Below, in pieces: positions 1 to 64,000 of a stretch of DNA of 64,000 bases. Each line of letters begins with the position of its first letter. Within the stretch, counting starts at the first letter, position 1. The position numbers and the translations under genes are program-made. The stretch comes from an uncultured Flavobacteriaceae bacterium (lineage in GTDB: Bacteria > Bacteroidota > Bacteroidia > Flavobacteriales > Flavobacteriaceae): the NCBI GenBank assembly GCA_947502495.1, contig CANNAC010000008.1, forward strand, positions 1-64,000, given 5' to 3'. The notes under the pieces are model-generated. The model saw only the letters and a list, made by a program, of their open reading frames with translations, had not been told where the DNA came from and ran no database searches.

Positions 1-94
1 GTGTTTGTAACGTCTGATTTTCCTTCGGAAAATCCTCGCATACAAACCCGCAACTATTCTTATACAACAACGTTAGCTACAATTAAAACAAACC
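1..94 (+). repeat. attC-like structured repeat, copy A (3' part)
   Basis: This is the right-hand part of a structured repeat also found at 650-790 and, inverted, at 30011-30153. It holds the shared palindrome GATTTTCCTTCGGAAAATC at 16-34, then CCTCGCA, then an arm rich in TTATAC and ending in CGTTAGCTAC. The left arm would lie before the window. It sits directly upstream of the gene at 95. The architecture (complementary outer arms around an inner hairpin) resembles an integron attC site, but the canonical GTTRRRY core is not matched, so the assignment is inference. Confidence 0.55.
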
Positions 95-649
95 GTGAAA
101 AAAGAAAAAGTAATAGAGAAATTAGAAAAACATTGTTCAGAAAAACTTTACGTTCGACTGACAAGAAAAAAAGGTGGCTTTGAGGGAATTTCAACTGGAT
201 TTATTCTCGATAAATCATCTGATTTTATTTTACTTCAAGAAACTGATGAATTCAGGGTTTTAGGCTACCAAATCATCCCAATCAAAACAATAAAACACGT
301 TCGATATAATAAGAATGACAAAACAATCCATCGAATTCTAAAAGAAGAAGAATTAATAAGTGATGTTAAAACAAAATATAAAGTTGATTTAACGGATTGG
401 GATTCAATAGTTACAGATATCAAAGCAACGGAATTGACAATTATATCGGAATGCGAACATCCGAAACTGAATTACTTTTGCATTGGACAATTAAAGCGAA
501 TAAATAAAAAATCAATTTCTATAAGGTACTTTAATGCTCAAGGAATTTTAGACAAAAAAAACACCAAACATAACTTTGAGGATATTACAAAGTTGAGTTT
601 CGACGACAGATATGCGAATGTGTTCTCGAAATATTTAACCGAAAAATAA
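95..649 (+). CDS. hypothetical protein in cassette-like context
   Basis: A 184-residue soluble protein starting at GTG. There is no signal peptide and no membrane segment. The N-terminal 90 residues are rich in alternating hydrophobic strands (FILLQ, YQIIPI, IKHVRY) that loosely resemble a small Sm-like or beta-barrel fold around GxxxGFILD and IPIKTIKHV; the C-terminal half repeats a similar strand pattern. No family was recognised. The gene stands alone between two attC-like repeats, which is the arrangement of a one-gene cassette. The start could also be a downstream codon, since no ribosome binding site decides it. Confidence 0.6.
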   Translation: MKKEKVIEKLEKHCSEKLYVRLTRKKGGFEGISTGFILDKSSDFILLQETDEFRVLGYQIIPIKTIKHVRYNKNDKTIHRILKEEELISDVKTKYKVDLTDWDSIVTDIKATELTIISECEHPKLNYFCIGQLKRINKKSISIRYFNAQGILDKKNTKHNFEDITKLSFDDRYANVFSKYLTEK

Positions 650-790
650 CTGTAGCTAACATCGCATAAAAATAATGCATAGATTAGTGCTTAAACAAGA
701 GTTAGTGCATTTTTGTTACTTCTGATTTTCCTGCGGAAAATCCTCGCACACAAAACCGCACTATTCTTATACGTAACCGTTGTAGCCAAT
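650..790 (+). repeat. attC-like structured repeat, copy B (complete)
   Basis: The outer arms are complementary: the 5' arm (GTAGCTAACATCGCATAAAA, from about 652) pairs imperfectly with the 3' arm (TTATACGTAACCGTTGTAGC, to about 785). Inside is the palindrome GATTTTCCTGCGGAAAATC at 724-742 followed by CCTCGCA. It lies exactly between the stop of the upstream gene and the start of the next one. This is the best preserved of the copies. Confidence 0.6.
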
Positions 791-803
791 ATAAGAAACG
801 CCT

Positions 804-1727
804 ATGGGAACTTGGGGAACAGGAATTTCTTCAAACGATATTTATGAAGATATTAATTATGAATTCTTTGAATTATATAATCAAGGAATGGAAGTTTCTT
901 CGATTACTGAAAAGTTAATTCAGGAAAATAAAGAACTGATTGATTCTCACGAAGACCAAAATAATTTTTGGATAACTATCGCAAAATCTCAATGGGAATG
1001 CAAATCACTTGACCCAAAAGTTCTTAATCGGATTAAAGATATTGTCGAGTCTGGAAAAGATATTGAATTGTGGAAAGAACTTGACGCTTCAAAATCTGAC
1101 TTGACTAAAAGGCAAAAAATTTTAGATAGCTTTTTAAAGAAAATATCAAACGAAAAAAAGACATCTCGAAAAAGAAAAGTAAAAAAATCACGAAATGCGA
1201 TTTTCGAAAAAGGAGATTGTTTAGTTTTTAAATTAAGTGATGGAGATTATTGTGGAGTTTTCGTGTTGGAATCGGAAAAAGAAACGGAATTCGGACTGAA
1301 TTTAATTGCTGTAACTGACATTAAACAATCGGAAAAACCAACTGAAAAGGATTTTGAGAATGCCAAACTATTATTTAGACTTGAACAGCAAATAAACAAG
1401 GAGTTTAAACCAAAGGAACAAATTAGTTGGTATTATGCACAACATTTCAAAAAATCGGAAACGGAATTTGAAAAAATTGGGCAATTAAAAGTTAATAAAG
1501 ATTATTATTCAAATAAAGACCATCAGAGTTTTTCGAATTGGGACAATCTGAAATTATTTCAAGATGAATTCTATTCTGACTTTGAAAATAATAAGTGCAA
1601 GAACAAAGTAAAATTAAGTAGTTTAAGGAAAAAATACTGGCTACAACACCCGTATAAAATAAATAAAACCCAAATATCGCCTTACTATTACACATGCTTT
1701 CATAAAATAAAACCCATTTCATTTTAG
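804..1727 (+). CDS. DUF4259-domain protein
   Basis: A 307-residue soluble protein. The N-terminus MGTWGTGISSNDIYEDINYE is the hallmark of DUF4259, a family of unknown function; the domain covers about residues 1-130. It is followed by a basic linker (KRKVKKSRN, about 122-130) and a C-terminal region of roughly 170 residues that includes a strand-rich segment (GDCLVFKLSDGDYCGVFVL) of unknown function. The gene follows an attC-like repeat by 14 bases but no such repeat follows it, so it is either the last cassette or has lost its own site. The extreme C-terminus may be atypical if the 3' end was remodelled. Confidence 0.7.
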   Translation: MGTWGTGISSNDIYEDINYEFFELYNQGMEVSSITEKLIQENKELIDSHEDQNNFWITIAKSQWECKSLDPKVLNRIKDIVESGKDIELWKELDASKSDLTKRQKILDSFLKKISNEKKTSRKRKVKKSRNAIFEKGDCLVFKLSDGDYCGVFVLESEKETEFGLNLIAVTDIKQSEKPTEKDFENAKLLFRLEQQINKEFKPKEQISWYYAQHFKKSETEFEKIGQLKVNKDYYSNKDHQSFSNWDNLKLFQDEFYSDFENNKCKNKVKLSSLRKKYWLQHPYKINKTQISPYYYTCFHKIKPISF

Positions 1728-1839
1728 TTTTCAGCAACTAGAAGCATCTTCCATTACAAGAAAAATAGTTAACTTAGTTAATGATAATTACAATTCACAG
1801 AATTGAAAATCAAGACTTAATACTTTTCATTTCAAACCA

Positions 1840-2478
1840 ATGGCAAAATATCATATGGAAACAAAAAAGCAATTTAACGACAGAATACAATTACCTTTTA
1901 CGTTTGATGTACAAAAAATGGCTGCAGAAGCACATGCATTAAAAAAGGAATATTATGAATATTATAAAGTCATTACATTACGCTCTCCTGCGCATTTAGT
2001 AGACAGCTCTTTGCCTTTTCCTCCGCCTGCAAGTGATTATGCAGATGGTTCTTGGACCGATTGGATGGACACACCTAACTTAGAAAAATCACCATATTTA
2101 AAAAGCATTATCCATACCTTTAGTCAGTACACCACCGTTAATTTGGTTAGGCTATTATTTTTGGCACCAAATTCTGTAGTAAAAGAACATACCGATCCTA
2201 CTTTAGGCTTAGAGCAACACAAATCGATGATTAGACTTACCATTCCTATAGATAACAATGAAGGCGTTTCCTTTTTTCTTAACGACTCTTTGGTTACCAT
2301 GAAAACTGGAGAATGTTGGTATTTACGTTTAACAGATAAACATCGTGTTATCAATAACGGAACTACAGATCGCATTAATTTAACCATAGATGTAATACCC
2401 AATGATATCATCGTTGAAATTATTTCTAATGCAAATACGCTAATAAATTCCCAAAACAAACCGAAGCATGAAGACTAG
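1840..2478 (+). CDS. aspartyl/asparaginyl beta-hydroxylase-like dioxygenase
   Basis: A 212-residue cytosolic protein of the Asp/Asn beta-hydroxylase cupin fold (Fe(II)/2-oxoglutarate dioxygenases). The HxD pair is visible as H117 and D119 (KEHTDP), the distal histidine as H168 (DKHRV), and R178 (TDRINLTID) is placed to bind 2-oxoglutarate. The stop lies 11 bases inside the next gene, so the two are translationally coupled with the PLP decarboxylase. The substrate is unknown; free amino acids or a peptide are both possible. The family is clear, the substrate is not. Confidence 0.8.
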   Translation: MAKYHMETKKQFNDRIQLPFTFDVQKMAAEAHALKKEYYEYYKVITLRSPAHLVDSSLPFPPPASDYADGSWTDWMDTPNLEKSPYLKSIIHTFSQYTTVNLVRLLFLAPNSVVKEHTDPTLGLEQHKSMIRLTIPIDNNEGVSFFLNDSLVTMKTGECWYLRLTDKHRVINNGTTDRINLTIDVIPNDIIVEIISNANTLINSQNKPKHED

Positions 2479-3961
2479 AGAAAACGCCATAGAAATCGAC
2501 AAAGCAGCGTTTCGAAAGATTGGCTATCAACTTATTGATACTATTTCGGACTTTTTGGATGAGCTTCCGGACAAACAGGTGACAACCAACAAGACTCCGA
2601 AAGAATTACAAAACATACTAGGAGATGCTTCCTTACCAGCAAACGGAACACCTGCGGAAGAATTAATGGTTCATGCTACAAAATTACTTTTAGACCATTC
2701 GTTATTCAATGGGCACCCCAAATTTTTTGGTTATATCACCTCTTCCGCAGCACCAATTGGCGCTTTAGCAGATTTGTTAGCGGCATCCATTAACCAAAAT
2801 GTTGGTGCGCAAATACTGAGTCCGATAGCCACCGAAATAGAAAAACAGACCATTAAATGGTTAGCCGAATTTATTGGCGTATCGCCAAATTACGGAGGTG
2901 TTTTGGTTAGTGGTGGAAACATGGCGAATTTTACCGCCTTTTTAGCTGCAAGAACAGCCAAGGCTCCAAAAGAGATTAAAGAAAACGGACTTACTAATAC
3001 TTCGAAACAATTAATTACTTACTGCTCTAAATCCACACATACCTGGATTGACAAAGCTGCTATTTTATTTGGTCATGGTTCTAAATCGGTACGTTGGATA
3101 CCTACCGATGCATCCAACAAAATGAATATTACCCTTTTAGAACAAACGATAAAAGAAGACATAAAACAAGGTCATCAACCTTTTATGGTTGTTGGTACTG
3201 CTGGTGATGTTAGTACAGGAATTGTAGATAATCTAGAAGCTATTGCCGTTGTTTGTAAAACCTTTGATTTATGGTTTCATATTGATGGTGCTTATGGTAT
3301 TCCGGCAGCAATTATTCCGGAGTTGAAAGCATTATTTACAGGAATAAAAGAAGCCGATTCGATTGCTTTAGATCCGCATAAGTGGTTGTATAGTCCGTTG
3401 GAAGCTGGCTGTACTTTGGTGAAAAATCCAAAACATCTTATTGATACCTATAGTTCGCATCCAGAGTATTATAATTTTAGTTTAACGGAAGAAGGCGGAT
3501 CACAGAATTACTTTGAATACGGACTACAAAATTCTCGTGGTTTTCGAGCATTGAAAGTATGGCTTGCATTACAACAAATTGGGAGTAATGGCTATACAAA
3601 ACTGATAAGAGAAGATATTGAATTAGCGAAGTATTTCTATACATTAGCAAACCATCACGAAGCATTAAAACCTATAACTCAAAATTTAAGTATTACGACA
3701 CTTCGATATGTTCCAACAGATTTAGAAGGAAACGAGCAGAATAATGCCACTTATTTAAACACTTTGAATGAAAAACTACTAGACGAGTTACAACAAGGTG
3801 GCGAAATGTTTTTATCTAACGCGATTATAGCAGATCAATATTGTTTACGAACCTGCATTGTAAACTTTAGAACTACAAAAAAGGATATAGAAGACTCCAT
3901 TAAAATAATAGTTAAAGAAGGCCGAAAAATGCATCTCATGCTACAAAACAAGAAACACTAA
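2468..3961 (+). CDS. group II PLP-dependent amino acid decarboxylase
   Basis: A 497-residue enzyme of the glutamate/aromatic-amino-acid decarboxylase family. The PLP lysine is K305 in LDPHKWLYSP, the aspartate that holds the pyridine nitrogen is D273 (HIDGAYG), and the ring-stacking histidine is H191 (KSTHTWIDKAA). Length matches aromatic-L-amino-acid decarboxylases. It overlaps the upstream dioxygenase gene by 11 bases and is followed 11 bases later by an OsmC-like gene, so the three form one operon. Substrate (aromatic amino acid, aspartate, glutamate or a hydroxylated product of the neighbouring dioxygenase) cannot be told from sequence. Confidence 0.85.
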   Translation: MKTRENAIEIDKAAFRKIGYQLIDTISDFLDELPDKQVTTNKTPKELQNILGDASLPANGTPAEELMVHATKLLLDHSLFNGHPKFFGYITSSAAPIGALADLLAASINQNVGAQILSPIATEIEKQTIKWLAEFIGVSPNYGGVLVSGGNMANFTAFLAARTAKAPKEIKENGLTNTSKQLITYCSKSTHTWIDKAAILFGHGSKSVRWIPTDASNKMNITLLEQTIKEDIKQGHQPFMVVGTAGDVSTGIVDNLEAIAVVCKTFDLWFHIDGAYGIPAAIIPELKALFTGIKEADSIALDPHKWLYSPLEAGCTLVKNPKHLIDTYSSHPEYYNFSLTEEGGSQNYFEYGLQNSRGFRALKVWLALQQIGSNGYTKLIREDIELAKYFYTLANHHEALKPITQNLSITTLRYVPTDLEGNEQNNATYLNTLNEKLLDELQQGGEMFLSNAIIADQYCLRTCIVNFRTTKKDIEDSIKIIVKEGRKMHLMLQNKKH

Positions 3962-3972
3962 AGAAACTAGTT

Positions 3973-4377
3973 ATGAAATATACCATTAAGGCAAGTTCTA
4001 TTTCTAATAAGGATGCTTCCATGCAGATTAAACAATCTAAAATTCCTTTTGGAACCACTCCAGAATCTTCCGACCAATTAGCAAATCCTGCAGAATTGTT
4101 TTTAGGTTCTTTTTCGGCATGCATTTTAAAAAATGTAGAACGCTTTTCTAGCTTAATGCATTTTAAATATAGTCATGCAGAAATAACCGTAAGCGCAACA
4201 CGACTGGAAAAGCCACCAAGAATGGACGAAATACAGTATGAGTTACTTATTTACAGTCCAAACAATACCTTAAATATTAATTTGCTTAAAAAGAATATTG
4301 AAAAGTTTGGAACTATCTATAATACCGTAAAACTTTCTTGTGCTATTACTGGGGAAATAAAACAAATCCTTAATTAA
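3973..4377 (+). CDS. OsmC/Ohr-family protein
   Basis: A 134-residue protein with the OsmC fold signature NPAELFLGSFSACILKN (about residues 36-52), in which C48 is the conserved helix cysteine of the family. The second peroxidatic cysteine is probably C126 (KLSCAITGEI). Family members reduce organic hydroperoxides or act on small thiols. It is the last gene of the dioxygenase/decarboxylase operon and ends 28 bases before a strong hairpin terminator. A protective role against oxidative by-products of the upstream dioxygenase is possible but is only inference. Confidence 0.8.
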   Translation: MKYTIKASSISNKDASMQIKQSKIPFGTTPESSDQLANPAELFLGSFSACILKNVERFSSLMHFKYSHAEITVSATRLEKPPRMDEIQYELLIYSPNNTLNINLLKKNIEKFGTIYNTVKLSCAITGEIKQILN

Positions 4378-4405
4378 ACCTCAAAAAAAACACACTAAAC
4401 CCAAT

Positions 4406-4434
4406 AAAAAAAGCACCAAAATGGTGCTTTTTTT
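4406..4434. terminator. bidirectional intrinsic terminator
   Basis: Perfect hairpin AGCACC-AAAA(T)-GGTGCT flanked by an A-run on the left and a T-run on the right. It lies between convergent genes (OsmC-like on + and the barrel protein on -) and can stop transcription in both directions. Confidence 0.9.
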
Positions 4435-4455
4435 CAATTAACTAACTCATAAAAA

Positions 4456-5535
4456 TTAATCTAAATCAAATCGTAATCCTAAAGAAATATTGTTTTGATC
4501 TATTGCTTGGTCTTTAAATAAAGGTGACAAATCATATTTGGCATATACTGCAACATTACCAAAAGAAATATAACTACTTACCCCGTAAACAAAAGGATTG
4601 GTGTTTAAATTGGTTTCTTTATCCTTTTCTCTATCGCCATCTTGTTTGTATTTTATTTTATGCATAGAACTTAAGTTCACTCCTGCATAACCACCAACTC
4701 CGATTTTAAATTTATTGTATGTCGAATATCTAAAATAGGTATCGCGTTCTATTTTTTTAGATGGACCAAATTCAAAATGTATTGGCACTACTAAATTGGT
4801 AGTTCTAAACTTCGATTTGTTTAATTTAAAAGCGCTTGTTTCTAAGGAGACAACATCATTATTTTCGGTAAGAAATTGATCGTCTTTTAGATCTAATTTA
4901 TTCCATTGTACCGATAAACCATATTTTAAACGTACCGCATTGGTGTTTTTAAACAGACGTGTTTTCCAAGCCCAACCTAATTCTACAAATCCGGAACCAC
5001 CCAATTTATATGGCGAATCGCTTAACGATTGTCCTTCAATGATGGCATTATTAAATCCGATTGCAAAAACCATATCGCTTGTGGTACGTCTATCGTATAT
5101 TTTCGGAATTGCTTTGTCTTTCGGACCAATATAAATGCCGCCTTTATCAAACTCATCGGAATCTTCTCCTTTCCCAATAGAAATTACAAACCCATCTAGA
5201 TTAGCTCCAACATCTGAAGTTACCTCTTTATTTCTTTCTAGTAAAGCTATTTTATTATCTAGAATAGCAATTCTATTTTCAATATTTAATGCGTGTTTTT
5301 CAGCTTCTGTTTGCTTTAATGCATCTGCTTCTTCACTGGTAATTTCGCCATTATCTAATTTGGTATTTATAGTCTGTACCGTTTCTTTTAAAAACTCTTT
5401 CTCCTGAGTTTTCACTTGTTCCTTTTTGTTTTCTAAAAATTCAATCTTTAAAACATTTGGATTTTCTTGTGCTTTGGCAAATTGCATCGCACACACTAAA
5501 ATAATACCGATTACGTATTTTGTTGCTGTTTTCAT
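4456..5535 (-). CDS. outer membrane beta-barrel protein with N-terminal coiled coil
   Basis: A 359-residue exported protein. Residues 1-22 are a signal peptide ending in FAKAQ/E. Residues about 25-100 are charged, heptad-like (KKEQVKTQEKEFLKETVQT and following) and should form a coiled coil or periplasmic helix. The rest is a series of amphipathic strands ending in SLGLRFDLD, typical of a beta-barrel closed by the last strand. It is the third gene of a sigma factor / anti-sigma / barrel module, 33 bases after the anti-sigma gene. Its function is unknown; it may be the envelope output or sensor of the module. Confidence 0.7.
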   Translation of the reverse strand: MKTATKYVIGIILVCAMQFAKAQENPNVLKIEFLENKKEQVKTQEKEFLKETVQTINTKLDNGEITSEEADALKQTEAEKHALNIENRIAILDNKIALLERNKEVTSDVGANLDGFVISIGKGEDSDEFDKGGIYIGPKDKAIPKIYDRRTTSDMVFAIGFNNAIIEGQSLSDSPYKLGGSGFVELGWAWKTRLFKNTNAVRLKYGLSVQWNKLDLKDDQFLTENNDVVSLETSAFKLNKSKFRTTNLVVPIHFEFGPSKKIERDTYFRYSTYNKFKIGVGGYAGVNLSSMHKIKYKQDGDREKDKETNLNTNPFVYGVSSYISFGNVAVYAKYDLSPLFKDQAIDQNNISLGLRFDLD

Positions 5536-5568
5536 TTCTGTTCTGTTTTTTAATGGATGATTTATGTA

Positions 5569-6363
5569 TTACTCGTTTCTAGTAGCAACTGCTGTTGTTG
5601 CTGTTTTAAAATTCTCTTCAATAACTTTAAATAATTTTCCTCTTAACGATGGAGGCATTTCTGTTTCTGCATCTTCTAATAATGCATTTGCATCCACCAC
5701 AATGGACTGTACGCTTCTATTCGCACTTAATTGCATCTTTTTATTAGCCGTTTGCAATAGGGATTCAATTTCAGAATCTGTAGTTTCTAAACTGGTACTT
5801 ACAATTTGATTTTCTTTGCTTCCTAAAATGCCTTCTGTTTTAACAACCGAAGCAATAATCTCATCTTGTGTTATCCCAATAGTACTTATGTCTTTTGGCG
5901 CTTTTTCAGCGTTGCTTGCAATTGCCTTTTTATTAACTATTGGCTGTTTTATTTTTTGGTTTTGGTTTGTTTTTCGAACCGTATTTTCAGCGACACTGTT
6001 ATTAGTTGGTATCGTATTTAGTTTCTTTTTTTCTGAAGTTTTCACTTCTTCTTGAACAACCTTTTGTGTTTCTATACTGATTTCTGAAGTTTGACTTGGA
6101 TTTATAATCGTTTCCATTTCTGTATCTACAACAATAGGTGAAACCGTAGATTTTGTAGTATCTAGCGTTACAAATTGGGAAACTACAAACAAGAAACCGA
6201 TTACACTTGCCGCAATACCAAACCATAAAAACATATTTTTACTTTGTTTTTTCTCGTCTGTATTTAAGCGTTGTTCTAAACTTTCCCACGCCTGACTAGA
6301 TGGTTCTATGGTACGTTGTTCCAGCTTCTCTCTTATGTTTTCTTCAAATTTAATTGGTGCCAT
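5569..6363 (-). CDS. putative membrane-anchored anti-sigma factor
   Basis: A 264-residue protein with a short cytoplasmic N-terminus (EENIREKLEQRTIEPSSQAW, about residues 8-27), one membrane helix at about residues 44-64 (FLWFGIAASVIGFLFVV) and a low-complexity periplasmic tail. Its start overlaps the end of the ECF sigma factor gene by 14 bases. The topology and position are those of a regulator that holds the sigma factor at the membrane. No zinc-type HxxxCxxC anti-sigma motif is present, so the call rests on layout and the N-terminal helix. Confidence 0.65.
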   Translation of the reverse strand: MAPIKFEENIREKLEQRTIEPSSQAWESLEQRLNTDEKKQSKNMFLWFGIAASVIGFLFVVSQFVTLDTTKSTVSPIVVDTEMETIINPSQTSEISIETQKVVQEEVKTSEKKKLNTIPTNNSVAENTVRKTNQNQKIKQPIVNKKAIASNAEKAPKDISTIGITQDEIIASVVKTEGILGSKENQIVSTSLETTDSEIESLLQTANKKMQLSANRSVQSIVVDANALLEDAETEMPPSLRGKLFKVIEENFKTATTAVATRNE

Positions 6364-6913
6364 AACCTGCTTTGTTTAATTCTTTAATTTTTTGCTGAAG
6401 CGCTTTTCTTGCTTTGAACAATTGCGACTTAGAAGTACTTTCCGAAATACCCAACATATCTGCTATTTCTTGGTGCTTATAGCCTTCAATGGCATACATC
6501 ACAAATACAATTTTATAGCCTTCGGGTAAATCATCTATGAGTTGCTGAATTTCGGCAACTTCCATATTGGTTTGAATATTATTGGAATGATTAACATCCT
6601 CTACTGCAGCATCCGCTGAAAATTCAATTTGCTTTTTCTGCCTTAAAAAGGAAATAGATTCTCTAACCATGATACGTCTAATCCAACCTTCAAAATTACC
6701 TTCGTTTTTAAAACTTTTTAAATTCTGAAATACTTTAAAAAAACCATTTAACATGGCTTCTTCGGCAAAATGTGTGTCTTTAATATAATAGCGACAAACA
6801 CTTAACATTTTGGGCGCATGCAACTGAAACAATACGTGTTGTGCCTCACGATTGTTTTGGATTGCTTTTTTAATAAGCAAGGGTTCGTTTTTATGCAGTT
6901 GAATAACTTTCAA
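6350..6913 (-). CDS. ECF-type RNA polymerase sigma factor
   Basis: A 187-residue sigma-70 family protein. Region 2 spans about residues 25-95 (AEEAMLNGFFKVFQNLKSF, EGWIRRIMVRESISFLR), and region 4 about 122-178 with the helix-turn-helix YKHQEIADMLGISESTSKS. Length and domains match group IV sigma factors. The downstream overlapping anti-sigma gene and the barrel gene complete the module. The signal it answers to cannot be read from the sequence. Confidence 0.88.
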   Translation of the reverse strand: MKVIQLHKNEPLLIKKAIQNNREAQHVLFQLHAPKMLSVCRYYIKDTHFAEEAMLNGFFKVFQNLKSFKNEGNFEGWIRRIMVRESISFLRQKKQIEFSADAAVEDVNHSNNIQTNMEVAEIQQLIDDLPEGYKIVFVMYAIEGYKHQEIADMLGISESTSKSQLFKARKALQQKIKELNKAGYGTN

Positions 6914-6978
6914 AATATGCGTACGTATTACGTTCTATTTATAAAGACGCAAAAAGAAGAAGAAAGGTTGCCTGAAGA

Positions 6979-7956
6979 TTATTTTTTTCTATCAATCACG
7001 TAATTAACCATAAGCTCTAGCGAGTTTCTATATTGGCTTTCTGGATATTTTTGTAGTATTTGCAGTGCTTCCGCTTGAAATTCTTTCATTTTAGCAACTG
7101 CATAATCTAATCCGCCATTATCTTTAACAAAAGTAATAACTTCTTTTACTCGTTTTTGATTTTTGTTGTGGTTTTTAATAGAATTGATTAACCACTTTTT
7201 ATCTTTTTTACTCGCGTGATTTAAAACATGAATTAAAGGCAAGGTCATTTTTTGCTCTTTAATATCTATTCCTGTTGGTTTGCCAATTTGCTCTTTACCA
7301 TAATCGAACAAATCATCTTTTATTTGAAAAGCCATACCTATTAGTTCTCCAAACTTACGCATGGTTTCTACATGTTCGGATTCTGGTTTTACAGATGCAG
7401 CACCAAGGCTACAACAGGCAGCAATTAAAGTTGCTGTTTTTTGTCTTATAATTTCGTAGTAGATATCTTCTGTAATATCTAGTTTTCTAGCTTTCTCAAT
7501 TTGAAGTAACTCGCCTTCACTCATTTCACGAACGGCAATAGAAATAATTTTCAGTAAATCGAAATCGTTATTATCTATAGAAAGTAGTAATCCTTTAGAA
7601 AGCAAATAATCACCAACTAGTACTGCAATTTTATTTTTCCAGAGTGCATTGATAGAAAAGAATCCACGACGTCTGTTGCTCTCATCTACCACATCATCAT
7701 GAACAAGTGTCGCTGTGTGAATAAGTTCTATTACCGAAGCGCCTCTGTAGGTGCGCTCGCCAACCTCACCATTAGAAACCATTTTAGAAACAAGGAATAC
7801 AAACATTGGCCGCATTTGTTTCCCTTTTCGGTTTACGATATAGTGTGTTATTCTGTTAAGTAATGCTACTTTAGAAGACATAGAAAGTTGAAACTTTTGT
7901 TCAAAAAGTTCCATCTCATACGCTATTGGTTGCTTTATTTGTTCTACAATTTTCAC
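6979..7956 (-). CDS. polyprenyl diphosphate synthase
   Basis: A 325-residue trans-prenyltransferase. The two aspartate-rich motifs are DDVVD at residues 87-91 and DDLFD at 214-218, and GKQMRP (residues 45-50) binds the allylic diphosphate. It condenses isopentenyl diphosphate onto an allylic primer to build the long isoprenoid chain, most likely the menaquinone side chain (IspB/HepT-like). The chain length cannot be fixed from sequence. It lies 33 bases after rlmN and could be cotranscribed with it. Confidence 0.88.
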   Translation of the reverse strand: MKIVEQIKQPIAYEMELFEQKFQLSMSSKVALLNRITHYIVNRKGKQMRPMFVFLVSKMVSNGEVGERTYRGASVIELIHTATLVHDDVVDESNRRRGFFSINALWKNKIAVLVGDYLLSKGLLLSIDNNDFDLLKIISIAVREMSEGELLQIEKARKLDITEDIYYEIIRQKTATLIAACCSLGAASVKPESEHVETMRKFGELIGMAFQIKDDLFDYGKEQIGKPTGIDIKEQKMTLPLIHVLNHASKKDKKWLINSIKNHNKNQKRVKEVITFVKDNGGLDYAVAKMKEFQAEALQILQKYPESQYRNSLELMVNYVIDRKK

Positions 7957-7989
7957 AAGAAATCAAATATAATAAATACAATGATAGGA

Positions 7990-9030
7990 TTAACTTTTAT
8001 TTGCTAGTTGTCCGCAAGCAGCATCGATATCTTTTCCTCTAGAACGTCTTACCGTTACGGTAATATTGTTTTGTTCTAGTATAGAAACATACATATCTGT
8101 GGCAGCACTATCTGCTTGTTGAAACTCGCCATTGTCTATTGGATTGTATTCAATTAAGTTTACTTTACTCGGTGCAAATTTACAGAATTGGACTAATGCT
8201 TCGGCATCTTCTCTTTTATCGTTAATACCTCGCCAAACCACATACTCGTAGGTTATTCTATTTTTGGTTTTTTCGTACCAATACACTAAAGCTTCCCGTA
8301 AATCTTTTAAAGGAAAAGTGGCATTAAATGGCATAATAGAAGTCCGAACCTCATCTATTGCAGAATGCAAAGAAACGGCTAGTTTAAACTTTACTTCATC
8401 ATCTGCCATTTTTCGAATCATTTTTGGCACTCCAGAAGTAGAAACTACAATTCGTTTTGGAGACATTCCTAATCCTTCTGGGGATGTAATCTTGTCTATT
8501 GCTTTTAGCACATTGTTATAGTTCATGAGCGGTTCTCCCATTCCCATAAAAACAATATTACTTAATGGTTTGTTGTGGTATAATCTACTTTCTTTATCTA
8601 TGGCAACTACTTGATCATAGATCTCATCTGGATTTAGATTTCGCATACGTTTTAATCTAGATGTAGCACAAAATCTACAGTCTAAACTACAACCTACTTG
8701 ACTAGAAACACATGCTGTGGTTCTTGTTTTTGTAGGAATTAAAACGGATTCTACGATTAAACCATCATGTAAACGCACTGCATTTTTTATAGTACCATCG
8801 CTACTTTTCTGCATGGTATCTACATGAATGTGATTGATAACAAAGTTATCTTCCAGCATTTTTCTGGTTTCTATAGAGAGGTTTGTCATGTCTTCAAAAG
8901 TATGTGCAGACTTGCTCCATAACCATTCGTAAACTTGATTACCTCGAAAGGCTTTATCGCCTTCTTTTACAAAGAATTCTCTAAGTTGTTCTTTGTTTAA
9001 TGCTCTGATGTCTTTTTTTGTTGTTGCCAT
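7990..9030 (-). CDS. rlmN: dual-specificity 23S rRNA/tRNA adenine-2 methyltransferase RlmN
   Basis: A 346-residue radical-SAM methyltransferase that methylates C2 of A2503 in 23S rRNA (and A37 of some tRNAs). The 4Fe-4S cluster cysteines C114, C118 and C121 are in CSLDCRFC, and the catalytic C-terminal cysteine is C339 in AACGQL; the GMGEPLMN motif is also present. Length is the family norm. The gene is complete with its start at MATTKKDIR. Confidence 0.95.
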   Translation of the reverse strand: MATTKKDIRALNKEQLREFFVKEGDKAFRGNQVYEWLWSKSAHTFEDMTNLSIETRKMLEDNFVINHIHVDTMQKSSDGTIKNAVRLHDGLIVESVLIPTKTRTTACVSSQVGCSLDCRFCATSRLKRMRNLNPDEIYDQVVAIDKESRLYHNKPLSNIVFMGMGEPLMNYNNVLKAIDKITSPEGLGMSPKRIVVSTSGVPKMIRKMADDEVKFKLAVSLHSAIDEVRTSIMPFNATFPLKDLREALVYWYEKTKNRITYEYVVWRGINDKREDAEALVQFCKFAPSKVNLIEYNPIDNGEFQQADSAATDMYVSILEQNNITVTVRRSRGKDIDAACGQLANKS

Positions 9031-9137
9031 TGCTTTGCAAAAGTAGTGAAAGGAATTACGATTTACGAATTACTGTTCTTGAATTTATGTAAATGCCTCT
9101 GGTTAGTGCATTAGGGATTGCGCAATTGTTGAAGCTC

Positions 9138-9226
9138 TTTTTATGTTGTTGCATATATGCAACATAAAAAAGCGACTTGCAAAAGCCCGACGCAACGTAG
9201 CTTAAGCGTAGTTGGGTAATGCCATA
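9138..9226. repeat. intergenic palindrome plus flavobacterial repeat
   Basis: Two structures lie in the 245-base gap between rlmN and queA. First, an inverted repeat TTTTTATGTTG / CAACATAAAAA (9138-9148 and 9160-9170) around the palindrome TTGCATATATGCAA. Second, 9181-9226 holds GCCCGAC ... TTGGGTAATGCC followed by an A-run, related to the GCGCGACC ... GGTAAC ... GCGCC repeat near 34160 and 57960. No gene was found in this gap. Confidence 0.5.
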
Positions 9227-9250
9227 AAAAAAGCCTCTAAAAAAAGAGGC
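9226..9250 (-). terminator. intrinsic terminator of queA
   Basis: On the minus strand this reads GCCTCT, a T-rich loop, AGAGGC and then a run of seven T. It lies 25 bases after the queA stop codon. Confidence 0.85.
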
Positions 9251-9275
9251 CTTATTTATATAAAAATATATCTAA

Positions 9276-10325
9276 TTATATTATTAGCATGGCGTCACCA
9301 TAACTGTAGAAATTGTATTTTTCTTTGATTGCTTCTTGGTATGCTTTTAAGATAAACTCATGTCCTGCAAAGGCGGAAGCCATCATTAATAGCGTTGATT
9401 TTGGTGTATGAAAGTTTGTAATCATACAGTTTGCAATACTAAAATCATACGGTGGAAAGATGAATTTGTTAGTCCAACCATCATACTCATTTAAGGTACC
9501 ACTGGAAGAAACCGAGCTTTCTACGGCACGCATTGCTGTGGTACCTACTGCGCAAATGCGTCTTTTATTCTTTTTAGCATTGTTAATAATATTTGCCGCT
9601 TTTGCGTCAATGATTATTTCTTCGCTATCCATTTTATGTTTCGATAAATCTTCTACCTCAACGGCATTGAAAGTCCCTAAACCTACGTGAAGTGTAACTT
9701 CTGCAAAGTCTACTCCTTTAATTTCTAAACGCTTTAAAAGGTGTCTAGAAAAGTGCATACCTGCTGTTGGTGCTGCTACTGCTCCTTCATTTTTTGCAAA
9801 AATAGTTTGGTAACGTTCTTCATCTTCTGGTGTTACGTCACGCTTGATATATTTAGGTAAAGGTGTTTCTCCTAATTCGGTAAGTTTTCTTCTAAACTCT
9901 TGGTAAGAACCATCATAAAGAAAACGTAATGTTCTACCTCTAGATGTGGTGTTATCAATTACTTCTGCTACTAAAGTTTCATCATCCCCAAAGTATAGTT
10001 TATTACCAATACGTATTTTACGTGCTGGATCTACTAATACATCCCAAAGGCGTTGTTCTTCATTAAGTTCTCTTAATAAAAACACTTCAATACGCGCTCC
10101 AGTTTTTTCTTTATTACCATATAAACGTGCAGGAAATACTTTGGTATTGTTAAGTATTAATACGTCATCCTCTTCAAAATAATCAATGATATCCTTGAAC
10201 ATTTTATGCTCAATGGTTTGCTTTTCCCTATTTAAAACCATTAAGCGAGATTCATCTCTGTTTTCTGCTGGATGTTCTGCTAATAATTCTTCTGGAAGCT
10301 CAAATTGATAGTGAGACAACTTCAT
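9276..10325 (-). CDS. queA: S-adenosylmethionine:tRNA ribosyltransferase-isomerase QueA
   Basis: A 349-residue enzyme that transfers and isomerises the ribose of SAM onto preQ1-modified tRNA to give epoxyqueuosine. The N-terminus [19 protein letters not shown] matches the family start, so the ATG five codons upstream (10340) is not preferred. Conserved blocks RDESRLMVL, GATxEVFLL-like (GARIEVFLL) and AAPTAGMHF followed by THVGLGTF-like (LHVGLGTF) are present. It is separate from other queuosine genes in this window. Confidence 0.95.
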
Positions 10326-10430
10326 TTTAAAATTCTGCATGTAGTAGTATTAGGTATTGTAATGTATTTTACAAGGCTACAAATATACAATCTCAAAGTA
10401 GGCGTTGTCAAGTAAATAGCTAATTATTAT

Positions 10431-11654
10431 TTAAAATAATTTAAAACCAATCGCTTTTAAGTCTTCCCAAAAAGTGGGATAGGATTTAGATACTACAAAA
10501 GATTCTTCAATTATTATAGAAGTTTTTAAAGCTAAAGGAGCAAATGCCATTGCCATTCTATGGTCTTGGTATGTTTCTATTTTCACATCTTTATTAATAG
10601 TATTAGAAACTTCGAGTTGCAAGGTTTTATCTGTGATAGTTACGTTACCTCCTAGTTTTTCTATTTCGGTTTTTAGAGCTACAAGTCGGTCTGTTTCTTT
10701 TATTTTTAAAGTATGTAATCCTATTAAATCGCATGCTATTCCTAACCCAAAACAAGTGACAGCAATAGTTTGCGCTATATCTGGAGCATTTTTAAGGTCT
10801 AATGAAATTACCGTTTCTGGAGAAACTTTTGCTACTTTTTGAAGGGTAATTTTATTATTATTAAAAGCGGTTTCCACACCAAACTGCGTATAAATTTTGG
10901 CTAAAGCCGCATCGCCTTGTAAGGAGTTTTCTTTATAAGATGCTAATGTAATTTGGGTACCAACGGCACTCATTGCTGCAATACTATAATAGTATGAAGC
11001 CGAAGACCAATCGGATTCGATGGTCAAATGTTGTTTCTTAATTTGGGATTGCGGATTTACTTTTATAACATTATTTTCAAAACTCGTTTCTACTCCAATA
11101 TCGTTAAGTAACGATAATGTCATGTTTACATATGGAACAGAAGTAATTTCTCCATCTAAAGTAAGTTCTAAACCGTTTTCTAGTTTTGGCGCTATTAATA
11201 ATAAAGCCGAAATATATTGGCTACTTACGTTTGCTTTTAGGCTTACTTTATTTTGTGTTATTTGTTTCCCTTTTATTTTTATTGGTGGATAGCCATCGTT
11301 TTTCTCATAGCTAATTGCTACACCTAATTGACTTAATGCATCTACCAAAATAGCAATAGGTCTTTCTTGCATTCTTTTAGATCCTGTAAGAATCACTTCT
11401 CTATTATTTTGAATAGAAAAATATGCGGTTAAGAAACGCATTGCTGTTCCTGCGTGATGAATGTCTATGTGATTTTCTACAGAAAGTAATGCTTTTTGCA
11501 TGACTTTAGAATCGTCGGAATTAGAAACATTATCGATTTCTACATTTGGATACAAAGCCTGTAATAGTAACAATCTATTAGATTCACTTTTAGAACCTGT
11601 TACTTGTATGGTGGATTGCTTTGCAATGGATGATTTTTGAAGGTGTACGTTCAT
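10431..11654 (-). CDS. aroA: 3-phosphoshikimate 1-carboxyvinyltransferase (EPSP synthase)
   Basis: A 407-residue enzyme that joins phosphoenolpyruvate to shikimate 3-phosphate, the sixth step of the shikimate pathway. The two-domain fold is supported by GSKSESNRLLLLQ (residues 21-33), HHAGTAMRFLTAYF (about 80-93) and YQDHRMAMAFAPLAL near the C-terminus. It is slightly shorter than the E. coli enzyme (427), as usual in this phylum. AroA is the only shikimate pathway gene between queA and the MazG-like gene. Confidence 0.94.
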   Translation of the reverse strand: MNVHLQKSSIAKQSTIQVTGSKSESNRLLLLQALYPNVEIDNVSNSDDSKVMQKALLSVENHIDIHHAGTAMRFLTAYFSIQNNREVILTGSKRMQERPIAILVDALSQLGVAISYEKNDGYPPIKIKGKQITQNKVSLKANVSSQYISALLLIAPKLENGLELTLDGEITSVPYVNMTLSLLNDIGVETSFENNVIKVNPQSQIKKQHLTIESDWSSASYYYSIAAMSAVGTQITLASYKENSLQGDAALAKIYTQFGVETAFNNNKITLQKVAKVSPETVISLDLKNAPDIAQTIAVTCFGLGIACDLIGLHTLKIKETDRLVALKTEIEKLGGNVTITDKTLQLEVSNTINKDVKIETYQDHRMAMAFAPLALKTSIIIEESFVVSKSYPTFWEDLKAIGFKLF

Positions 11655-11685
11655 AAGTATAAATAGAATAAACTATTTTATTGCA

Positions 11686-11709
11686 CTTCGACTGCGCTCA
11701 GTGTGCCAA
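11686..11709. repeat. dispersed short palindromic repeat (CTTCGACTGCGCTC type)
   Basis: The sequence CTTCGACTGCGCTCAG occurs here and again at 17210-17225 as TTCGACTGCGCTCAAGG. A related form, GCTTCGACAAGCTCTGC, sits inside metH at about 35075. These are members of a common flavobacterial interspersed repeat family. Confidence 0.6.
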
Positions 11710-11723
11710 TTTAGGTTAATAAT

Positions 11724-12050
11724 TTATTTTAATTTCTCGTTGTTATGGTGACGATCGTGATCGCGTTTGGTTTTAATATCTAGCTTTTTATCGAATGCTT
11801 CTTGCAGATCGATTCCGGTTTGGTTTGCTAGACACAATACCACAAACATAACATCTGCTAGTTCTTCGCCAAGGTCTTTATTTTTATCGCTTTCTTTTTC
11901 GCTTTGCTCTCCATAACGTCTTGCAATAATACGTGCAACTTCACCAACTTCTTCGGTTAGTTGTGCCATATTGGTAAGCTCATTAAAATAACGAACACCG
12001 TGGTTTTTTATCCAATTATCTACTTCTAGTTGTGCGTTTTTTATGCTCAT
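11724..12050 (-). CDS. MazG-like nucleotide pyrophosphohydrolase
   Basis: A 108-residue all-alpha NTP pyrophosphatase. The metal-binding EExxE ... ExxD pattern is visible as LTEEVGEVARI and DLGEELADVMFVVLCLA. The start MSIKNAQLEV at 12050 is chosen because it forms an ATGA overlap with the stop of the upstream membrane protein gene; the longer reading frame up to 12098 would overlap that gene by 50 bases. It probably hydrolyses non-canonical nucleoside triphosphates. Transcribed with the upstream gene. Confidence 0.85.
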   Translation of the reverse strand: MSIKNAQLEVDNWIKNHGVRYFNELTNMAQLTEEVGEVARIIARRYGEQSEKESDKNKDLGEELADVMFVVLCLANQTGIDLQEAFDKKLDIKTKRDHDRHHNNEKLK

Positions 12051-12565
12051 GCTTTTTTCTTTTTTAGGAAATGTAAAGTTATTAAAATAATACAGCATGG
12101 AATAGCGATATACTGTAATTCGCTAATAATTGCTCGTATTCCCCATTCTGAAAAAAACTTCTCCACACCAATTGGTGAAACTTTTATGACTTGCCAAGGA
12201 AAGAAATATCTGGAATTATCTAAAGGAATAAAAAACCCAACTCCTTTTCCTCCAGTTGTTAATGCGTCTAGAAGTCCGTGAGATAGCGTAGATAAAAACA
12301 AAACAACAAAGAAGATTTGCTTTCTAGTTTTACCGAATAGCAAAGCTAAAAGCAAACTCCAAAGCGCAGCAAAAACTATAGAATGCGTAAAACCTCGATG
12401 CCCGAAAGGATGCAAATAAGGGATTTCAAAATGAAAAGCCAAAACATCTAAATCGGGAAGCATAGTAGAAACTATTGCCAAGCTTAGAAGCAGCTTACTT
12501 GTTTTCGCATCTATTACTTTTGCTGTGGTATAGGCCACTAAACCATGTCCGAAAATGGATGCCAT
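12047..12565 (-). CDS. YdjM/DUF457-like membrane-bound metal-dependent hydrolase
   Basis: A 172-residue integral membrane protein with about four hydrophobic segments. The family's metal-ligand pattern is present: H7 (FGHGLVAYTTAK), the aspartates in MLPDLDVLAFH (about 35-45), the histidines in HPFGHRGFTHSIVFA (about 52-66) and SHGLLDALTTGG (about 95-106). Members of this family are called membrane-bound metal-dependent hydrolases but their substrate is not established. The gene shares an ATGA junction with the MazG-like gene. A MITE-like element lies immediately upstream of its start codon. Confidence 0.8.
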   Translation of the reverse strand: MASIFGHGLVAYTTAKVIDAKTSKLLLSLAIVSTMLPDLDVLAFHFEIPYLHPFGHRGFTHSIVFAALWSLLLALLFGKTRKQIFFVVLFLSTLSHGLLDALTTGGKGVGFFIPLDNSRYFFPWQVIKVSPIGVEKFFSEWGIRAIISELQYIAIPCCIILITLHFLKKKKA

Positions 12566-12735
12566 ATTACACCAATTTAGCTATTAAATGTCGCATCCAA
12601 TTTGTTTCTTTTTCGTTTATATTTTAATATAAAATTAAATCATAACTATGACTATCCTTTACTTTTCAATTTCATCTAACCAAAAAAAATAATTCCAATT
12701 AAAAACACAACATTTAATAGCTAAATTGGTATTAC
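12566..12735. mobile_element. MITE-like element with 21-bp TIRs and 5-bp TSD
   Basis: The ends 12571-12591 and 12710-12730 are perfect 21-base inverted repeats starting ACCAATTTAGCTATTAAATG. They are flanked by the direct repeat ATTAC (12566-12570 and 12731-12735), consistent with a target site duplication. The 160-base element has no coding capacity and an AT-rich interior with a further palindrome TTATATTTTAATATAA. The right ATTAC copy contains the stop codon of the following transglutaminase-like gene, and the left copy abuts the start codon of the DUF457-like gene. Confidence 0.8.
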
Positions 12736-14759
12736 CTTTTTTTAAGTACTATTTGCTCGGTTTGCTTTTTAATTACTAAGTCGAAAAACCGCTTAAATTC
12801 CAGATAATCTTTTGGTAGTATAATTGTTTTATTAATATCTAGATTTGTTGTGATTTGTAATAGATTGTCTTTATGGTTTATTAAATAAGTAAAGACGCCA
12901 TCATTAATATTAAATTGCATTTTTTCATTTTCTGGCAACGATTCCACTTGGTATCCTTCCGGAATTCTTATATTAACTACGTATTTTTCGGATATTGGAT
13001 AGGTGAAATCTATAGGGTGTTCTCTAGTTTCTTGCTTAAAGGGATTTTCTTCTGGAGCAAAAAACAGTATAGAAGAAAAGTATAGTTTATCTGCTATTTC
13101 TTCTATTCCGTTTTGTAAATTATATTCGTAAGAAATTAAAATGGGTTTGGCTAATTCGTTTTCCGCTTTTACAGTAACATTGCTTACTTCAATATCTCCT
13201 TTTCCTTCTTCAATAGCTCGTATATGTTCTTCTTCACTTTCACTATTATGTGCTTCTCTGTGTACTAATGCAAAATGGTTGGTTAATTGCTCTCTAACTT
13301 TACCGTTTATGGTTAAATCTTCATTTATGGTAGCGTTTAAAAAATTTAATTGTTTTGCGTTTTGTTGTGGCATTAAACTTACCCAAGAAGAAGTATCATC
13401 CTCTCGAAGCACTCGACCTTGCCAATTTAGGATGTTTTCGGGTAAAATATTTGCTGTTGCATACGCACTTGAAGCATCTAATAACATCTTTCCTGTAGGG
13501 AATTCGACTACTGCAATCACATAATTAAAACCACTTTTGGTTGCTATAATTGGTATCCCGTTACTTCTAGTACTTACAAGAACAGGGTTTGCCTCTAAAC
13601 CAGCATATCGTAACATAGCAACAAGCATTAAGTTTATATCTGCTACATTACCGGCACCTTCTTTATATGCTTTAGAAACACCAAGATCTGCGTAATAGCC
13701 TATTAAGCCATTAGATTTTACTTTTGATTTTACAAAGCCGTAAATGGCAGCAATTTTCTCTTCAGGAGATGTTAACTCAGAAAGAACAGCATCTAGATCC
13801 TTTTCAAAATAATTACTTTTATCTAATTGCCCACCAAAGTTTTCACTTTTATAAATAGATTTTGTTACATCTCCCCAAGTACTTGAATAACTTTTTACGG
13901 GTTGATTTGGATATACAACAGATCGTAATTCCATTATTAATTTTGCTTGATAGTTAGAAAGGTTATCTACAAGCACCTCATCTTTTAACGCCGGAATGTT
14001 TGTAAGATTAGAAATTAGCACATCACTTTTATATTCTATCTTATCTTTAGTAAAAGTAGTTTTAGTATTTGCATTAGTTTGATAATCTTTTGGACTAGTT
14101 CTATTAGATTCACTAACTGTGAAACTAGATTGCACAACAGATTGATTTAATTTAGGAAGATAAGCTGCCTTTGGGTTTAATAATGCTTTATACTTAAAAT
14201 ACTCTGGTGATGCTATTTTAAAATCTAACTTATTAATAGGTATTAATTTTTGAAATGGAATATCATCTACTGCCAATAACTGCGATTCTATTGTATATCG
14301 ATACTCTATGATACATCCATCCTTAATATTTGGCATGGTGAATTTTGTTTGCTTCCAATAGCGATTTGTTTTTTCTTCAAAAATGCCATTATTCTTCAGT
14401 TTCGTATCTTCTACTTTACCATTGTTTAAATTATAGGTGTAGGCTTTAAAACTGGTTAATTTGTCTTTGGTATCATTACCTTCATCGTATAGTCGTATTG
14501 TTTTTGTAGCATAATCATAACCATCTTTATTGTAAATCTTGATACGTTCATGAATTTCATTATACTGAATAAAACCTTTTCCTTGCTCGTACATAAAAGA
14601 GACATCTTGACTTCTATACAACACAGCAGCACTTGCTTCTGGCTCCAATGCGTGTTGGGTTTCTTCCAATTCTGCTTTACTAACTTTTCCAAATTTAAAA
14701 TCTTGTGAAAATGTGAATTGTGCTATTAATAGCGTGATGATTAGTATTGTTTTCTTCAT
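12732..14759 (-). CDS. secreted DUF3857/transglutaminase-like protein, probably inactive
   Basis: A 675-residue protein with a signal peptide (residues 1-18, ending FTFSQ). An N-terminal DUF3857 region (about 40-270) is followed by a transglutaminase-like core (about 320-460) and a C-terminal beta-rich region. At the place where active members carry the nucleophilic cysteine, this protein has N371 (GAGNVADINL), and the following histidine position is FNYVIAVV; only the aspartate (LLDASS) is kept. It starts directly after the stop of the related upstream gene, which keeps the Cys-His pair. A role in the envelope as a partner of that protein is inference. Confidence 0.78.
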   Translation of the reverse strand: MKKTILIITLLIAQFTFSQDFKFGKVSKAELEETQHALEPEASAAVLYRSQDVSFMYEQGKGFIQYNEIHERIKIYNKDGYDYATKTIRLYDEGNDTKDKLTSFKAYTYNLNNGKVEDTKLKNNGIFEEKTNRYWKQTKFTMPNIKDGCIIEYRYTIESQLLAVDDIPFQKLIPINKLDFKIASPEYFKYKALLNPKAAYLPKLNQSVVQSSFTVSESNRTSPKDYQTNANTKTTFTKDKIEYKSDVLISNLTNIPALKDEVLVDNLSNYQAKLIMELRSVVYPNQPVKSYSSTWGDVTKSIYKSENFGGQLDKSNYFEKDLDAVLSELTSPEEKIAAIYGFVKSKVKSNGLIGYYADLGVSKAYKEGAGNVADINLMLVAMLRYAGLEANPVLVSTRSNGIPIIATKSGFNYVIAVVEFPTGKMLLDASSAYATANILPENILNWQGRVLREDDTSSWVSLMPQQNAKQLNFLNATINEDLTINGKVREQLTNHFALVHREAHNSESEEEHIRAIEEGKGDIEVSNVTVKAENELAKPILISYEYNLQNGIEEIADKLYFSSILFFAPEENPFKQETREHPIDFTYPISEKYVVNIRIPEGYQVESLPENEKMQFNINDGVFTYLINHKDNLLQITTNLDINKTIILPKDYLEFKRFFDLVIKKQTEQIVLKKR

Positions 14760-16667
14760 TTAGTTATTTGTTTTTAATACGATTTTAGATTTATCGTGCT
14801 TTGTTACTTTTAATAAAAAATTTCTAAACTCTTTATATTCTTCTTTGCTATAGGTTCCTTTTTTTAATTTGAATTCTCGTTGAAACAAAAGTGCATTATC
14901 CTCTTTTTGTGTGATGGAGAAATGATACTCCCCAAATTTATTGGTTATAGTAACTGCATCTTGCAATGCTTCCACCTGTAGTGTTTTTGGTATGGTAATT
15001 TCGAACGTATTTTTATTTACTCTTCCTCTTTTAATTTGAAAAGGTAAATTCCTTTTTTTATACCGCGGAGGAACGTATTCTTCTTCATTGAAGATATTTG
15101 GTCTTAGTAAGATTCGTTCTCCTACTTTGGACGCATACTTTGTTGCGCTAACCGCTAAATTTTCAGTAAAAACAATATCCTCTTTATTGTTATTAAAAGT
15201 GATTGCATTAATTTCTAAATTATTAATCGTGTTGAAATACTCTTTATAATGTAGTTTTTGATCTTTCTCTAATTCGTTCTCTATATAATAATGCTTAGCA
15301 TATCTTGTGCCTTTGCTAACAATTTCGACTTGTGCGGTAATATCTCCTGTAGCATCTAGTTGTACTTTTGCATTTGTTTCTGTGGTGTTTTCTTCTGCCG
15401 AATACACTTTAGTATGTACAATTTTCCCACCTTCTGGTGTTACCACTAAAACATCTCTATCGTCTGTAAAATTCGCAGTATACGCAAAAGGACTTGTTTG
15501 ACTAGTACATTCTAACCATAGATAATCTTCATCCTCTGGAATGCTTAATATCACATGATTCCCTTGCAAGGATGAAAAATCTTTATCCATATCTATAATA
15601 TCATTATCCCCATAAACGACGGTATAGTAGGACTCCACGCCTACTTCTGCCAATAGTGCTTTGGTGTAATTTGTTAATGCCTTGCAATCACCATAACCCA
15701 ACCGATCTACTTCTTCGGCTAACATAGGTTTCCAGCCACCAATACCAACTTGCACGCTAATATATCGCGTTTTATTCTGCATATATTGGTATACCATTTT
15801 TGCTTTCTCTCTATTGGTCGTTGCTAATGCTGTTTTTTCTTTTATTTCCTCTTTTACAGCTTGTGGTAATGCTTCGGTTCCCGAAATTAATTCGTCGTGC
15901 ATCCATTTTCCAAAATCTTGCCAATTGTTATTGATACCGCGAACGCCTTCCATATTAAAATCGGTTAGAGTCGCTTTTAAATATGGCGTGTATGTTTTAA
16001 AGGAAGGACTATAAGATTCCCTTTTAACCGCTTTTAAATTTTTAGCAATAAAATGGTAATCACTTTGCTTTTTGATGTTGTAATCTTCAAAATTTAAGGT
16101 TTGTATTCTAACCTTTCCTTCGGATACGTTTGTAATCTTATATTCGGCACTTTCGGTACTGACATAAAATCCTTCCACTGGTCTCCAACTATGCAAAAAA
16201 GCAGTAGATTGATATACTACTTCTACATCAAAAACCATGGTATACGGATAATTTATTGCTGTATAATTTAAATACTTAACACGATTATCAGAATAAAGCG
16301 TACCACCACTAACAGCACTCACATCTTCAAAATCTTTTTCTCTAAACTTCTTGATTTCTTCGCCTTGGCTATTATAAATTCTTGCTTCTAGCTTTTTAAT
16401 ATTTGTGTTCTTATCGTAATGTTGATACGCGCCAAGATTGTTATCACCTTCTTCATTAAGAATGGTCACTATACGTTTATTAGTATAAACCATTTTATCA
16501 AAATCTTCTATTTCTATATGTATATGCTCGGATCGAACCACAGCATTTGCATTCATTTTTAAAGTAAGAGAAATGGTAGAAGAAGTTAACAGACTTTCAT
16601 CTTGTGCATGTATTGAAAAAACAGAAAGAAATAAGAAAAATATAAGTAGGAATTGCCTTGAAATCAT
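14760..16667 (-). CDS. secreted DUF3857/transglutaminase-like protein
   Basis: A 635-residue protein with an N-terminal signal peptide (about residues 1-21, ending SIHAQ). DUF3857 covers about 45-230 and the transglutaminase-like core about 265-400. The presumed catalytic residues are C328 (GYGDCKALTNY), H371 (QGNHVILSI) and E386 (LECTS, where an acidic residue is expected). The C-terminal region is beta-rich. The next gene starts one base after this one ends, and the two are diverged paralogues. The substrate is unknown. Confidence 0.82.
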   Translation of the reverse strand: MISRQFLLIFFLFLSVFSIHAQDESLLTSSTISLTLKMNANAVVRSEHIHIEIEDFDKMVYTNKRIVTILNEEGDNNLGAYQHYDKNTNIKKLEARIYNSQGEEIKKFREKDFEDVSAVSGGTLYSDNRVKYLNYTAINYPYTMVFDVEVVYQSTAFLHSWRPVEGFYVSTESAEYKITNVSEGKVRIQTLNFEDYNIKKQSDYHFIAKNLKAVKRESYSPSFKTYTPYLKATLTDFNMEGVRGINNNWQDFGKWMHDELISGTEALPQAVKEEIKEKTALATTNREKAKMVYQYMQNKTRYISVQVGIGGWKPMLAEEVDRLGYGDCKALTNYTKALLAEVGVESYYTVVYGDNDIIDMDKDFSSLQGNHVILSIPEDEDYLWLECTSQTSPFAYTANFTDDRDVLVVTPEGGKIVHTKVYSAEENTTETNAKVQLDATGDITAQVEIVSKGTRYAKHYYIENELEKDQKLHYKEYFNTINNLEINAITFNNNKEDIVFTENLAVSATKYASKVGERILLRPNIFNEEEYVPPRYKKRNLPFQIKRGRVNKNTFEITIPKTLQVEALQDAVTITNKFGEYHFSITQKEDNALLFQREFKLKKGTYSKEEYKEFRNFLLKVTKHDKSKIVLKTNN

Positions 16668-16730
16668 CTAGTTGGGTTTGCGATTTTAAAAGTACTACTT
16701 TTTAAGACCTCACAAAACAAAACAGAGTTT

Positions 16731-17183
16731 TTATTCTCTATTTTTAGTATCTATAATGATAGTAACCGGGCCATCGTTTAAAAGCGCGACTTGCATGTCG
16801 GCACCAAACTCTCCTGTTTGCACAGATTTACCTAAATCTTTTTCTATTTGGCTAATAAAATCTTGATATAAAGGAATAGCAACATCTGGCCTAGCTGCTT
16901 TAATATAACTTGGTCGGTTTCCTTTTTTGGTATTTGCGTGTAAAGTAAATTGACTAACTACAATGGCGTCTCCTGCATTGGTTTTAAGCGAATTATTCAT
17001 CACGCCATCGACATCATCAAAAATACGAAGGTTTACTATTTTGTTAGATAACCATTGAATGTCTTCTTGAGTGTCTTCTGTAACAATTCCTAAAAGAATT
17101 AATAATCCGTGTTGAATGGAAGCGACTTGTTTATCTTCAATAGTAACGCTTGCTTGTGTGACTCTTTGTATAACTGCTTTCAT
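16731..17183 (-). CDS. dtd: D-aminoacyl-tRNA deacylase
   Basis: A 150-residue enzyme that removes D-amino acids and glycine mischarged on tRNA. The signature motifs SQFTLHANTKKGNRPS (about residues 77-92) and the Gly-cisPro block near the C-terminus, GEFGADMQVALLNDGPVTI (about 122-140), are both present. Full length. It follows rsgA on the same strand after a gap holding a dispersed repeat. Confidence 0.95.
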   Translation of the reverse strand: MKAVIQRVTQASVTIEDKQVASIQHGLLILLGIVTEDTQEDIQWLSNKIVNLRIFDDVDGVMNNSLKTNAGDAIVVSQFTLHANTKKGNRPSYIKAARPDVAIPLYQDFISQIEKDLGKSVQTGEFGADMQVALLNDGPVTIIIDTKNRE

Positions 17184-17208
17184 ATTAAAACTTTAATTGT
17201 TTTAAAGA

Positions 17209-17232
17209 CCTTTCGACTGCGCTCAAGGTGAC
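17209..17232. repeat. dispersed short palindromic repeat (CTTTCGACTGCGCTC type)
   Basis: TTTCGACTGCGCTCAAGGTG in the gap between dtd and rsgA, the second copy of the repeat seen at 11686. Confidence 0.55.
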
Positions 17233-17286
17233 AACATAAATATTATTTATCTCTTTACGTATAAGATTCGCCTTCTCGAGAATTTG

Positions 17287-18234
17287 TTAATTATAATTAT
17301 CTGTTCTGTAGTGTTCGTCTTCGCCTTCAATAATACTTACGTAGCTTCGGTAACGAGATTCTGCAATAATATCTTTTTCCACTGCTTCCTTTATGGCGCA
17401 TTTTGGCTCTTCGATATGCAAACAGTTATTGAACTTACAATTTTGTTTTAACTCGAAAAACTCTGGAAAATAATCACTTATTTCTTCTTTTTCCATATCT
17501 ACAATACCAAATCCTTTTATTCCTGGCGTATCTATAATTTTAGCATTAAAGCTAAGATCAAACATTTCGGCAAAAGTGGTGGTATGTTGTCCTTGGCTAT
17601 GCTGTGCAGAAATAGCTTTGGTTTTTAAGTCTAAATTTGGTTCTATCGCGTTTACTAATGTAGATTTACCAACTCCAGAATGACCAGCAAACATGCTTAC
17701 TTTATCATCCATCATGGCTTTTACTTTATCTACATTTTTCCCTGTAGTTGCTGAAACACCAATACATTCATAACCTATTTCTCTATAAATATGTGCTAGA
17801 AAACGGACTTCGTCTAAAGTCTCTTTATCATAGGTATCTACTTTATTAAAAAGTAAAACGGTTTTAATAGAATAGGCTTCTGCGGTAACCAAAAAACGAT
17901 CGATAAAAGAAGTCGATGTTGGCGGATTATCAATAGTAATCAATAAAAATACCTGATCGATATTAGATGCAATGACATGTGTTTGTTTAGAAAGGTTTAC
18001 CGATTTTCTAACAATGTAATTTTTTCTATCGTGAATATATTTAATTACGCCTATTGGGTTTTCATTGTTATCGGTATCTAAATCAAAATCAACAATATCA
18101 CCAACAGCAATAGGATTGGTGCTTTTAATCCCTTGCAATCTAAATTTTCCTTTTATTCTACATGGGTATGTTATACCTAATTCGGTTTTCACGGTGTACC
18201 AACTTCCTGTAGATTTATAAACTAGTCCTGTCAT
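17287..18234 (-). CDS. rsgA: ribosome small subunit-dependent GTPase A
   Basis: A 315-residue circularly permuted GTPase that checks late 30S assembly. An OB-fold fills residues 1-70; the G motifs appear in permuted order: NKVD (130-133), then GHSGVGKS (184-191) and DTPG (235-238). The C-terminal zinc finger uses C266, C271, H273 and C279. Full length for the family. Confidence 0.95.
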   Translation of the reverse strand: MTGLVYKSTGSWYTVKTELGITYPCRIKGKFRLQGIKSTNPIAVGDIVDFDLDTDNNENPIGVIKYIHDRKNYIVRKSVNLSKQTHVIASNIDQVFLLITIDNPPTSTSFIDRFLVTAEAYSIKTVLLFNKVDTYDKETLDEVRFLAHIYREIGYECIGVSATTGKNVDKVKAMMDDKVSMFAGHSGVGKSTLVNAIEPNLDLKTKAISAQHSQGQHTTTFAEMFDLSFNAKIIDTPGIKGFGIVDMEKEEISDYFPEFFELKQNCKFNNCLHIEEPKCAIKEAVEKDIIAESRYRSYVSIIEGEDEHYRTDNYN

Positions 18235-18278
18235 TCATTAAATTATGCTACAAAATAACGATTTTTATATTGATTTGC

Positions 18279-18923
18279 TTAACCAATAATTGCTTTTTTA
18301 GTTGGTAATCTTTCATCATCTGTAATTATATTAAGGATATAAATTCCTGAAGCATATTTAGAAAGATCTAAACGCGCCACATTATTCACATTTTGAAATA
18401 TCTTAGACTGAATTATTTGTCCTGACATGTTAGCTACTTGGATTTCCACTTTTTTATAATTCTTAAGAAATTTCAAATTAAAATATCCTGTTACAGACGG
18501 ATTTGGATATAGTTTAACTTGGTTTTCCTCTAGTGTTTTATCCAAATACATATTGACTATTTCACAATAGACACCACAACAAGTAAATCCAATTCTACAC
18601 CTTCCAATACATCCTGCAATTACCACAACTTCTTCTATAGCATTATCTATTTCTAAAACGGTATTTACACTTTTTTGATTTTTAATTACTACGTCTTTTG
18701 TAGCATAACCAATATAGGAAATTGAAATGGTGTCCTTTTGGTTTACTTCTAATTCGAAATAACCATCGAAATTAGTTGTAGTACCAGTTCTAGTTCCTTT
18801 TACAATAATATTTGCGCTAGGAAGCACACTTATATTATCGGAAACTATTCCTGTAATTTTTACTTGAGAAAAGGCTGTAAGCGAAAAGCTTAATGCTAAA
18901 ATAAATACGGTAATTTGTTTCAT
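18279..18923 (-). CDS. T9SS-sorted protein with carboxypeptidase-like regulatory domain
   Basis: A 214-residue exported protein. Residues 1-19 are a signal peptide (LSLTAFSQ). Residues about 20-95 form a CarboxypepD_reg-like beta-sandwich (ITGIVSDNISVLPSANIIVKG), as found at the N-terminus of TonB-dependent receptors. Residues about 104-122 are a cysteine-dense patch (CIGRCRIGFTCCGVYC). The last 80 residues, from KLYPNPSVTGYFNLKF to the end, are a type IX secretion C-terminal sorting domain. There is no barrel, so it should be a small secreted or surface protein. The role is unknown. Confidence 0.75.
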   Translation of the reverse strand: MKQITVFILALSFSLTAFSQVKITGIVSDNISVLPSANIIVKGTRTGTTTNFDGYFELEVNQKDTISISYIGYATKDVVIKNQKSVNTVLEIDNAIEEVVVIAGCIGRCRIGFTCCGVYCEIVNMYLDKTLEENQVKLYPNPSVTGYFNLKFLKNYKKVEIQVANMSGQIIQSKIFQNVNNVARLDLSKYASGIYILNIITDDERLPTKKAIIG

Positions 18924-19032
18924 ACTGGTTTGTTTTTTTTGGTTTGTTAATCAAACCTATAACTAATCTGTACTGTGTAAAACCAATAATGAGTGAAACC
19001 TGCTTTTGAGTGCGTGAAATAGCAGTAAATAA

Positions 19033-19060
19033 AAAAGGCTCACATCATTGTGAGCCTTTT
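19033..19060 (-). terminator. intrinsic terminator of the aromatic amino acid operon
   Basis: A 12-bp perfect stem AAAAGGCTCACA / TGTGAGCCTTTT with a 4-base loop, located 19 bases after the DAHP synthase stop. It ends in a T-run in both directions. Confidence 0.92.
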
Positions 19061-19078
19061 ATTTAATTATAGTGTAAA

Positions 19079-20161
19079 CTATGCTTTTAAAATCTTTTCT
19101 TGGTGATTGATAGATTCTTGGTGAATTGCTTTAAACATACGTAAAATAAACTCTTCACTTAATCCTTTATCATTACCTTCAAGAACCATTTTACCTAGTA
19201 TTTCGTTCCATCGTTTACTTTGTAAAACAGCAACGTTCTTTTGCTTTTTAAGCGACCCAATACCATCTGCAACTTTCATTCTTTTACCTAATAAATCAAT
19301 AATTTGATTATCTACCACATCAATCTGTGCTCTAAGGTTGTTTAGTTCTGTATTGTATTCTGCTTCTGGATCCGATTCTTTTCTAATACGTAAATCCGTC
19401 ATGATTTGCACTAAAGTATCTGGTGTTACTTGTTGCGCAGCATCACTCCAAGCATTGTCTGGATCGTAATGTGTCTCTACCATTAAACCATCAAAATTAA
19501 GGTCTAATGCTGTTTGTGATACATCAAAAATCATTTCTCTATTCCCTGTAATATGCGAAGGATCGTTAATTAAAGGAAGGTCTGGAAATTTATTTTGAAA
19601 CTCAATAGCTATTTGCCATTCTGGAATATTTCTATATTTCGATTTTTCGTAGGTTGAAAAACCTCTATGAATTGCTCCTAAGTTTTTAATTCCTGCAGTA
19701 TACAATCTTTCAATTCCACCTAACCATAAAGCTAAATCTGGATTTACCGGATTTTTTACAAGTACAATTTTATCTGTTCCTTGTAAAGCATCTGCAATTT
19801 CTTGCATGATAAACGGACTTACAGTAGAACGTGCACCAATCCATAATAAATCAATATCATGTTCTAAAGCTAATTTTACATGGTTTGCATTTGCAACTTC
19901 CGTACAAGTTTTCATTCCTGTTTCGGCCTTTACTTTTTGTAACCATTTTAAACCTAAAGCACCAACACCTTCAAAATTTCCTGGTCTTGTTCTTGGTTTC
20001 CAAATTCCAGCTCTAAAATAGTTTACATCAGTATCTTTTAACTCATGTGCAATTTTTAAAACTTGCTCTTCTGTTTCTGCGCTACATGGCCCTGCTATTA
20101 CTAGAGGATGATCTAAATTCATGTCATCCAACCATGTTCTTAATTCTTTCTTGTTTTCCAT
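19079..20161 (-). CDS. bifunctional DAHP synthase / chorismate mutase (type II)
   Basis: A 360-residue fusion. Residues about 1-255 are a type I beta-class 3-deoxy-D-arabino-heptulosonate 7-phosphate synthase (HPLVIAGPCSAETEEQV, AGIWKPRTRPGNFEGVG, VKNPVNPDLALWLGG, DPSHITGNREMI); residues about 270-360 are an AroQ-type chorismate mutase (LRAQIDVVDNQIIDLLGKRM). It catalyses the first shikimate step and the chorismate-to-prephenate branch. It is the last gene of the pheA-aminotransferase-tyrA operon. MENKKELRTW at 20161 is preferred over upstream ATG codons at 20167 and 20176. The fused mutase probably gives feedback control by prephenate, by analogy with Bacillus. Confidence 0.92.
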   Translation of the reverse strand: MENKKELRTWLDDMNLDHPLVIAGPCSAETEEQVLKIAHELKDTDVNYFRAGIWKPRTRPGNFEGVGALGLKWLQKVKAETGMKTCTEVANANHVKLALEHDIDLLWIGARSTVSPFIMQEIADALQGTDKIVLVKNPVNPDLALWLGGIERLYTAGIKNLGAIHRGFSTYEKSKYRNIPEWQIAIEFQNKFPDLPLINDPSHITGNREMIFDVSQTALDLNFDGLMVETHYDPDNAWSDAAQQVTPDTLVQIMTDLRIRKESDPEAEYNTELNNLRAQIDVVDNQIIDLLGKRMKVADGIGSLKKQKNVAVLQSKRWNEILGKMVLEGNDKGLSEEFILRMFKAIHQESINHQEKILKA

Positions 20162-20168
20162 ACTCATT

Positions 20169-20184
20169 TTCCACAAAAGTGGAA
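20169..20184 (-). repeat. TTCC/GGAA hairpin before the DAHP synthase start
   Basis: The palindrome TTCCACAAAAGTGGAA lies 8 bases upstream of the start codon in the transcript. It is one of a group of such hairpins next to start codons in this window. Confidence 0.6.
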
Positions 20185-20281
20185 TCTTATTAATTCAACT
20201 TATTTTCTTTACGCTTCTGACTTCCGATTCACATCTAAAGCCACCTTCCCATAAAAAAGGAAGGAATTTTGTTATTTATAT

Positions 20282-21133
20282 TTACTGTATTCCCTTTAAT
20301 ATATCCTTAATATAATTGGTGTTTTCCATTTCATTAAAAATGGTTTCAAAATCATCTGCTTTCATACTATCTTTAAAATGAGTAAGATTGCTGATGTATT
20401 CTTCTAAAGTTTCAATTACGTTTTCTTTATTCTGCTTAAAAATTGGTGTCCACATTGCTGGAGAACTTTTTGCTAATCGTACTGTGGAAGCAAATCCACT
20501 TCCTGCCATATCAAAAATATCGCGTTCATTTCGTTCTTTATCAATTACTGTTTTCCCTAGCATAAATGCACTAATATGTGATAAATGTGATACGTAAGCA
20601 ATGTGTTTATCGTGTGCTTCCGGATTCATATAACGAATACGCATTCCCATAATTTGAAAAATAGCTAATGCCTTTTCTTGTAATTTGAATGCTGTTTTTT
20701 CTACTTCACAAATGATATTTGTTTTCTTTTGAAACAAGCCTACCATCGCTGCTTTTGGTCCAGAAAACTCCGTTCCTGCAATAGGATGTGTTGCTAAAAA
20801 ATTTCTTCGTTTTGGATGATTTTCTACTGCTTTGCAAATATCTCTTTTTGTAGAACCTGCATCCATAACCAAGGCATCATCACTTACCATATCTAGTATT
20901 CCTGGTAATATTTTCACCGAAACATCTACAGGCACTGTAAGTATTACAAAATCTGCCTGTGCGACATCTTTTAATGTTGCTTCAAAATCAATTACATTTA
21001 ATTCTAATGCTTGTTTTAAATGCTCGGCATTAGAATCTATACCAAATATGCTTATACTAGGATTTAAGTCCTTCACATCTTTAGCGATGCTTCCTCCTAT
21101 TAATCCTACGCCAACTATGTATATATTTTTCAT
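20282..21133 (-). CDS. tyrA: prephenate dehydrogenase
   Basis: A 283-residue NAD(P)-dependent enzyme that turns prephenate into 4-hydroxyphenylpyruvate for tyrosine. The Rossmann motif is GVGLIGGSIAKD at residues 8-19 of the preferred start (MKNIYIVGVG at 21133); the conserved THPIAGTEFSG and the HxxYVSHLSH block (HIAYVSHLSHISAF) follow. There is no C-terminal ACT domain. The upstream ATG codons at 21139 and 21151 would add a non-family extension. Confidence 0.92.
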   Translation of the reverse strand: MKNIYIVGVGLIGGSIAKDVKDLNPSISIFGIDSNAEHLKQALELNVIDFEATLKDVAQADFVILTVPVDVSVKILPGILDMVSDDALVMDAGSTKRDICKAVENHPKRRNFLATHPIAGTEFSGPKAAMVGLFQKKTNIICEVEKTAFKLQEKALAIFQIMGMRIRYMNPEAHDKHIAYVSHLSHISAFMLGKTVIDKERNERDIFDMAGSGFASTVRLAKSSPAMWTPIFKQNKENVIETLEEYISNLTHFKDSMKADDFETIFNEMENTNYIKDILKGIQ

Positions 21134-21156
21134 TCCCATTTGTCTTTTCAAGACCG

Positions 21157-21171
21157 CTTCCTAAAAGGAAG
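21157..21171 (-). repeat. TTCC/GGAA hairpin before tyrA
   Basis: CTTCCTAAAAGGAAG lies 24 bases before the preferred tyrA start in the transcript, between the aminotransferase and tyrA genes. Confidence 0.5.
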
Positions 21172-21201
21172 AATATTTATTTTTTTTATACTGTAATCTA
21201 G

Positions 21202-22344
21202 TTACACCCTTGCTAATGCTTCTTCCAAATCCTCGGTCGAAGCACATAATGAAAACCTTACATAACCTTCACCTTGTGTTCCAAAAATGGTTCCTGGTGC
21301 AATAAATATGTGGTTTTCTTTTAGTAGCACATCTATAAATTCTTCCGATTTAAAATGTGGTGGTAATTTTGCCCAAACAAATAACCCGGAAGCCTCTTTA
21401 TTATAGGTACAGTTTAATGCATCTGCTAGTTTCCAAACTAATTTACGCCTTTGCTCATACACACTATTTAAACTCTGATACCACATATTAGAACACTTCA
21501 AAGCTTCTATTGCTCCTTTTTGAATGCCATAAAACATACCAGAATCCATATTACTTTTTACTTTTATAATCGCTTCTATATGTTTTGCGCTTCCTAAAAC
21601 CATTCCTACTCTCCAGCCGGCCATGTTAAAGGTCTTACTAAGTGAGTTTAGTTCTAAACAAACCTCTTTTGCTTTCCTAACACTTAAAATACTTCTTGGT
21701 GTATCGTTTAAAATAAAGCTATACGGATTGTCATTTACAATTAAAATATCATGCTTTAAAGCAAAGGCTACCACATCTTCAAATAACTGTTCTGTTGCTT
21801 TTGTTCCTGTTGGCATGTGCGGATAATTAAGCCACATAATCTTCACTTTACTTAAGTCTGATTTCTCTAATTCTTTTAAATTAGGAAGCCATCCTTTGCT
21901 TTCTTCCAAATCATAAAAAACGGGTTTTGCGCCAAGTAATTTAGTCACCGAAGCATAGGTTGGATATCCCGGATTTGGAATTAGCACTTTGTCACCTTCA
22001 TTTAAAAAAGCCATAGAAATATGCATGATACCTTCTTTGCTTCCCATTAATGGTAACACTTCTGTCATAGCACTTACATGTACGGCAAAATGTTCTTTAT
22101 AAAAACCGGTAATTGCTTCCCGCAATTCTGGTAAACCTTGATAGCTTTGGTATTTATGCGCTGTGGCATCTTGAAAACTATTCGCTATTGCTGTAATTAC
22201 TTTTGCTGGCGGTTGTAAATCTGGACTACCAATACCTAAATTGATAATTGGTTTCCCGTTTGCTTTAAGCAAGTTTACTTCGCGCAATTTTCTTGAAAAG
22301 TAGTACTCTTCTACCGTATGTAATCTGTCTGCTACTTCTATCAT
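21202..22344 (-). CDS. class I PLP aminotransferase of the aromatic operon
   Basis: A 380-residue fold-type I aminotransferase. The PLP lysine is K237 in SLSKTFNMAGWRVG; PNPGYPTY and NDNPYSF supply cofactor contacts. The family includes LL-diaminopimelate, aspartate and aromatic/prephenate aminotransferases. Its position between pheA and tyrA, overlapping pheA by 4 bases, points to transamination of phenylpyruvate and 4-hydroxyphenylpyruvate or of prephenate. The exact substrate is inferred from context only. Confidence 0.88.
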   Translation of the reverse strand: MIEVADRLHTVEEYYFSRKLREVNLLKANGKPIINLGIGSPDLQPPAKVITAIANSFQDATAHKYQSYQGLPELREAITGFYKEHFAVHVSAMTEVLPLMGSKEGIMHISMAFLNEGDKVLIPNPGYPTYASVTKLLGAKPVFYDLEESKGWLPNLKELEKSDLSKVKIMWLNYPHMPTGTKATEQLFEDVVAFALKHDILIVNDNPYSFILNDTPRSILSVRKAKEVCLELNSLSKTFNMAGWRVGMVLGSAKHIEAIIKVKSNMDSGMFYGIQKGAIEALKCSNMWYQSLNSVYEQRRKLVWKLADALNCTYNKEASGLFVWAKLPPHFKSEEFIDVLLKENHIFIAPGTIFGTQGEGYVRFSLCASTEDLEEALARV

Positions 22345-23168
22345 TGCTTTGCGTTTTTAAATTCGCCTAATATTTTAAAATCTTGTGCCATTATCTCCAA
22401 TATCGATTTTGCCTTTTTATAATCTGCATAGGCATCAAAAGTGATATCTACGAAAAAAGCATAGGTCCAAGGCGTTTCTATTTTTGGTAAGGATTGTATT
22501 TTAGTAAGACTCATCTTACAGTCGCTCATCACATTAAGAATTGCGGCCAAACTGCCTCGTTTGTGTTCTAGTTCAAACTTAATGGATGCTTTATTTATTT
22601 CGCTTTCCGGAAATTCGTGATTCTCACGTTTTACAATTACAAAACGAGTTTCATTCAGTTTAATCGTTTGGATGCTTTCGGCTAAAACTTCTAATTCAAA
22701 AATATCTGCAGCCAAAGCACTTGCTATTGCTCCAACATTTTTTAAATTATTTTTCTGAATTCGTTGTGCAACTTCTGCGGTATCTTTATCTTCAATAAGC
22801 TTAATATGTGGATGTTTTTTAAAAAACTCCTTACATTGTAATAATGCCATAGGATGCGAATATACTTCGGTAATATCTGCAATATTTTGGTTTGGCAACG
22901 CCATCAAATTATGCTGAATATCTAAGTACTGCTCACCAACGATATGCAAATTATGATTATCTATTAATGCGTAATTTGGGATTATTGACCCTGCAATAGA
23001 ATTCTCTAAAGCCATAATTACAGCATCCACTTTTTTATCTAATAGGTTTTGCACCGTTTCGTCAAAAGACAAACATTCTTGTATAGCAACCTGATTTCCA
23101 AAATATTGCTGCGACACAATATGATGAAAAGATCCTTGTACTCCTTGAATTGCTACGGTTTTAATCAT
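22341..23168 (-). CDS. pheA: prephenate dehydratase
   Basis: A 275-residue enzyme making phenylpyruvate. The type II periplasmic-binding-like catalytic domain covers about 1-180 (IQGVQGSFHHIV; the catalytic TRF motif as NETRFVIVKR), followed by a C-terminal ACT domain (about 190-270: FELEHKRGSLAAILNVM). The usual Phe-binding ESRP motif reads QSLP here, so feedback inhibition may differ. It is the first gene of the operon and is preceded by a leader peptide and an attenuator. Confidence 0.93.
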   Translation of the reverse strand: MIKTVAIQGVQGSFHHIVSQQYFGNQVAIQECLSFDETVQNLLDKKVDAVIMALENSIAGSIIPNYALIDNHNLHIVGEQYLDIQHNLMALPNQNIADITEVYSHPMALLQCKEFFKKHPHIKLIEDKDTAEVAQRIQKNNLKNVGAIASALAADIFELEVLAESIQTIKLNETRFVIVKRENHEFPESEINKASIKFELEHKRGSLAAILNVMSDCKMSLTKIQSLPKIETPWTYAFFVDITFDAYADYKKAKSILEIMAQDFKILGEFKNAKQ

Positions 23169-23209
23169 ACCTACCTAATTGAGATAACTTTTTACAAAAA
23201 ATTATGCAT

Positions 23210-23235
23210 AAAAAAAAGCCTCGATATATCGAGAC
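23210..23235 (-). terminator. attenuator terminator hairpin in the pheA leader
   Basis: In the transcript: GTCTCG-ATATAT-CGAGGC followed by eight U, ending 41 bases before the pheA start codon. The 5' half GTCTCG can pair instead with CGAGAC at 23273-23278 just after the leader peptide stop, forming an antiterminator. Terminator in a 5' leader plus competing pairing is the structure of a transcription attenuator. Confidence 0.85.
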
Positions 23236-23272
23236 TTTTTGTTTAATTTATATTTAAAAATACATATACAAC

Positions 23273-23304
23273 GTCTCGTTTCTTTATTTAAAAAAGAAAT
23301 ATAC
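23273..23304 (-). promoter_or_regulatory. alternative pairing arms of the pheA attenuator
   Basis: Transcript order: TTTCTTT (in the leader's Phe codons), then AAAGAAA, which pairs with it, immediately followed by CGAGAC. CGAGAC is the exact complement of GTCTCG in the terminator. A ribosome stalled on the Phe codons would cover the first arm and leave AAAGAAACGAGAC free to form the antiterminator; a ribosome that finishes would allow the terminator. Confidence 0.7.
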
Positions 23305-23340
23305 CCAGCTATAAAATGTAAAGTTTGTTATCATGTTCAT
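23284..23340 (-). CDS. pheA operon leader peptide
   Basis: An 18-codon reading frame, MNMITNFTFYSWVYFFFK, with 5 Phe, 2 Tyr and 1 Trp; eight of the last twelve residues are aromatic. It ends 6 bases before the antiterminator arm and 49 bases before the terminator hairpin of the pheA operon. The composition and position are those of an attenuation leader that senses charged aromatic tRNAs, above all tRNA-Phe. It is too short for standard gene callers. Translation may also start at the third codon. Confidence 0.8.
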   Translation of the reverse strand: MNMITNFTFYSWVYFFFK

Positions 23341-23350
23341 TATTACATGG

Positions 23351-23380
23351 CTAAAGTAATTAATTATATGAATAAACAAA
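23351..23380 (-). promoter_or_regulatory. candidate promoter of the pheA operon
   Basis: Transcript-sense TTTG at 23377-23380, an 18-base spacer, then TACTTTAG at 23351-23358, one mismatch from the Bacteroidota -7 consensus TAnnTTTG. It ends about 10 bases before the leader peptide start codon. Confidence 0.4.
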
Positions 23381-23487
23381 ATTGTTGAAATAGTTTTTTG
23401 CCTTTTACCTTGAATTTTTAAAGATTTAGTAGTTATTAATCTATTAAATTATATAATTACTATTATTTTTGAAGAAACTATTTATCT

Positions 23488-24381
23488 ATGTCTATTGAAG
23501 TTACAAACATTTCTAAAGTATATGGCACGCAAAAAGCGCTAAACCAGATATCTTTTAAAGTCAGCAAACCAGAAATAGTTGGTTTTCTTGGTCCGAATGG
23601 CGCAGGAAAATCTACCATGATGAAAATTCTAACCACCTATTTAGATGCTACAGAAGGAGAAGCGAAAGTAAACGGACATGATGTAAAAAGTAATACCAAG
23701 CAAGTACAGCAAAGTGTTGGTTACTTGCCTGAACATAATCCTTTGTATTTAGAACAGTACGTTAGAGAATATCTTGCTTTTAATGCGCAAGTGCATGGTG
23801 TTACTAAAAGTAGAATCGATGAAGTTATTACACTTACAGGCTTAACACCAGAAGCACATAAAAAAATAGGACAACTTTCTAAAGGATACAGACAACGTGT
23901 TGGTTTGGCAAATGCGCTTTTACACAACCCGGATGTTTTAATTTTAGATGAACCTACCACAGGTTTAGACCCAAATCAATTAGTAGACATTAGAAACCTG
24001 ATAAAAAGTATAGGTAAAGAAAAGACCGTTTTCCTTTCTACACATATTATGCAAGAAGTAGAAGCGATGTGTGATCGTGTGATTATTATTAACAAAGGAG
24101 AAATTGTTGCTAATAAAACCTTGAAGGAATTACGTACCGAAAAAGAGCAAGTGGTTATTGTAGAATTTGATTACCGTGTAGAAGATGCCTTTTTACTAAA
24201 ACTACCAAAGGTGAAAAGTGTAAAAAACACGCATGACTTTATTTACGAAATCACTTTTGCTACTACCGAGGATATGCGATCTCATGTATTTGATTTTGCT
24301 CATGATAATGCATTAAAGATTCTACAACTAAACCAGAAAAACGCGAGTTTAGAGAGTTTGTTTAGAGAGTTGACGAGTTAG
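23488..24381 (+). CDS. gldA: gliding motility-associated ABC transporter ATP-binding protein GldA
   Basis: A 297-residue ABC ATPase: Walker A GPNGAGKST (residues 35-43), signature LSKGYRQRVGLA (about 131-142), Walker B VLILDEPTTGLD (about 150-161) and the switch histidine in STHIMQE. Sequence and length match GldA, which with GldF and GldG is required for flavobacterial gliding; gldF and gldG are not in the window. It is monocistronic here and divergent from the pheA leader. Confidence 0.88.
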   Translation: MSIEVTNISKVYGTQKALNQISFKVSKPEIVGFLGPNGAGKSTMMKILTTYLDATEGEAKVNGHDVKSNTKQVQQSVGYLPEHNPLYLEQYVREYLAFNAQVHGVTKSRIDEVITLTGLTPEAHKKIGQLSKGYRQRVGLANALLHNPDVLILDEPTTGLDPNQLVDIRNLIKSIGKEKTVFLSTHIMQEVEAMCDRVIIINKGEIVANKTLKELRTEKEQVVIVEFDYRVEDAFLLKLPKVKSVKNTHDFIYEITFATTEDMRSHVFDFAHDNALKILQLNQKNASLESLFRELTS

Positions 24382-24459
24382 TTGTTTACAAAGTAGTTGT
24401 ACCAAACCTTTATATATTTTTATAAAAACATATAATTACTGAATAACAGTAACAAAAAA

Positions 24460-24490
24460 AGTTATTATATAACACGTTACCTACAATTTG
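24460..24490 (+). repeat. attC-like right arm, copy E
   Basis: TTATATAACACGTTACCTAC resembles the 3' arm of copy A (TTATACAACAACGTTAGCTAC). It is followed after 11 bases by an ATG that opens a short frame interrupted by transposase-end sequence. The inner palindrome is missing. Confidence 0.4.
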
Positions 24491-24514
24491 AAAAATGGAC
24501 ATTCTTAAACCGAC

Positions 24515-24666
24515 TTGGAAAGTGACCCGTCCTAAAATAAGGCTACATAATTTTAAACATTATGTACAGAAATGACAAAGTAATTAGACGCTACAGTGAA
24601 CCTTTCAAATTAAAAATTTTAGCCGAACTTACAATCGGAAAACAGGCAATTGAGTATCTTAGATAA
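24515..24666 (+). pseudogene. truncated IS3-type transposase remnant
   Basis: From 24562 the frame reads MYRNDKVIRRYSEPFKLKIL and goes on for 14 more codons to a stop at 24664. This is the start of an OrfA-type (helix-turn-helix) transposase seen in many flavobacteria, cut off after about 28 family residues. The upstream GTGACCCGTCCTAAAATAAG resembles the left end of such an element. The truncation abuts the 3' end of the repeat protein gene. It also interrupts a short frame that begins at 24495 behind the attC-like arm. Confidence 0.65.
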
Positions 24667-24668
24667 TA

Positions 24669-27600
24669 CTATTTCTTTATTATTTTTTTAATCACAACTC
24701 CCTTATTGGTTTCAACATTTATAAAATATACACCAGAGGCTAATTCCTGAGTATTTATAGAATTATGTTTAGAGGTTAATATTAATTGTCCTTGCCCATT
24801 ATAAATTGAATTACTTAATAATACAACGTTAGGGTTTAATTGAACCTTTATTTCATGTATAAATGGATTAGGAAATATTCCAACACTAGTATCTAATCCT
24901 ATTTCTTCTAATGAAAGCGTTCCATCACAATCTTCACTAAAGGTGTTTTCTGGCGCACGATTAATCCAATTAATAGTGCTGTAAGTTGGACTATCTACAT
25001 CTATACAAGTCAAAGCAGGTGTGTTTAAGGAACTATATGTATTTATGCTATTATTGTTAGCATTTCTTAAATCTAAAGAGCTCAAAGACGTGTTATCTAA
25101 ATTTAAAACTGTTAATGCCGTATTATTTCTTAAGTCCAGATCTGTTAATGTGGTATTATCATTTAACTCCAAAAAGGTTAAGGCTGTATTCGTACTTAAA
25201 TCCAAAGTATTCAATCCACTATTAACTGCTAACAATGTGGTTAATACAGTAACGGTACTGAAGTCTATACTCGTTAAATTTGATGTGTTTCTGATATTTA
25301 ACACTTCTAATACACTGTTGCTTACATTTAAAGTGGTCAGTGCATTATTCTGACTGACATCTAAGTCGGTCAAAAATGTTGTATTACTGACATTCAAATC
25401 CGTCAAGGCTGTGTTTTGTGAAAGGTCTAAATTTGACAATGCCGTATTACTTATATTCAAGTCTTCTATGAACAAAACAGTATAGAGTTGTAAACCACTA
25501 CCTGAATCCAACGCCGTATTACTCACATTTAATGTAGTCAATGACGTATTATCGATATATAAATCTGTTAAAGCCGTATTATTACTTAAGTCCAGATCAG
25601 TCAAGGCGGTATTATCATTTAACTCTAAAGTGGTTAATGCTGTATTTGTACTTAAATCTAATGTAGACACGCCACTATTAGATGCAAACAACGTGGTTAA
25701 TGCGGTAGCGGTACTAAAGTCTATACTCGTTAAATTTGATGTGTTTCTGATATTTAAATCTACTAACACACTATTACTCACATTTAAAGTGGTCAGTGCA
25801 TTATTCTGACTGACATCTAAGTTGGTCAAAAATGTTGTATTACTGACATTCAAATCCGTCAAGGCTGTGTTTTGTGAAAGGTCTAAATTTGACAATGCCG
25901 TATTACTTATATTCAAGTCTTCTAATAACAAAACAGTATAGAGTTGTAAACCACTACCTGAATCCAACGCCGTATTACTCACATTTAATGTAGTCAATGA
26001 CGTATTATCGATATATAAATCTGTTAAAGCCGTATTATTACTTAAATCCAGATCAGTCAAGGCGGTATTATCATTTAACTCTAAAGTGGTTAATGCTGTA
26101 TTTGTACTTAAATCTAATGTAGACACGCCACTATTAGATGCAAACAACGTGGTTAATGCGGTAGCGGTACTAAAGTCTATACTCCCTAAATTTACTGTGT
26201 TTCTGATATTTAAATCTACTAACACACTATTACTCACATTTAAAGTGGTCAGTGCATTATTCTGACTGACATCTAAGTCGGTCAATAATGTTGTATTACT
26301 GACATTCAAATCCGTCAAGGCTGTGTTTTGTGAAAGGCCTATATTACTAAAAGCTGTGTTACTTATATTCAGGTCTTCCAATAATAAGGCTGATCCTACC
26401 AAATTAGGATTTGTTAATGCTGTGTTACTCACATTTAAGGTAATCAATGACGTATTATCGATATATAAATCTGTTAAAGCCGCATTATTACTTAAATCCA
26501 GATCAGTCAAGGCGGTATTATCATTTAACTCTAAAGTGATCAAGGCTGTATTCGTACTTAAATCCAAAGTATTCAAGCCACTATTAGCTGCTAACAATGT
26601 GGTTAATGCAGTAACGGTACTAAAGTCTATACTCGTTAAATTTGATGTGTTTCTGATATTTAAATCTTCTAATACACTGTTGCTAACATTTAAAGTGGTC
26701 AGTGCATTATTCTGATTGACATCTAAGTTGGTCAAAAATGTTGTATTACTGACATTTAGATCCGTCAAGGCTGTGTTTTGTGAAAGGTCTATATTACTAA
26801 AAGCTGTGTTACTTATATTCAGGTCTTCCAATAACAAGGCTGATCCTACCAAATTAGGATTTGTTAATGCTGTGTTACTCACATTTAAGGTAATCAATGA
26901 CGTATTATCGATATATAAATCTGTTAAAGCCGCATTATTACTTAAATCCAGATCAGTCAAGGCGGTATTATCATTTAACTCTAAAGTGATCAAGGCTGTA
27001 TTCGTACTTAAATCCAAAGTATTCAAGCCACTATTAGCTGCTAATAATGTGGTTAATGCAGTAACGGTACTAAAGTCTATACTCGTTAAATTTGATGTGT
27101 TTCTGATATTTAAATCTTCTAATACACTGTTGCTAACATTTAAAGTGGTCAGTGCATTATTCTGACTGACAACTAAGTTGGTCAAAAATGTTGTATTACT
27201 GACATTTAGATCCGTCAAGGCTGTGTTTTGTGAAAGGTCTATATTACTAAAAGCTGTGTTACTTATATTCAGGTCTTCCAATAATAAGGCTAATCCTACC
27301 AAATTAGGATTTGTTAATGCTGTGTTACTCACATTTAAGGTAATCAATGACGTATTATCGATATATAAATCTGTTAAAGCCGTATTATTACTTAAATCCA
27401 GCTCAGTCAAGGCGGTATTATCATTTAACTCTAAAGTAATCAAGGCTGTATTCGTACTTAAATCCAAAGTATTCAAGCCACTATTAGCTGCTAACAATGT
27501 GGTTAATGCAGTAACTGTACTAAAGTCTATACTCGTTAAATTTGATGTGTTTCTGATATTTAAATCTACTAACACACTATTACTCACATTTAAAGTGGTC

Positions 27601-29873
27601 AGTGCATTATTCTGACTGACAACTAAGTTGGTCAAAAATGTTGTATTACTGACATTTAGATCCGTCAAGGCTGTGTTTTGTGAAAGGTCTATATTACTAA
27701 AAGCTGTGTTACTTATATTCAGGTCTTCCAATAACAAGGCTAATCCTACTAAATTAGGATTTGTTAATGCTGTGTTACTCACATTTAAGGTAATCAATGA
27801 CGTATTATCGATATATAAATCTGTTAAAGCCGTATTATTACTTAAATCCAGCTCAGTCAAGGCGGTATTATCATTTAACTCTAAAGTGATCAAGGCTGTA
27901 TTCGTACTTAAATCCAAAGTATTCAAGCCACTATTAGCTGCTAATAATGTGGTTAATGCAGTAACGGTACTAAAGTCTATACTCGTTAAATTTGATGTGT
28001 TTCTGATATTTAAATCTTCTAATACACTGTTGCTAACATTTAAAGTGGTCAGTGCATTATTCTGATTGACATCTAAGTCGGTCAATAATGTTGTATTACT
28101 GACATTCAAATCCGTCAAGGCTGTGTTTTGTGAAAGGTCTATATTACTAAAAGCTGTGTTACTTATATTCAGGTCTTCCAATAATAAAGCTAATCCTACT
28201 AAATTAGGATTTGTTAATGCTGTGTTACTCACATTTAAGGTAATCAATGACGTATTATCGATATATAAATCTGTTAAAGCCGTATTATTACTTAAATCCA
28301 TATCAGTCAAGGCGGTATTATCATTTAACTCTAAAGTGATCAAGGCTGTATTCGTACTTAAATCCAAAGTATTCAAGCCACTATTAGATGCAACCAACGT
28401 GGTTAATGCAGTAGCGGTACTAAAGTCTATACTCGTTAAATTTGATGTGTTTCTGATATTTAAATCTTCTAATACACTATTACTCACATTTAAAGTGGTT
28501 AGTGCATTATTCTGACTGACATCTAAGTCGGTCAAAAATGTTGTATTACTAACATTCAAATCCGTCAAGGCTGTGTTTTGTGAAAGGTCTATATTACTAA
28601 AAGCTGTGTTACTTATATTCAGGTCTTCCAATAATAAGGCTGATCCTACTAAATAAGGATTTGTTAATGCTGTGTTACTCACATTTAAGGTAATCAATGA
28701 CGTATTATCGATATATAAATCTGTTAAAGCTGTATTATTACTTAAATCCAGATCTGTCAAGGCGGTATTATCATTTAACTCTAAAGTGATCAAGGCTGTA
28801 TTCGTACTTAAATCCAAAGTATTCAAGCCACTATTAGATGCAACCAACGTGGTTAATGCAGTAGCGGTACTAAAGTCTATACTCGTTAAATTTGATGTGT
28901 TTCTGATATTTAAATCTTCTAATACACTGTTGCTAACATTTAAAGTGGTCAGTGCATTATTCTGATTGACATCTAAGTTTGTTAACATCGTAGTATTACT
29001 TATATCCAAGTCTTCTAATAACAATACAGTATCAACTTGCAGCTCAGATAATACTGTGTTACTAACATTTAACTTAGTTAATAACGTGTTATCCACATTT
29101 AAACTAGTTAATGCTGTATTATTGCTTAAGTCCAAATTTGTTAAAGCAGGATTATCATTATCACTTAAGTCTAAAATAGTTAATGCAATGTTTGTACTTA
29201 AATCGAATATTCCAATACTACTATTGGCGGCTAAAAAACTTGTTAAAGCGGGCGCTGAACTGAAGTCAATGCTAGTTAAATCTAAAGTATTACTAATATT
29301 TAATATTTGTAATGCACTATTATTTATATTTAAACTGGTCAATGCTGTATTTAGGGAAAGGTCTAAAGTTTTTATTCCCGTGTTACTTATATTCACATCT
29401 GTTAATGAAGTATTACTACTTAAATATAAAACCTCTAATGTAGGATTAGTAATAGTTACGGAAGTTAGAGCGAGATTGTTGGCATTTAAGGTGTTCAAAT
29501 TAGTCATGAGACCAACAAAATCTAAGGAAACCATTTCAGTACTACTAATATCTAATAGTACTAAATTAGCATTAGCACTTAAATCAAGTGAAGATATCGC
29601 TGTATTACTAACGTTTAAGTCCTCTAAAAGCGTAAAGTCATTAATACCTACTAAAGCATTAATTAATGGATACGTAGACACATCTAAACTTGTTACCACT
29701 GCAATATCATCCGTATTTACTTGTCCATTTACTGTAAGGTCACTATCAATGCCAAGGTTAATCAAGGCTTGCTCAAATTCTGGATCTGGAATGCTTGTTG
29801 TCTGTGCTAATAAAGTGTTACCTAATAATAGAACGTAACCAATAAAAATAACTTTAATCGTATTTGATTTCAT
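24669..29873 (-). CDS. giant repeat protein with T9SS sorting domain
   Basis: A 1,734-residue surface or secreted protein. Residues 1-24 are a signal peptide (LLLGNTLLAQ). Almost the whole length is made of leucine-rich repeat-like 21-23-residue units of the form LxLSxNTALTxLxxxNT, giving a solenoid. At a larger scale the central part contains about nine copies of a ~150-residue block, recognisable by NIRNTSNLTSIDFST. The last ~75 residues (VGIFPNPFIHEIKVQL through KGVVIKKIIKK) are a type IX C-terminal sorting domain. Probably an adhesin-like or binding protein; ligand unknown. Confidence 0.85.
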   Translation of the reverse strand: MKSNTIKVIFIGYVLLLGNTLLAQTTSIPDPEFEQALINLGIDSDLTVNGQVNTDDIAVVTSLDVSTYPLINALVGINDFTLLEDLNVSNTAISSLDLSANANLVLLDISSTEMVSLDFVGLMTNLNTLNANNLALTSVTITNPTLEVLYLSSNTSLTDVNISNTGIKTLDLSLNTALTSLNINNSALQILNISNTLDLTSIDFSSAPALTSFLAANSSIGIFDLSTNIALTILDLSDNDNPALTNLDLSNNTALTSLNVDNTLLTKLNVSNTVLSELQVDTVLLLEDLDISNTTMLTNLDVNQNNALTTLNVSNSVLEDLNIRNTSNLTSIDFSTATALTTLVASNSGLNTLDLSTNTALITLELNDNTALTDLDLSNNTALTDLYIDNTSLITLNVSNTALTNPYLVGSALLLEDLNISNTAFSNIDLSQNTALTDLNVSNTTFLTDLDVSQNNALTTLNVSNSVLEDLNIRNTSNLTSIDFSTATALTTLVASNSGLNTLDLSTNTALITLELNDNTALTDMDLSNNTALTDLYIDNTSLITLNVSNTALTNPNLVGLALLLEDLNISNTAFSNIDLSQNTALTDLNVSNTTLLTDLDVNQNNALTTLNVSNSVLEDLNIRNTSNLTSIDFSTVTALTTLLAANSGLNTLDLSTNTALITLELNDNTALTELDLSNNTALTDLYIDNTSLITLNVSNTALTNPNLVGLALLLEDLNISNTAFSNIDLSQNTALTDLNVSNTTFLTNLVVSQNNALTTLNVSNSVLVDLNIRNTSNLTSIDFSTVTALTTLLAANSGLNTLDLSTNTALITLELNDNTALTELDLSNNTALTDLYIDNTSLITLNVSNTALTNPNLVGLALLLEDLNISNTAFSNIDLSQNTALTDLNVSNTTFLTNLVVSQNNALTTLNVSNSVLEDLNIRNTSNLTSIDFSTVTALTTLLAANSGLNTLDLSTNTALITLELNDNTALTDLDLSNNAALTDLYIDNTSLITLNVSNTALTNPNLVGSALLLEDLNISNTAFSNIDLSQNTALTDLNVSNTTFLTNLDVNQNNALTTLNVSNSVLEDLNIRNTSNLTSIDFSTVTALTTLLAANSGLNTLDLSTNTALITLELNDNTALTDLDLSNNAALTDLYIDNTSLITLNVSNTALTNPNLVGSALLLEDLNISNTAFSNIGLSQNTALTDLNVSNTTLLTDLDVSQNNALTTLNVSNSVLVDLNIRNTVNLGSIDFSTATALTTLFASNSGVSTLDLSTNTALTTLELNDNTALTDLDLSNNTALTDLYIDNTSLTTLNVSNTALDSGSGLQLYTVLLLEDLNISNTALSNLDLSQNTALTDLNVSNTTFLTNLDVSQNNALTTLNVSNSVLVDLNIRNTSNLTSIDFSTATALTTLFASNSGVSTLDLSTNTALTTLELNDNTALTDLDLSNNTALTDLYIDNTSLTTLNVSNTALDSGSGLQLYTVLFIEDLNISNTALSNLDLSQNTALTDLNVSNTTFLTDLDVSQNNALTTLNVSNSVLEVLNIRNTSNLTSIDFSTVTVLTTLLAVNSGLNTLDLSTNTALTFLELNDNTTLTDLDLRNNTALTVLNLDNTSLSSLDLRNANNNSINTYSSLNTPALTCIDVDSPTYSTINWINRAPENTFSEDCDGTLSLEEIGLDTSVGIFPNPFIHEIKVQLNPNVVLLSNSIYNGQGQLILTSKHNSINTQELASGVYFINVETNKGVVIKKIIKK
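25100..28990. repeat. about nine tandem ~450-bp coding repeats
   Basis: The marker TGTGTTTCTGATATTTA recurs at roughly 25285, 25740, 26205, 26650, 27100, 27550, 28000, 28450 and 28900. Spacing is 450 bases for the last six copies and about 444-462 for the others. Copies are nearly identical at DNA level, which implies recent duplication or gene conversion. Confidence 0.9.
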
Positions 29874-30010
29874 AGGGATAATTTTATAGGTGTTGATTTT
29901 TTTCCGACTTAATTGATTCGTGAAAAAAAATTAAGTAGTTTAAGTTAATATTGTGACGAATATAGTACTTTTCATTTAAGGCGTTTGTGATTTTAAATTA
30001 AAAAACAAAT

Positions 30011-30153
30011 GGTAACGGTTTTGTATAAAAACAGTTGCGTTTTTGCGTGCGAGGATTTTCCGAAGGAAAATCAGATGTACCAAAAGAGCAACGACCTTTA
30101 AAATTAGTTCTAAATATAGCTATTTTTTATGCGTTGTTGCTAACTGTTGCGAG
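30011..30153 (-). repeat. attC-like structured repeat, copy C (inverted, complete)
   Basis: Read on the minus strand it has the 5' arm GTTAGCAACAACGCATAAAA, the inner palindrome (30054-30072) followed by CCTCGCA, and the 3' arm TTTTTATACAAAACCGTTACC. It matches copy B at 650-790 in layout and core. It lies in the 728-base gap upstream of the giant repeat protein gene. Confidence 0.6.
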
Positions 30154-30430
30154 ACATTTGAGTAAGTTATTTTTTTATTCCGCTTAATGGATCCATTCCG
30201 AGTGAAGCCCGGAAAGTGATATTGGTTTTTAATTCCGTTGGAGTGGAGATTCCGAAACTAGCTAAATTCCGCAAGAGTAAATTTAGCAGACGAGTTAATT
30301 ATTCCGCAAGATTAAATTCCGATTTTGAGTGTTTTTTTCAGCGTAAAGCTTGGCAGAATTTTGGTTGGTAATTTTTCCGAGCCATAGTTAGCAACATGAA
30401 ATAAAACACATAAAAAACGGTGCTTAACCA
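30154..30430 (-). other. gene-less cassette-like segment
   Basis: Between copy C and a further arm at 30382-30430 (GTTAGCAACATG ... CATAAAAAACGG, the complement of an attC-like right arm) there are about 230 bases without an open frame. The segment repeats ATTCCG/TTCCG at least seven times and holds the inverted repeat GCTAAATT / AATTTAGC at 30261-30287. It looks like a cassette that never had, or has lost, a protein gene. Nothing further was recognised from 30431 to 30601 or from 29874 to 30010. Confidence 0.35.
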
Positions 30431-30601
30431 AAATTTACAGCAAGTTTACGATATCTAATTCACCCTTCATAAACTCCTCCTAACTCAACCAATATACATC
30501 CTTTCCTACAACTCAGTCCTACAAATCTACATTTCAGGAATTTATTTTATTAAAACAGCTTCTATCTATTTAGTTTAGCCCTAAACCAACTAAATAAGAC
30601 C

Positions 30602-31171
30602 ATGAATACACTAGATTTAAAAAACTTGAAATTAGAATTAGCTATTAATGCGAAAAGTGGTATTGATTTTATTATTTCCGCAGCTATTGTTTGGAGTGCA
30701 ATTGCTTTTATATGGACATTACCAAAAGAACCATATAGTAAAAGTATTTTGACATTTTATGTTGGAGTTACTATGCTACCTTTAGCGCTTTTATTCTCCA
30801 AAATTCTTAAAACAAAATGGACAACAAAAACAAATCCGCTTCAACCTTTAGGAATGTGGCTTAATTTAGCACAACTCTTTTATTTCCCTTTCTTGTTCTT
30901 TATATTAAGAGATAATCCAACGTATTTTGTAATGACGTATGTAATCATAACCGGAGCGCATTTTTTTCCGTATGCTTGGTTTTATGACGAAATTGGATAC
31001 GCTATTTTTGCTGGAATTATTTCTATTGGCGCCTTTGTAGTTGCCATTAACGTAAATACAGATGAGATGCACCTTGTAGCATTGTATATGGTAGCTTGCT
31101 TGCTGTTATTAACAGTATGGTTAATACTATCTAACAAAAGAAAAAAGAAGCATCTGTTACACAAATTTTAA
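30602..31171 (+). CDS. DUF7010-like membrane protein
   Basis: A 189-residue integral membrane protein with about six hydrophobic segments (around residues 24-41, 52-68, 82-101, 104-121, 129-148 and 155-175) and a basic C-terminal tail (NKRKKKHLLHKF). The N-terminal motif (LKLELAINAKSGIDFI) and the layout resemble the DUF7010 family; the assignment is from memory of the family and is not certain. It stands alone on the plus strand. No function is known. Confidence 0.6.
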   Translation: MNTLDLKNLKLELAINAKSGIDFIISAAIVWSAIAFIWTLPKEPYSKSILTFYVGVTMLPLALLFSKILKTKWTTKTNPLQPLGMWLNLAQLFYFPFLFFILRDNPTYFVMTYVIITGAHFFPYAWFYDEIGYAIFAGIISIGAFVVAINVNTDEMHLVALYMVACLLLLTVWLILSNKRKKKHLLHKF

Positions 31172-31177
31172 TTATAG

Positions 31178-31197
31178 ATTCCTGCCTACGCAGGAAT
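31178..31197. repeat. ATTCCTGC palindrome
   Basis: ATTCCTGCCTACGCAGGAAT, an interspersed flavobacterial palindrome, lies between two convergent genes and may act as a weak bidirectional terminator. Related copies are at 34428-34447 and 57289-57306. Confidence 0.65.
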
Positions 31198-31200
31198 AGA

Positions 31201-31947
31201 TTACTCAAAAATCAATCGTCCGTTATAAAATTCCTCCACAGTAACCAATACCGGTTGATGATACGCAATAACATCACCTGTACTTCTAATTTCCCCAGTA
31301 ATAGATGCTTGCGGATTAACAAGAATATCATTCGTTCCTCTGTGATAAATAGCTACGTCTTGGGCAATTAAATCTGCTCCTTCAAAACGTCCGGTTCCAG
31401 AGAAAAAACCAACATATAAATCTTGAGTAACACCCGAAATATAAAAAGAAGAAATATTATTTCCTACAACACGCAAGCTCTGCGTATTTACTTGTAGTCT
31501 AAAATCGCCAACCGTAAAGTTTTCTGGTGTCGTAAAATCATCCGAAAATAATTTCAAAGAATTATAGTTTAAAATACCATCACTAGAAATATCATATTGT
31601 GTAGAGCTTCTAATTTCAGTAATATTTGGCGCAGTTACATATACTTTAGTGACACCATAATCTCTAACGTAGTTACAAGTATTAGTATCGGTAAGTTGTA
31701 ATTCATTAGCGACCACTTTTGCTTCTACGTCATTTAATAAATGCTCTCCAGTTTCAATAACCACTTGAAAAGTGGCTCCTTGTTTTAGAATAAGTTCTAC
31801 ATCTCTATTCACTAGAATTTTTTCAAAGGAAGAAAGCATCACTTCCTCTTGCACTATTTTTCCAGTTTTTTGAAAGCAATCGTTTGCATCCTCGCTATCA
31901 CAAGAAAACACCAATAATGTAATAAGTATGTATATGTAGTTTTTCAT
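31201..31947 (-). CDS. DUF2807-type lipoprotein
   Basis: A 248-residue lipoprotein. The lipobox is LLVFSC with the lipidated cysteine near residue 16, after MKNYIYILIT. The rest is a beta-helix-like fold of the DUF2807 family (FEKILVNRDVELILKQG, then repeated short strands ending GEIRSTGDVIAYHQP). The start at 31947 is chosen because it opens the lipoprotein signal; an upstream ATG at 32040 would translate through a palindromic repeat and overlap the neighbour. The family is often envelope-attached; its function is unknown. Confidence 0.78.
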   Translation of the reverse strand: MKNYIYILITLLVFSCDSEDANDCFQKTGKIVQEEVMLSSFEKILVNRDVELILKQGATFQVVIETGEHLLNDVEAKVVANELQLTDTNTCNYVRDYGVTKVYVTAPNITEIRSSTQYDISSDGILNYNSLKLFSDDFTTPENFTVGDFRLQVNTQSLRVVGNNISSFYISGVTQDLYVGFFSGTGRFEGADLIAQDVAIYHRGTNDILVNPQASITGEIRSTGDVIAYHQPVLVTVEEFYNGRLIFE

Positions 31948-31954
31948 TTTCAAT

Positions 31955-31981
31955 GTCATGCTGCGCTGCGACGCAGCATCT
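31955..31981. repeat. dispersed GTCATGCTGCG palindrome
   Basis: ATGCTGCG / CGCAGCAT inverted repeat around CTGCGA, directly upstream of the lipoprotein start codon. It belongs to the same loose family as the in-frame copy inside metH at 35072. Confidence 0.6.
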
Positions 31982-32017
31982 ATTTTTAATACTATTATAG
32001 AATATTTATACTTCCTA

Positions 32018-33112
32018 TTACAATCTAATCCCAACACCAAGTTCTACAGCTTCCGCTTTTGCTCCGTGAGATTTTAACGTTAATGCAGCAAACCATTTTT
32101 CACCAAAATAACGTTTTAAACCAATTCTTAAATAGGTTTGTCCTTCAAAATCATAAGGGTAATACACATAGTAACCAAACTGTGTGACTAAAGACATTTT
32201 GTTGATAAACAACTCGTGACCAGCAAAAACACCAACACGTTTGTAGTCTGCAGTACCATCTTCTCCTTCTTCCGGAAAAGCAGCTGCTCTATATTTTATA
32301 TGTTCCTTTAAAAAAGTAGAAAAGAAAACATCAGTTCCTAATTGAATGGCACTTTTACGATTTAAACGTTTGTCGGCATAAGCCGAAAGAATATAAAAAG
32401 GAAACTGACCTGTACCAACCACATCACTTTCATTCACACCACTTCTAAAAACAACATTATATTTTATAGGCTGCTTAAATTTTTCTTTGGTTAATGTGTC
32501 GATGTATTCCGTTTCTTCTTCGTCTAAACTATAGGTCACACCAACATTAAAAGCGATGGTATTTACACTCGCATTTGGTGCTTTTACATTCGCATTAGAA
32601 TAGTGAATTAAGGAAACTCCAGCCTGCAAACCAAACCGATCGAAAATGCGTTCTTTTTTATAGTTCAGTATCGCGTAGGTACTACTTAAAAGACTTGAAC
32701 CAAAAGCGACATTTTTATGGTTATCTACTTTATCATACGGATTGGAAGTATAGCCAATACCTTGACCAATACGAAACATGAGGTTTCGCTTTAAAAAGTA
32801 AAAATTATAATGCGCATAAAGCGAAACATTGTTACCAAGCACGCTATTCTTTAAATCTTGATAAGCTAGAGAAAACCCGTAATCCGGATAGTTGTAGCGC
32901 TGTTGCCAAGCTTCTTCTCCAAAGGTTTTGGTATTCCAACTTAAAATAAACCCTTCCGGATGTCCTTTAATTAAATGCGAAATATCGGTGTTATGTAAAG
33001 CTATATTTCCTGTAAAATAATTTACATCAAAATAAGCATTGGTATTCTTCTTTTCTTGCGAAAAAACACAAGCACAAAAAAGGCAAAGAATGTAGGTTAA
33101 TAAACGCTTCAT
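32018..33112 (-). CDS. PagL-like acyloxyacyl hydrolase / lipid A deacylase
   Basis: A 364-residue outer membrane protein with signal peptide (residues 1-18, CACVFSQ). The PagL-type catalytic motif HYSNANVKAPN is visible at about residues 186-196, with His and Ser of the triad spaced H-x-S; the acidic partner is not assigned. The remainder reads as beta-barrel strands, and the C-terminus is GVGIRL. Members remove an acyl chain from lipid A. This protein is about twice the length of Pseudomonas PagL, as in other Bacteroidota. Confidence 0.75.
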   Translation of the reverse strand: MKRLLTYILCLFCACVFSQEKKNTNAYFDVNYFTGNIALHNTDISHLIKGHPEGFILSWNTKTFGEEAWQQRYNYPDYGFSLAYQDLKNSVLGNNVSLYAHYNFYFLKRNLMFRIGQGIGYTSNPYDKVDNHKNVAFGSSLLSSTYAILNYKKERIFDRFGLQAGVSLIHYSNANVKAPNASVNTIAFNVGVTYSLDEEETEYIDTLTKEKFKQPIKYNVVFRSGVNESDVVGTGQFPFYILSAYADKRLNRKSAIQLGTDVFFSTFLKEHIKYRAAAFPEEGEDGTADYKRVGVFAGHELFINKMSLVTQFGYYVYYPYDFEGQTYLRIGLKRYFGEKWFAALTLKSHGAKAEAVELGVGIRL

Positions 33113-33143
33113 TAAATTTAGTTAGAGCGCAAAAGTATAAAAA

Positions 33144-34097
33144 TTAAAATAAAGCCGAAGCAATCGTTTTTATATTATCACTTTTCCCCATAGAATAAAA
33201 ATGCAGCACAGGAACTCCTGCATCTTGCAACTCTTTAGATTGCTTAATCGCCCACTCAATTCCCACTTGTCGCACCTGCTTATTGTCTTTACAATTCTCT
33301 ACTGCCTGAATTAAATCTTCGGGTAAATCTATTTTAAAAACCTGAGGTAGTAGTTGCAAATGTCTTTGTACGGCAATGGGTTTTATTCCCGGAATAATTG
33401 GCACATGAATCCCTGCTTTTTTAGCAGCTTCCACAAACTGAAAATATTTCTGATTATCAAAAAACATCTGCGTCACTACATAATCGGCTCCCGCATCTAC
33501 CTTTTCTTTCAATCTTTTTAAATCGGTTTGCAAAGAAGGTGCTTCAATATGTTTCTCGGGGTATCCAGCAACACCAATGCAAAAATCAGATTTATCATCC
33601 ACCTCCAAAACATCGTGTAAATATTGTCCGCAATTCAAGTTCTGAATTTGAGCCACCAAATCCGTAGCATATTTATGTCCGCCTTTTTGCGCTTCAAAAT
33701 ATTTTTGATGACTCATCGCATCGCCACGTAAAGCCATCACATTATTGATTCCTAAATAATGGCAATCGACCAACAAATATTCAGTTTCCTCTTTACTAAA
33801 ACCACCACACAATACATGCGGCACCGTATCTACATCATATTTATGTTTAATAGCAGCACAAATACCAACAGTTCCAGGGCGCATTCTTGTGATTTTTCGA
33901 TCTAAAAGTCCTTGTTTCTCAATATAAATATACTCTTCTCTAGACGTAGTAACATCTATAAAAGGAGGTTTAAATTCCATTAAAGGATCAATATTATCAT
34001 ATAAATCTTGAATGTTTTTCCCTTTTTTTGGCGGAATAATCTCAAAAGAAAACAACGTTTCCCCTTTTGCGTTTTTTATGTGTTCGGTTACTTTCAT
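33144..34097 (-). CDS. metF: methylenetetrahydrofolate reductase
   Basis: A 317-residue FAD-dependent enzyme making 5-methyl-THF, the methyl donor for MetH. The family start FSFEIIPPKKG has the catalytic Glu; the TIM-barrel blocks DVTTS, NVMALRGDA and QMFFDNQKYFQFV are conserved. It lies 352 bases downstream of the large metH gene on the same strand, so it may be the last gene of that transcription unit or have its own promoter in the repeat-rich gap. Confidence 0.93.
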   Translation of the reverse strand: MKVTEHIKNAKGETLFSFEIIPPKKGKNIQDLYDNIDPLMEFKPPFIDVTTSREEYIYIEKQGLLDRKITRMRPGTVGICAAIKHKYDVDTVPHVLCGGFSKEETEYLLVDCHYLGINNVMALRGDAMSHQKYFEAQKGGHKYATDLVAQIQNLNCGQYLHDVLEVDDKSDFCIGVAGYPEKHIEAPSLQTDLKRLKEKVDAGADYVVTQMFFDNQKYFQFVEAAKKAGIHVPIIPGIKPIAVQRHLQLLPQVFKIDLPEDLIQAVENCKDNKQVRQVGIEWAIKQSKELQDAGVPVLHFYSMGKSDNIKTIASALF

Positions 34098-34103
34098 ACG
34101 TAC

Positions 34104-34121
34104 TTCCCACGAAAATGGGAA
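34104..34121 (-). repeat. TTCC/GGAA hairpin before metF
   Basis: TTCCCACGAAAATGGGAA lies 6 bases upstream of the metF start codon in the transcript. Confidence 0.6.
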
Positions 34122-34149
34122 TCTCTTTAATTAAACTTTTTTTTCTTTT

Positions 34150-34447
34150 TGGGCGCCTGCCTGCCGGCAGGCAGGTTACCATACTTCGCTAAAGCTTCGT
34201 ATGGTCGCGCTTTTCGCTATACCTGCCTGCCGGCAGGCAGGTCTTTTCACTTGTTCTCGATACAATACTCCTTGCAGTCGTATCACTCGAACTGACATAA
34301 AAAGGATGTCGCTGCAACTGCGAAGCAATCACGATTTCTTCCTTAATAATATGGATGAGTAATCGCTAACGCGTCTACTTGCTATGGTCTGGTTTCTAAA
34401 CAAAAACTCTTTTCTGTTTGCTAAGAGATTCCTGCCTGCGCAGGAAT
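34150..34447. repeat. cluster of flavobacterial interspersed repeats between metH and metF
   Basis: This gene-free gap contains two copies of CCTGCCTGCCGGCAGGCAGG (about 34161-34180 and 34222-34241) flanking an inverted CATACTTCGC ... GCTTCGTATG stem, with GCGCGACC-type sequence nearby, and the palindrome ATTCCTGCCTGCGCAGGAAT at 34428-34447. The first copy with its flanks (GCGCC and GGTAAC, inverted) recurs upstream of leuB at about 57974. No reading frame was found. Confidence 0.7.
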
Positions 34448-34449
34448 TT

Positions 34450-37400
34450 TTAATCCGCTACATTCGGACTCAACCATTTCTCTGCTTCTTCTAAACTTAT
34501 AGTTCTTCGCTTTGCGTAATCTGCTAACTGGTCTTCTTTAATTTTTCCTAGTCCAAAATACTTCGCTTCCGGATTGGCAAAATAATAACCACTGACACTT
34601 GCTGCTGGCCACATCGCTAAACTTTCAGTAAGTGCTACGCCTATTCTATTGTCTACATCTAACAATTGCCATATCGTTCTTTTTTCTAAATGATCTGGAC
34701 AAGCAGGATAGCCAGGTGCCGGACGAATACCTTTATAGCTTTCTTTTATTAAATCTTGGTTGCTTAGTTTTTCGTCTGCAGCATAACTCCAATATTTGGT
34801 TCTTACTTCTTTGTGTAAATATTCGGCATAAGCTTCTGCTAATCGATCTGCTAATGCTTTTATCATAATGGAATTATAATCATCATGCGCATCTTCAAAT
34901 TGTTTTGCAAGTTCTGCCGTTCCAAATCCTGTAGACACACAAAACGCGCCCATATAATCTTGAATGCCACTTTCTTTAGGAGCAATAAAATCGGAAATAG
35001 AAAGGTTTGGCTTCCCTACTGCTTTTTTAGATTGCTGACGTAGCGTTAAGAAGTTTAAAGTTTCTTTTTGAGATGCTTCGACAAGCTCTGCATGACAATC
35101 CCCAACAGTCACTTCTATATCATCATCATTCACTGTATTTGCAGGAAACAACCCGAAAACAGCCTTCGCTTTTAAAAGTTTTTCTTGAAACACACGTTGT
35201 AATAATTCTTGTGCGTCTTTAAATAATTCGGTTGCTTGTTCTCCAACCACTTCATCAGTTAGAATATCTGGATATTTACCATGTAAATCCCAACTTCTAA
35301 AAAATGGAGACCAATCAATAAAATCTTCTAATTTAGTAATATCAAAATCCTGAAAATCTTGAATTCCTAATTGCTTTGGTTTTGTAATTTGAGAAGTCTT
35401 CCAGTCGATAGCAAACTTGTTTTTACGTGCATCTTCAATCGTTAGATATTCTTTCTTTCTAGTTCTGCTTAAAAACTGTTCTCTAAACTTATCGTATTCT
35501 TCTCTTATTTGTTCTTTATAAATTTTATTGTTTCGGTTTAATAACTCACCAACAACCGTTACTGCTCTAGATGCATCATTAATATGCACGACGGTATTGC
35601 TATAGTTTGGAGCAATTTTAACCGAGGTATGCGCACGAGATGTTGTTGCACCTCCAATAATTATTGGGATAGTAATATTCTTTTTTTCTAAAGATTTAGA
35701 AACATAGACCATTTCATCTAGCGAAGGTGTAATCAATCCGCTTAAACCAATAATATCTACATTTTCTTTAATGGCAGTTTCTACTATTTTTTCTGGCGGT
35801 ACCATAACGCCCAAATCAATGATTTCGTAATTATTACAACCCAAAACAACACTCACGATATTTTTACCAATATCATGTACATCTCCTTTTACGGTTGCCA
35901 TTAATATTTTACCCGCAAATCTAGCCCCTTCCGTCCCCAAAGGGGAAACTTTTAACTCGGCACTGATGCTTTCTAAAACATTTTCAAGATCTGACAAAAC
36001 CGCATCATTTGTAAATCTTATTACACGATATCCATTATCAGCTAACCATTTCGTACGCTCCTCATCAGAAATTTTATTTTCAGGTAATTGGTGTATTAAG
36101 CCATCAATTTCAATGATTAAACTTTGCTTTAAACAAATAAAATCTGTTATATAACTACCAATAATATGTTGACGTCTAAACTTAAAGCCATCTAACTTCT
36201 TTCCACTTAATTCATTCCAAAGCACCTCTTCTGCATGCGTTGGTTTACTGCGCATTTCTTTCGCATAATTTTTTAATAAACCATATAAAATTGGGTCTGC
36301 AGTTTTCCAGTAATAAGTCCCCTTTGGGGATTTAGGGGCTTTCTTCGCTTCCTCTATAAAAGGTTGTAAATAGGCTACCGCTTTTTTCATTACACGAGCT
36401 GATTTTACTACTTGCGGTAAGAACATTTTTCCGCTTCCAAAGAGATCACCAACCACACTCATTCCAATCATTAAATGCCCTTCAATAACTTCTATTGGTC
36501 TTTCGGCAATTTGTCTTGCTTCCTCAACATCTTCAATTATAAAAGCATCAATTCCTTTTACAAGTGCATGTGTAATCCTTTCTTGCAACGGATTGCTTCG
36601 CCATTCTAAAACCTTGGTAACATCTTCTTTCACATTTCCTTTTACGGTTTCAGCAAAGTCTAATAAACGTTCGGTAGCATCGTCACTTCTATCAAATAAA
36701 ACATCTTCTACATGCTTTAATAAATCTTTATCAATCTCATCATAAACCTCTAACATCGTCGGATTTACAATTCCCATATTCATTCCGTTTTGAATGGCAT
36801 GATATAAAAACGCAGCGTTTATAGCCTCGCGAACGGTATTATTTCCTCGAAAAGAAAACGACACATTACTCACACCTCCAGAAACATTGGCATAAGGTAA
36901 GTTTTCACGAATCCATTTGGTGGCTCTAAAGAAATCTAGGGCGTTTAAACGATGCTCATCCATTCCTGTTGCCACAGGAAATATATTAGGATCGAAAATA
37001 ATATCTTGAGGAGCAAATTTTACAACATCGACCAACACATCATACGAACGTTTACAAATTTCGATTCTGCGTTCGTACGTATCTGCTTGTCCGTTTTCAT
37101 CAAACGCCATTACAATTACCGCAGCACCATAACGTTTTACCAGTTTTGCTTGTCGGATAAATTCTGCTTCGCCTTCTTTTAAACTGATAGAATTTACCAC
37201 ACATTTTCCTTGTGCTACTTGCAAACCAGCTTCAATGATTTCCCATTTAGAACTGTCAATCATTAATGGAACACGTGAAATATCTGGTTCGGATGCAATC
37301 AGGTTTAAAAACTTCACCATGGCATACTTTCCGTCCAGCATACCTTCATCCATATTTACATCAATAATTTGTGCGCCACCTTCTACTTGATCTCTAGCAA

Positions 37401-37563
37401 CACTTAATGCTTCCTCGTACTTTTCTTCTTTAATTAAACGCAAGAATTTTCTAGATCCAGTAACATTGGTTCGTTCTCCTACATTTATAAAATTACTTTC
37501 TGGTGTAACCACTAAAGGTTCTAATCCAGATAAAGTCAGATATTTAGGTTTCGTTTCTTTCAT
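34450..37563 (-). CDS. metH: methionine synthase, folate/cobalamin/activation part, with DUF559 insertion
   Basis: A 1,037-residue protein carrying the folate-binding domain (about residues 20-290: [11 protein letters not shown]), cobalamin cap (about 320-405), cobalamin-binding Rossmann domain ([11 protein letters not shown], the His-on motif, about 556-566) and the activation domain (to the end). It lacks the homocysteine domain, which is encoded two genes upstream. Two foreign in-frame segments are visible: about residues 408-548 is a DUF559 nuclease-like domain between cap and Rossmann domain, and near residue 825 the segment [10 protein letters not shown] is a translated palindromic repeat. 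Its ATG overlaps the stop of the ABM gene (TAATG). Whether the enzyme still works is not known, but the frame is intact. Confidence 0.9.
35072..35100. repeat. palindromic repeat inserted in frame in metH
   Basis: GATGCTTCGACAAGCTCTGC, followed by ATGACA, matches the interspersed repeat family of the intergenic copies at 11686, 17209 and 31955. In the metH frame it encodes CHAELVEAS, which is foreign to MetH and falls just after the DDIEV segment of the activation domain. Confidence 0.75.
35923..36340 (-). mobile_element. DUF559 nuclease-domain element with GC-rich inverted ends
   Basis: A ~418-base segment interrupting metH. One end reads AGCCCCTTCCGTCCCC then AAAGGGGA (35923-35946), the other, on the opposite strand, AGCCCCTAAATCCCC then AAAGGGGA (36318-36340). 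Between them the frame encodes a DUF559-type domain: [46 protein letters not shown] and [13 protein letters not shown], the PD-(D/E)xK-like core of the family. No start or stop codon bounds it; it is read through as part of MetH. Confidence 0.82.
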
Positions 37564-37844
37564 TATCTATAATGTTCTACTGTTGGAAATGGTTTGTAAA
37601 AATGATGTAATAAGCCTTTCCACACTTTATATTCTTCAGACTTTCTAAATCCTAATTCATGATCTTCTAAGGTTTCCCAGTTCACTAATAACAAATACTT
37701 ATCTTCTTCTTCGATACATTTTTTGAGTTGATGAGAAATGTATCCTTTCATTGAAGAAATTATTGCTTCTGCGTTTTTAAAGGTTTCTTCAAATTCTTCT
37801 GAAATACCTTCTTTTATCTTTAAAATTGCTACTTCTAATATCAT
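37563..37844 (-). CDS. ABM-domain (antibiotic biosynthesis monooxygenase-like) protein
   Basis: A 93-residue dimeric alpha/beta ferredoxin-like protein of the ABM family ([12 protein letters not shown] ... [21 protein letters not shown] ... [11 protein letters not shown]). It sits between the two metH parts with TAATG overlaps at both junctions, so all three are translationally coupled. Family members include heme-degrading and quinol monooxygenases and many of unknown function. A protective role for cobalamin or homocysteine chemistry would be a guess. Confidence 0.78.
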
Positions 37845-38845
37845 TACGCTTGAATTTGTAATTTTCTTGGGGCATATTTTTTAGCAACGGCAGCAATTGC
37901 TTTAATATGCGCCGGACTTGTACCACAACAGCCACCAATAATATTGATTAAATCGTCTTGTAAATACTCTTCAATATATGCTTGCATCTGTTTTGGAGAT
38001 TCTTCATACTCACCAAAAGCATTTGGCAATCCGGCATTGGGATGCGCAGAAGTATAAAATTCAGTTTCATTAGATAAGCGTTGTAAATAAGGTTTCAATT
38101 GTTCTGCTCCTAGAGCACAATTAAACCCAACACTTAATAAAGGAATATGAGAAATAGAAGCTAAAAAAGCTTCTACCGTTTGGCCAGATAAGGTTCTACC
38201 CGAAGCATCGGTAATCGTACCGGAAACCATTATTGGGATATCGATGTCGCGATCTTCTTTCACTTCTTCAATAGCAAATAATGCTGCTTTTGCATTTAGC
38301 GTATCAAAAATAGTTTCTACTAAAAGTAAATCTACGCCGCCATCGATTAAAGCTTCTACTTGTTGTTTGTAAGCAACGCGTAATTCTTCAAAAGTAATGG
38401 CTCTGTATTCTGGTCTGTTGACGTCTGGAGATAAGCTTGCGGTTTTATTGGTAGGACCAATACTTCCTGCTACAAACCGAGGTTTGTCTGGGTTTTGTTT
38501 GGTAAATTCTTCCGCAACTCTTTTGGCAATTTTAGCAGATTCATAATTTAGCTCGTACACTAAATCTTCCATGTCATAATCTGCCATTGCAATGGTAGTT
38601 CCAGAAAAGGTATTGGTTTCTACAATATCTGCACCAGCTTCAAAATACTTCGCGTGAATGGTTGCAATTGCTTCTGGTTGTGTGAGGGATAGTAAATCGT
38701 TATTCCCTTTTAAAGAAGAAGGATACTCTTTAAAGCGTTCGCCACGAAAATCTTCTTCAGAAAAATTATACTGCTGAAGCATGGTTCCCATCGCGCCATC
38801 GAGAACTAAAATATGTTTTTGTAAAATGTTTTTTATATCAGACAT
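37844..38845 (-). CDS. methionine synthase, homocysteine-binding subunit
   Basis: A 333-residue homocysteine S-methyltransferase domain. The zinc-binding cysteines are in GFNCALG (about residue 243) and GGCCGTSP (about 310-311). It corresponds to the N-terminal barrel of full-length MetH, encoded separately here. It is the first gene after a SAM-I riboswitch, and its stop overlaps the ABM gene start. It should act together with the large metH product two genes on. Confidence 0.92.
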   Translation of the reverse strand: MSDIKNILQKHILVLDGAMGTMLQQYNFSEEDFRGERFKEYPSSLKGNNDLLSLTQPEAIATIHAKYFEAGADIVETNTFSGTTIAMADYDMEDLVYELNYESAKIAKRVAEEFTKQNPDKPRFVAGSIGPTNKTASLSPDVNRPEYRAITFEELRVAYKQQVEALIDGGVDLLLVETIFDTLNAKAALFAIEEVKEDRDIDIPIMVSGTITDASGRTLSGQTVEAFLASISHIPLLSVGFNCALGAEQLKPYLQRLSNETEFYTSAHPNAGLPNAFGEYEESPKQMQAYIEEYLQDDLINIIGGCCGTSPAHIKAIAAVAKKYAPRKLQIQA

Positions 38846-38876
38846 GTTATATTAAATTATATAAATGTCATCAGGA

Positions 38877-38897
38877 AAGTAAGTTGGAGAATTACTT
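38877..38897 (-). promoter_or_regulatory. hairpin after the metH riboswitch aptamer
   Basis: AAGTAA / TTACTT with a 9-base loop, 3 bases after the aptamer's P1 helix and 31 bases before the start codon. The T-run is weak (TTTCC), so it is a poor terminator; control of translation is possible. Confidence 0.4.
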
Positions 38898-38900
38898 GTG

Positions 38901-39015
38901 GTTATCTGTCTAATTCCTGAAATATATTCAGAAAAAAGTAGAATTTAGCACCTTCTTTTTTATAAAGGGTTGCCAAGGCTTCAACGGGTCTATTCCCTCT
39001 GCCTTTCGTGATAAC
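38901..39015 (-). ncRNA. SAM-I riboswitch of the split metH operon
   Basis: The aptamer reads GTTATCACGAAAGGCAGAGG, then GAATAGACCCGTTGAAGCC, TTGGCAACC, AAGGTGCTAAATTC, and ends GATAAC. P1 is GTTATC (39010-39015 on the opposite strand) with GATAAC (38901-38906). These match the S-box consensus (GCAACC, AAGGTGCTAAATTC). High SAM should lower expression of the metH genes. Confidence 0.92.
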
Positions 39016-39050
39016 ATTCAATACGATTAAGAACGAATACCATTTATTAA

Positions 39051-39081
39051 TTGAAATTATTGTAAAAGAAAATAATTTCAA
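39051..39081 (-). terminator. AT-rich hairpin after cysM
   Basis: A perfect 11-bp inverted repeat TTGAAATTATT / AATAATTTCAA with a 9-base loop, located between the metH riboswitch and the cysM stop. It lies upstream of cysM's 3' end side and could end transcripts leaving the sulfur operon; it has no long T-run. Confidence 0.45.
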
Positions 39082-39135
39082 TTAACAACTAGTATAAAGT
39101 GTAAATTAAGGGAATAAAAATAGGATAACCAATTT

Positions 39136-40026
39136 TTATTCAAATAAATCTGAGGAAATATAACGGTCTCCCAAATCACAAATAATAGCAACAATAATAC
39201 CTTTGTCTATTTGTTCTGCAATTTTTAATGCCGAAGCAACAGCGCCTCCACTACTCATTCCTGCAAAAACGCCTTCCTCTTTTGCTAAACGATTCGTCAT
39301 TATTCTAGCGTCTTGCTCACTCACTTCTACTACTTGATCTACTTTAGAAGCATTAAATATTTTTGGTAAATAGGCTTCTGGCCATTTGCGAATCCCTGGA
39401 ATTTTGGCACCATCTTTAGGTTGTGCACCAACAATTACAACGTCTTTATTTTGTTCTTTTAAATAGGAAGAAACACCCATAATGGTCCCTGTGGTTCCCA
39501 TTGCAGAAACAAAATGTGTGATTTCGCCATTGGTATCGTTCCAGATTTCTGGTCCAGTAGTTTTATAATGTGCTTTCCAGTTATCGTCATTTGCAAATTG
39601 ATTCAGCATGAAATATCCTTTTTCTTTTTCTAGCTGTATTGCAAAATCTCTGGCGCCTTCAATACCATTATCTGCCGACGTTAAAACAAGTTCTGCGCCG
39701 TAAGCACGCATTGTTTTTACACGTTCTTTCGTTGAGTTTTCAGGCATTACAAGTACCATTTTTAAACCAGATAATTGTGCTATAAATGCTAATGCAATTC
39801 CGGTATTACCACTTGTAGCTTCTACTAAAGTATCTCCTTTTTTAATATCTCCACGTTTTAACGCTTCGGTAATCATATTAAATGCAGCTCTATCTTTAAC
39901 GCTTCCTCCAGGGTTTTTACCTTCCAATTTTAAAAACAATTGCACACCTTCTTTTTGCAAAATATGGCTTGCTTTTACTAAAGGTGTATTCCCTATTAAG
40001 TCTGTTATTGATTTTCCTTCTATCAT
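39136..40026 (-). CDS. cysM: cysteine synthase (O-acetylserine sulfhydrylase) B
   Basis: A 296-residue PLP enzyme making cysteine from O-acetylserine and sulfide. The PLP lysine is K44 in NPGGSVKDRAAFNM; EATSGNTGIALAF and GTTGTIMGVS bind cofactor phosphate. Length and the SGGAVASAL segment fit the CysM group. Its ATG overlaps the cysE stop by 4 bases; last gene of the sulfur operon. Confidence 0.92.
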   Translation of the reverse strand: MIEGKSITDLIGNTPLVKASHILQKEGVQLFLKLEGKNPGGSVKDRAAFNMITEALKRGDIKKGDTLVEATSGNTGIALAFIAQLSGLKMVLVMPENSTKERVKTMRAYGAELVLTSADNGIEGARDFAIQLEKEKGYFMLNQFANDDNWKAHYKTTGPEIWNDTNGEITHFVSAMGTTGTIMGVSSYLKEQNKDVVIVGAQPKDGAKIPGIRKWPEAYLPKIFNASKVDQVVEVSEQDARIMTNRLAKEEGVFAGMSSGGAVASALKIAEQIDKGIIVAIICDLGDRYISSDLFE

Positions 40027-40754
40027 TTTTTTCGGGTCTTAATTTTAATTTCAGATTGGTAGGTAACTAATGAATTTTTTGGAACAGATTCTGTAATCCA
40101 AACATTTGCTCCGATAATACTATTTGCTCCGATAACAATATCGCCACCAAGAATAGTTGCATTTGCGTAAATAGTAACATTATCTTCTATAGTTGGATGT
40201 CTTTTTGTGGAAGCCAAACTTTTTTTGACTTGAATCCCACCTAAAGTAACTCCTTGATAAATTTGAACTTGGCTTTTAATAATTGCGGTTTCTCCAATCA
40301 CAACACCTGTTCCGTGATCTATAAAAAAGGAATCTCCAATAGTAGCTCCTGCATGAATATCAATTCCTGTGATGCCATGAATATATTCCGACATCATTCT
40401 AGAAAGAATATATAAATCCAATTTATAAAACTCATGACTTAAGCGATACACAGCAATAGCATGAAAACCTGGATATGCGAGATAAATCTCCTCTAAACTT
40501 TTACAAGCTGGATCGTTATCTTTTGCTGCAATAGCATCTAACTCTATTTGTTTTTTTACGAGGTGTAATTTATCTGAAAAAGTTTTCCAAACGGCTTCTC
40601 CGTCTTTTACAGAAAGTGCTACTGAAAACTTTAAAAAAACTGCTTTTAAGTACTTTAATTCTTCTTTTTGCTTTGCTTCTTTTTCGAATAAAGCATAAAA
40701 CAAATCTTTAGTAAATACTGCTACTTCTTCTTTTAAACGAAGGTTAAAAACCAT
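40023..40754 (-). CDS. cysE: serine O-acetyltransferase
   Basis: A 243-residue enzyme acetylating serine. A helical N-terminal domain (about 1-125) precedes a left-handed beta-helix of hexapeptide repeats (GIDIHAGATIGDSFFIDHGTGVVIGETAII onwards); the catalytic H is in DHGTGVVIGETA. It lies between the reductase and cysM genes and overlaps cysM, so product and consumer are coupled. EpsC-type by length. Confidence 0.92.
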   Translation of the reverse strand: MVFNLRLKEEVAVFTKDLFYALFEKEAKQKEELKYLKAVFLKFSVALSVKDGEAVWKTFSDKLHLVKKQIELDAIAAKDNDPACKSLEEIYLAYPGFHAIAVYRLSHEFYKLDLYILSRMMSEYIHGITGIDIHAGATIGDSFFIDHGTGVVIGETAIIKSQVQIYQGVTLGGIQVKKSLASTKRHPTIEDNVTIYANATILGGDIVIGANSIIGANVWITESVPKNSLVTYQSEIKIKTRKK

Positions 40755-40763
40755 TTAAATTAG

Positions 40764-41813
40764 TTAGTTAATGGATTGAACTACTGCTTTTGGTGCTTCT
40801 TTACGTGTTCCATCAAAACCATCAATACCACTAACTGTTGTATATTTTAACACATACTTTTTACCAGGATTAATAATTTTATATGCAGATTGACACATTA
40901 AAGTTGCTTCATGAAAACCACACAAAATCAATTTAAGTTTGCCTTCGTATGTGTTTACATCTCCAATTGCAAATATACCGGGAATATTTGTTTGGTAGTC
41001 TAATGTATCTACTTTTATAGCATTTTTAACAATTTCTAATCCCCAATTTCCAATAGGCCCTAATTTAGGAGACAAGCCAAATAGTGGAATAAAATGATCG
41101 GTTTCCAACAATATTTTCTCTCCATCTTTGGTAACTGTAATTCCTTCTAATTTATTATTTCCATGCAAGGCAGTAACTTCGGCTGGAGTAATTAAGTTTA
41201 TTTTACCAAGTTTTTTTAATTCTTGAACTTTTTCTACGGAATCTAAAGCACCTCGGAATTCATTTCTTCTATGAATTAAAGTTACTTCGGAAGCTACATT
41301 TGCTAAAAACACACTCCAATCTAAAGCAGAATCTCCACCTCCAGAAATCACAACTTTTTTATCGCGGTATACTTCTGGATCTTTAATAAAATACTCCACG
41401 CCTTTCTCTTCGTAATATGCAATATTTTCAATCTTCGGTTTACGCGGTTCGAAAGAACCTAAACCTCCTGCAATGGCAACAATTGGCGCTTGGTGTTGCG
41501 TACCTTTATTGGTCGTAACAATGAAACTTCCGTCTTCTTGTTTTTCAATTGTTTCGGCACGTTCTCCTAAAGTAAAACCAGGTTCAAATTGCTTTCCTTG
41601 TTCTAATAAATTCGTAGTTAAATCTCCTGCTAAAACCTCTGGAAACCCAGGAATATCATAAATAGGTTTTTTAGGATAAATCTCAGAACATTGTCCGCCA
41701 GGCTGAGGCAATGCATCAATTAAATGGCACTTTAATTTTAGCAATCCTGCCTCAAAAACTGTAAATAAACCTGTTGGACCTGCTCCTATTATTAATATAT
41801 CTGTTTTAATCAT
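40764..41813 (-). CDS. thioredoxin reductase-like ferredoxin-NADP reductase
   Basis: A 349-residue FAD/NAD(P)H protein. FAD motif GAGPTGLF (residues 8-15), NADPH motif GGGDSALDW (about 158-166), and C-terminal FAD motif GDVNTYEGK. The redox CxxC of thioredoxin reductase is absent, which marks the ferredoxin/flavodoxin reductase subgroup. In this operon it most likely feeds electrons through ferredoxin to the adjacent sulfite reductase. It overlaps the sirC gene by 8 bases. Confidence 0.86.
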   Translation of the reverse strand: MIKTDILIIGAGPTGLFTVFEAGLLKLKCHLIDALPQPGGQCSEIYPKKPIYDIPGFPEVLAGDLTTNLLEQGKQFEPGFTLGERAETIEKQEDGSFIVTTNKGTQHQAPIVAIAGGLGSFEPRKPKIENIAYYEEKGVEYFIKDPEVYRDKKVVISGGGDSALDWSVFLANVASEVTLIHRRNEFRGALDSVEKVQELKKLGKINLITPAEVTALHGNNKLEGITVTKDGEKILLETDHFIPLFGLSPKLGPIGNWGLEIVKNAIKVDTLDYQTNIPGIFAIGDVNTYEGKLKLILCGFHEATLMCQSAYKIINPGKKYVLKYTTVSGIDGFDGTRKEAPKAVVQSIN

Positions 41814-42402
41814 GATGTACTTCTTTCTTACTAATTAATCCTTTGGTGAACTCGTTTAACGTTTCTACTTTTTCTTCGAAATCACCTTTTATAGTTTTTC
41901 TAAAAACGTTTAAATTTTTAACCATATCATCGATATTATCCGGAATGACATCTTCAAAAAACTGACGCAATCGTTTTGCAGTAGTTGGTGATTTCCCGTT
42001 AGTAGAAATGGCTACTTTCACATTTCCTTTGGTAACAATACCACCCATATAAAAATCACAATACGGCGGATTATCAGCAACATTTACTAGAATATTTCTT
42101 TGTTTGCAGTCTTCGTAAACTTCTATATTTACATCGATATTATCTGTGGTTGCAATAACAATGTGTTTATTATTTAAAAGTGTATTGTTATAAATACCTT
42201 TTATCATTTTAATGCCAAATTCTGTAGCCAACGCAATGGTTTCTTCTCTAAAAAAAGGAGCTACCATTTGCACTTTTGCATTCGGGCTAGATTTTAGCAA
42301 AAAGCTTAATTTTTCTAAGGCTACGTTTCCGCCTCCAACAATAAGAACGTTAAGTTGTTCTACTTTTAAAAATATTGGATATAAGTTATTTCTCTCTTCC
42401 AT
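41806..42402 (-). CDS. sirC: precorrin-2 dehydrogenase / sirohydrochlorin ferrochelatase
   Basis: A 198-residue protein equivalent to the N-terminal half of CysG. The NAD-binding motif is GGGNVALEKLSFLL (about residues 19-32); the STNGKSPTTAKRLRQF segment (about 132-147) supplies the substrate and catalytic region. It converts precorrin-2 toward siroheme for the sulfite reductase. Whether it also chelates iron (as in CysG/Met8) cannot be told. It starts 12 bases after cobA. Confidence 0.85.
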   Translation of the reverse strand: MEERNNLYPIFLKVEQLNVLIVGGGNVALEKLSFLLKSSPNAKVQMVAPFFREETIALATEFGIKMIKGIYNNTLLNNKHIVIATTDNIDVNIEVYEDCKQRNILVNVADNPPYCDFYMGGIVTKGNVKVAISTNGKSPTTAKRLRQFFEDVIPDNIDDMVKNLNVFRKTIKGDFEEKVETLNEFTKGLISKKEVHHD

Positions 42403-42414
42403 CTTACAATACTT

Positions 42415-43197
42415 TTATGCTGAAATTGCTTCAGGTTGCTTCTTCACTTCTTTAAAAATCGAATCCAATTGCACGCGTTTTTCCACCACTTCTCCTATTA
42501 CAATTATTGCCGGATTTGCTAGTTGTTTTTCTTGAACCACATGGCAAATAGTTTCTATGGTTCCTACACCAAACTTCTCGTCTTTTGTAGTTCCATTTTG
42601 AATGATTGCAATTGGTGTTTTTTGTTTTCCTTCCGAAGAAAAAATAGATACAATTTCTTCTAGTTTCCCCATTCCCATTAAAATAACAACGGTTGCCGTA
42701 GATTTTGCTGCGAGTGCTACATCACTAGAAATAGTATGTGCTTTTGTGGTTCCAGTAATTACCCAAAAACTTTCCGAGCTTCCTCTTTTTGTTAACGGAA
42801 TTCCTTGATATGCAGGAACTGCCAATGAAGAAGAAATACCAGGAACCATGTACGTTTCTATACCAAATTGTCTAACATGATCAATCTCTTCGGCTCCACG
42901 CCCAAATATAAAAGGATCCCCTCCTTTTAAGCGTACTACATGTCCGTGAGACTTTGCTCTAGCAACAATTAAATCATTAATTTGTTCTTGTTGGTATGCA
43001 TAACAACCGCGACGTTTACCAACAAAAACAAGTTCTGCTTTTGGCGATGCGTATGCTAATAAATCTGCATTTACAAGTGCATCATATAAAATAACATCTG
43101 CATCTTTAATGGCTTTAATTGCTTTTAAAGTTATTAAATCTGGATCTCCAGGACCTGCTCCTACAACGGTTAGTTTTGGTGTTATTCTCTCTTTCAT
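42415..43197 (-). CDS. cobA: uroporphyrinogen-III C-methyltransferase
   Basis: A 260-residue SAM-dependent methyltransferase making precorrin-2. Motifs VVGAGPGDPDLITLKA (about residues 11-26), RLKGGDPFIFGRGAEE (about 92-107) and GIPLTKRGSS. In this operon its product goes to siroheme through the neighbouring sirC product. It starts 12 bases after the sulfite reductase gene. Confidence 0.94.
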   Translation of the reverse strand: MKERITPKLTVVGAGPGDPDLITLKAIKAIKDADVILYDALVNADLLAYASPKAELVFVGKRRGCYAYQQEQINDLIVARAKSHGHVVRLKGGDPFIFGRGAEEIDHVRQFGIETYMVPGISSSLAVPAYQGIPLTKRGSSESFWVITGTTKAHTISSDVALAAKSTATVVILMGMGKLEEIVSIFSSEGKQKTPIAIIQNGTTKDEKFGVGTIETICHVVQEKQLANPAIIVIGEVVEKRVQLDSIFKEVKKQPEAISA

Positions 43198-43209
43198 GTT
43201 ACAAATAAT

Positions 43210-45303
43210 TTAGCTTGCTAATTGTTTTTCATTCTCTCTAAACACGCGAACCGCTCCTAAGAAATCCGTAGCGTTTTCTATATATTTTTTAGCAAATGCT
43301 TCGGTTGGTGCATTGTTTTTTATCTGATAAATTAATTCGGAAAAAGAAACCCCTAAATTAATTTTATTGTTTTCTACAAATTCGGCATGAAACGTATTAA
43401 TAATTCCAGCTTGTGTATTGACTGAAATATTTTCGGAAAGTAGAATTGCTTTTGCCGAATTCACCATCGAGCTATATGCAAAATAGATTGCATTAGAATA
43501 CACTTTGTTACCAAAAGCTTCTTTTGCAGTTTCTATTTTTTCTTCACTCTCTAAAAATAGCGTTGCTATTAAATCGATAACTACTCCTGCACATTCTCCA
43601 ATTCCGATTGCTTTTACATAGGCTTCATTGGTTCCCCAATCGATAAAATCTTCTTGTGTTAAATTGGTAGCATCCGAAAGATCTTTCAGCATTTCATAAA
43701 AATACTTTTCACCTTGTTGCAAATAATAATCCACAAATAGTTTTCCGTTTCCGTTCGCTTCAAAATCGTTTAAAATTCTGCGTAAAGCCTCTGGCCCTCT
43801 TCTACTTGGCATTTTCACTACTTTATCTGCAAAAATACCTTTTCCGTTCCCTCTATTTCCTCCACCTAAAAGCACTTGTACTGCTGGAGCAACTAATTTA
43901 TCTGGCGTACGAATTGACATTCCTTGAAAACCAATATTCGCGGCATTATGTTGTCCGCAAGCATTCATACAACCACTAATTTTAATGACTAAATCTTCAT
44001 TTTTTAAGTATTGTGGATACTCTGCTTTTATAACACGTTCTAGTTCATCTGCAATCCCGGTACTACTTGCAATCCCTAAATTGCAAGTATCTGTACCCGG
44101 ACATGCAGTAATATCTACCGCTTTATTATAACCAGCTTCTACAAAACCTAGCTTGGCTAATTCTTGATAGAAAAATGGTAATAAGTCTGCTTTTACAAAC
44201 GGAATTAATATGTTTTGACGTAAGCTTAATCGTAACTCTCCTGCTGCATACTTCGCTGTTAAATCTGCTAACAATCTTGCCTTGTCTGTATAAAAATCTC
44301 CTAAAAGGACTTTAATCCCAATAGCGAAATATCCTTCTTGCTTTTGTGGAATGACGTTTGTTTCCTTCCAAAGATTATACGCTTCTTCGTCCTTAATTTC
44401 TATTTTTGGAGCTTCTATGGAAACTGGAGTAGAAACCGGATATGCATCTGCATCTATTGCTACCGTTTTATATTCAATAGCACCTTGCTCTTCTTCCACA
44501 AGTCTTTTAAATTCGGCTAAGCCAATATCTTTAATTAAGAATTTCATTCTTGCTTTGGCACGACTTTTACGTTCACCATAACGATCAAAAACTCTTAAAA
44601 CACCTTCCATTACTGGAATAATTCTATCGGATTCTAAAAAGTCATAAAACAAATCTGCATGTCTTGGCTGTGAACCTAATCCGCCACCAAGCATTACTTT
44701 AAAACCTCTAACACCATTTTGTATTTTGGCAATAAAACCTAAATCGTGCATGTACGATAATCCGGTATCCGCATCGGAAGCAGAAAAAGAAACCTTGAAT
44801 TTCCTTCCCATTTCCTGACAAATAGGATTACGTAAAAAGAACTTAAAAATAGCATCTGCATACGGCGAAACATCAAAAGGTTCGTCCACATCTATTCCTG
44901 CAGTTTCACTTGCGGTTACATTTCTAACCGTATTACCACAAGCTTCACGAAGGGTCACATCATCTCTTTCTAATTCTGCCCAAAGTTGCGGCGTACGATC
45001 TAAATCTACATAATGAATTTGAATATCTTGACGCGTAGTAATGTGTAATCTTCCACGAGAATATTCATCAGAAACATCTGAAATGCGGTGTAATTGATTA
45101 CTTAAAACTTTACCATAAGGCAGTTTAATTCGAATCATTTGTACACCTTCTTGACGTTGTCCGTAAACACCTCTTGCCAAACGAAGACTTCTAAATTTTT
45201 CTTCGTCTACTTTTCCTGCTTTAAAGAGTTCAATTTTATTGGCTAAATCAATAATATCTTGTTCTACTACTGGATTTTCTATTTCGGTTCTAAAACTTTG
45301 CAT
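43210..45303 (-). CDS. siroheme sulfite/nitrite reductase fused to a HEPN-like C-terminal domain
   Basis: A 697-residue hemoprotein reducing sulfite to sulfide. The siroheme/4Fe-4S ligands are C401, C407, C445 and C449 (TACPGTDTCN and SGCMNACGQHN); two repeats of the nitrite/sulfite reductase fold precede them. Residues about 555-690 are not part of the reductase; they are all-alpha and resemble HEPN (AIYFAYSSMVNSAKAILL). Electron supply is most likely the ferredoxin-NADP reductase four genes on. Sulfite rather than nitrite is inferred from the cysH neighbour. Confidence 0.88.
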   Translation of the reverse strand: MQSFRTEIENPVVEQDIIDLANKIELFKAGKVDEEKFRSLRLARGVYGQRQEGVQMIRIKLPYGKVLSNQLHRISDVSDEYSRGRLHITTRQDIQIHYVDLDRTPQLWAELERDDVTLREACGNTVRNVTASETAGIDVDEPFDVSPYADAIFKFFLRNPICQEMGRKFKVSFSASDADTGLSYMHDLGFIAKIQNGVRGFKVMLGGGLGSQPRHADLFYDFLESDRIIPVMEGVLRVFDRYGERKSRAKARMKFLIKDIGLAEFKRLVEEEQGAIEYKTVAIDADAYPVSTPVSIEAPKIEIKDEEAYNLWKETNVIPQKQEGYFAIGIKVLLGDFYTDKARLLADLTAKYAAGELRLSLRQNILIPFVKADLLPFFYQELAKLGFVEAGYNKAVDITACPGTDTCNLGIASSTGIADELERVIKAEYPQYLKNEDLVIKISGCMNACGQHNAANIGFQGMSIRTPDKLVAPAVQVLLGGGNRGNGKGIFADKVVKMPSRRGPEALRRILNDFEANGNGKLFVDYYLQQGEKYFYEMLKDLSDATNLTQEDFIDWGTNEAYVKAIGIGECAGVVIDLIATLFLESEEKIETAKEAFGNKVYSNAIYFAYSSMVNSAKAILLSENISVNTQAGIINTFHAEFVENNKINLGVSFSELIYQIKNNAPTEAFAKKYIENATDFLGAVRVFRENEKQLAS

Positions 45304-45315
45304 ACTGTTTCAACG

Positions 45316-45936
45316 TTATTGCAAGTGTATACCACACTCTCTATTCTCTAATGCTTTTATTGGATCAAAATACCCATGATTTTTAGGTAATTTGTGGACT
45401 TCTAAATAATTATCTAAATCATAATCTGTCCAATAATAAAATGGGCTAATTTTTAAAATGCCATCTTTACTATAACTTAATATGTCTTTCTTGTCTCGTA
45501 ATTCGGTTTGACGCACTCTAATATTTGTAAACCACAAATCTGGTTGATGCTCTTGTAATGCTCTTCGGAAAGGTTCTAATTTTACAACTTCAGAAAACTC
45601 CGCATGATTATCATCTTCTATTGTTGGCAAACCTATTGTTGCATCTATCTCTGCTTTTGTTTTTAAGGATTGGTATTTATTGATTTTCAAATCAAAATCC
45701 TCAATAAGAGTAGCTGCATGTTCATAGGTTGCTGGTTCATTATATAAGGTATCACACCAAATCACCTTTATGTCTTTATCATGCTTAGACATGGTACTTA
45801 GCAATATCGCAGAGTATTTTCCAAAACTTGTAGTTACTATTCTGTTGTTGGATAGCGTTAAAGCCCATTGGATAATTTCATCTGGGGTTTTCTTTTTTAA
45901 CTCTTTGTTTAGTAAATCAATATCTAATTTTATCAT
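45316..45936 (-). CDS. cysH: phosphoadenylyl-sulfate (or adenylyl-sulfate) reductase
   Basis: A 206-residue thioredoxin-dependent reductase. The catalytic cysteine is in the C-terminal ECGIHLQ; the PAPS-fold SFGKYSAI block is present. The CC/CxxC pairs that hold the iron-sulfur cluster of APS reductases are missing, so a PAPS-type enzyme is indicated. MIKLDIDLLN at 45936 is preferred over the ATG at 45990, because the longer start would run through the CCCTA/TAGGG operator-like site. No ATP sulfurylase or APS kinase gene lies nearby. Confidence 0.88.
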   Translation of the reverse strand: MIKLDIDLLNKELKKKTPDEIIQWALTLSNNRIVTTSFGKYSAILLSTMSKHDKDIKVIWCDTLYNEPATYEHAATLIEDFDLKINKYQSLKTKAEIDATIGLPTIEDDNHAEFSEVVKLEPFRRALQEHQPDLWFTNIRVRQTELRDKKDILSYSKDGILKISPFYYWTDYDLDNYLEVHKLPKNHGYFDPIKALENRECGIHLQ

Positions 45937-45960
45937 TCTATCTTTTTTTAATTCTATAAA

Positions 45961-45979
45961 CCCTATCGACTTACTAGGG
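45961..45979. promoter_or_regulatory. candidate Rrf2 operator upstream of cysH
   Basis: CCCTATCGACTTACTAGGG, an imperfect dyad (CCCTA ... TAGGG) 25 bases before the cysH start and just after the Rrf2 regulator gene. By analogy with CymR-type regulators of cysteine genes it may be the operator of the neighbouring Rrf2 protein; this is inference. Confidence 0.5.
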
Positions 45980-46059
45980 TAATAAGGCAAATATATTATT
46001 TTATTCTACTTTAAGTACTAATTAATTCATAAAAACTTAGGGTTATTTTTATTAATCTG

Positions 46060-46470
46060 TTAACGAGTTAAATCTGCAAGCGAGGTATTTCGAAAAATAT
46101 CTAAGGTATTATCTCTCACTTTAATCATTAACAAATGCACAGCACAAGAGGCTTCATCTGGGCAATCGGAACATTTCTCATAGAAGTTTAAACTTACACA
46201 TGGAACCATTGCAATAGGACCTTCTAAAATTCGCATGACATCTACCATTTGAATTTCATTTGGTGTTTTTAAAAGATAATAACCACCACCTTTTCCTTTT
46301 TTAGATCCTAGAAAACCGTTTTTTCGTAAGCTTAATAGTATACTTTCTAGAAATTTCCTGGAAATGTTTTCACTTTTAGAAATCATTTCAATAGCTACAG
46401 GCGCATTACCTTCTTGTCTCGCCAGAAAGGTAAGCGCTTTAATTCCGTATTTTGTTTTCTTTGAAAGCAT
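46060..46470 (-). CDS. Rrf2-family transcriptional regulator
   Basis: A 136-residue winged helix-turn-helix protein (KTKYGIKALTFLA; ISRKFLESILLSLRKNGFL; GKGGGYYLLKTP). Four cysteines in the C-terminal region (PCVSLNFYEKCSDC and ASCAVH) could hold an iron-sulfur cluster as in IscR, although CymR-like members lack one. It lies between the transsulfuration genes and the sulfite reduction genes, so it probably controls the sulfur operon. Its likely site is at 45961-45979. Confidence 0.85.
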   Translation of the reverse strand: MLSKKTKYGIKALTFLARQEGNAPVAIEMISKSENISRKFLESILLSLRKNGFLGSKKGKGGGYYLLKTPNEIQMVDVMRILEGPIAMVPCVSLNFYEKCSDCPDEASCAVHLLMIKVRDNTLDIFRNTSLADLTR

Positions 46471-46495
46471 CTTACAAAGGTACTTCTTTTAAAGA

Positions 46496-47659
46496 TTAAT
46501 CTAAAGCCTGTTTTAAATCGTTAATAATATCTTCTACATTTTCTAAACCAACCGAAACACGAACCAATCCATCGGTGATACCAACTTCTAACCTATCCGC
46601 TTCATTTAACTTACTGTGTGTTGTGGACGCTGGATGTGTTACAATAGTTCTTGTATCTCCTAAATTTGCGGAAAGCGAAGCCATTTTAATTCTATTTAAA
46701 AAATCTCTTCCTGCTTCTATTCCTCCTTTCACTTCAAAAGCGACAATATTCCCTCCTTTTCTCATTTGCTTTTTAGCAATTTCATACTGTGGATGCGACT
46801 TTAAAAAAGGATATTTCACCAAGTTCACATTGATATGCAATTCTAAAAACAGTGCCACTTTTTCGGCATTTTCGCAATGTCTATCTACTCGAACAGCAAG
46901 TGTTTCTAAACTTTTAGATAATACCCAAGCATTAAATGGAGATAATGCAGGACCTGTATTTCTAGAAAACAAATAAATTTCTCGGATTAGCTCTTTACTA
47001 CCAACCGTGACACCTCCTAAAACGCGACCTTGACCATCAATTAATTTTGTTGCCGAATGAATTACTAAATCTGCACCAAATAAAATTGGATTTTGTAAAT
47101 AAGGTGTTGCAAAACAATTATCTATAACTAGTAATATATTATGCTTTTTAGCAATATTTCCCAGACGTTCTAAATCGATAATATCTACTGCTGGATTTGT
47201 CGGACTTTCCGCATATAGAATTTTCGTGCTAGGCTGAATTAAATCCTCAATAGCATCCAAATCATTTACATCAAAATAACTTGTGGTGATATTCCATTTT
47301 GGTAAAAACTTGGTAAACAAACCGTGTGTAGAACCAAAAATACTTCGAGCAGAAACAATATGATCTCCTGCATTTAGTAAAGCGGCAAATGTGGAAAAAA
47401 TAGCAGACATACCAGTTGCAAAGGCATAACCAGCTTCAGCACCTTCCATTTCACATATTTTATCTACAAATTCGGAAGTATTCGGATTTGTAAATCTGCT
47501 ATAGATATTTCTATCTTTTTCTTCGGTAAACGAAGCTCTCATGTCTTCGGCATCTTCAAAAACAAAACTAGAGGTAAGATACATTGGCGTAGAATGCTCT
47601 AAAAACGGAGAACGCTCCATTTGTGTTCTAATTGCTTCGGTTTCAAAATGCTTGCTCAT
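46496..47659 (-). CDS. Cys/Met metabolism PLP enzyme, MetZ-like
   Basis: A 387-residue gamma-family PLP enzyme. The PLP lysine is K205 in VIHSATKLIDGQGRVLGG. It is closest in style to O-succinylhomoserine sulfhydrylase (MetZ), but cystathionine gamma-synthase/lyase cannot be excluded. It is 24 bases downstream of the metX-thrA gene. Together with metY upstream there are two enzymes that could make homocysteine from activated homoserine. Confidence 0.83.
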   Translation of the reverse strand: MSKHFETEAIRTQMERSPFLEHSTPMYLTSSFVFEDAEDMRASFTEEKDRNIYSRFTNPNTSEFVDKICEMEGAEAGYAFATGMSAIFSTFAALLNAGDHIVSARSIFGSTHGLFTKFLPKWNITTSYFDVNDLDAIEDLIQPSTKILYAESPTNPAVDIIDLERLGNIAKKHNILLVIDNCFATPYLQNPILFGADLVIHSATKLIDGQGRVLGGVTVGSKELIREIYLFSRNTGPALSPFNAWVLSKSLETLAVRVDRHCENAEKVALFLELHINVNLVKYPFLKSHPQYEIAKKQMRKGGNIVAFEVKGGIEAGRDFLNRIKMASLSANLGDTRTIVTHPASTTHSKLNEADRLEVGITDGLVRVSVGLENVEDIINDLKQALD

Positions 47660-47683
47660 ACCAATTTATGTTGTTAAATACTA

Positions 47684-50600
47684 TTAATTATTATTTTCTA
47701 TTAGTCTCAAAATATCACCAAAAACACCTCTTGCCGTTACTTGCGCTCCTGCTCCTGCTCCTTGAATGACTAATGGTTGCTCTCCGTAAGATTCTGTATA
47801 AATTTCAAAAATAGAATCCGATCCTTTTAAAGCTCCTAATGGAGAACTTTTAGGAACAGAAACTAATTTCACTTCTAATTTCGCACCGTTTTCATCTTCT
47901 AAATTCCCGGATAAATCTCCAATATATCGCAATACATGTTCTTTTTCCTGGCTATTTTTCAACGTCGAATAGGTTTCATCCATTTGATCTAAAGCATTCA
48001 AAAACGAAAATACATTTACGCTTTGTAGCGCTTCCGGAATTAAATTCTGAATCACAACATCTTCAATTTCATTATTTAAATCTAACTCTCTAGCCAAAAT
48101 AAGTAGTTTTCTAGCAACATCATTTCCGCAAAGATCTTCTCTTGGATCTGGTTCCGTAAAGCCTTTATCTATTGCATCTTTTAATACTTCGGAAAACAAT
48201 CGATCTTCCACAGAAAAGGTATTAAACAAATAACTTAACGACCCTGAAAATACACCACGAATACGCGTAATATTTTCACCGGAAAGATGCAACAACTTGA
48301 TGGTGTCGATTAGCGGCAAACCTGCTCCGACATTAGTTTCGTATAAATATTTCTTCTGATTTTTATCTAAATTCGATCGTAGCTCTTTATAAAACTTCAA
48401 ACCTATTGTATTTGCAATTTTATTAGAGGACACCAAATCAAAACCATGAGAAACTAAAGTATTGTAGCTATCTACAAAGGTTTTGCTTGCCGTATTATCT
48501 ATAGCTATTAAATTTTCTAAATGGTGTTTATCTGCAAAATCTAAAATACTCTGAATCGAATATGCTTCACCGTTTTGTGCTATTTCTTCTTTCCAGCTTT
48601 CGGTGACACCATTTTTAGATAACAGTATTTTTTTCGAATTAGAAATGGCAAAAATATTCAATTTTACACCTTTGCGTTTTTCAATTTCTTTTGCTGAAGA
48701 TATTATTTGATTAATCAAAGCGCCACCAACTAAACCATGACCAAAAATGGCTAGATTTACTTTTTTTGAACTGTTGAACACCTCTCCATGAATCACATTT
48801 GCTGCTTTTAACAACTGCTCTTTTTTAACTACCAAGCTTACATTTTTACCCGTAAAAGTATTATTAAAAAGCAATGGTGTAATTTGGTTTTTTATAAGTG
48901 CATTAAATGGTTTATGAAAAGCACTTAGTTCAATTCCGATAATAGAAATAACCGAAACATCATCTACAACATCAATCTTGTTTACGTCTTGTGAATAAAA
49001 ATCATTTTCAAACTCGCGCTCTAAAGCAATAACGGCTTGTGTAGCTTTATCTGCATCAATAATTAATCCTATTCCTCTTTCGGAGGAACCTTGAGAAATA
49101 ATACTAACACTAATATCATGCGCACTTAATGCCTTGAAAATTCTAGCATCCACACCAACTTTACCTAACAAACCTCGACCTTCCAAATTGATTAAAGCCA
49201 CATTATCTAAAACGGATAAAGAAGTAGCTTCTGTGCTATCTTTTTTGGCAGTTATTAAAGTACCTTCATCTTCTGGATTGAATGTATTTAAAATACGAAG
49301 GTTTATATTTTTCTCTAATAATGGAATTATGGTTTTTGCATGTAAAATAGTCGCGCCAAAATTTGCTAACTCATTCGCCTCGGCAAAAGAAAGCTCTTTA
49401 ATCTTTTTTGCGTCTGGAACCAAATCTGGATTAGCGGTATAAATTCCGTTGACATGCGTATAATTCTGAAGCTCATCTGCATCTAAATAGTTAGCCAATA
49501 ATGCCGCCGAATAATTACTCCCATTTCTTCCTAAAGTAGTGGTTTCATTTTTAAGATTAGAACCAATAAATCCAGTTACCACATTTACCGTTGTACCATT
49601 AAATTGTTTAAAATGCGCCAAAACATTTTTTTTTGTAACATTATGAATTGGTTGCGAGTTACTAAAATTACTATCTGTTTTAATTAGTTTTCTAGCATCT
49701 GTTGCATTGGCATTTACATTTTGCTCCTTTAGTAATTCTGTAATTAATTTAGCGGATAAAATTTCGCCATAAGCCAAAACTTGGTTTTCAATTTTCTCAC
49801 TATAATCTCCCAATAGAGATACACCTTCAAAAATAGTTTCTAGCGTTTTAAATTCTTCGGAAAAATCAATCGTTTTTAAAGGCGTTTTTTGGTATTCCTG
49901 AAATGCTAAAAACGCTTCTTTATAAGATTCTTTTTTGGATGCTTTTTTCAGAATCGCCTCCAACTCGTTAGTCGCATTATCTCTCGCGGAAACCACAACA
50001 GTAATACGTTCTTGATTTTCTACTTTATTTTTTATGATAGAAATAGCGTTATGTAAACCTTCGTCATTTGCTAAAGATTTACCGCCAAACTTTAATATTT
50101 TCATTTTATTATTTTTGGAATTCGGTCTAAAAATGCTTTCAATTATTTTTTCTAATTGGCCGAATTCTATTAAAAAAGCATCGTGTCCATGATCGGAATT
50201 AATCTCATTATACGTCACATTTGGATGTAATAAGGCTAATTGTTTTTGCGTTTCTCGGTTTTCTTCAGCAGTAAAAAACAAATCCGAATCTACGCCGACA
50301 ATGGTAATATTTGCATTAATGTTTTTTAAAACAGCATCATAATCATCTCTGCCTTTTGTGACATCTATACTTCGCAATAACTGGTTCATTAATTTATATG
50401 CAGACAACTGAAAACGCTCCTGTAATTTTTTACCATGATGCAGTAACCAGCTTTCCACATTAAAAATTTCTAACTCCGTATTTCTACTCCTTTTAAAACG
50501 TTCTTTAAAAGATTTTGGCGTTCTATAACAAAGCATAGCATGCATTCTCGCATCATGCACCGGATTACTAGAGTTGACAAGAAACTGCTCTTGTATTTGA

Positions 50601-51082
50601 CAATTCGCAATCAGCCAATCTGTAGATTTCCAATCGGTTGCTACAGCAATTAAATGAGTTGCTAAATTTGGAGACAATACCGCCATTTCCCAAGCAATTC
50701 CTCCACCCAAAGAACCTCCAATCATTGCAAAAACAGAGGATATATCCAATTTTTCTAATCCTAATAAAAACAGTTTTGCGATATCTCTCGCTACAAAATC
50801 TTTGTAGTTTGTAATAACAAAACCATCGTAACCATTCCCAGGAATATTAAATGCTAAAACGGTATATACATTGGTGTCAATTACTTTATTCGGGCCAATG
50901 ACATCACTCCACCAACCATCTTTTCCAGATACATTACTATTTCCTGTAAGCGCATGATTTACCAATACAACTGGCGCCTCGTGCAATGGTTTCCCGAAGA
51001 CTTGATAGGATAATTCTATGTCTTGAGATACACCAGAAGCAAGTTCGAAATCAGAAATTTTTATGTAATGCAATGCTGCCAT
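47684..51082 (-). CDS. thrA: homoserine acetyltransferase / aspartokinase / homoserine dehydrogenase fusion
   Basis: A 1,132-residue trifunctional protein. Residues 1-320 are an alpha/beta hydrolase of the MetX family (ALTGNSNVSGKDGWW; nucleophile serine in GGSLGGGIAWEMA; DSDLFF and DHGHDAF near 270-310). Residue M327 opens an intact aspartokinase-homoserine dehydrogenase (MKILKFGGKSLAN; ACT region about 640-780; NAD(P) motif FGHGLVGGAL; DPREDLCGNDVARK). It covers the path from aspartate to O-acetylhomoserine. The start MAALHYIKIS at 51082 is preferred to the ATG at 51133. Confidence 0.9.
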   Translation of the reverse strand: MAALHYIKISDFELASGVSQDIELSYQVFGKPLHEAPVVLVNHALTGNSNVSGKDGWWSDVIGPNKVIDTNVYTVLAFNIPGNGYDGFVITNYKDFVARDIAKLFLLGLEKLDISSVFAMIGGSLGGGIAWEMAVLSPNLATHLIAVATDWKSTDWLIANCQIQEQFLVNSSNPVHDARMHAMLCYRTPKSFKERFKRSRNTELEIFNVESWLLHHGKKLQERFQLSAYKLMNQLLRSIDVTKGRDDYDAVLKNINANITIVGVDSDLFFTAEENRETQKQLALLHPNVTYNEINSDHGHDAFLIEFGQLEKIIESIFRPNSKNNKMKILKFGGKSLANDEGLHNAISIIKNKVENQERITVVVSARDNATNELEAILKKASKKESYKEAFLAFQEYQKTPLKTIDFSEEFKTLETIFEGVSLLGDYSEKIENQVLAYGEILSAKLITELLKEQNVNANATDARKLIKTDSNFSNSQPIHNVTKKNVLAHFKQFNGTTVNVVTGFIGSNLKNETTTLGRNGSNYSAALLANYLDADELQNYTHVNGIYTANPDLVPDAKKIKELSFAEANELANFGATILHAKTIIPLLEKNINLRILNTFNPEDEGTLITAKKDSTEATSLSVLDNVALINLEGRGLLGKVGVDARIFKALSAHDISVSIISQGSSERGIGLIIDADKATQAVIALEREFENDFYSQDVNKIDVVDDVSVISIIGIELSAFHKPFNALIKNQITPLLFNNTFTGKNVSLVVKKEQLLKAANVIHGEVFNSSKKVNLAIFGHGLVGGALINQIISSAKEIEKRKGVKLNIFAISNSKKILLSKNGVTESWKEEIAQNGEAYSIQSILDFADKHHLENLIAIDNTASKTFVDSYNTLVSHGFDLVSSNKIANTIGLKFYKELRSNLDKNQKKYLYETNVGAGLPLIDTIKLLHLSGENITRIRGVFSGSLSYLFNTFSVEDRLFSEVLKDAIDKGFTEPDPREDLCGNDVARKLLILARELDLNNEIEDVVIQNLIPEALQSVNVFSFLNALDQMDETYSTLKNSQEKEHVLRYIGDLSGNLEDENGAKLEVKLVSVPKSSPLGALKGSDSIFEIYTESYGEQPLVIQGAGAGAQVTARGVFGDILRLIENNN

Positions 51083-51160
51083 TATTACGTTTGGAATAGG
51101 AATACATGCCACGTGATAATTTGGACGTAGCATGTATTTATGAACACTAATTAATTTGTA

Positions 51161-52453
51161 TTAGGCTAGAACTGTTTTCTTTAAAACTTGAAAAGCTTCT
51201 TTTAAATCCGCTTTTAAATCTTCAATATTTTCAATTCCAACAGACAAACGAATTAAATCTTTTGTAACTCCTGAAGCTGCTTGCGCCTGCTCATCTAATT
51301 GTTGGTGCGTAGTACTTGCTGGATGAATAATTAAAGATTTGGTATCTCCAATATTCGCTAGCAAAGAGAAAAGCTTTGTAGTATCTGCTATTTTTTTAGC
51401 AGACTCATAACCACCATCTACTCCAAAAGTCACGACACCACTTTGTCCGTTTGGCAAGTATTTTCTAGCCAAATCTCTATACTTACTAGTTTCCAACCCT
51501 GGATAATTTACCCAATTCACTTCTGGTTGTTCCTGTAACCATTTTGCTAATTCGAGTGCATTTTGACTATGCTTTTTAATACGTAATTCTAAAGTCTCTA
51601 AACCTTGAATAATTTGAAAAGCATTAAAAGGACTCAATGCTGCACCATAATCTCTTAATCCTTCAATTCTAACTTTAGCAATAAAGGCAGCTGCTCCAAT
51701 AGTTTCGCTATAGACTAAACCATGATAACCTGCAGAAGGCTCTGTGAATTCCGGGAATTTCCCGTTGGTCCAATCGAAAGTTCCTGCATCAATAATGATT
51801 CCTCCAAGGGAAGTCCCGTTACCAGTGATATATTTTGTTAAGGAATGGATTACAATGTTTGCTCCGTATTCAATTGGATTTAACAAGTAAGGTGTTGCGA
51901 CTGTATTATCTACAATCAGAGGCACTTTACTACTTTTGGATTCTTTAGAAATAGCTTCTAGATCTAAAACATCTAACTTTGGATTCCCTAAAGATTCCAC
52001 AAAAAAGGCTCTTGTATTCTCTTGGGTTGCTTTTTTAAAATTTTCTGCGTCTGAAGGATCTACAAAAGTAGTGGTAATACCATGTCTTGGTAGCGTAACG
52101 CTTAACAAATTGTAAGTTCCTCCATACAAACTGCTAGAGGCCACAATATGATCTCCCGCTTTTAAAAGGGTTAGTAAAGCTGTAGAAATAGCTGCAGTTC
52201 CAGAAGCGGTTGCTACGGCTGCAATTCCGCCTTCTAAGGCAGCCAATCGTTGTTCTAAAATGTCGTTTGTCGGATTATTTAATCGGGTATAAATAAATCC
52301 TGGAACCGAAAGATTAAATCTTCCTGCTGCATCATCCGAATCGTTAAAAACATAAGAGGATGTTTGGTAAATAGGAACTGCTCTGGTTCCTGCTGTTTGA
52401 CTAACGTCGTGTCCTGCGTGCAACGCTTTGGTTGCAAATTTTTGTGTACTCAT
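51161..52453 (-). CDS. metY: O-acetylhomoserine sulfhydrylase
   Basis: A 430-residue gamma-family PLP enzyme that joins sulfide to O-acetylhomoserine. The PLP lysine is K207 in VIHSLTKYITGNGTSLGG; length 430 is typical of MetY rather than MetB/MetZ (about 385). It is the first gene after a SAM-I riboswitch and heads the sulfur operon. Its acceptor is supplied by the MetX domain of the next gene. Confidence 0.92.
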   Translation of the reverse strand: MSTQKFATKALHAGHDVSQTAGTRAVPIYQTSSYVFNDSDDAAGRFNLSVPGFIYTRLNNPTNDILEQRLAALEGGIAAVATASGTAAISTALLTLLKAGDHIVASSSLYGGTYNLLSVTLPRHGITTTFVDPSDAENFKKATQENTRAFFVESLGNPKLDVLDLEAISKESKSSKVPLIVDNTVATPYLLNPIEYGANIVIHSLTKYITGNGTSLGGIIIDAGTFDWTNGKFPEFTEPSAGYHGLVYSETIGAAAFIAKVRIEGLRDYGAALSPFNAFQIIQGLETLELRIKKHSQNALELAKWLQEQPEVNWVNYPGLETSKYRDLARKYLPNGQSGVVTFGVDGGYESAKKIADTTKLFSLLANIGDTKSLIIHPASTTHQQLDEQAQAASGVTKDLIRLSVGIENIEDLKADLKEAFQVLKKTVLA

Positions 52454-52532
52454 TTTTCTAAGTTTTTGAGTTAATAAATGATTAAAACAAAAGCCAATAA
52501 GCCTCGTAAGAAGCGTACTTAATAGAAAAATG

Positions 52533-52568
52533 TTAAAAAGAAAATACTAATTACAGATGAGTAATTAG
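52533..52568 (-). terminator. SAM-riboswitch terminator before metY
   Basis: CTAATTAC / GTAATTAG with a 6-base loop (52547-52568), followed in the transcript by TATTTTCTTTTT. It starts 6 bases after the P1 helix of the aptamer, the position of an S-box expression platform. Confidence 0.65.
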
Positions 52569-52574
52569 ATTTGA

Positions 52575-52693
52575 GTTATCTATCCAATATTTCGATTAAT
52601 GAATCGAACATTAAGTAGAATTTAGCACCTTCATAGTAAATCTAAGGGTTGCTAAGGCTTCAGCGAGTCTATCTCTCCACCTTTCTTGATAAC
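52575..52693 (-). ncRNA. SAM-I riboswitch of metY / sulfur operon
   Basis: The aptamer reads GTTATCAAGAAAGGTGGAGA, then GATAGACTCGCTGAAGCC, TTAGCAACC, AAGGTGCTAAATTC, P4 TTAATG / CATTAA, and ends GATAAC. P1 pairs GTTATC (opposite strand 52688-52693) with GATAAC (52575-52580). All core S-box elements are present. It should shut off metY, metX-thrA and followers when SAM is high. Confidence 0.94.
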
Positions 52694-52707
52694 ATTTCGG
52701 AAATTTT

Positions 52708-52857
52708 TTAATACAAATTTTTCGTTACTTCTATATTTTTAAATCCGCATTTACAAAAGTAAACTGTGGTATTAAAAATATTTTGTGTCTCCAACTTTGA
52801 AATTAAAAACTTTTCCTTTTCAGTAAGTGTTTGAACTTTGTGAGCACAAATATTGCA
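52708..52857 (-). pseudogene. zinc-ribbon-like small frame without a start codon
   Basis: A 49-codon open frame reading CNICAHKVQTLTEKEKF first and containing VYFCKCGFK later, giving CxxC ... CxC zinc-ribbon-like pairs. It is preceded by an in-frame TGA, and before that the frame continues KNLDIKLL with no ATG, GTG or TTG in a credible position. It lies between the 515-residue gene and the metY riboswitch. It may be a decayed gene, a frame with a recoded TGA, or chance. Confidence 0.3.
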
Positions 52858-52924
52858 TCACAAAAGTTTAATATCCAAATTTTTTACCCTTTTTTTATTT
52901 CTTTTTTTGAAATCTGTAAAATAT

Positions 52925-54472
52925 CTAAGCATAATTTTCAAGATACTTATCTTTAATAACCTGGCCTACAGGCTTATTTTCAATTTTACTTTCTAGCCAA
53001 GAAATAATATCTAAATATAAAAATGCACGACGCTCATACGGATGATCTTCATATTGTTTTAAAACTTCTAATAGTTTTTTGAACTCTTTTTTAAGGTCTT
53101 GCGGATAAATATCTTGTAAACCTCTAATAAATTTTATCATCTCTTTTTGCACTTCATGCAAATCGTTCATCTTAATTAAAAATTTATAAGTGCTCCTCAA
53201 CAAAGTTTCTAAATGATAATCTAAACCTGCTTCATAATGCGCAACAAGATTTAAAACCCTAGAAAAACAGAGTAAATCTTCTCGCATAGAAAGCGTTTTA
53301 TTGGATATAATTTTATCTAAATACTTAATACATTCTTTATTATTTCCTGCTCCAAAATGCATACTTGCAAACTTGTAATAGAAAACCATTTTATGATGTG
53401 CATCAATTTTAGTTTTGAACGGCATTAACTCCTTTTCAATTTGTGGAATAAGTGATAAACCGGCATGAAAACTACCATCGATAAAGTGTGCATTTATTTT
53501 GTGAAAATTGGTATACAGAAAAACTAAGGTTGCTACATTTTCGTCTTTAGGAAAATTAGCTGCATGAACTGCCGTTTGAAATTCGTTAAGTTTCTCAATA
53601 AATTTAGGTTTGTTTCTAATAAAAAATATAGCTTCTAAAAGGTAATTATTTCCTTTTAAAAAGAATACTGGATTCAGATTTACCATACTTGGATTCTGAT
53701 AAAATAAATCAACCCATTTGGAGGCATATTTATAACAATTTAAAAAATCTTGTAACAAAAAACTATACCATAAATGTGCTTTATAAAACCATAATTTCTC
53801 TCTAAAACCAACTTTAGCTATATTAAATTTAGGAAGTCTTTTGTTAAAATAATCGGTTACTAAAAGGCTTTCCTCTTCGTTTTTAACATAACCCGTTTTT
53901 AAAATAATGCTATACAGTTGCAGAGATAAATTTGACAATTTACTAGCAATAACATTTAACGAACTAATCTCTTTTGCCTGCATTGCCAATTCATCTGCAC
54001 GTGTACTTATACTTCGCGTAATGTATTGGGATTCTATTATTTTTTCTAACTCAATAATCTCAAAAGCAGCATTTTTTTCTTCGTTAACAATCGCGAGTTC
54101 TTTTGCCTTATCTAATATTTTTAAACTTTGCTTATACAATCCTTTATGATATAAAATAGAAGCAAAATCTAACTGTTCTCTAATTTGAGAACGTATATTT
54201 TGATGGGAAGGATTTAGTTTTAAGCTAATTAAAATCTGTTTGTACAAATGCGCTTTGACATTGGCAATCTGTTGTTTTTTAACGATACCGCTTTTTACAA
54301 TAGAAGCCTCATCATACGTTGGCGCCTTATCTAACAAGTTAAATAATTTTAAAAACTTAGAATCAGTATTCACTCCAAGTCTACCCACATATAATTTAAA
54401 TTGTCGCTTTTCAGATTTAGTTAATGACTTAACTAATAAAAATAAATTATCTTTTTGTTCTTTAGTTATCAA
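52925..54472 (-). CDS. conserved helical protein, TPR-like, function unknown
   Basis: A 515-residue, almost entirely alpha-helical cytosolic protein. The N-terminus (KEQKDNLFLLVKSLTKSEKRQF) and repeated helix pairs (YHKGLYKQSLKILDKAKELA; SMHFGAGNNKECIKYLDKII) resemble TPR-type repeats from about residue 105 onward. No catalytic motif was seen. It is single, divergent from leuA, and not part of an operon. I do not recognise a characterised homologue. Confidence 0.65.
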   Translation of the reverse strand: MITKEQKDNLFLLVKSLTKSEKRQFKLYVGRLGVNTDSKFLKLFNLLDKAPTYDEASIVKSGIVKKQQIANVKAHLYKQILISLKLNPSHQNIRSQIREQLDFASILYHKGLYKQSLKILDKAKELAIVNEEKNAAFEIIELEKIIESQYITRSISTRADELAMQAKEISSLNVIASKLSNLSLQLYSIILKTGYVKNEEESLLVTDYFNKRLPKFNIAKVGFREKLWFYKAHLWYSFLLQDFLNCYKYASKWVDLFYQNPSMVNLNPVFFLKGNNYLLEAIFFIRNKPKFIEKLNEFQTAVHAANFPKDENVATLVFLYTNFHKINAHFIDGSFHAGLSLIPQIEKELMPFKTKIDAHHKMVFYYKFASMHFGAGNNKECIKYLDKIISNKTLSMREDLLCFSRVLNLVAHYEAGLDYHLETLLRSTYKFLIKMNDLHEVQKEMIKFIRGLQDIYPQDLKKEFKKLLEVLKQYEDHPYERRAFLYLDIISWLESKIENKPVGQVIKDKYLENYA

Positions 54473-54615
54473 TAGAATATTGTTTTAACTATTTGATTTT
54501 CAATATATTAAATCAAGTTCATGCTTTTGAGCATCGTAAAAGTAAATCAAAAACAAATAATAATACCTAATCAAAATATAAATTCGTAATACAATACTAA
54601 AATATATTTTGATAT

Positions 54616-55791
54616 ATGTCAAATAACAATATACAAATATTCGATACAACACTGCGTGATGGAGAGCAAGTTCCTGGTTGTAAACTTAACACGGAACAAA
54701 AAGTGATAATCGCAGAGCAGCTAGATGCACTTGGAGTGGATGTCATTGAAGCAGGTTTTCCCGTCTCCAGTCCAGGAGATTTTAAATCTGTTCAAGAAAT
54801 TTCAAGGATTGTAAAGAACGCTACAGTTTGCGGTTTAACTAGAGCTGTAGAAAACGACATTAAAGTTGCTGCCGAAGCATTAAAATATGCTAAAAAACCT
54901 AGAATACATACAGGAATCGGTACATCAGACTCTCATATCCTTCATAAATTTAAGTCGAATAAAGAAGCCATAATAGAGCGCGCTTTTGCCGCTGTAAAAT
55001 ATGCAAAGTCCTTTGTTGAAGATGTAGAGTTTTATGCAGAAGATGCAGGAAGAACGGACAACGAATATTTAGCTAGAGTTTGCGAAGCTGCCATTAGAGC
55101 TGGAGCAACTGTTTTAAATATTCCAGATACTACAGGATATTGCTTACCTAGTGAATATGGTGCAAAAATCAAATATTTAAAGGAAAACGTAAAAGGCATT
55201 GAAAAGGCAATTTTATCTTGCCATTGCCATAACGATTTGGGCTTAGCGACTGCTAACTCTATTGAAGGGGTTATAAATGGCGCTCGCCAAATTGAATGTA
55301 CCATTAACGGTATTGGCGAACGTGCAGGAAATACTGCTTTAGAAGAAGTTGTTATGGTGCTAAAACAACACCCATATCTAAATCTAGATACCAATATTAA
55401 AACCGAAATGCTTTACGGAATCAGTCAATTAGTTTCTGACAGCATGGGAATTTACACACAACCAAACAAGGCAATTGTAGGTGCTAATGCTTTTGCGCAT
55501 AGCTCAGGAATACACCAAGATGGCGTTATTAAAAATCGTGAAACCTACGAAATTATTGACCCTAAAGATGTTGGCGTAACAGAATCTGCTATCGTGTTAA
55601 CAGCAAGAAGCGGTAGAGCAGCTTTAGCATATAGATCTAAAAATATTGGTTACGAATTAACCAAATTACAATTAGATGAAATTTATGCAAGCTTTTTAAC
55701 TTTTGCCGACAACAAGAAAGAAATTAATGATTCGGATATTCATCAAATCATTGAAGCTAGTAAAGTATACCAACAAATAATTAGCGCGTAG
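54616..55791 (+). CDS. leuA: 2-isopropylmalate synthase (short form)
   Basis: A 391-residue DRE-TIM metallolyase catalysing the first committed leucine step. Motifs [12 protein letters not shown] (residues 10-21) and the HxH metal site in [12 protein letters not shown] (about 200-211) plus NGIGERAGN. The usual C-terminal LeuA dimer (allosteric) domain is missing, as the protein stops about 120 residues early; feedback inhibition by leucine at that site is therefore not expected. Citramalate synthase is a possible alternative, but the leuCDB neighbours favour leuA. Confidence 0.88.
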
Positions 55792-55801
55792 TTAATTAAA
55801 A

Positions 55802-55819
55802 TTACCGCTTTCGCGGAAA
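55802..55819 (+). repeat. CCGC/GCGG hairpin before leuC
   Basis: CCGCTTTCGCGG followed by AAAA lies 10 bases upstream of the leuC start codon. Same family as the hairpins before leuB and glnB. Confidence 0.6.
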
Positions 55820-55825
55820 ACAAAT

Positions 55826-57226
55826 ATGAGTAAGAAAACACTATTCGACAAAGTCTGGGATGCACATGTGGTAGATACTATAGAAAATGGCCCACAGGTG
55901 CTTTATATAGACAAACATTTAATACATGAAGTAACTAGTCCGCAAGCTTTTAATGAATTAGAAGATCGCGGAATTCCTGTTTTTAGACCAGAACAAATTG
56001 TTGCAACTGCAGATCACAATACACCAACACAAAATCAAGACCAACCAATTAAAGATGAATTATCTAGAAAACAACTAGAACAGTTATCTATTAATTGCGA
56101 AAAAAATAATATTACACTATACCAACTAGGACATAAATACAACGGTATTGTACACGTAATGGCTCCAGAGCTAGGTTTCACACAACCAGGAATGACAATG
56201 GTTTGTGGTGACAGCCATACCTCAACACATGGTGCATTTGGTACCATAGCATTTGGAATAGGAACAAGCCAAGTAGCACAAGTTTTTGCTAGCCAATGTT
56301 TATTACTTACCAAACCAAAAAGCTTAAGAGTTTCGGTGAATGGAAAACTAAAAGCTGGCGTTTTACCAAAAGATGTTATTCTATATATTATTTCGAAACT
56401 AGGTACCAATTCTGGAACTGGATATTTTTGCGAATATGCAGGAAATGTTTTTGAAGAAATGAGCATGGAAGGTAGAATGACCGTTTGTAATATGAGTATT
56501 GAAATGGGCGCTCGAGGCGGAATGATTGCACCAGACCAAACTACTTTTGATTATGTAGAAGGAAGAGAGTTTGCACCAAAAGGCAATGATTTCGATAAAA
56601 AAGTAGCCTATTGGAAAACGTTACCAACAGACGAAGGCGCTACTTTTGACCAAGAATATTTTCTAGATGCAGCAGATATAGAACCAATGATTACCTATGG
56701 TACTAATCCTGGAATGGGAATTAAAATTACCGAAAACATTCCAACAGAAGACAATGCTTCCTTCAAAAAATCTTTGGAGTACATGAACTTTAAAGCAGGA
56801 GAAAGCTTAATAAACAAACCTATTAATTTTGTATTTATAGGAAGCTGTACCAATTCTAGAATTGAAGATTTTAGAGTGGCAGCAAATTATATAAAAGGAA
56901 AGCAAAAAGCCGATAATGTTACTGCTTGGTTAGTACCAGGAAGCAAACAAGTAGAAACTCAAATTATTGAAGAAGGACTAAAAGATGTTTTTGATGCCGC
57001 TGGATTTGAATTAAGACAACCAGGTTGTTCTGCATGTTTAGCCATGAATGATGATAAAATTCCGCAAGGCGAATATTGCGTTTCTACTTCTAATAGAAAT
57101 TTTGAAGGACGACAAGGACAAGGTTCTAGAACCATTCTTGCTAGTCCGTTAGTAGCAGCAGCGACAGCAATTGCGGGAAAAATAATAGATGTAACGCAAG
57201 AGATTGAAGAATTAGAACTTGTTTAA
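55826..57226 (+). CDS. leuC: 3-isopropylmalate dehydratase large subunit
   Basis: A 466-residue aconitase-family subunit. The 4Fe-4S cysteines are in FIGSCTNSR and [10 protein letters not shown]; the [19 protein letters not shown] block is family-typical. Forms the dehydratase with the leuD product. It is 34 bases after leuA. Confidence 0.95.
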
Positions 57227-57288
57227 GATTTAATTCGGAAAAAGACCAAACAGGTTTTATAAAAAAAAGAATAACTAATTAAAAGATA

Positions 57289-57306
57289 TTCCTGCTTATG
57301 CAGGAA
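57289..57306 (+). repeat. TTCCTGC palindrome before leuD
   Basis: TTCCTGCTTATGCAGGAA ends 6 bases upstream of the preferred leuD start. Its own ATG (57298) gives the false longer leuD frame. Confidence 0.65.
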
Positions 57307-57312
57307 GTGGAG

Positions 57313-57903
57313 ATGGAAAAATTTACAACATTACAGTCTAAAGCAATTCCGTTACAAATTGAGAATGTCGATACCGATCAAATTATTCCTGCGCGTTTTT
57401 TAAAAGCGACAGATAAAAAAGGATTTGGAGACAATGTTTTTAGAGATTGGAGATATAAAAAAGATGGATCTGTAAACAAAGAGTTTGCTCTGAACAACCC
57501 TAATTATTCTGGAACAATACTTGTAGCTAGAGATAATTTTGGTTGTGGCTCTAGTAGAGAGCATGCAGCCTGGGCTTTAACCGGTTATGGTTTTAAAGTA
57601 GTTGTTTCTAGTTTTTTTGCAGATATTTTTAAAGGAAATGCTTTAAATAATGGTTTGCTACCTGTTCAGGTTAGTGAAGGGTTTTTAAAACAATTATTAA
57701 ATACGATTGAAAACAAACCAGAAACAGAAATAATCGTTAATTTAGAACTACAAACCATTTCGGTAGCAGACACTAATTTATCGGAAGCTTTTGAAATTGA
57801 TGCGTACAAAAAAACCTGCATGATTAATGGCTATGACGACATAGACTATTTACTTAGCAAAAAAGGAACCATTGAAGCGTTTGAAAATGCTGCTAGCATA
57901 TAA
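57313..57903 (+). CDS. leuD: 3-isopropylmalate dehydratase small subunit
   Basis: A 196-residue swivelling domain ([34 protein letters not shown]). The start [10 protein letters not shown] at 57313 is chosen because the ATG at 57298 lies inside a palindromic repeat. Pairs with leuC. Full length. Confidence 0.94.
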
Positions 57904-57943
57904 ATGCGTTAGTGATTGAACGGTTTGTTTGAGCTCCTTGAAA

Positions 57944-58000
57944 AGAGCGAGTAGTGAAAGCGCGACCTTTAGGTAACCTGCCTGCCGGCAGGCAGGCGCC
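57944..58000. repeat. composite flavobacterial repeat before leuB
   Basis: AAAGCGCGACC, a TTTA spacer, GGTAACCTGCCTGCCGGC, then AGGCAGGCGCC and an A-run. The same composite, inverted, lies at about 34150-34215 between metH and metF. Confidence 0.65.
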
Positions 58001-58028
58001 AAAAAAAATAATTATAAATAAGATAAGA

Positions 58029-58046
58029 TTTCCGTTTTCGCGGAAA
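58029..58046 (+). repeat. TTTCCG hairpin before leuB
   Basis: TTTCCGTTTTCGCGGAAA lies 18 bases upstream of the leuB start codon. Confidence 0.6.
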
Positions 58047-58064
58047 CGAAAAAAACTTTTTTCG

Positions 58065-59180
58065 ATGAAATTAAACATAGCAGTTTTACCAGGAGATGGT
58101 ATTGGCCCAGAAGTGACAAAGCAGGCAATTAAAGCTTTACAAGCAATTGCTTTAGAGTTTGATCATTCGTTTTCATTTACGCACGCTTCTGTTGGAGCGA
58201 TTGCAATTGACGAAACAGAAAATCCGCTACCAGAGCAGACATTAGATTTGTGTGAAGCATCTGATGCTATTTTATTTGGCGCAATTGGAGATCCGAAATA
58301 CGATAACAATCCAGATGCAAAAGTGCGTCCGGAACAAGGTTTATTGCGTTTACGTAAATCCTTAGGATTATACGCAAACATTAGACCTGTAAAGGCTTAT
58401 GAAACTTTACTAGATAAATCACCTTTAAAAAAGCATATTATAGAAGGTACAGATATTAGCATTTATAGAGAATTAACTGGCGGTATTTATTTTGGTGAAA
58501 AGCATTTGAGTGAAGACGGTAATACGGCTTCTGATTTATGTTTATACACCAAACTAGAAATTGAACGTATTGCACATTTAGCTTTTAAAGCTGCAGTAGC
58601 TAGAAGAAACAAAGTGACTTTAGTAGATAAAGCGAATGTTTTAGAAAGCTCTAGACTTTGGCGAAGAGTGGTTACCGAAATTGCAAAAGAATACCCAACG
58701 GTTGCCTTAGATTTCTTATTTGTAGATAATGCTGCCATGCAAATGATTTTAAACCCAAAACAGTTTGATGTTATTTTAACAGAAAATATGTTTGGCGATA
58801 TTATTAGCGATGAAGCTAGTGTTATTGGTGGCTCTATTGGCTTATTAGCTTCGGCATCTGTTGGCGATAAATACGCCATGTTTGAGCCTATTCACGGTTC
58901 GTATCCAGAAGCTACAGGCAAAGGAATTGCAAATCCAATTGCTTCTATTTTATCTGCCGCAATGCTATTAGAGCACTTTGATTTATTTGAAGAAGCAGAG
59001 GTAATTAGACAAGCGGTTGAAAAATCTTTATTGCTAAACATTACAACGCCAGATTTAAATACAGAACATACAGTAACAACATCTAAAGTTGGAGACTTTA
59101 TTGCAGATTACATTTCTAATCCTAAAGATTCTAATCTTAATTTTTCTAACATCCATTTAGGTCAATCTACTATCATATAA
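58065..59180 (+). CDS. leuB: 3-isopropylmalate dehydrogenase
   Basis: A 371-residue NAD-dependent enzyme of the isocitrate/isopropylmalate dehydrogenase family (LPGDGIGPEVTKQ; RPEQGLLRLRKSLGLYANIRP; NMFGDIISDEAS). The frame can be read from 57954, but that part translates repeats, so the start is 58065. The C-terminus has a ~15-residue tail (NLNFSNIHLGQSTII). It is followed by ppc after 3 bases. Confidence 0.93.
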   Translation: MKLNIAVLPGDGIGPEVTKQAIKALQAIALEFDHSFSFTHASVGAIAIDETENPLPEQTLDLCEASDAILFGAIGDPKYDNNPDAKVRPEQGLLRLRKSLGLYANIRPVKAYETLLDKSPLKKHIIEGTDISIYRELTGGIYFGEKHLSEDGNTASDLCLYTKLEIERIAHLAFKAAVARRNKVTLVDKANVLESSRLWRRVVTEIAKEYPTVALDFLFVDNAAMQMILNPKQFDVILTENMFGDIISDEASVIGGSIGLLASASVGDKYAMFEPIHGSYPEATGKGIANPIASILSAAMLLEHFDLFEEAEVIRQAVEKSLLLNITTPDLNTEHTVTTSKVGDFIADYISNPKDSNLNFSNIHLGQSTII

Positions 59181-59183
59181 CAC

Positions 59184-61763
59184 ATGTCTACACAACCAAA
59201 ACTTACAAGATTTAATCAAAACGTACTTTCAAAATACCAGATATACAATAGTATTTTCATGACACTGCCTTTTGATTCTATCACAAAAACAGGTGTTCTA
59301 TTGCCATTGTTTCATGAAACTTGTAAAAATGGTTTTGAAAACGGAGAAGACCCAACCACTATTGTAAATACCTTTTTTAAAAAATACCAAGCGCGAAGAT
59401 CCTCCGATAGTCAGATTAGTTTATTGTTTAAATTTATTCAATATATCGAACGTCAAGTAGTATTATTTGATGCCATAGAAGATGCTGCATTTCCTGTGGT
59501 AAATAACATGGATGGGATTGGAACTTTACGAAGTTTAAAGGAGACCGCTTCCGCGGAAGGCAAACTAGAAACGCTTCAGAAATATCTGGAAGAATTTAAA
59601 GTCCGAATTGTTCTAACCGCACATCCTACACAATTTTATCCGGGTTCTGTTTTAGGAATTATTACCGATTTAACGGATGCGGTTAAAGAAAACGACTTGC
59701 TTCGCATCAATGATTTATTAGCGCAATTAGGAAAAACACCTTTCTTTAAACATAAAAAACCTACGCCTTATGATGAGGCTGTAAGTTTAATTTGGTATTT
59801 GGAAAATGTTTTTTATAAATCCTTCGGAAGCATTTACGATTATATCCAACAAAATATTTTTGACGGAAAACAAATAGATAACGACATTATAAACATTGGC
59901 TTTTGGCCTGGAGGAGATAGAGATGGAAACCCATTTGTAACTCCTGAAATCACACTTAATGTTGCAAAAAGATTACAAGAAACTGTAATTAAAAACTATT
60001 ATAGAGACGCAAGAAGATTAAGAAGAAAGCTTACTTTTCATGGTGTAGAAGATAAAATAGCTTCCATTGAAAAAGAACTCTACAAAATGATTCTAAATGA
60101 AAAATCTAATTTAACCTTAGCTCTTTTTGTTTCCGAATTAAAAGAAATTAAACAAATCATTATAGAGAAACATCAGTCGCTTTATGTAAGTGAAGTGAAT
60201 AGTTTACTAAATAAGATTCACCTTTTCGGATTTCATTTTGCGAATTTAGATATTCGTCAAGATAGCAGAAAGCATGACCAATTCTTCAACGATATGGTGC
60301 ATGCTTTAATAGCAAACGGAAGCGATATTTTTCCGAAGAATTATCACGATTTATCAGAAGCAGAACAAATACAAATTCTATCTAAAGTAAAAGGGAACGT
60401 AGATCTTTCTTTAATACAAGACAAAGAAACGCTAATGGCTTTAAACACGATGAAAGCCATTAAAACGATTCAAGAATCTAATGGCGAAAAAGCTGCTAAT
60501 CGTTATATTATAAGCAATAACCAAACTACTTTAAATGTCATGCAACTGTTTGCGATGTTAAAACTAGTTGCTTTTCAAGATGCATTAACAGTAGACATAG
60601 GACCACTTTTTGAAACGATTACAGACCTAGAAAATGCACCCTCTATTATGGAGGCATTATATACCAATCTAGAATACGCTGCACATTTAAAAGCTAGAGG
60701 AAACAAACAAACCATTATGCTTGGTTTTAGTGACGGGACAAAAGATGGTGGTTACTTAATGGCAAACTGGGCAATTTATAACGCTAAAGAAAACCTAACA
60801 ACCATTTCTAGAAAATATGGCATCACTGCGATTTTCTTTGATGGTCGTGGTGGACCTCCTGCACGTGGTGGTGGAAAAACGCATAATTTCTATGCGTCTT
60901 TAGGACCTACTATAGAAGACAAAGAAGTACAATTAACCATACAAGGGCAAACGATTAGTTCTAATTTTGGGACTTTAGATTCTTCGCAATACAACCTAGA
61001 ACAACTTATTACTTCTGGAATTCACAATAGCTTTAGCGAAACCGATTTAAGCATGCTTCCAGAAAACAGAGAAGTCATGAACGATATTGCGAAACTAAGC
61101 TATGAAGCGTATGTGAAATTTAAAGCACATCCTAAATTCATTTCGTATTTAGAGCACATGAGTACTTTAAAGTATTATGCAAAAACAAATATTGGTAGTC
61201 GTCCTTCTAAAAGAGGAAAAGCAGAAGGTTTGGTTTTTGAAGATTTAAGAGCAATACCATTTGTAGGCTCATGGAGTCAATTAAAACAAAATGTCCCAGG
61301 ATTTTATGGTGTTGGTACGGCATTAAAAAAATACGAAGATGCAGGCGAGTTTGATAAAGCACAGCATTTGTTTAAAACATCCGATTTCTTTAAAACATTA
61401 ATAGAGAATAGTATGATGTCTTTATCTAAATCCTTTTTCGATTTAACGAAATACATGTCTGAAGACCCTGAATATGGCGAATTTTGGACCGTTATATTTA
61501 ACGAATACGAAACTTCAAAGCGCCTCATCCTTAAACTTACTGGTTATAAAGAATTGATGCAAGAAGAACCTGCAGGTAAAGCATCTATTGCCGTTAGAGA
61601 ATCTATTGTTTTACCATTACTAACGATACAACAGTTTGCTTTAAAAAAGATTCAAGAACTTGAAAAAGCAGAAGTTAGAGATGAAGAGCAAATAAAAATC
61701 TATGAAAAAATAGTAACGCGTTCCTTATTTGGAAATATAAACGCAAGCCGTAACTCTGCCTAA
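59184..61763 (+). CDS. ppc: phosphoenolpyruvate carboxylase
   Basis: An 859-residue enzyme carboxylating phosphoenolpyruvate to oxaloacetate. The catalytic histidine is H147 (LTAHPTQ), and the glycine-rich loop is GRGGPPARGGG at residues 554-564; the C-terminal NASRNSA fits the active-site tail. It is 3 bases after leuB, so it appears to be the last gene of the leucine operon, an unusual place. A CCGCTTCCGCGG palindrome falls inside its frame as ETASAEG (residues 120-126). Confidence 0.92.
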   Translation: MSTQPKLTRFNQNVLSKYQIYNSIFMTLPFDSITKTGVLLPLFHETCKNGFENGEDPTTIVNTFFKKYQARRSSDSQISLLFKFIQYIERQVVLFDAIEDAAFPVVNNMDGIGTLRSLKETASAEGKLETLQKYLEEFKVRIVLTAHPTQFYPGSVLGIITDLTDAVKENDLLRINDLLAQLGKTPFFKHKKPTPYDEAVSLIWYLENVFYKSFGSIYDYIQQNIFDGKQIDNDIINIGFWPGGDRDGNPFVTPEITLNVAKRLQETVIKNYYRDARRLRRKLTFHGVEDKIASIEKELYKMILNEKSNLTLALFVSELKEIKQIIIEKHQSLYVSEVNSLLNKIHLFGFHFANLDIRQDSRKHDQFFNDMVHALIANGSDIFPKNYHDLSEAEQIQILSKVKGNVDLSLIQDKETLMALNTMKAIKTIQESNGEKAANRYIISNNQTTLNVMQLFAMLKLVAFQDALTVDIGPLFETITDLENAPSIMEALYTNLEYAAHLKARGNKQTIMLGFSDGTKDGGYLMANWAIYNAKENLTTISRKYGITAIFFDGRGGPPARGGGKTHNFYASLGPTIEDKEVQLTIQGQTISSNFGTLDSSQYNLEQLITSGIHNSFSETDLSMLPENREVMNDIAKLSYEAYVKFKAHPKFISYLEHMSTLKYYAKTNIGSRPSKRGKAEGLVFEDLRAIPFVGSWSQLKQNVPGFYGVGTALKKYEDAGEFDKAQHLFKTSDFFKTLIENSMMSLSKSFFDLTKYMSEDPEYGEFWTVIFNEYETSKRLILKLTGYKELMQEEPAGKASIAVRESIVLPLLTIQQFALKKIQELEKAEVRDEEQIKIYEKIVTRSLFGNINASRNSA
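59545..59560. repeat. palindrome inside ppc
   Basis: CTTCCGCGGAAG (59548-59559) is a perfect 12-base palindrome within CCGCTTCCGCGGAAGG, close to the CCGCTTTCGCGGAAA hairpins placed before leuC, leuB and glnB, but here in frame. Confidence 0.45.
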
Positions 61764-61790
61764 CCTAAGTATTTTATTGTTAGTCTAATT

Positions 61791-61826
61791 AAAAAAACCT
61801 CGAAACATTACGTTTTGAGGTTTTTT
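61791..61826. terminator. bidirectional terminator after ppc
   Basis: AAAAAACCTC ... GAGGTTTTTT with inner AAAC/GTTT pairs and an A/T-run on both sides, 28 bases after the ppc stop. Confidence 0.92.
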
Positions 61827-61976
61827 CTTATTAATAATGAAACGAAATACTTTTTGTTTACATCCACTAAAGCTCCGATATGACATACCATATCGCGAAA
61901 CACCAAGAACTTCACAGCTTCTTTTTCTAAAACTCTTATTTTACTACGCTTCCTTTTAAATAGGATTAATTCCATT

Positions 61977-62009
61977 AAAAAACCTCGAAACATTACGCTC
62001 CGAGGTTCT
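61977..62009. terminator. terminator of amt, near-copy of the ppc terminator
   Basis: AACCTCG ... CGAGGTT with a loop holding AAACATTACG. It shares AACCTCGAAACATTACG with the ppc terminator 180 bases away. In the minus direction it ends in a T-run, 28 bases after the amt stop. Confidence 0.85.
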
Positions 62010-62036
62010 TTCTAACAAACAATTAAACTAAATAAA

Positions 62037-63269
62037 TTAATGCTCATTCATTCTAAAGTCTGGATATGCATCCATACCGTGTTCATGAACATCAAGACCT
62101 TCTAATTCTTCTTTTTCTGAAACTCGTATTCCAACTATTTTCTTCATGGTAAATAGTATTAAAAAGGACGACACTATGCATATTGCAGCATAAGAAACGA
62201 CACCTATAAGCTGACTTACAAATTGTGCTCCACTAGCTAATTCTCCAAAAAGACCAACAGCTAATGTTCCCCAAATACCACATACTAAATGCACTGCAAT
62301 TGCTCCAACAGGATCATCTAATTTTAACCTATCAATTAATGCTACTGCAAAAACAATAATAGCTCCTGCTATAGACCCAATCATAATAGCATCTGTTGGA
62401 CTCATTTGATCTGCACCTGCAGTAATACCAACTAAACCTCCAAGAATACCATTTAAAAACATGGTTAAATCTAAATTTTTATATAACAATGTAGATACTA
62501 ATGCTGCTACTACTCCACCAGCTGCTGCTGCTAAACATGTAGTCACTAAAGTTAAAGAGGTTAATCCTGGATCTGCAGATAATACAGAACCACCATTAAA
62601 ACCAAACCAACCTAACCAAAGAATTAAAACTCCGGCTGTTGCTAATGGAATATTATGTCCTGGAATAGCTTGAATTTTACCATCTTTAAATTTACCAATT
62701 CTTGCCCCTAGTAAACATACAGCTACTAAAGCTGCCCATCCACCAACAGAGTGTACCAATGTAGATCCTGCAAAATCATAAAAAGGAGTTTCTAATGTTT
62801 GTAAAAATCCACCTCCCCATTTCCATGAACCAGCAATTGGATAAATTAATCCAACATAAAGGATTGCAAAAATCATAAATGGTCCAATCTTCATTCGTTC
62901 TGCAACTGCCCCAGAAACTATAGTAGCTGCTGTTGCTGCAAACATTCCTTGAAATAAGAAATCGGTCCAATATGTATATCCTTCACTATACGTTAAATCT
63001 AATGCTCCTTCAGCTGTTAAAGGGGAATCTAATCCGAAGCCAGCAAATCCTAAAAACCCATTAAATTCTCCTGGATACATAAGATTAAAACCTACTAAGC
63101 AGTAAAGTAATAATCCAACTGTAATTATAAATATATTTTTAAAAAGTATGTTAATTGTATTTTTTTGTCTTGTCAACCCAATCTCTAAAAATGCAAAACC
63201 TAAATGCATAAAGAAAACGAGCGCTGTACAGATCATCATCCATACATTATTTATTGTAAGTAATTCCAT
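62037..63269 (-). CDS. amt: ammonium transporter
   Basis: A 410-residue Amt/Rh channel with about eleven membrane helices. Landmarks include the conserved histidines in GSTLVHSVGGWAAL (about residue 168) and AVHLVCGIWGTLAVG (about 324), and the NTINILFKN and FNGGS segments. The N-terminus starts in the membrane without a cleaved signal. The PII gene lies 9 bases upstream on the same strand, the usual glnK-amt pair. Confidence 0.93.
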   Translation of the reverse strand: MELLTINNVWMMICTALVFFMHLGFAFLEIGLTRQKNTINILFKNIFIITVGLLLYCLVGFNLMYPGEFNGFLGFAGFGLDSPLTAEGALDLTYSEGYTYWTDFLFQGMFAATAATIVSGAVAERMKIGPFMIFAILYVGLIYPIAGSWKWGGGFLQTLETPFYDFAGSTLVHSVGGWAALVAVCLLGARIGKFKDGKIQAIPGHNIPLATAGVLILWLGWFGFNGGSVLSADPGLTSLTLVTTCLAAAAGGVVAALVSTLLYKNLDLTMFLNGILGGLVGITAGADQMSPTDAIMIGSIAGAIIVFAVALIDRLKLDDPVGAIAVHLVCGIWGTLAVGLFGELASGAQFVSQLIGVVSYAAICIVSSFLILFTMKKIVGIRVSEKEELEGLDVHEHGMDAYPDFRMNEH

Positions 63270-63278
63270 TTTTTTCTT

Positions 63279-63617
63279 TTATTTTAAAGTGTTTCCTCCT
63301 TTTTCTCCTGTTCGTATTCTGTACACGTCATCGATTTTCGAAACGAATATCTTACCATCACCAACTTCACCTGTAGAAGCAGCTTCAAGAATAGCCTTGA
63401 TAGTAACTTCTTCAAAATCGTCGTTAACTACAATAGATAAGTAACGTCTTTGGATATCGCTAGTGCTATAAGAAACACCTCTATATACATGTCCTTCTTT
63501 TTCGTTACCAAGTCCTGTAACATCCCAATACGAGAAGAAGTTTACGCCTACTTCATGCAGCGCTGTTTTTACCGCAGAAAACTTAGATTTCCTGATTATT
63601 GCTTCAACTTTTTTCAT
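63279..63617 (-). CDS. nitrogen regulatory protein PII
   Basis: A 112-residue trimeric signal protein (KKVEAIIRKSKFSAVKTAL; VYRGVSYSTSD; GEVGDGKIFVSKI and RIRTGE). It binds ATP/ADP and 2-oxoglutarate and gates Amt. The T-loop tyrosine is kept in YRGVSY, but the loop is shorter before it (NEKEGHVYRG) than in E. coli GlnB. It starts 9 bases upstream of amt. GlnB/GlnK subtype not assigned. Confidence 0.92.
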   Translation of the reverse strand: MKKVEAIIRKSKFSAVKTALHEVGVNFFSYWDVTGLGNEKEGHVYRGVSYSTSDIQRRYLSIVVNDDFEEVTIKAILEAASTGEVGDGKIFVSKIDDVYRIRTGEKGGNTLK

Positions 63618-63632
63618 AAAAACTTGTTTTAA

Positions 63633-63650
63633 TTTCCGCGAAAGCGGAAA
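63633..63650 (-). repeat. TTTCCGCG hairpin before the PII gene
   Basis: TTTCCGCGAAAGCGGAAA lies 15 bases upstream of the PII start codon in the transcript. Confidence 0.6.
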
Positions 63651-63678
63651 ACTTAATTAATTTAATTTGTTGTGTATG

Positions 63679-64000
63679 TTAGAACTGATAGATAGCAGCC
63701 ATAGTAAATGCAGCAAAACTCTTTGTGCTTTCTAAATCACTATCTGCATACACTTCTTGCGAGTTACTATCTAATCTTAATTCTGGTTTTATTGTTAAAG
63801 CTTCATAAGTATAGCTTCCTGTTAATGTAAGCGCCAATACATCTTGATCATCTACAGCAGTATCTGCGTCACTTAACCAATCAAAGTATTCTCCTCTTAA
63901 ACCAATAGAGAATTTATCGGATGCAGCAAACTGCGGATAGATAGCAGCTCCCATAAAACCTTCACCATCATTATCTGCATAGGCAGCATTTAATCCTAAG
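63679..64000 (-). CDS. outer membrane porin-like barrel protein (5' end outside the window)
   Basis: The C-terminal 106 residues of a barrel protein whose frame stays open to the window edge (GLNAAYADNDGEGF before the first internal Met). Alternating strands (IGLRGEYFDW, ALTLTGSYTYEALTIKPELRLD, SFAAFTMAAIYQF) end in a terminal phenylalanine, as in outer membrane barrels. It is probably a putative porin (OmpL-like family) and precedes PII and amt, so a link to nitrogen supply is likely but inferred. Confidence 0.72.
   Translation of the reverse strand, partial: LGLNAAYADNDGEGFMGAAIYPQFAASDKFSIGLRGEYFDWLSDADTAVDDQDVLALTLTGSYTYEALTIKPELRLDSNSQEVYADSDLESTKSFAAFTMAAIYQF

Follow-up and report, generated by a model that had tools for sequence, protein, structure and literature searches.

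An in-frame DUF559 nuclease-like element with mirrored palindromic ends in methionine synthase and in other conserved genes of Bacteroidota

The window analyzed here is a stretch of 64,000 nucleotides from an uncultured Flavobacteriaceae bacterium (contig CANNAC010000008.1). It contains the methionine synthase gene, metH, and a separate ORF for the homocysteine-binding part of the enzyme (Table 1). Pfam places the domains of this MetH in the order pterin-binding, B12 cap, DUF559, B12-binding, and activation: DUF559 (PF04480; residues 431–537; E 5.7e-35, 119.9 bits vs. a curated cut-off of 20.6) is flanked by B12-binding_2 (residues 326–399) and B12-binding (residues 551–641). The only other Pfam match in the insert, to the related family MTES_1575, is below its cut-off. 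The element contributes 139 codons (APKSPKG...SPLGTEGA), 107 of which make up the Pfam domain; its borders in the protein are Lys|Ala and Ala|Arg, and the DGKQ of congeners is missing there. Both the domain order and the extent of the insert agree with the original prediction, made from the sequence alone, of a DUF559 element placed in frame between the cap and the B12-binding domain. Its statement that the frame runs through without start or stop codons holds in that the frame is open throughout, but ATG codons are present (e.g., the Met of KEMR). The near-identical inverted repeats that it reported at the ends were confirmed: the inner repeat TCCCCAAAGGGGA is perfect (13/13 nt; positions 35934–35946 and 36318–36330), and the complete ends read AGCCCCT-AAA-TCCCCAAAGGGGA and AGCCCCT-TCCG-TCCCCAAAGGGGA, their sole difference being the spacer of 3 or 4 nt.

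Table 1. Features of the interrupted metH gene and its insert (window positions)
Feature	Position	Strand	Description
metH	37563–34450	minus	ORF open throughout, 1037 aa, carries the in-frame insert
Homocysteine-binding part of MetH	37844–38845		Separate ORF
Whole element	35923–36340	minus	418 bp, bounded by AGCCCCT / AGGGGCT
DUF559 nuclease-like domain	35953–36318	minus	122 aa; Pfam, AlphaFold, and PDB matches
Left end (5' in coding sense)	36318–36340	minus	AGCCCCTAAATCCCCAAAGGGGA, translated within APKSPKG
Right (3') end	35923–35946	minus	Mirror of the left end, translated within SPLGTEGA
Left-flank tract, putatively co-converted	36341–36364	minus	24 nt; informative bases of Winogradskyella type, not congener type
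Another in-frame insertion in the same metH	35072–35097	minus	Encodes CHAELVEAS

The interrupted gene is the sole MetH match in its genome (4.07 Mb, 99.7% complete), where no match to MetE (PF01717) was found; the PF01717 control search was positive in 10 of 14 genomes. The enzyme probably works despite the insert. This is the only in-frame element of its kind in the genome, the two further DUF559 matches (43–44% identical) being freestanding genes. Two side observations concern the same region. The second, much shorter insertion in metH (CHAELVEAS) occupies the loop DDDIE...FLTLRQQS, which in five Flavobacterium loci (L077, L088, L120, L125, and L130) holds a DUF559 insert, and the palindrome CCTGCCTGCCGGCAGGCAGG occurs twice between metF and metH (window positions 34156–34241).

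The AlphaFold model of the insert domain (pLDDT 86.6) found its best PDB matches by Foldseek in 3hrl (E 2.1e-7) and 3r3p_B, the catalytic domain of the homing endonuclease I-Bth0305I (E 5.0e-4, probability 1.00, TMt 0.73, rmsd 3.9), with Vsr lower in the list (E 0.06). Sequence profiles matched 3hrl (NGO0050; E 2.7e-27) and 3r3p (E 1.5e-7). Scans against other families were weak (e.g., NCBIfam PRK09767, 77.9 bits vs. a cut-off of 218); the best PHROGs match had an E value of 5.6e-6, and some of the PHROGs matches are annotated as endonucleases. With 107 residues of Pfam domain in 139 codons, the insert lacks any DNA-binding region in addition to the nuclease core, and Pfam detected no transposase domain in it, including HUH tyrosine transposase. 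In the model of a 361-aa piece of MetH (pLDDT 73.6, pTM 0.52), pLDDT exceeds 70 over most of the cap, the DUF559 domain, and the B12 domain, falls below 50 in the palindrome-encoded linkers (residues 110–122 and 243–250 of the model), and is low at the termini of the piece too; the DUF559 domain is predicted to fold independently between low-confidence linkers.

The claim that the insert is not an intein also stood: there is no Hint-type domain in Pfam searches and no Cys/Ser or His-Asn splice-junction residue at its own borders, so that by these tests it is not an intein. A group I or group II intron was likewise rejected. The Rfam search of positions 35700–36600 (E up to 1) returned no intron family, and its single weak match was a sub-threshold CRISPR repeat outside the element.

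Relatives with an empty site, on which the idea of a mobile element depends, were found within the genus. The genus search covered seven genomes, including our own; MetH is uninterrupted at the insert site in all five of the congeners with a MetH match, with protein flanks 88–99% identical, and the sixth congener (G150) has a DUF559 match and no MetH match. In both the DNA and the protein alignment, congeners read PFIEAEK-DGKQ-EFAGKIL where our sequence reads PFIEEAKK-[139 aa]-RFAGKIL. No clear target duplication is apparent at our junction in alignments with relatives. Among the matches listed for 149 genomes of the family, at least 4 MetH genes are filled (our own and those of G146, G015, and G047) and at least 63, counted by eye, are empty; also by eye and among the matches listed, at least 20 matches, in at least 18 of the 149 genomes, lie within open frames of 500 aa or more. 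A short linker is present in 20 of 20 empty MetH stretches (EAEKDGKQ in 7), which were chosen from genes already uninterrupted and show the shape of the empty linker rather than its frequency. The insert in our metH is therefore best read as a derived gain. Two other readings were rejected: a universal MetH domain is ruled out by the empty relatives, and an assembly artifact by the same insertion found again in independent genomes.

The flanks of the insert carry a further trace. We defined informative sites as those that separate three empty congeners (of the five) from three filled Winogradskyella, the closest named filled relatives. Winogradskyella species with a filled MetH include W. litoriviva and W. 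sediminis. Of 255 such sites in the flanks of our metH, 243 are of congener type, 8 of Winogradskyella type, and 4 of neither; the four nearest the insert (+1, −8, −11, and −25) are all of Winogradskyella type, and the next on each side (−30 and +54) are of congener type. A donor-type run beside the insert has a permutation P of 5e-6, and a different alignment gives the same picture. The imported tract measures less than 30 nt on the left and less than 54 nt on the right. This is a putative signature of short co-conversion, resting on only four sites, one of which adjoins the element, and a donor-type flank is what homing with short co-conversion would predict (PMC3943268). The insert itself is only 70–74% identical to those of Winogradskyella, so the true donor is unsampled.

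RecG offers a second view of gain. A 150-genome search found seven full filled alleles and two at contig ends in genus g128, which is probably Flavobacterium because its member G522 groups with Flavobacterium in the MetH tree. The usual empty site is LWKKNEIPPHVLVMTA or a near variant. On a 34-row host tree (29 of the 30 loci fetched in the 150-genome search, with L178 omitted, plus 5 others), the filled alleles require seven changes, of which the starred branches force at least two, and 9 of 500 shuffles are as low. The RecG of G572 is filled within a clade of near-identical empty alleles; in the mosaic test, each flank shows a single donor-type site close to the junction, which is within background. 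As a side observation, the otherwise empty RecG of L188 carries ASPSPSNDGAS precisely at the insertion site, a peptide that resembles joined element ends enclosing Asn-Asp as at some empty sites; it may be an excision scar or the product of another event. When insert cores were compared with flanks in six pairs of carriers, two pairs showed a strong peak of identity in the core (P 7e-8 and 5e-4), two a marginal one (P 0.04), and two none. In the strong pairs, the core is 99.2% identical vs. 92.6% for the flanks (3/357 vs. 133/1800 differences) and 98.9% vs. 95.2% (4/360 vs. 87/1800).

The element is found across the phylum and is not confined to metH. A scan of named genomes returned at least 577 relatives, of which the best 80 were taken on, and in a sample of the phylum matches occurred in 187 of 395 genomes. 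Among 145 distinct matches, 115 lie within open frames of 300 aa or more; because the query was an alignment of in-frame copies and its top-scoring loci were taken, the in-frame share is biased upward and is not a measure of prevalence. Pfam scans of 20 chosen hosts assigned the in-frame copies to 16 protein families: MetH, LeuRS, MetRS, RecG, CinA, adenine deaminase, CoA transferase, histidinol dehydrogenase (C-terminal), UvrD-like helicases, a UvrA-like protein, an Eco57I-type methylase, methylmalonyl-CoA mutase, acetyl-CoA synthetase, an aldehyde dehydrogenase-MaoC protein, GcpE (C-terminal), and an M23 peptidase. These hosts have no common function. MetH has three insertion sites, the third being in the homocysteine domain of L102. 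LeuRS is an essential enzyme, and the interrupted copy is the only LeuRS in 13 of 13 genomes chosen for having an interrupted LeuRS; whatever else the LeuRS search picked up in those genomes is either a copy of DUF559 or a short, weak hit within some other large protein. The interrupted host enzymes probably function. The insertion in metH is real and not ordinary, and the phenomenon extends beyond one gene.

Two observations on hosts stand apart. DNA repair and restriction genes recur among them (UvrD-like, UvrA-like, RecG, and Eco57I-type methylase; L153, L156, L135, L146, and L165). Interrupted MetH was also found in contigs labelled Nitrotoga (Pseudomonadota) and Ignavibacterium (L078 and L101); the host tree puts these MetH sequences beside Flavobacterium and beside a further genome from the phylum of the window, and because of this placement we attribute them to misbinning or transfer.

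The arrangement of the ends recurs with the domain. The threshold for mirrored ends (inverted-repeat score of at least 24 within 150 nt) was reached by 68 of 114 in-frame copies, by 19 of 29 freestanding DUF559 genes, and by only 18 of 263 other ORFs at the same loci (Fisher P 6e-13 for freestanding genes vs. control ORFs); 2 of the 145 matches were left out of this comparison for missing flank. The other 46 in-frame copies score under the threshold, their ends being degenerate, absent, or missed. Palindrome sequences vary among lineages, and insert borders vary among copies. The expectation that the same ends would be repeated at other loci was borne out only in part. On the one hand, the exact ends are not repeated in our genome: the 13-nt TCCCCAAAGGGGA has no further occurrence in its 4.07 Mb, and the 20-nt left-end pattern (up to 3 mismatches) is found at one place, i.e., without dispersal. 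On the other hand, the layout of mirrored ends, each a run of C plus a palindrome, around an in-frame DUF559 domain recurs in other genes of other genomes. Taken singly, our ends do not fold clearly better than shuffled sequences (z −1.8, with 10 of 200 as good, and z −1.1, with 29 of 200).

Freestanding copies have surroundings of their own. At locus L003 (C2 of our genome, 1200–2100), long direct repeats that contain palindromes enclose a freestanding DUF559 gene, and the palindrome CTCCTCCTTGAAAAAAGGAGGAG beside it occurs at eight places in the genome (up to 3 mismatches), three of them in this locus, vs. none for the reversed control. Locus L053 has two freestanding DUF559 genes that are 98% identical, each flanked by repeats of the TGTCCYCTTGAGGGGACTTTAGGGGTGTT type.

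Inserts cluster by insertion site across genera. On a tree of 140 copies, built from few columns and with bootstrap values that have not settled, ten groups (nine sites plus freestanding genes) require 18 changes, against a least possible 9 and 63.9 after shuffling. Of the 113 in-frame copies, 112 fall in one branch (support 97/96) together with 7 of 27 freestanding genes. RecG inserts (7 rows) and CinA inserts (3 rows) each form a single clade; inserts of MetH site 2, MetRS site 1, and adenine deaminase do not. The Flavobacterium copies at MetH site 2 are interspersed with site-1 copies, and the MetRS, adenine-deaminase, and CinA copies share one common branch. Because some sites are mixed in the tree, inserts are taken to reach new sites at times. 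The best cross-site pair comes from L130, whose MetH holds two inserts that are 86.7% identical over 316 nt. Distances among hosts and among inserts are correlated (Mantel r 0.58 for 56 MetH sequences, from the 59 site-1 rows), and vertical descent is therefore common; the MetH host tree rests on these 56 rows as well.

The inserts are under purifying selection: median dN/dS (NG86) is 0.11 for 14 pairs at MetH site 1, 0.09 for 5 RecG pairs, and 0.10 for 7 freestanding pairs, with 2 of 143 cores left out for stops. The putative catalytic residues E28, D57, E68, D70, and H74 (numbering of the conservation analysis) are each retained in 111–113 of 114 in-frame copies. Four of the conserved acidic or His positions were checked against 3r3p, where E68 aligns with a Glu and D57, D70, and H74 are not matched by the same residue.

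Overall, the prediction of a mobile element that spreads as a translated domain is supported by the empty relatives and by the layout recurring in other genes; the site-specific lineages, the relation to a homing endonuclease, and the short donor-type flank go beyond it. We consider it fairly probable that the element is a selfish domain that spreads in a homing-like way without being spliced, has REP-like ends, and occasionally arrives at a new site. In the mechanism that we infer, mirrored palindromic ends, translated as flexible linkers, frame a small nuclease whose fold is that of DUF559 (Vsr / I-Bth0305I-like), and the element occupies a loop of a conserved protein that would tolerate it, so that the host enzyme would keep working and splicing would be unneeded. 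Still joined to its host protein, the nuclease would cut that gene's empty allele close to where the element inserts; repair from the filled allele would copy the element and a few flanking bases (homing), and on rare occasions the element would move to a new site.

Several features could also be produced by transposition: DUF559, by itself or helped by a second enzyme, would act on the palindromic ends in a REP/RAYT-like manner and insert widely, and only in-frame insertions in tolerant loops would survive. The excess of mirrored ends around in-frame copies and freestanding genes over other ORFs, the 16 host families, the L130 MetH with its pair of copies at different sites, and the palindrome dispersed to eight places (three in the same locus, control none) beside a freestanding copy in our genome all fit it. 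However, the grouping of inserts by site across genera is unexpected under random insertion, our junction has no clear target duplication, our ends are not dispersed in the genome, and the insert has no transposase domain; we regard transposition as unlikely. An alternative of a different kind is that ordinary horizontal transfer and homologous recombination spread a neutral or useful in-frame domain whose nuclease does nothing to promote it. The correlation between host and insert distances (r 0.58), the purifying selection, and a domain predicted to fold alone between low-confidence linkers are all compatible with it, whereas the lack of a common function among hosts, an imported tract that appears shorter than ordinary recombination would give, and the retention of putative catalytic residues in nearly all copies make it quite improbable. 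Cryptic removal, in which the segment is excised from RNA or protein to leave an uninterrupted mature enzyme, deserves very little credence. Nothing direct speaks for it, only that homing endonucleases of coding genes usually reside in introns or inteins (PMC3943268); against it are the lack of an Rfam intron family over 35700–36600 and of a Hint-type domain, the borders that differ among copies, and an open frame with codon-level selection through the domain.

In the conserved enzymes concerned, including the sole LeuRS of 13 genomes, the nuclease-type domain lies in frame, and nothing points to splicing. It is about as likely as not that this constitutes a third route, besides introns and inteins, by which a homing endonuclease enters conserved protein genes: the endonuclease would stay in the protein for good as an additional domain, flanked by linkers that the palindromes encode, its hosts would include sole-copy essential enzymes throughout the phylum, and freestanding DUF559 genes between mirrored palindromes would be the intergenic form. 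Searches of an open-access library yielded no description of an in-frame DUF559 insertion, an absence that is no proof of novelty. If confirmed, the finding would give a role to part of DUF559, a large family of unknown function, show that mobile DNA builds multidomain proteins directly, tie the REP-like palindromes found in Bacteroidota to a candidate enzyme, and mark natural insertion-tolerant sites in MetH, LeuRS, MetRS, and RecG.

Among known systems, I-Bth0305I, the EDxHD homing endonuclease of PDB 3r3p, is similar in nuclease fold and sequence. Like homing elements in general, the insert occurs at a given site as both filled and empty alleles and forms lineages specific to a site, although not every site forms a single clade. 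A spread tied to one site with converted flanks is the homing pattern; in our metH, putatively converted flanks show at four sites, and in the RecG of G572 the signal is within background. However, 3r3p was deposited as a mobile intron protein, whereas the insert is fused in frame to its host protein and no intron was found; I-Bth0305I has a long multi-domain DNA-binding structure (PMC3943268) and the insert has the core domain only; and three of the four conserved positions checked (D57, D70, and H74) are not matched by the same residue in 3r3p. In reviews (PMC3943268), homing endonucleases that live inside conserved coding genes depend on an intron or intein that splices. Inteins that carry such an endonuclease are likewise in-frame nuclease elements inside conserved host proteins, but they splice, whereas the insert has no splicing domain or residues and is seemingly retained in the host protein. 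Rickettsia palindromic elements and intragenic REPs resemble the insert as in-frame palindromic DNA in probably working genes, yet these are short palindromes, many of 20 to 30 amino acids (PMC3733652 for both points), and ours has 139 codons with a nuclease-type domain between the palindromes. NGO0050 (PDB 3hrl) and the freestanding DUF559 proteins have the same domain but, unlike the insert, stand alone. In REPtrons (a RAYT with its REPs), as in the DUF559 element and often in the freestanding genes, one small DNA enzyme gene lies between mirrored palindromic repeats; RAYTs, however, are HUH tyrosine transposases with GTAG-tagged REPs (PMC3733652), whereas DUF559 is a nuclease with a different fold, and its gene may form part of a host protein as one of the domains.
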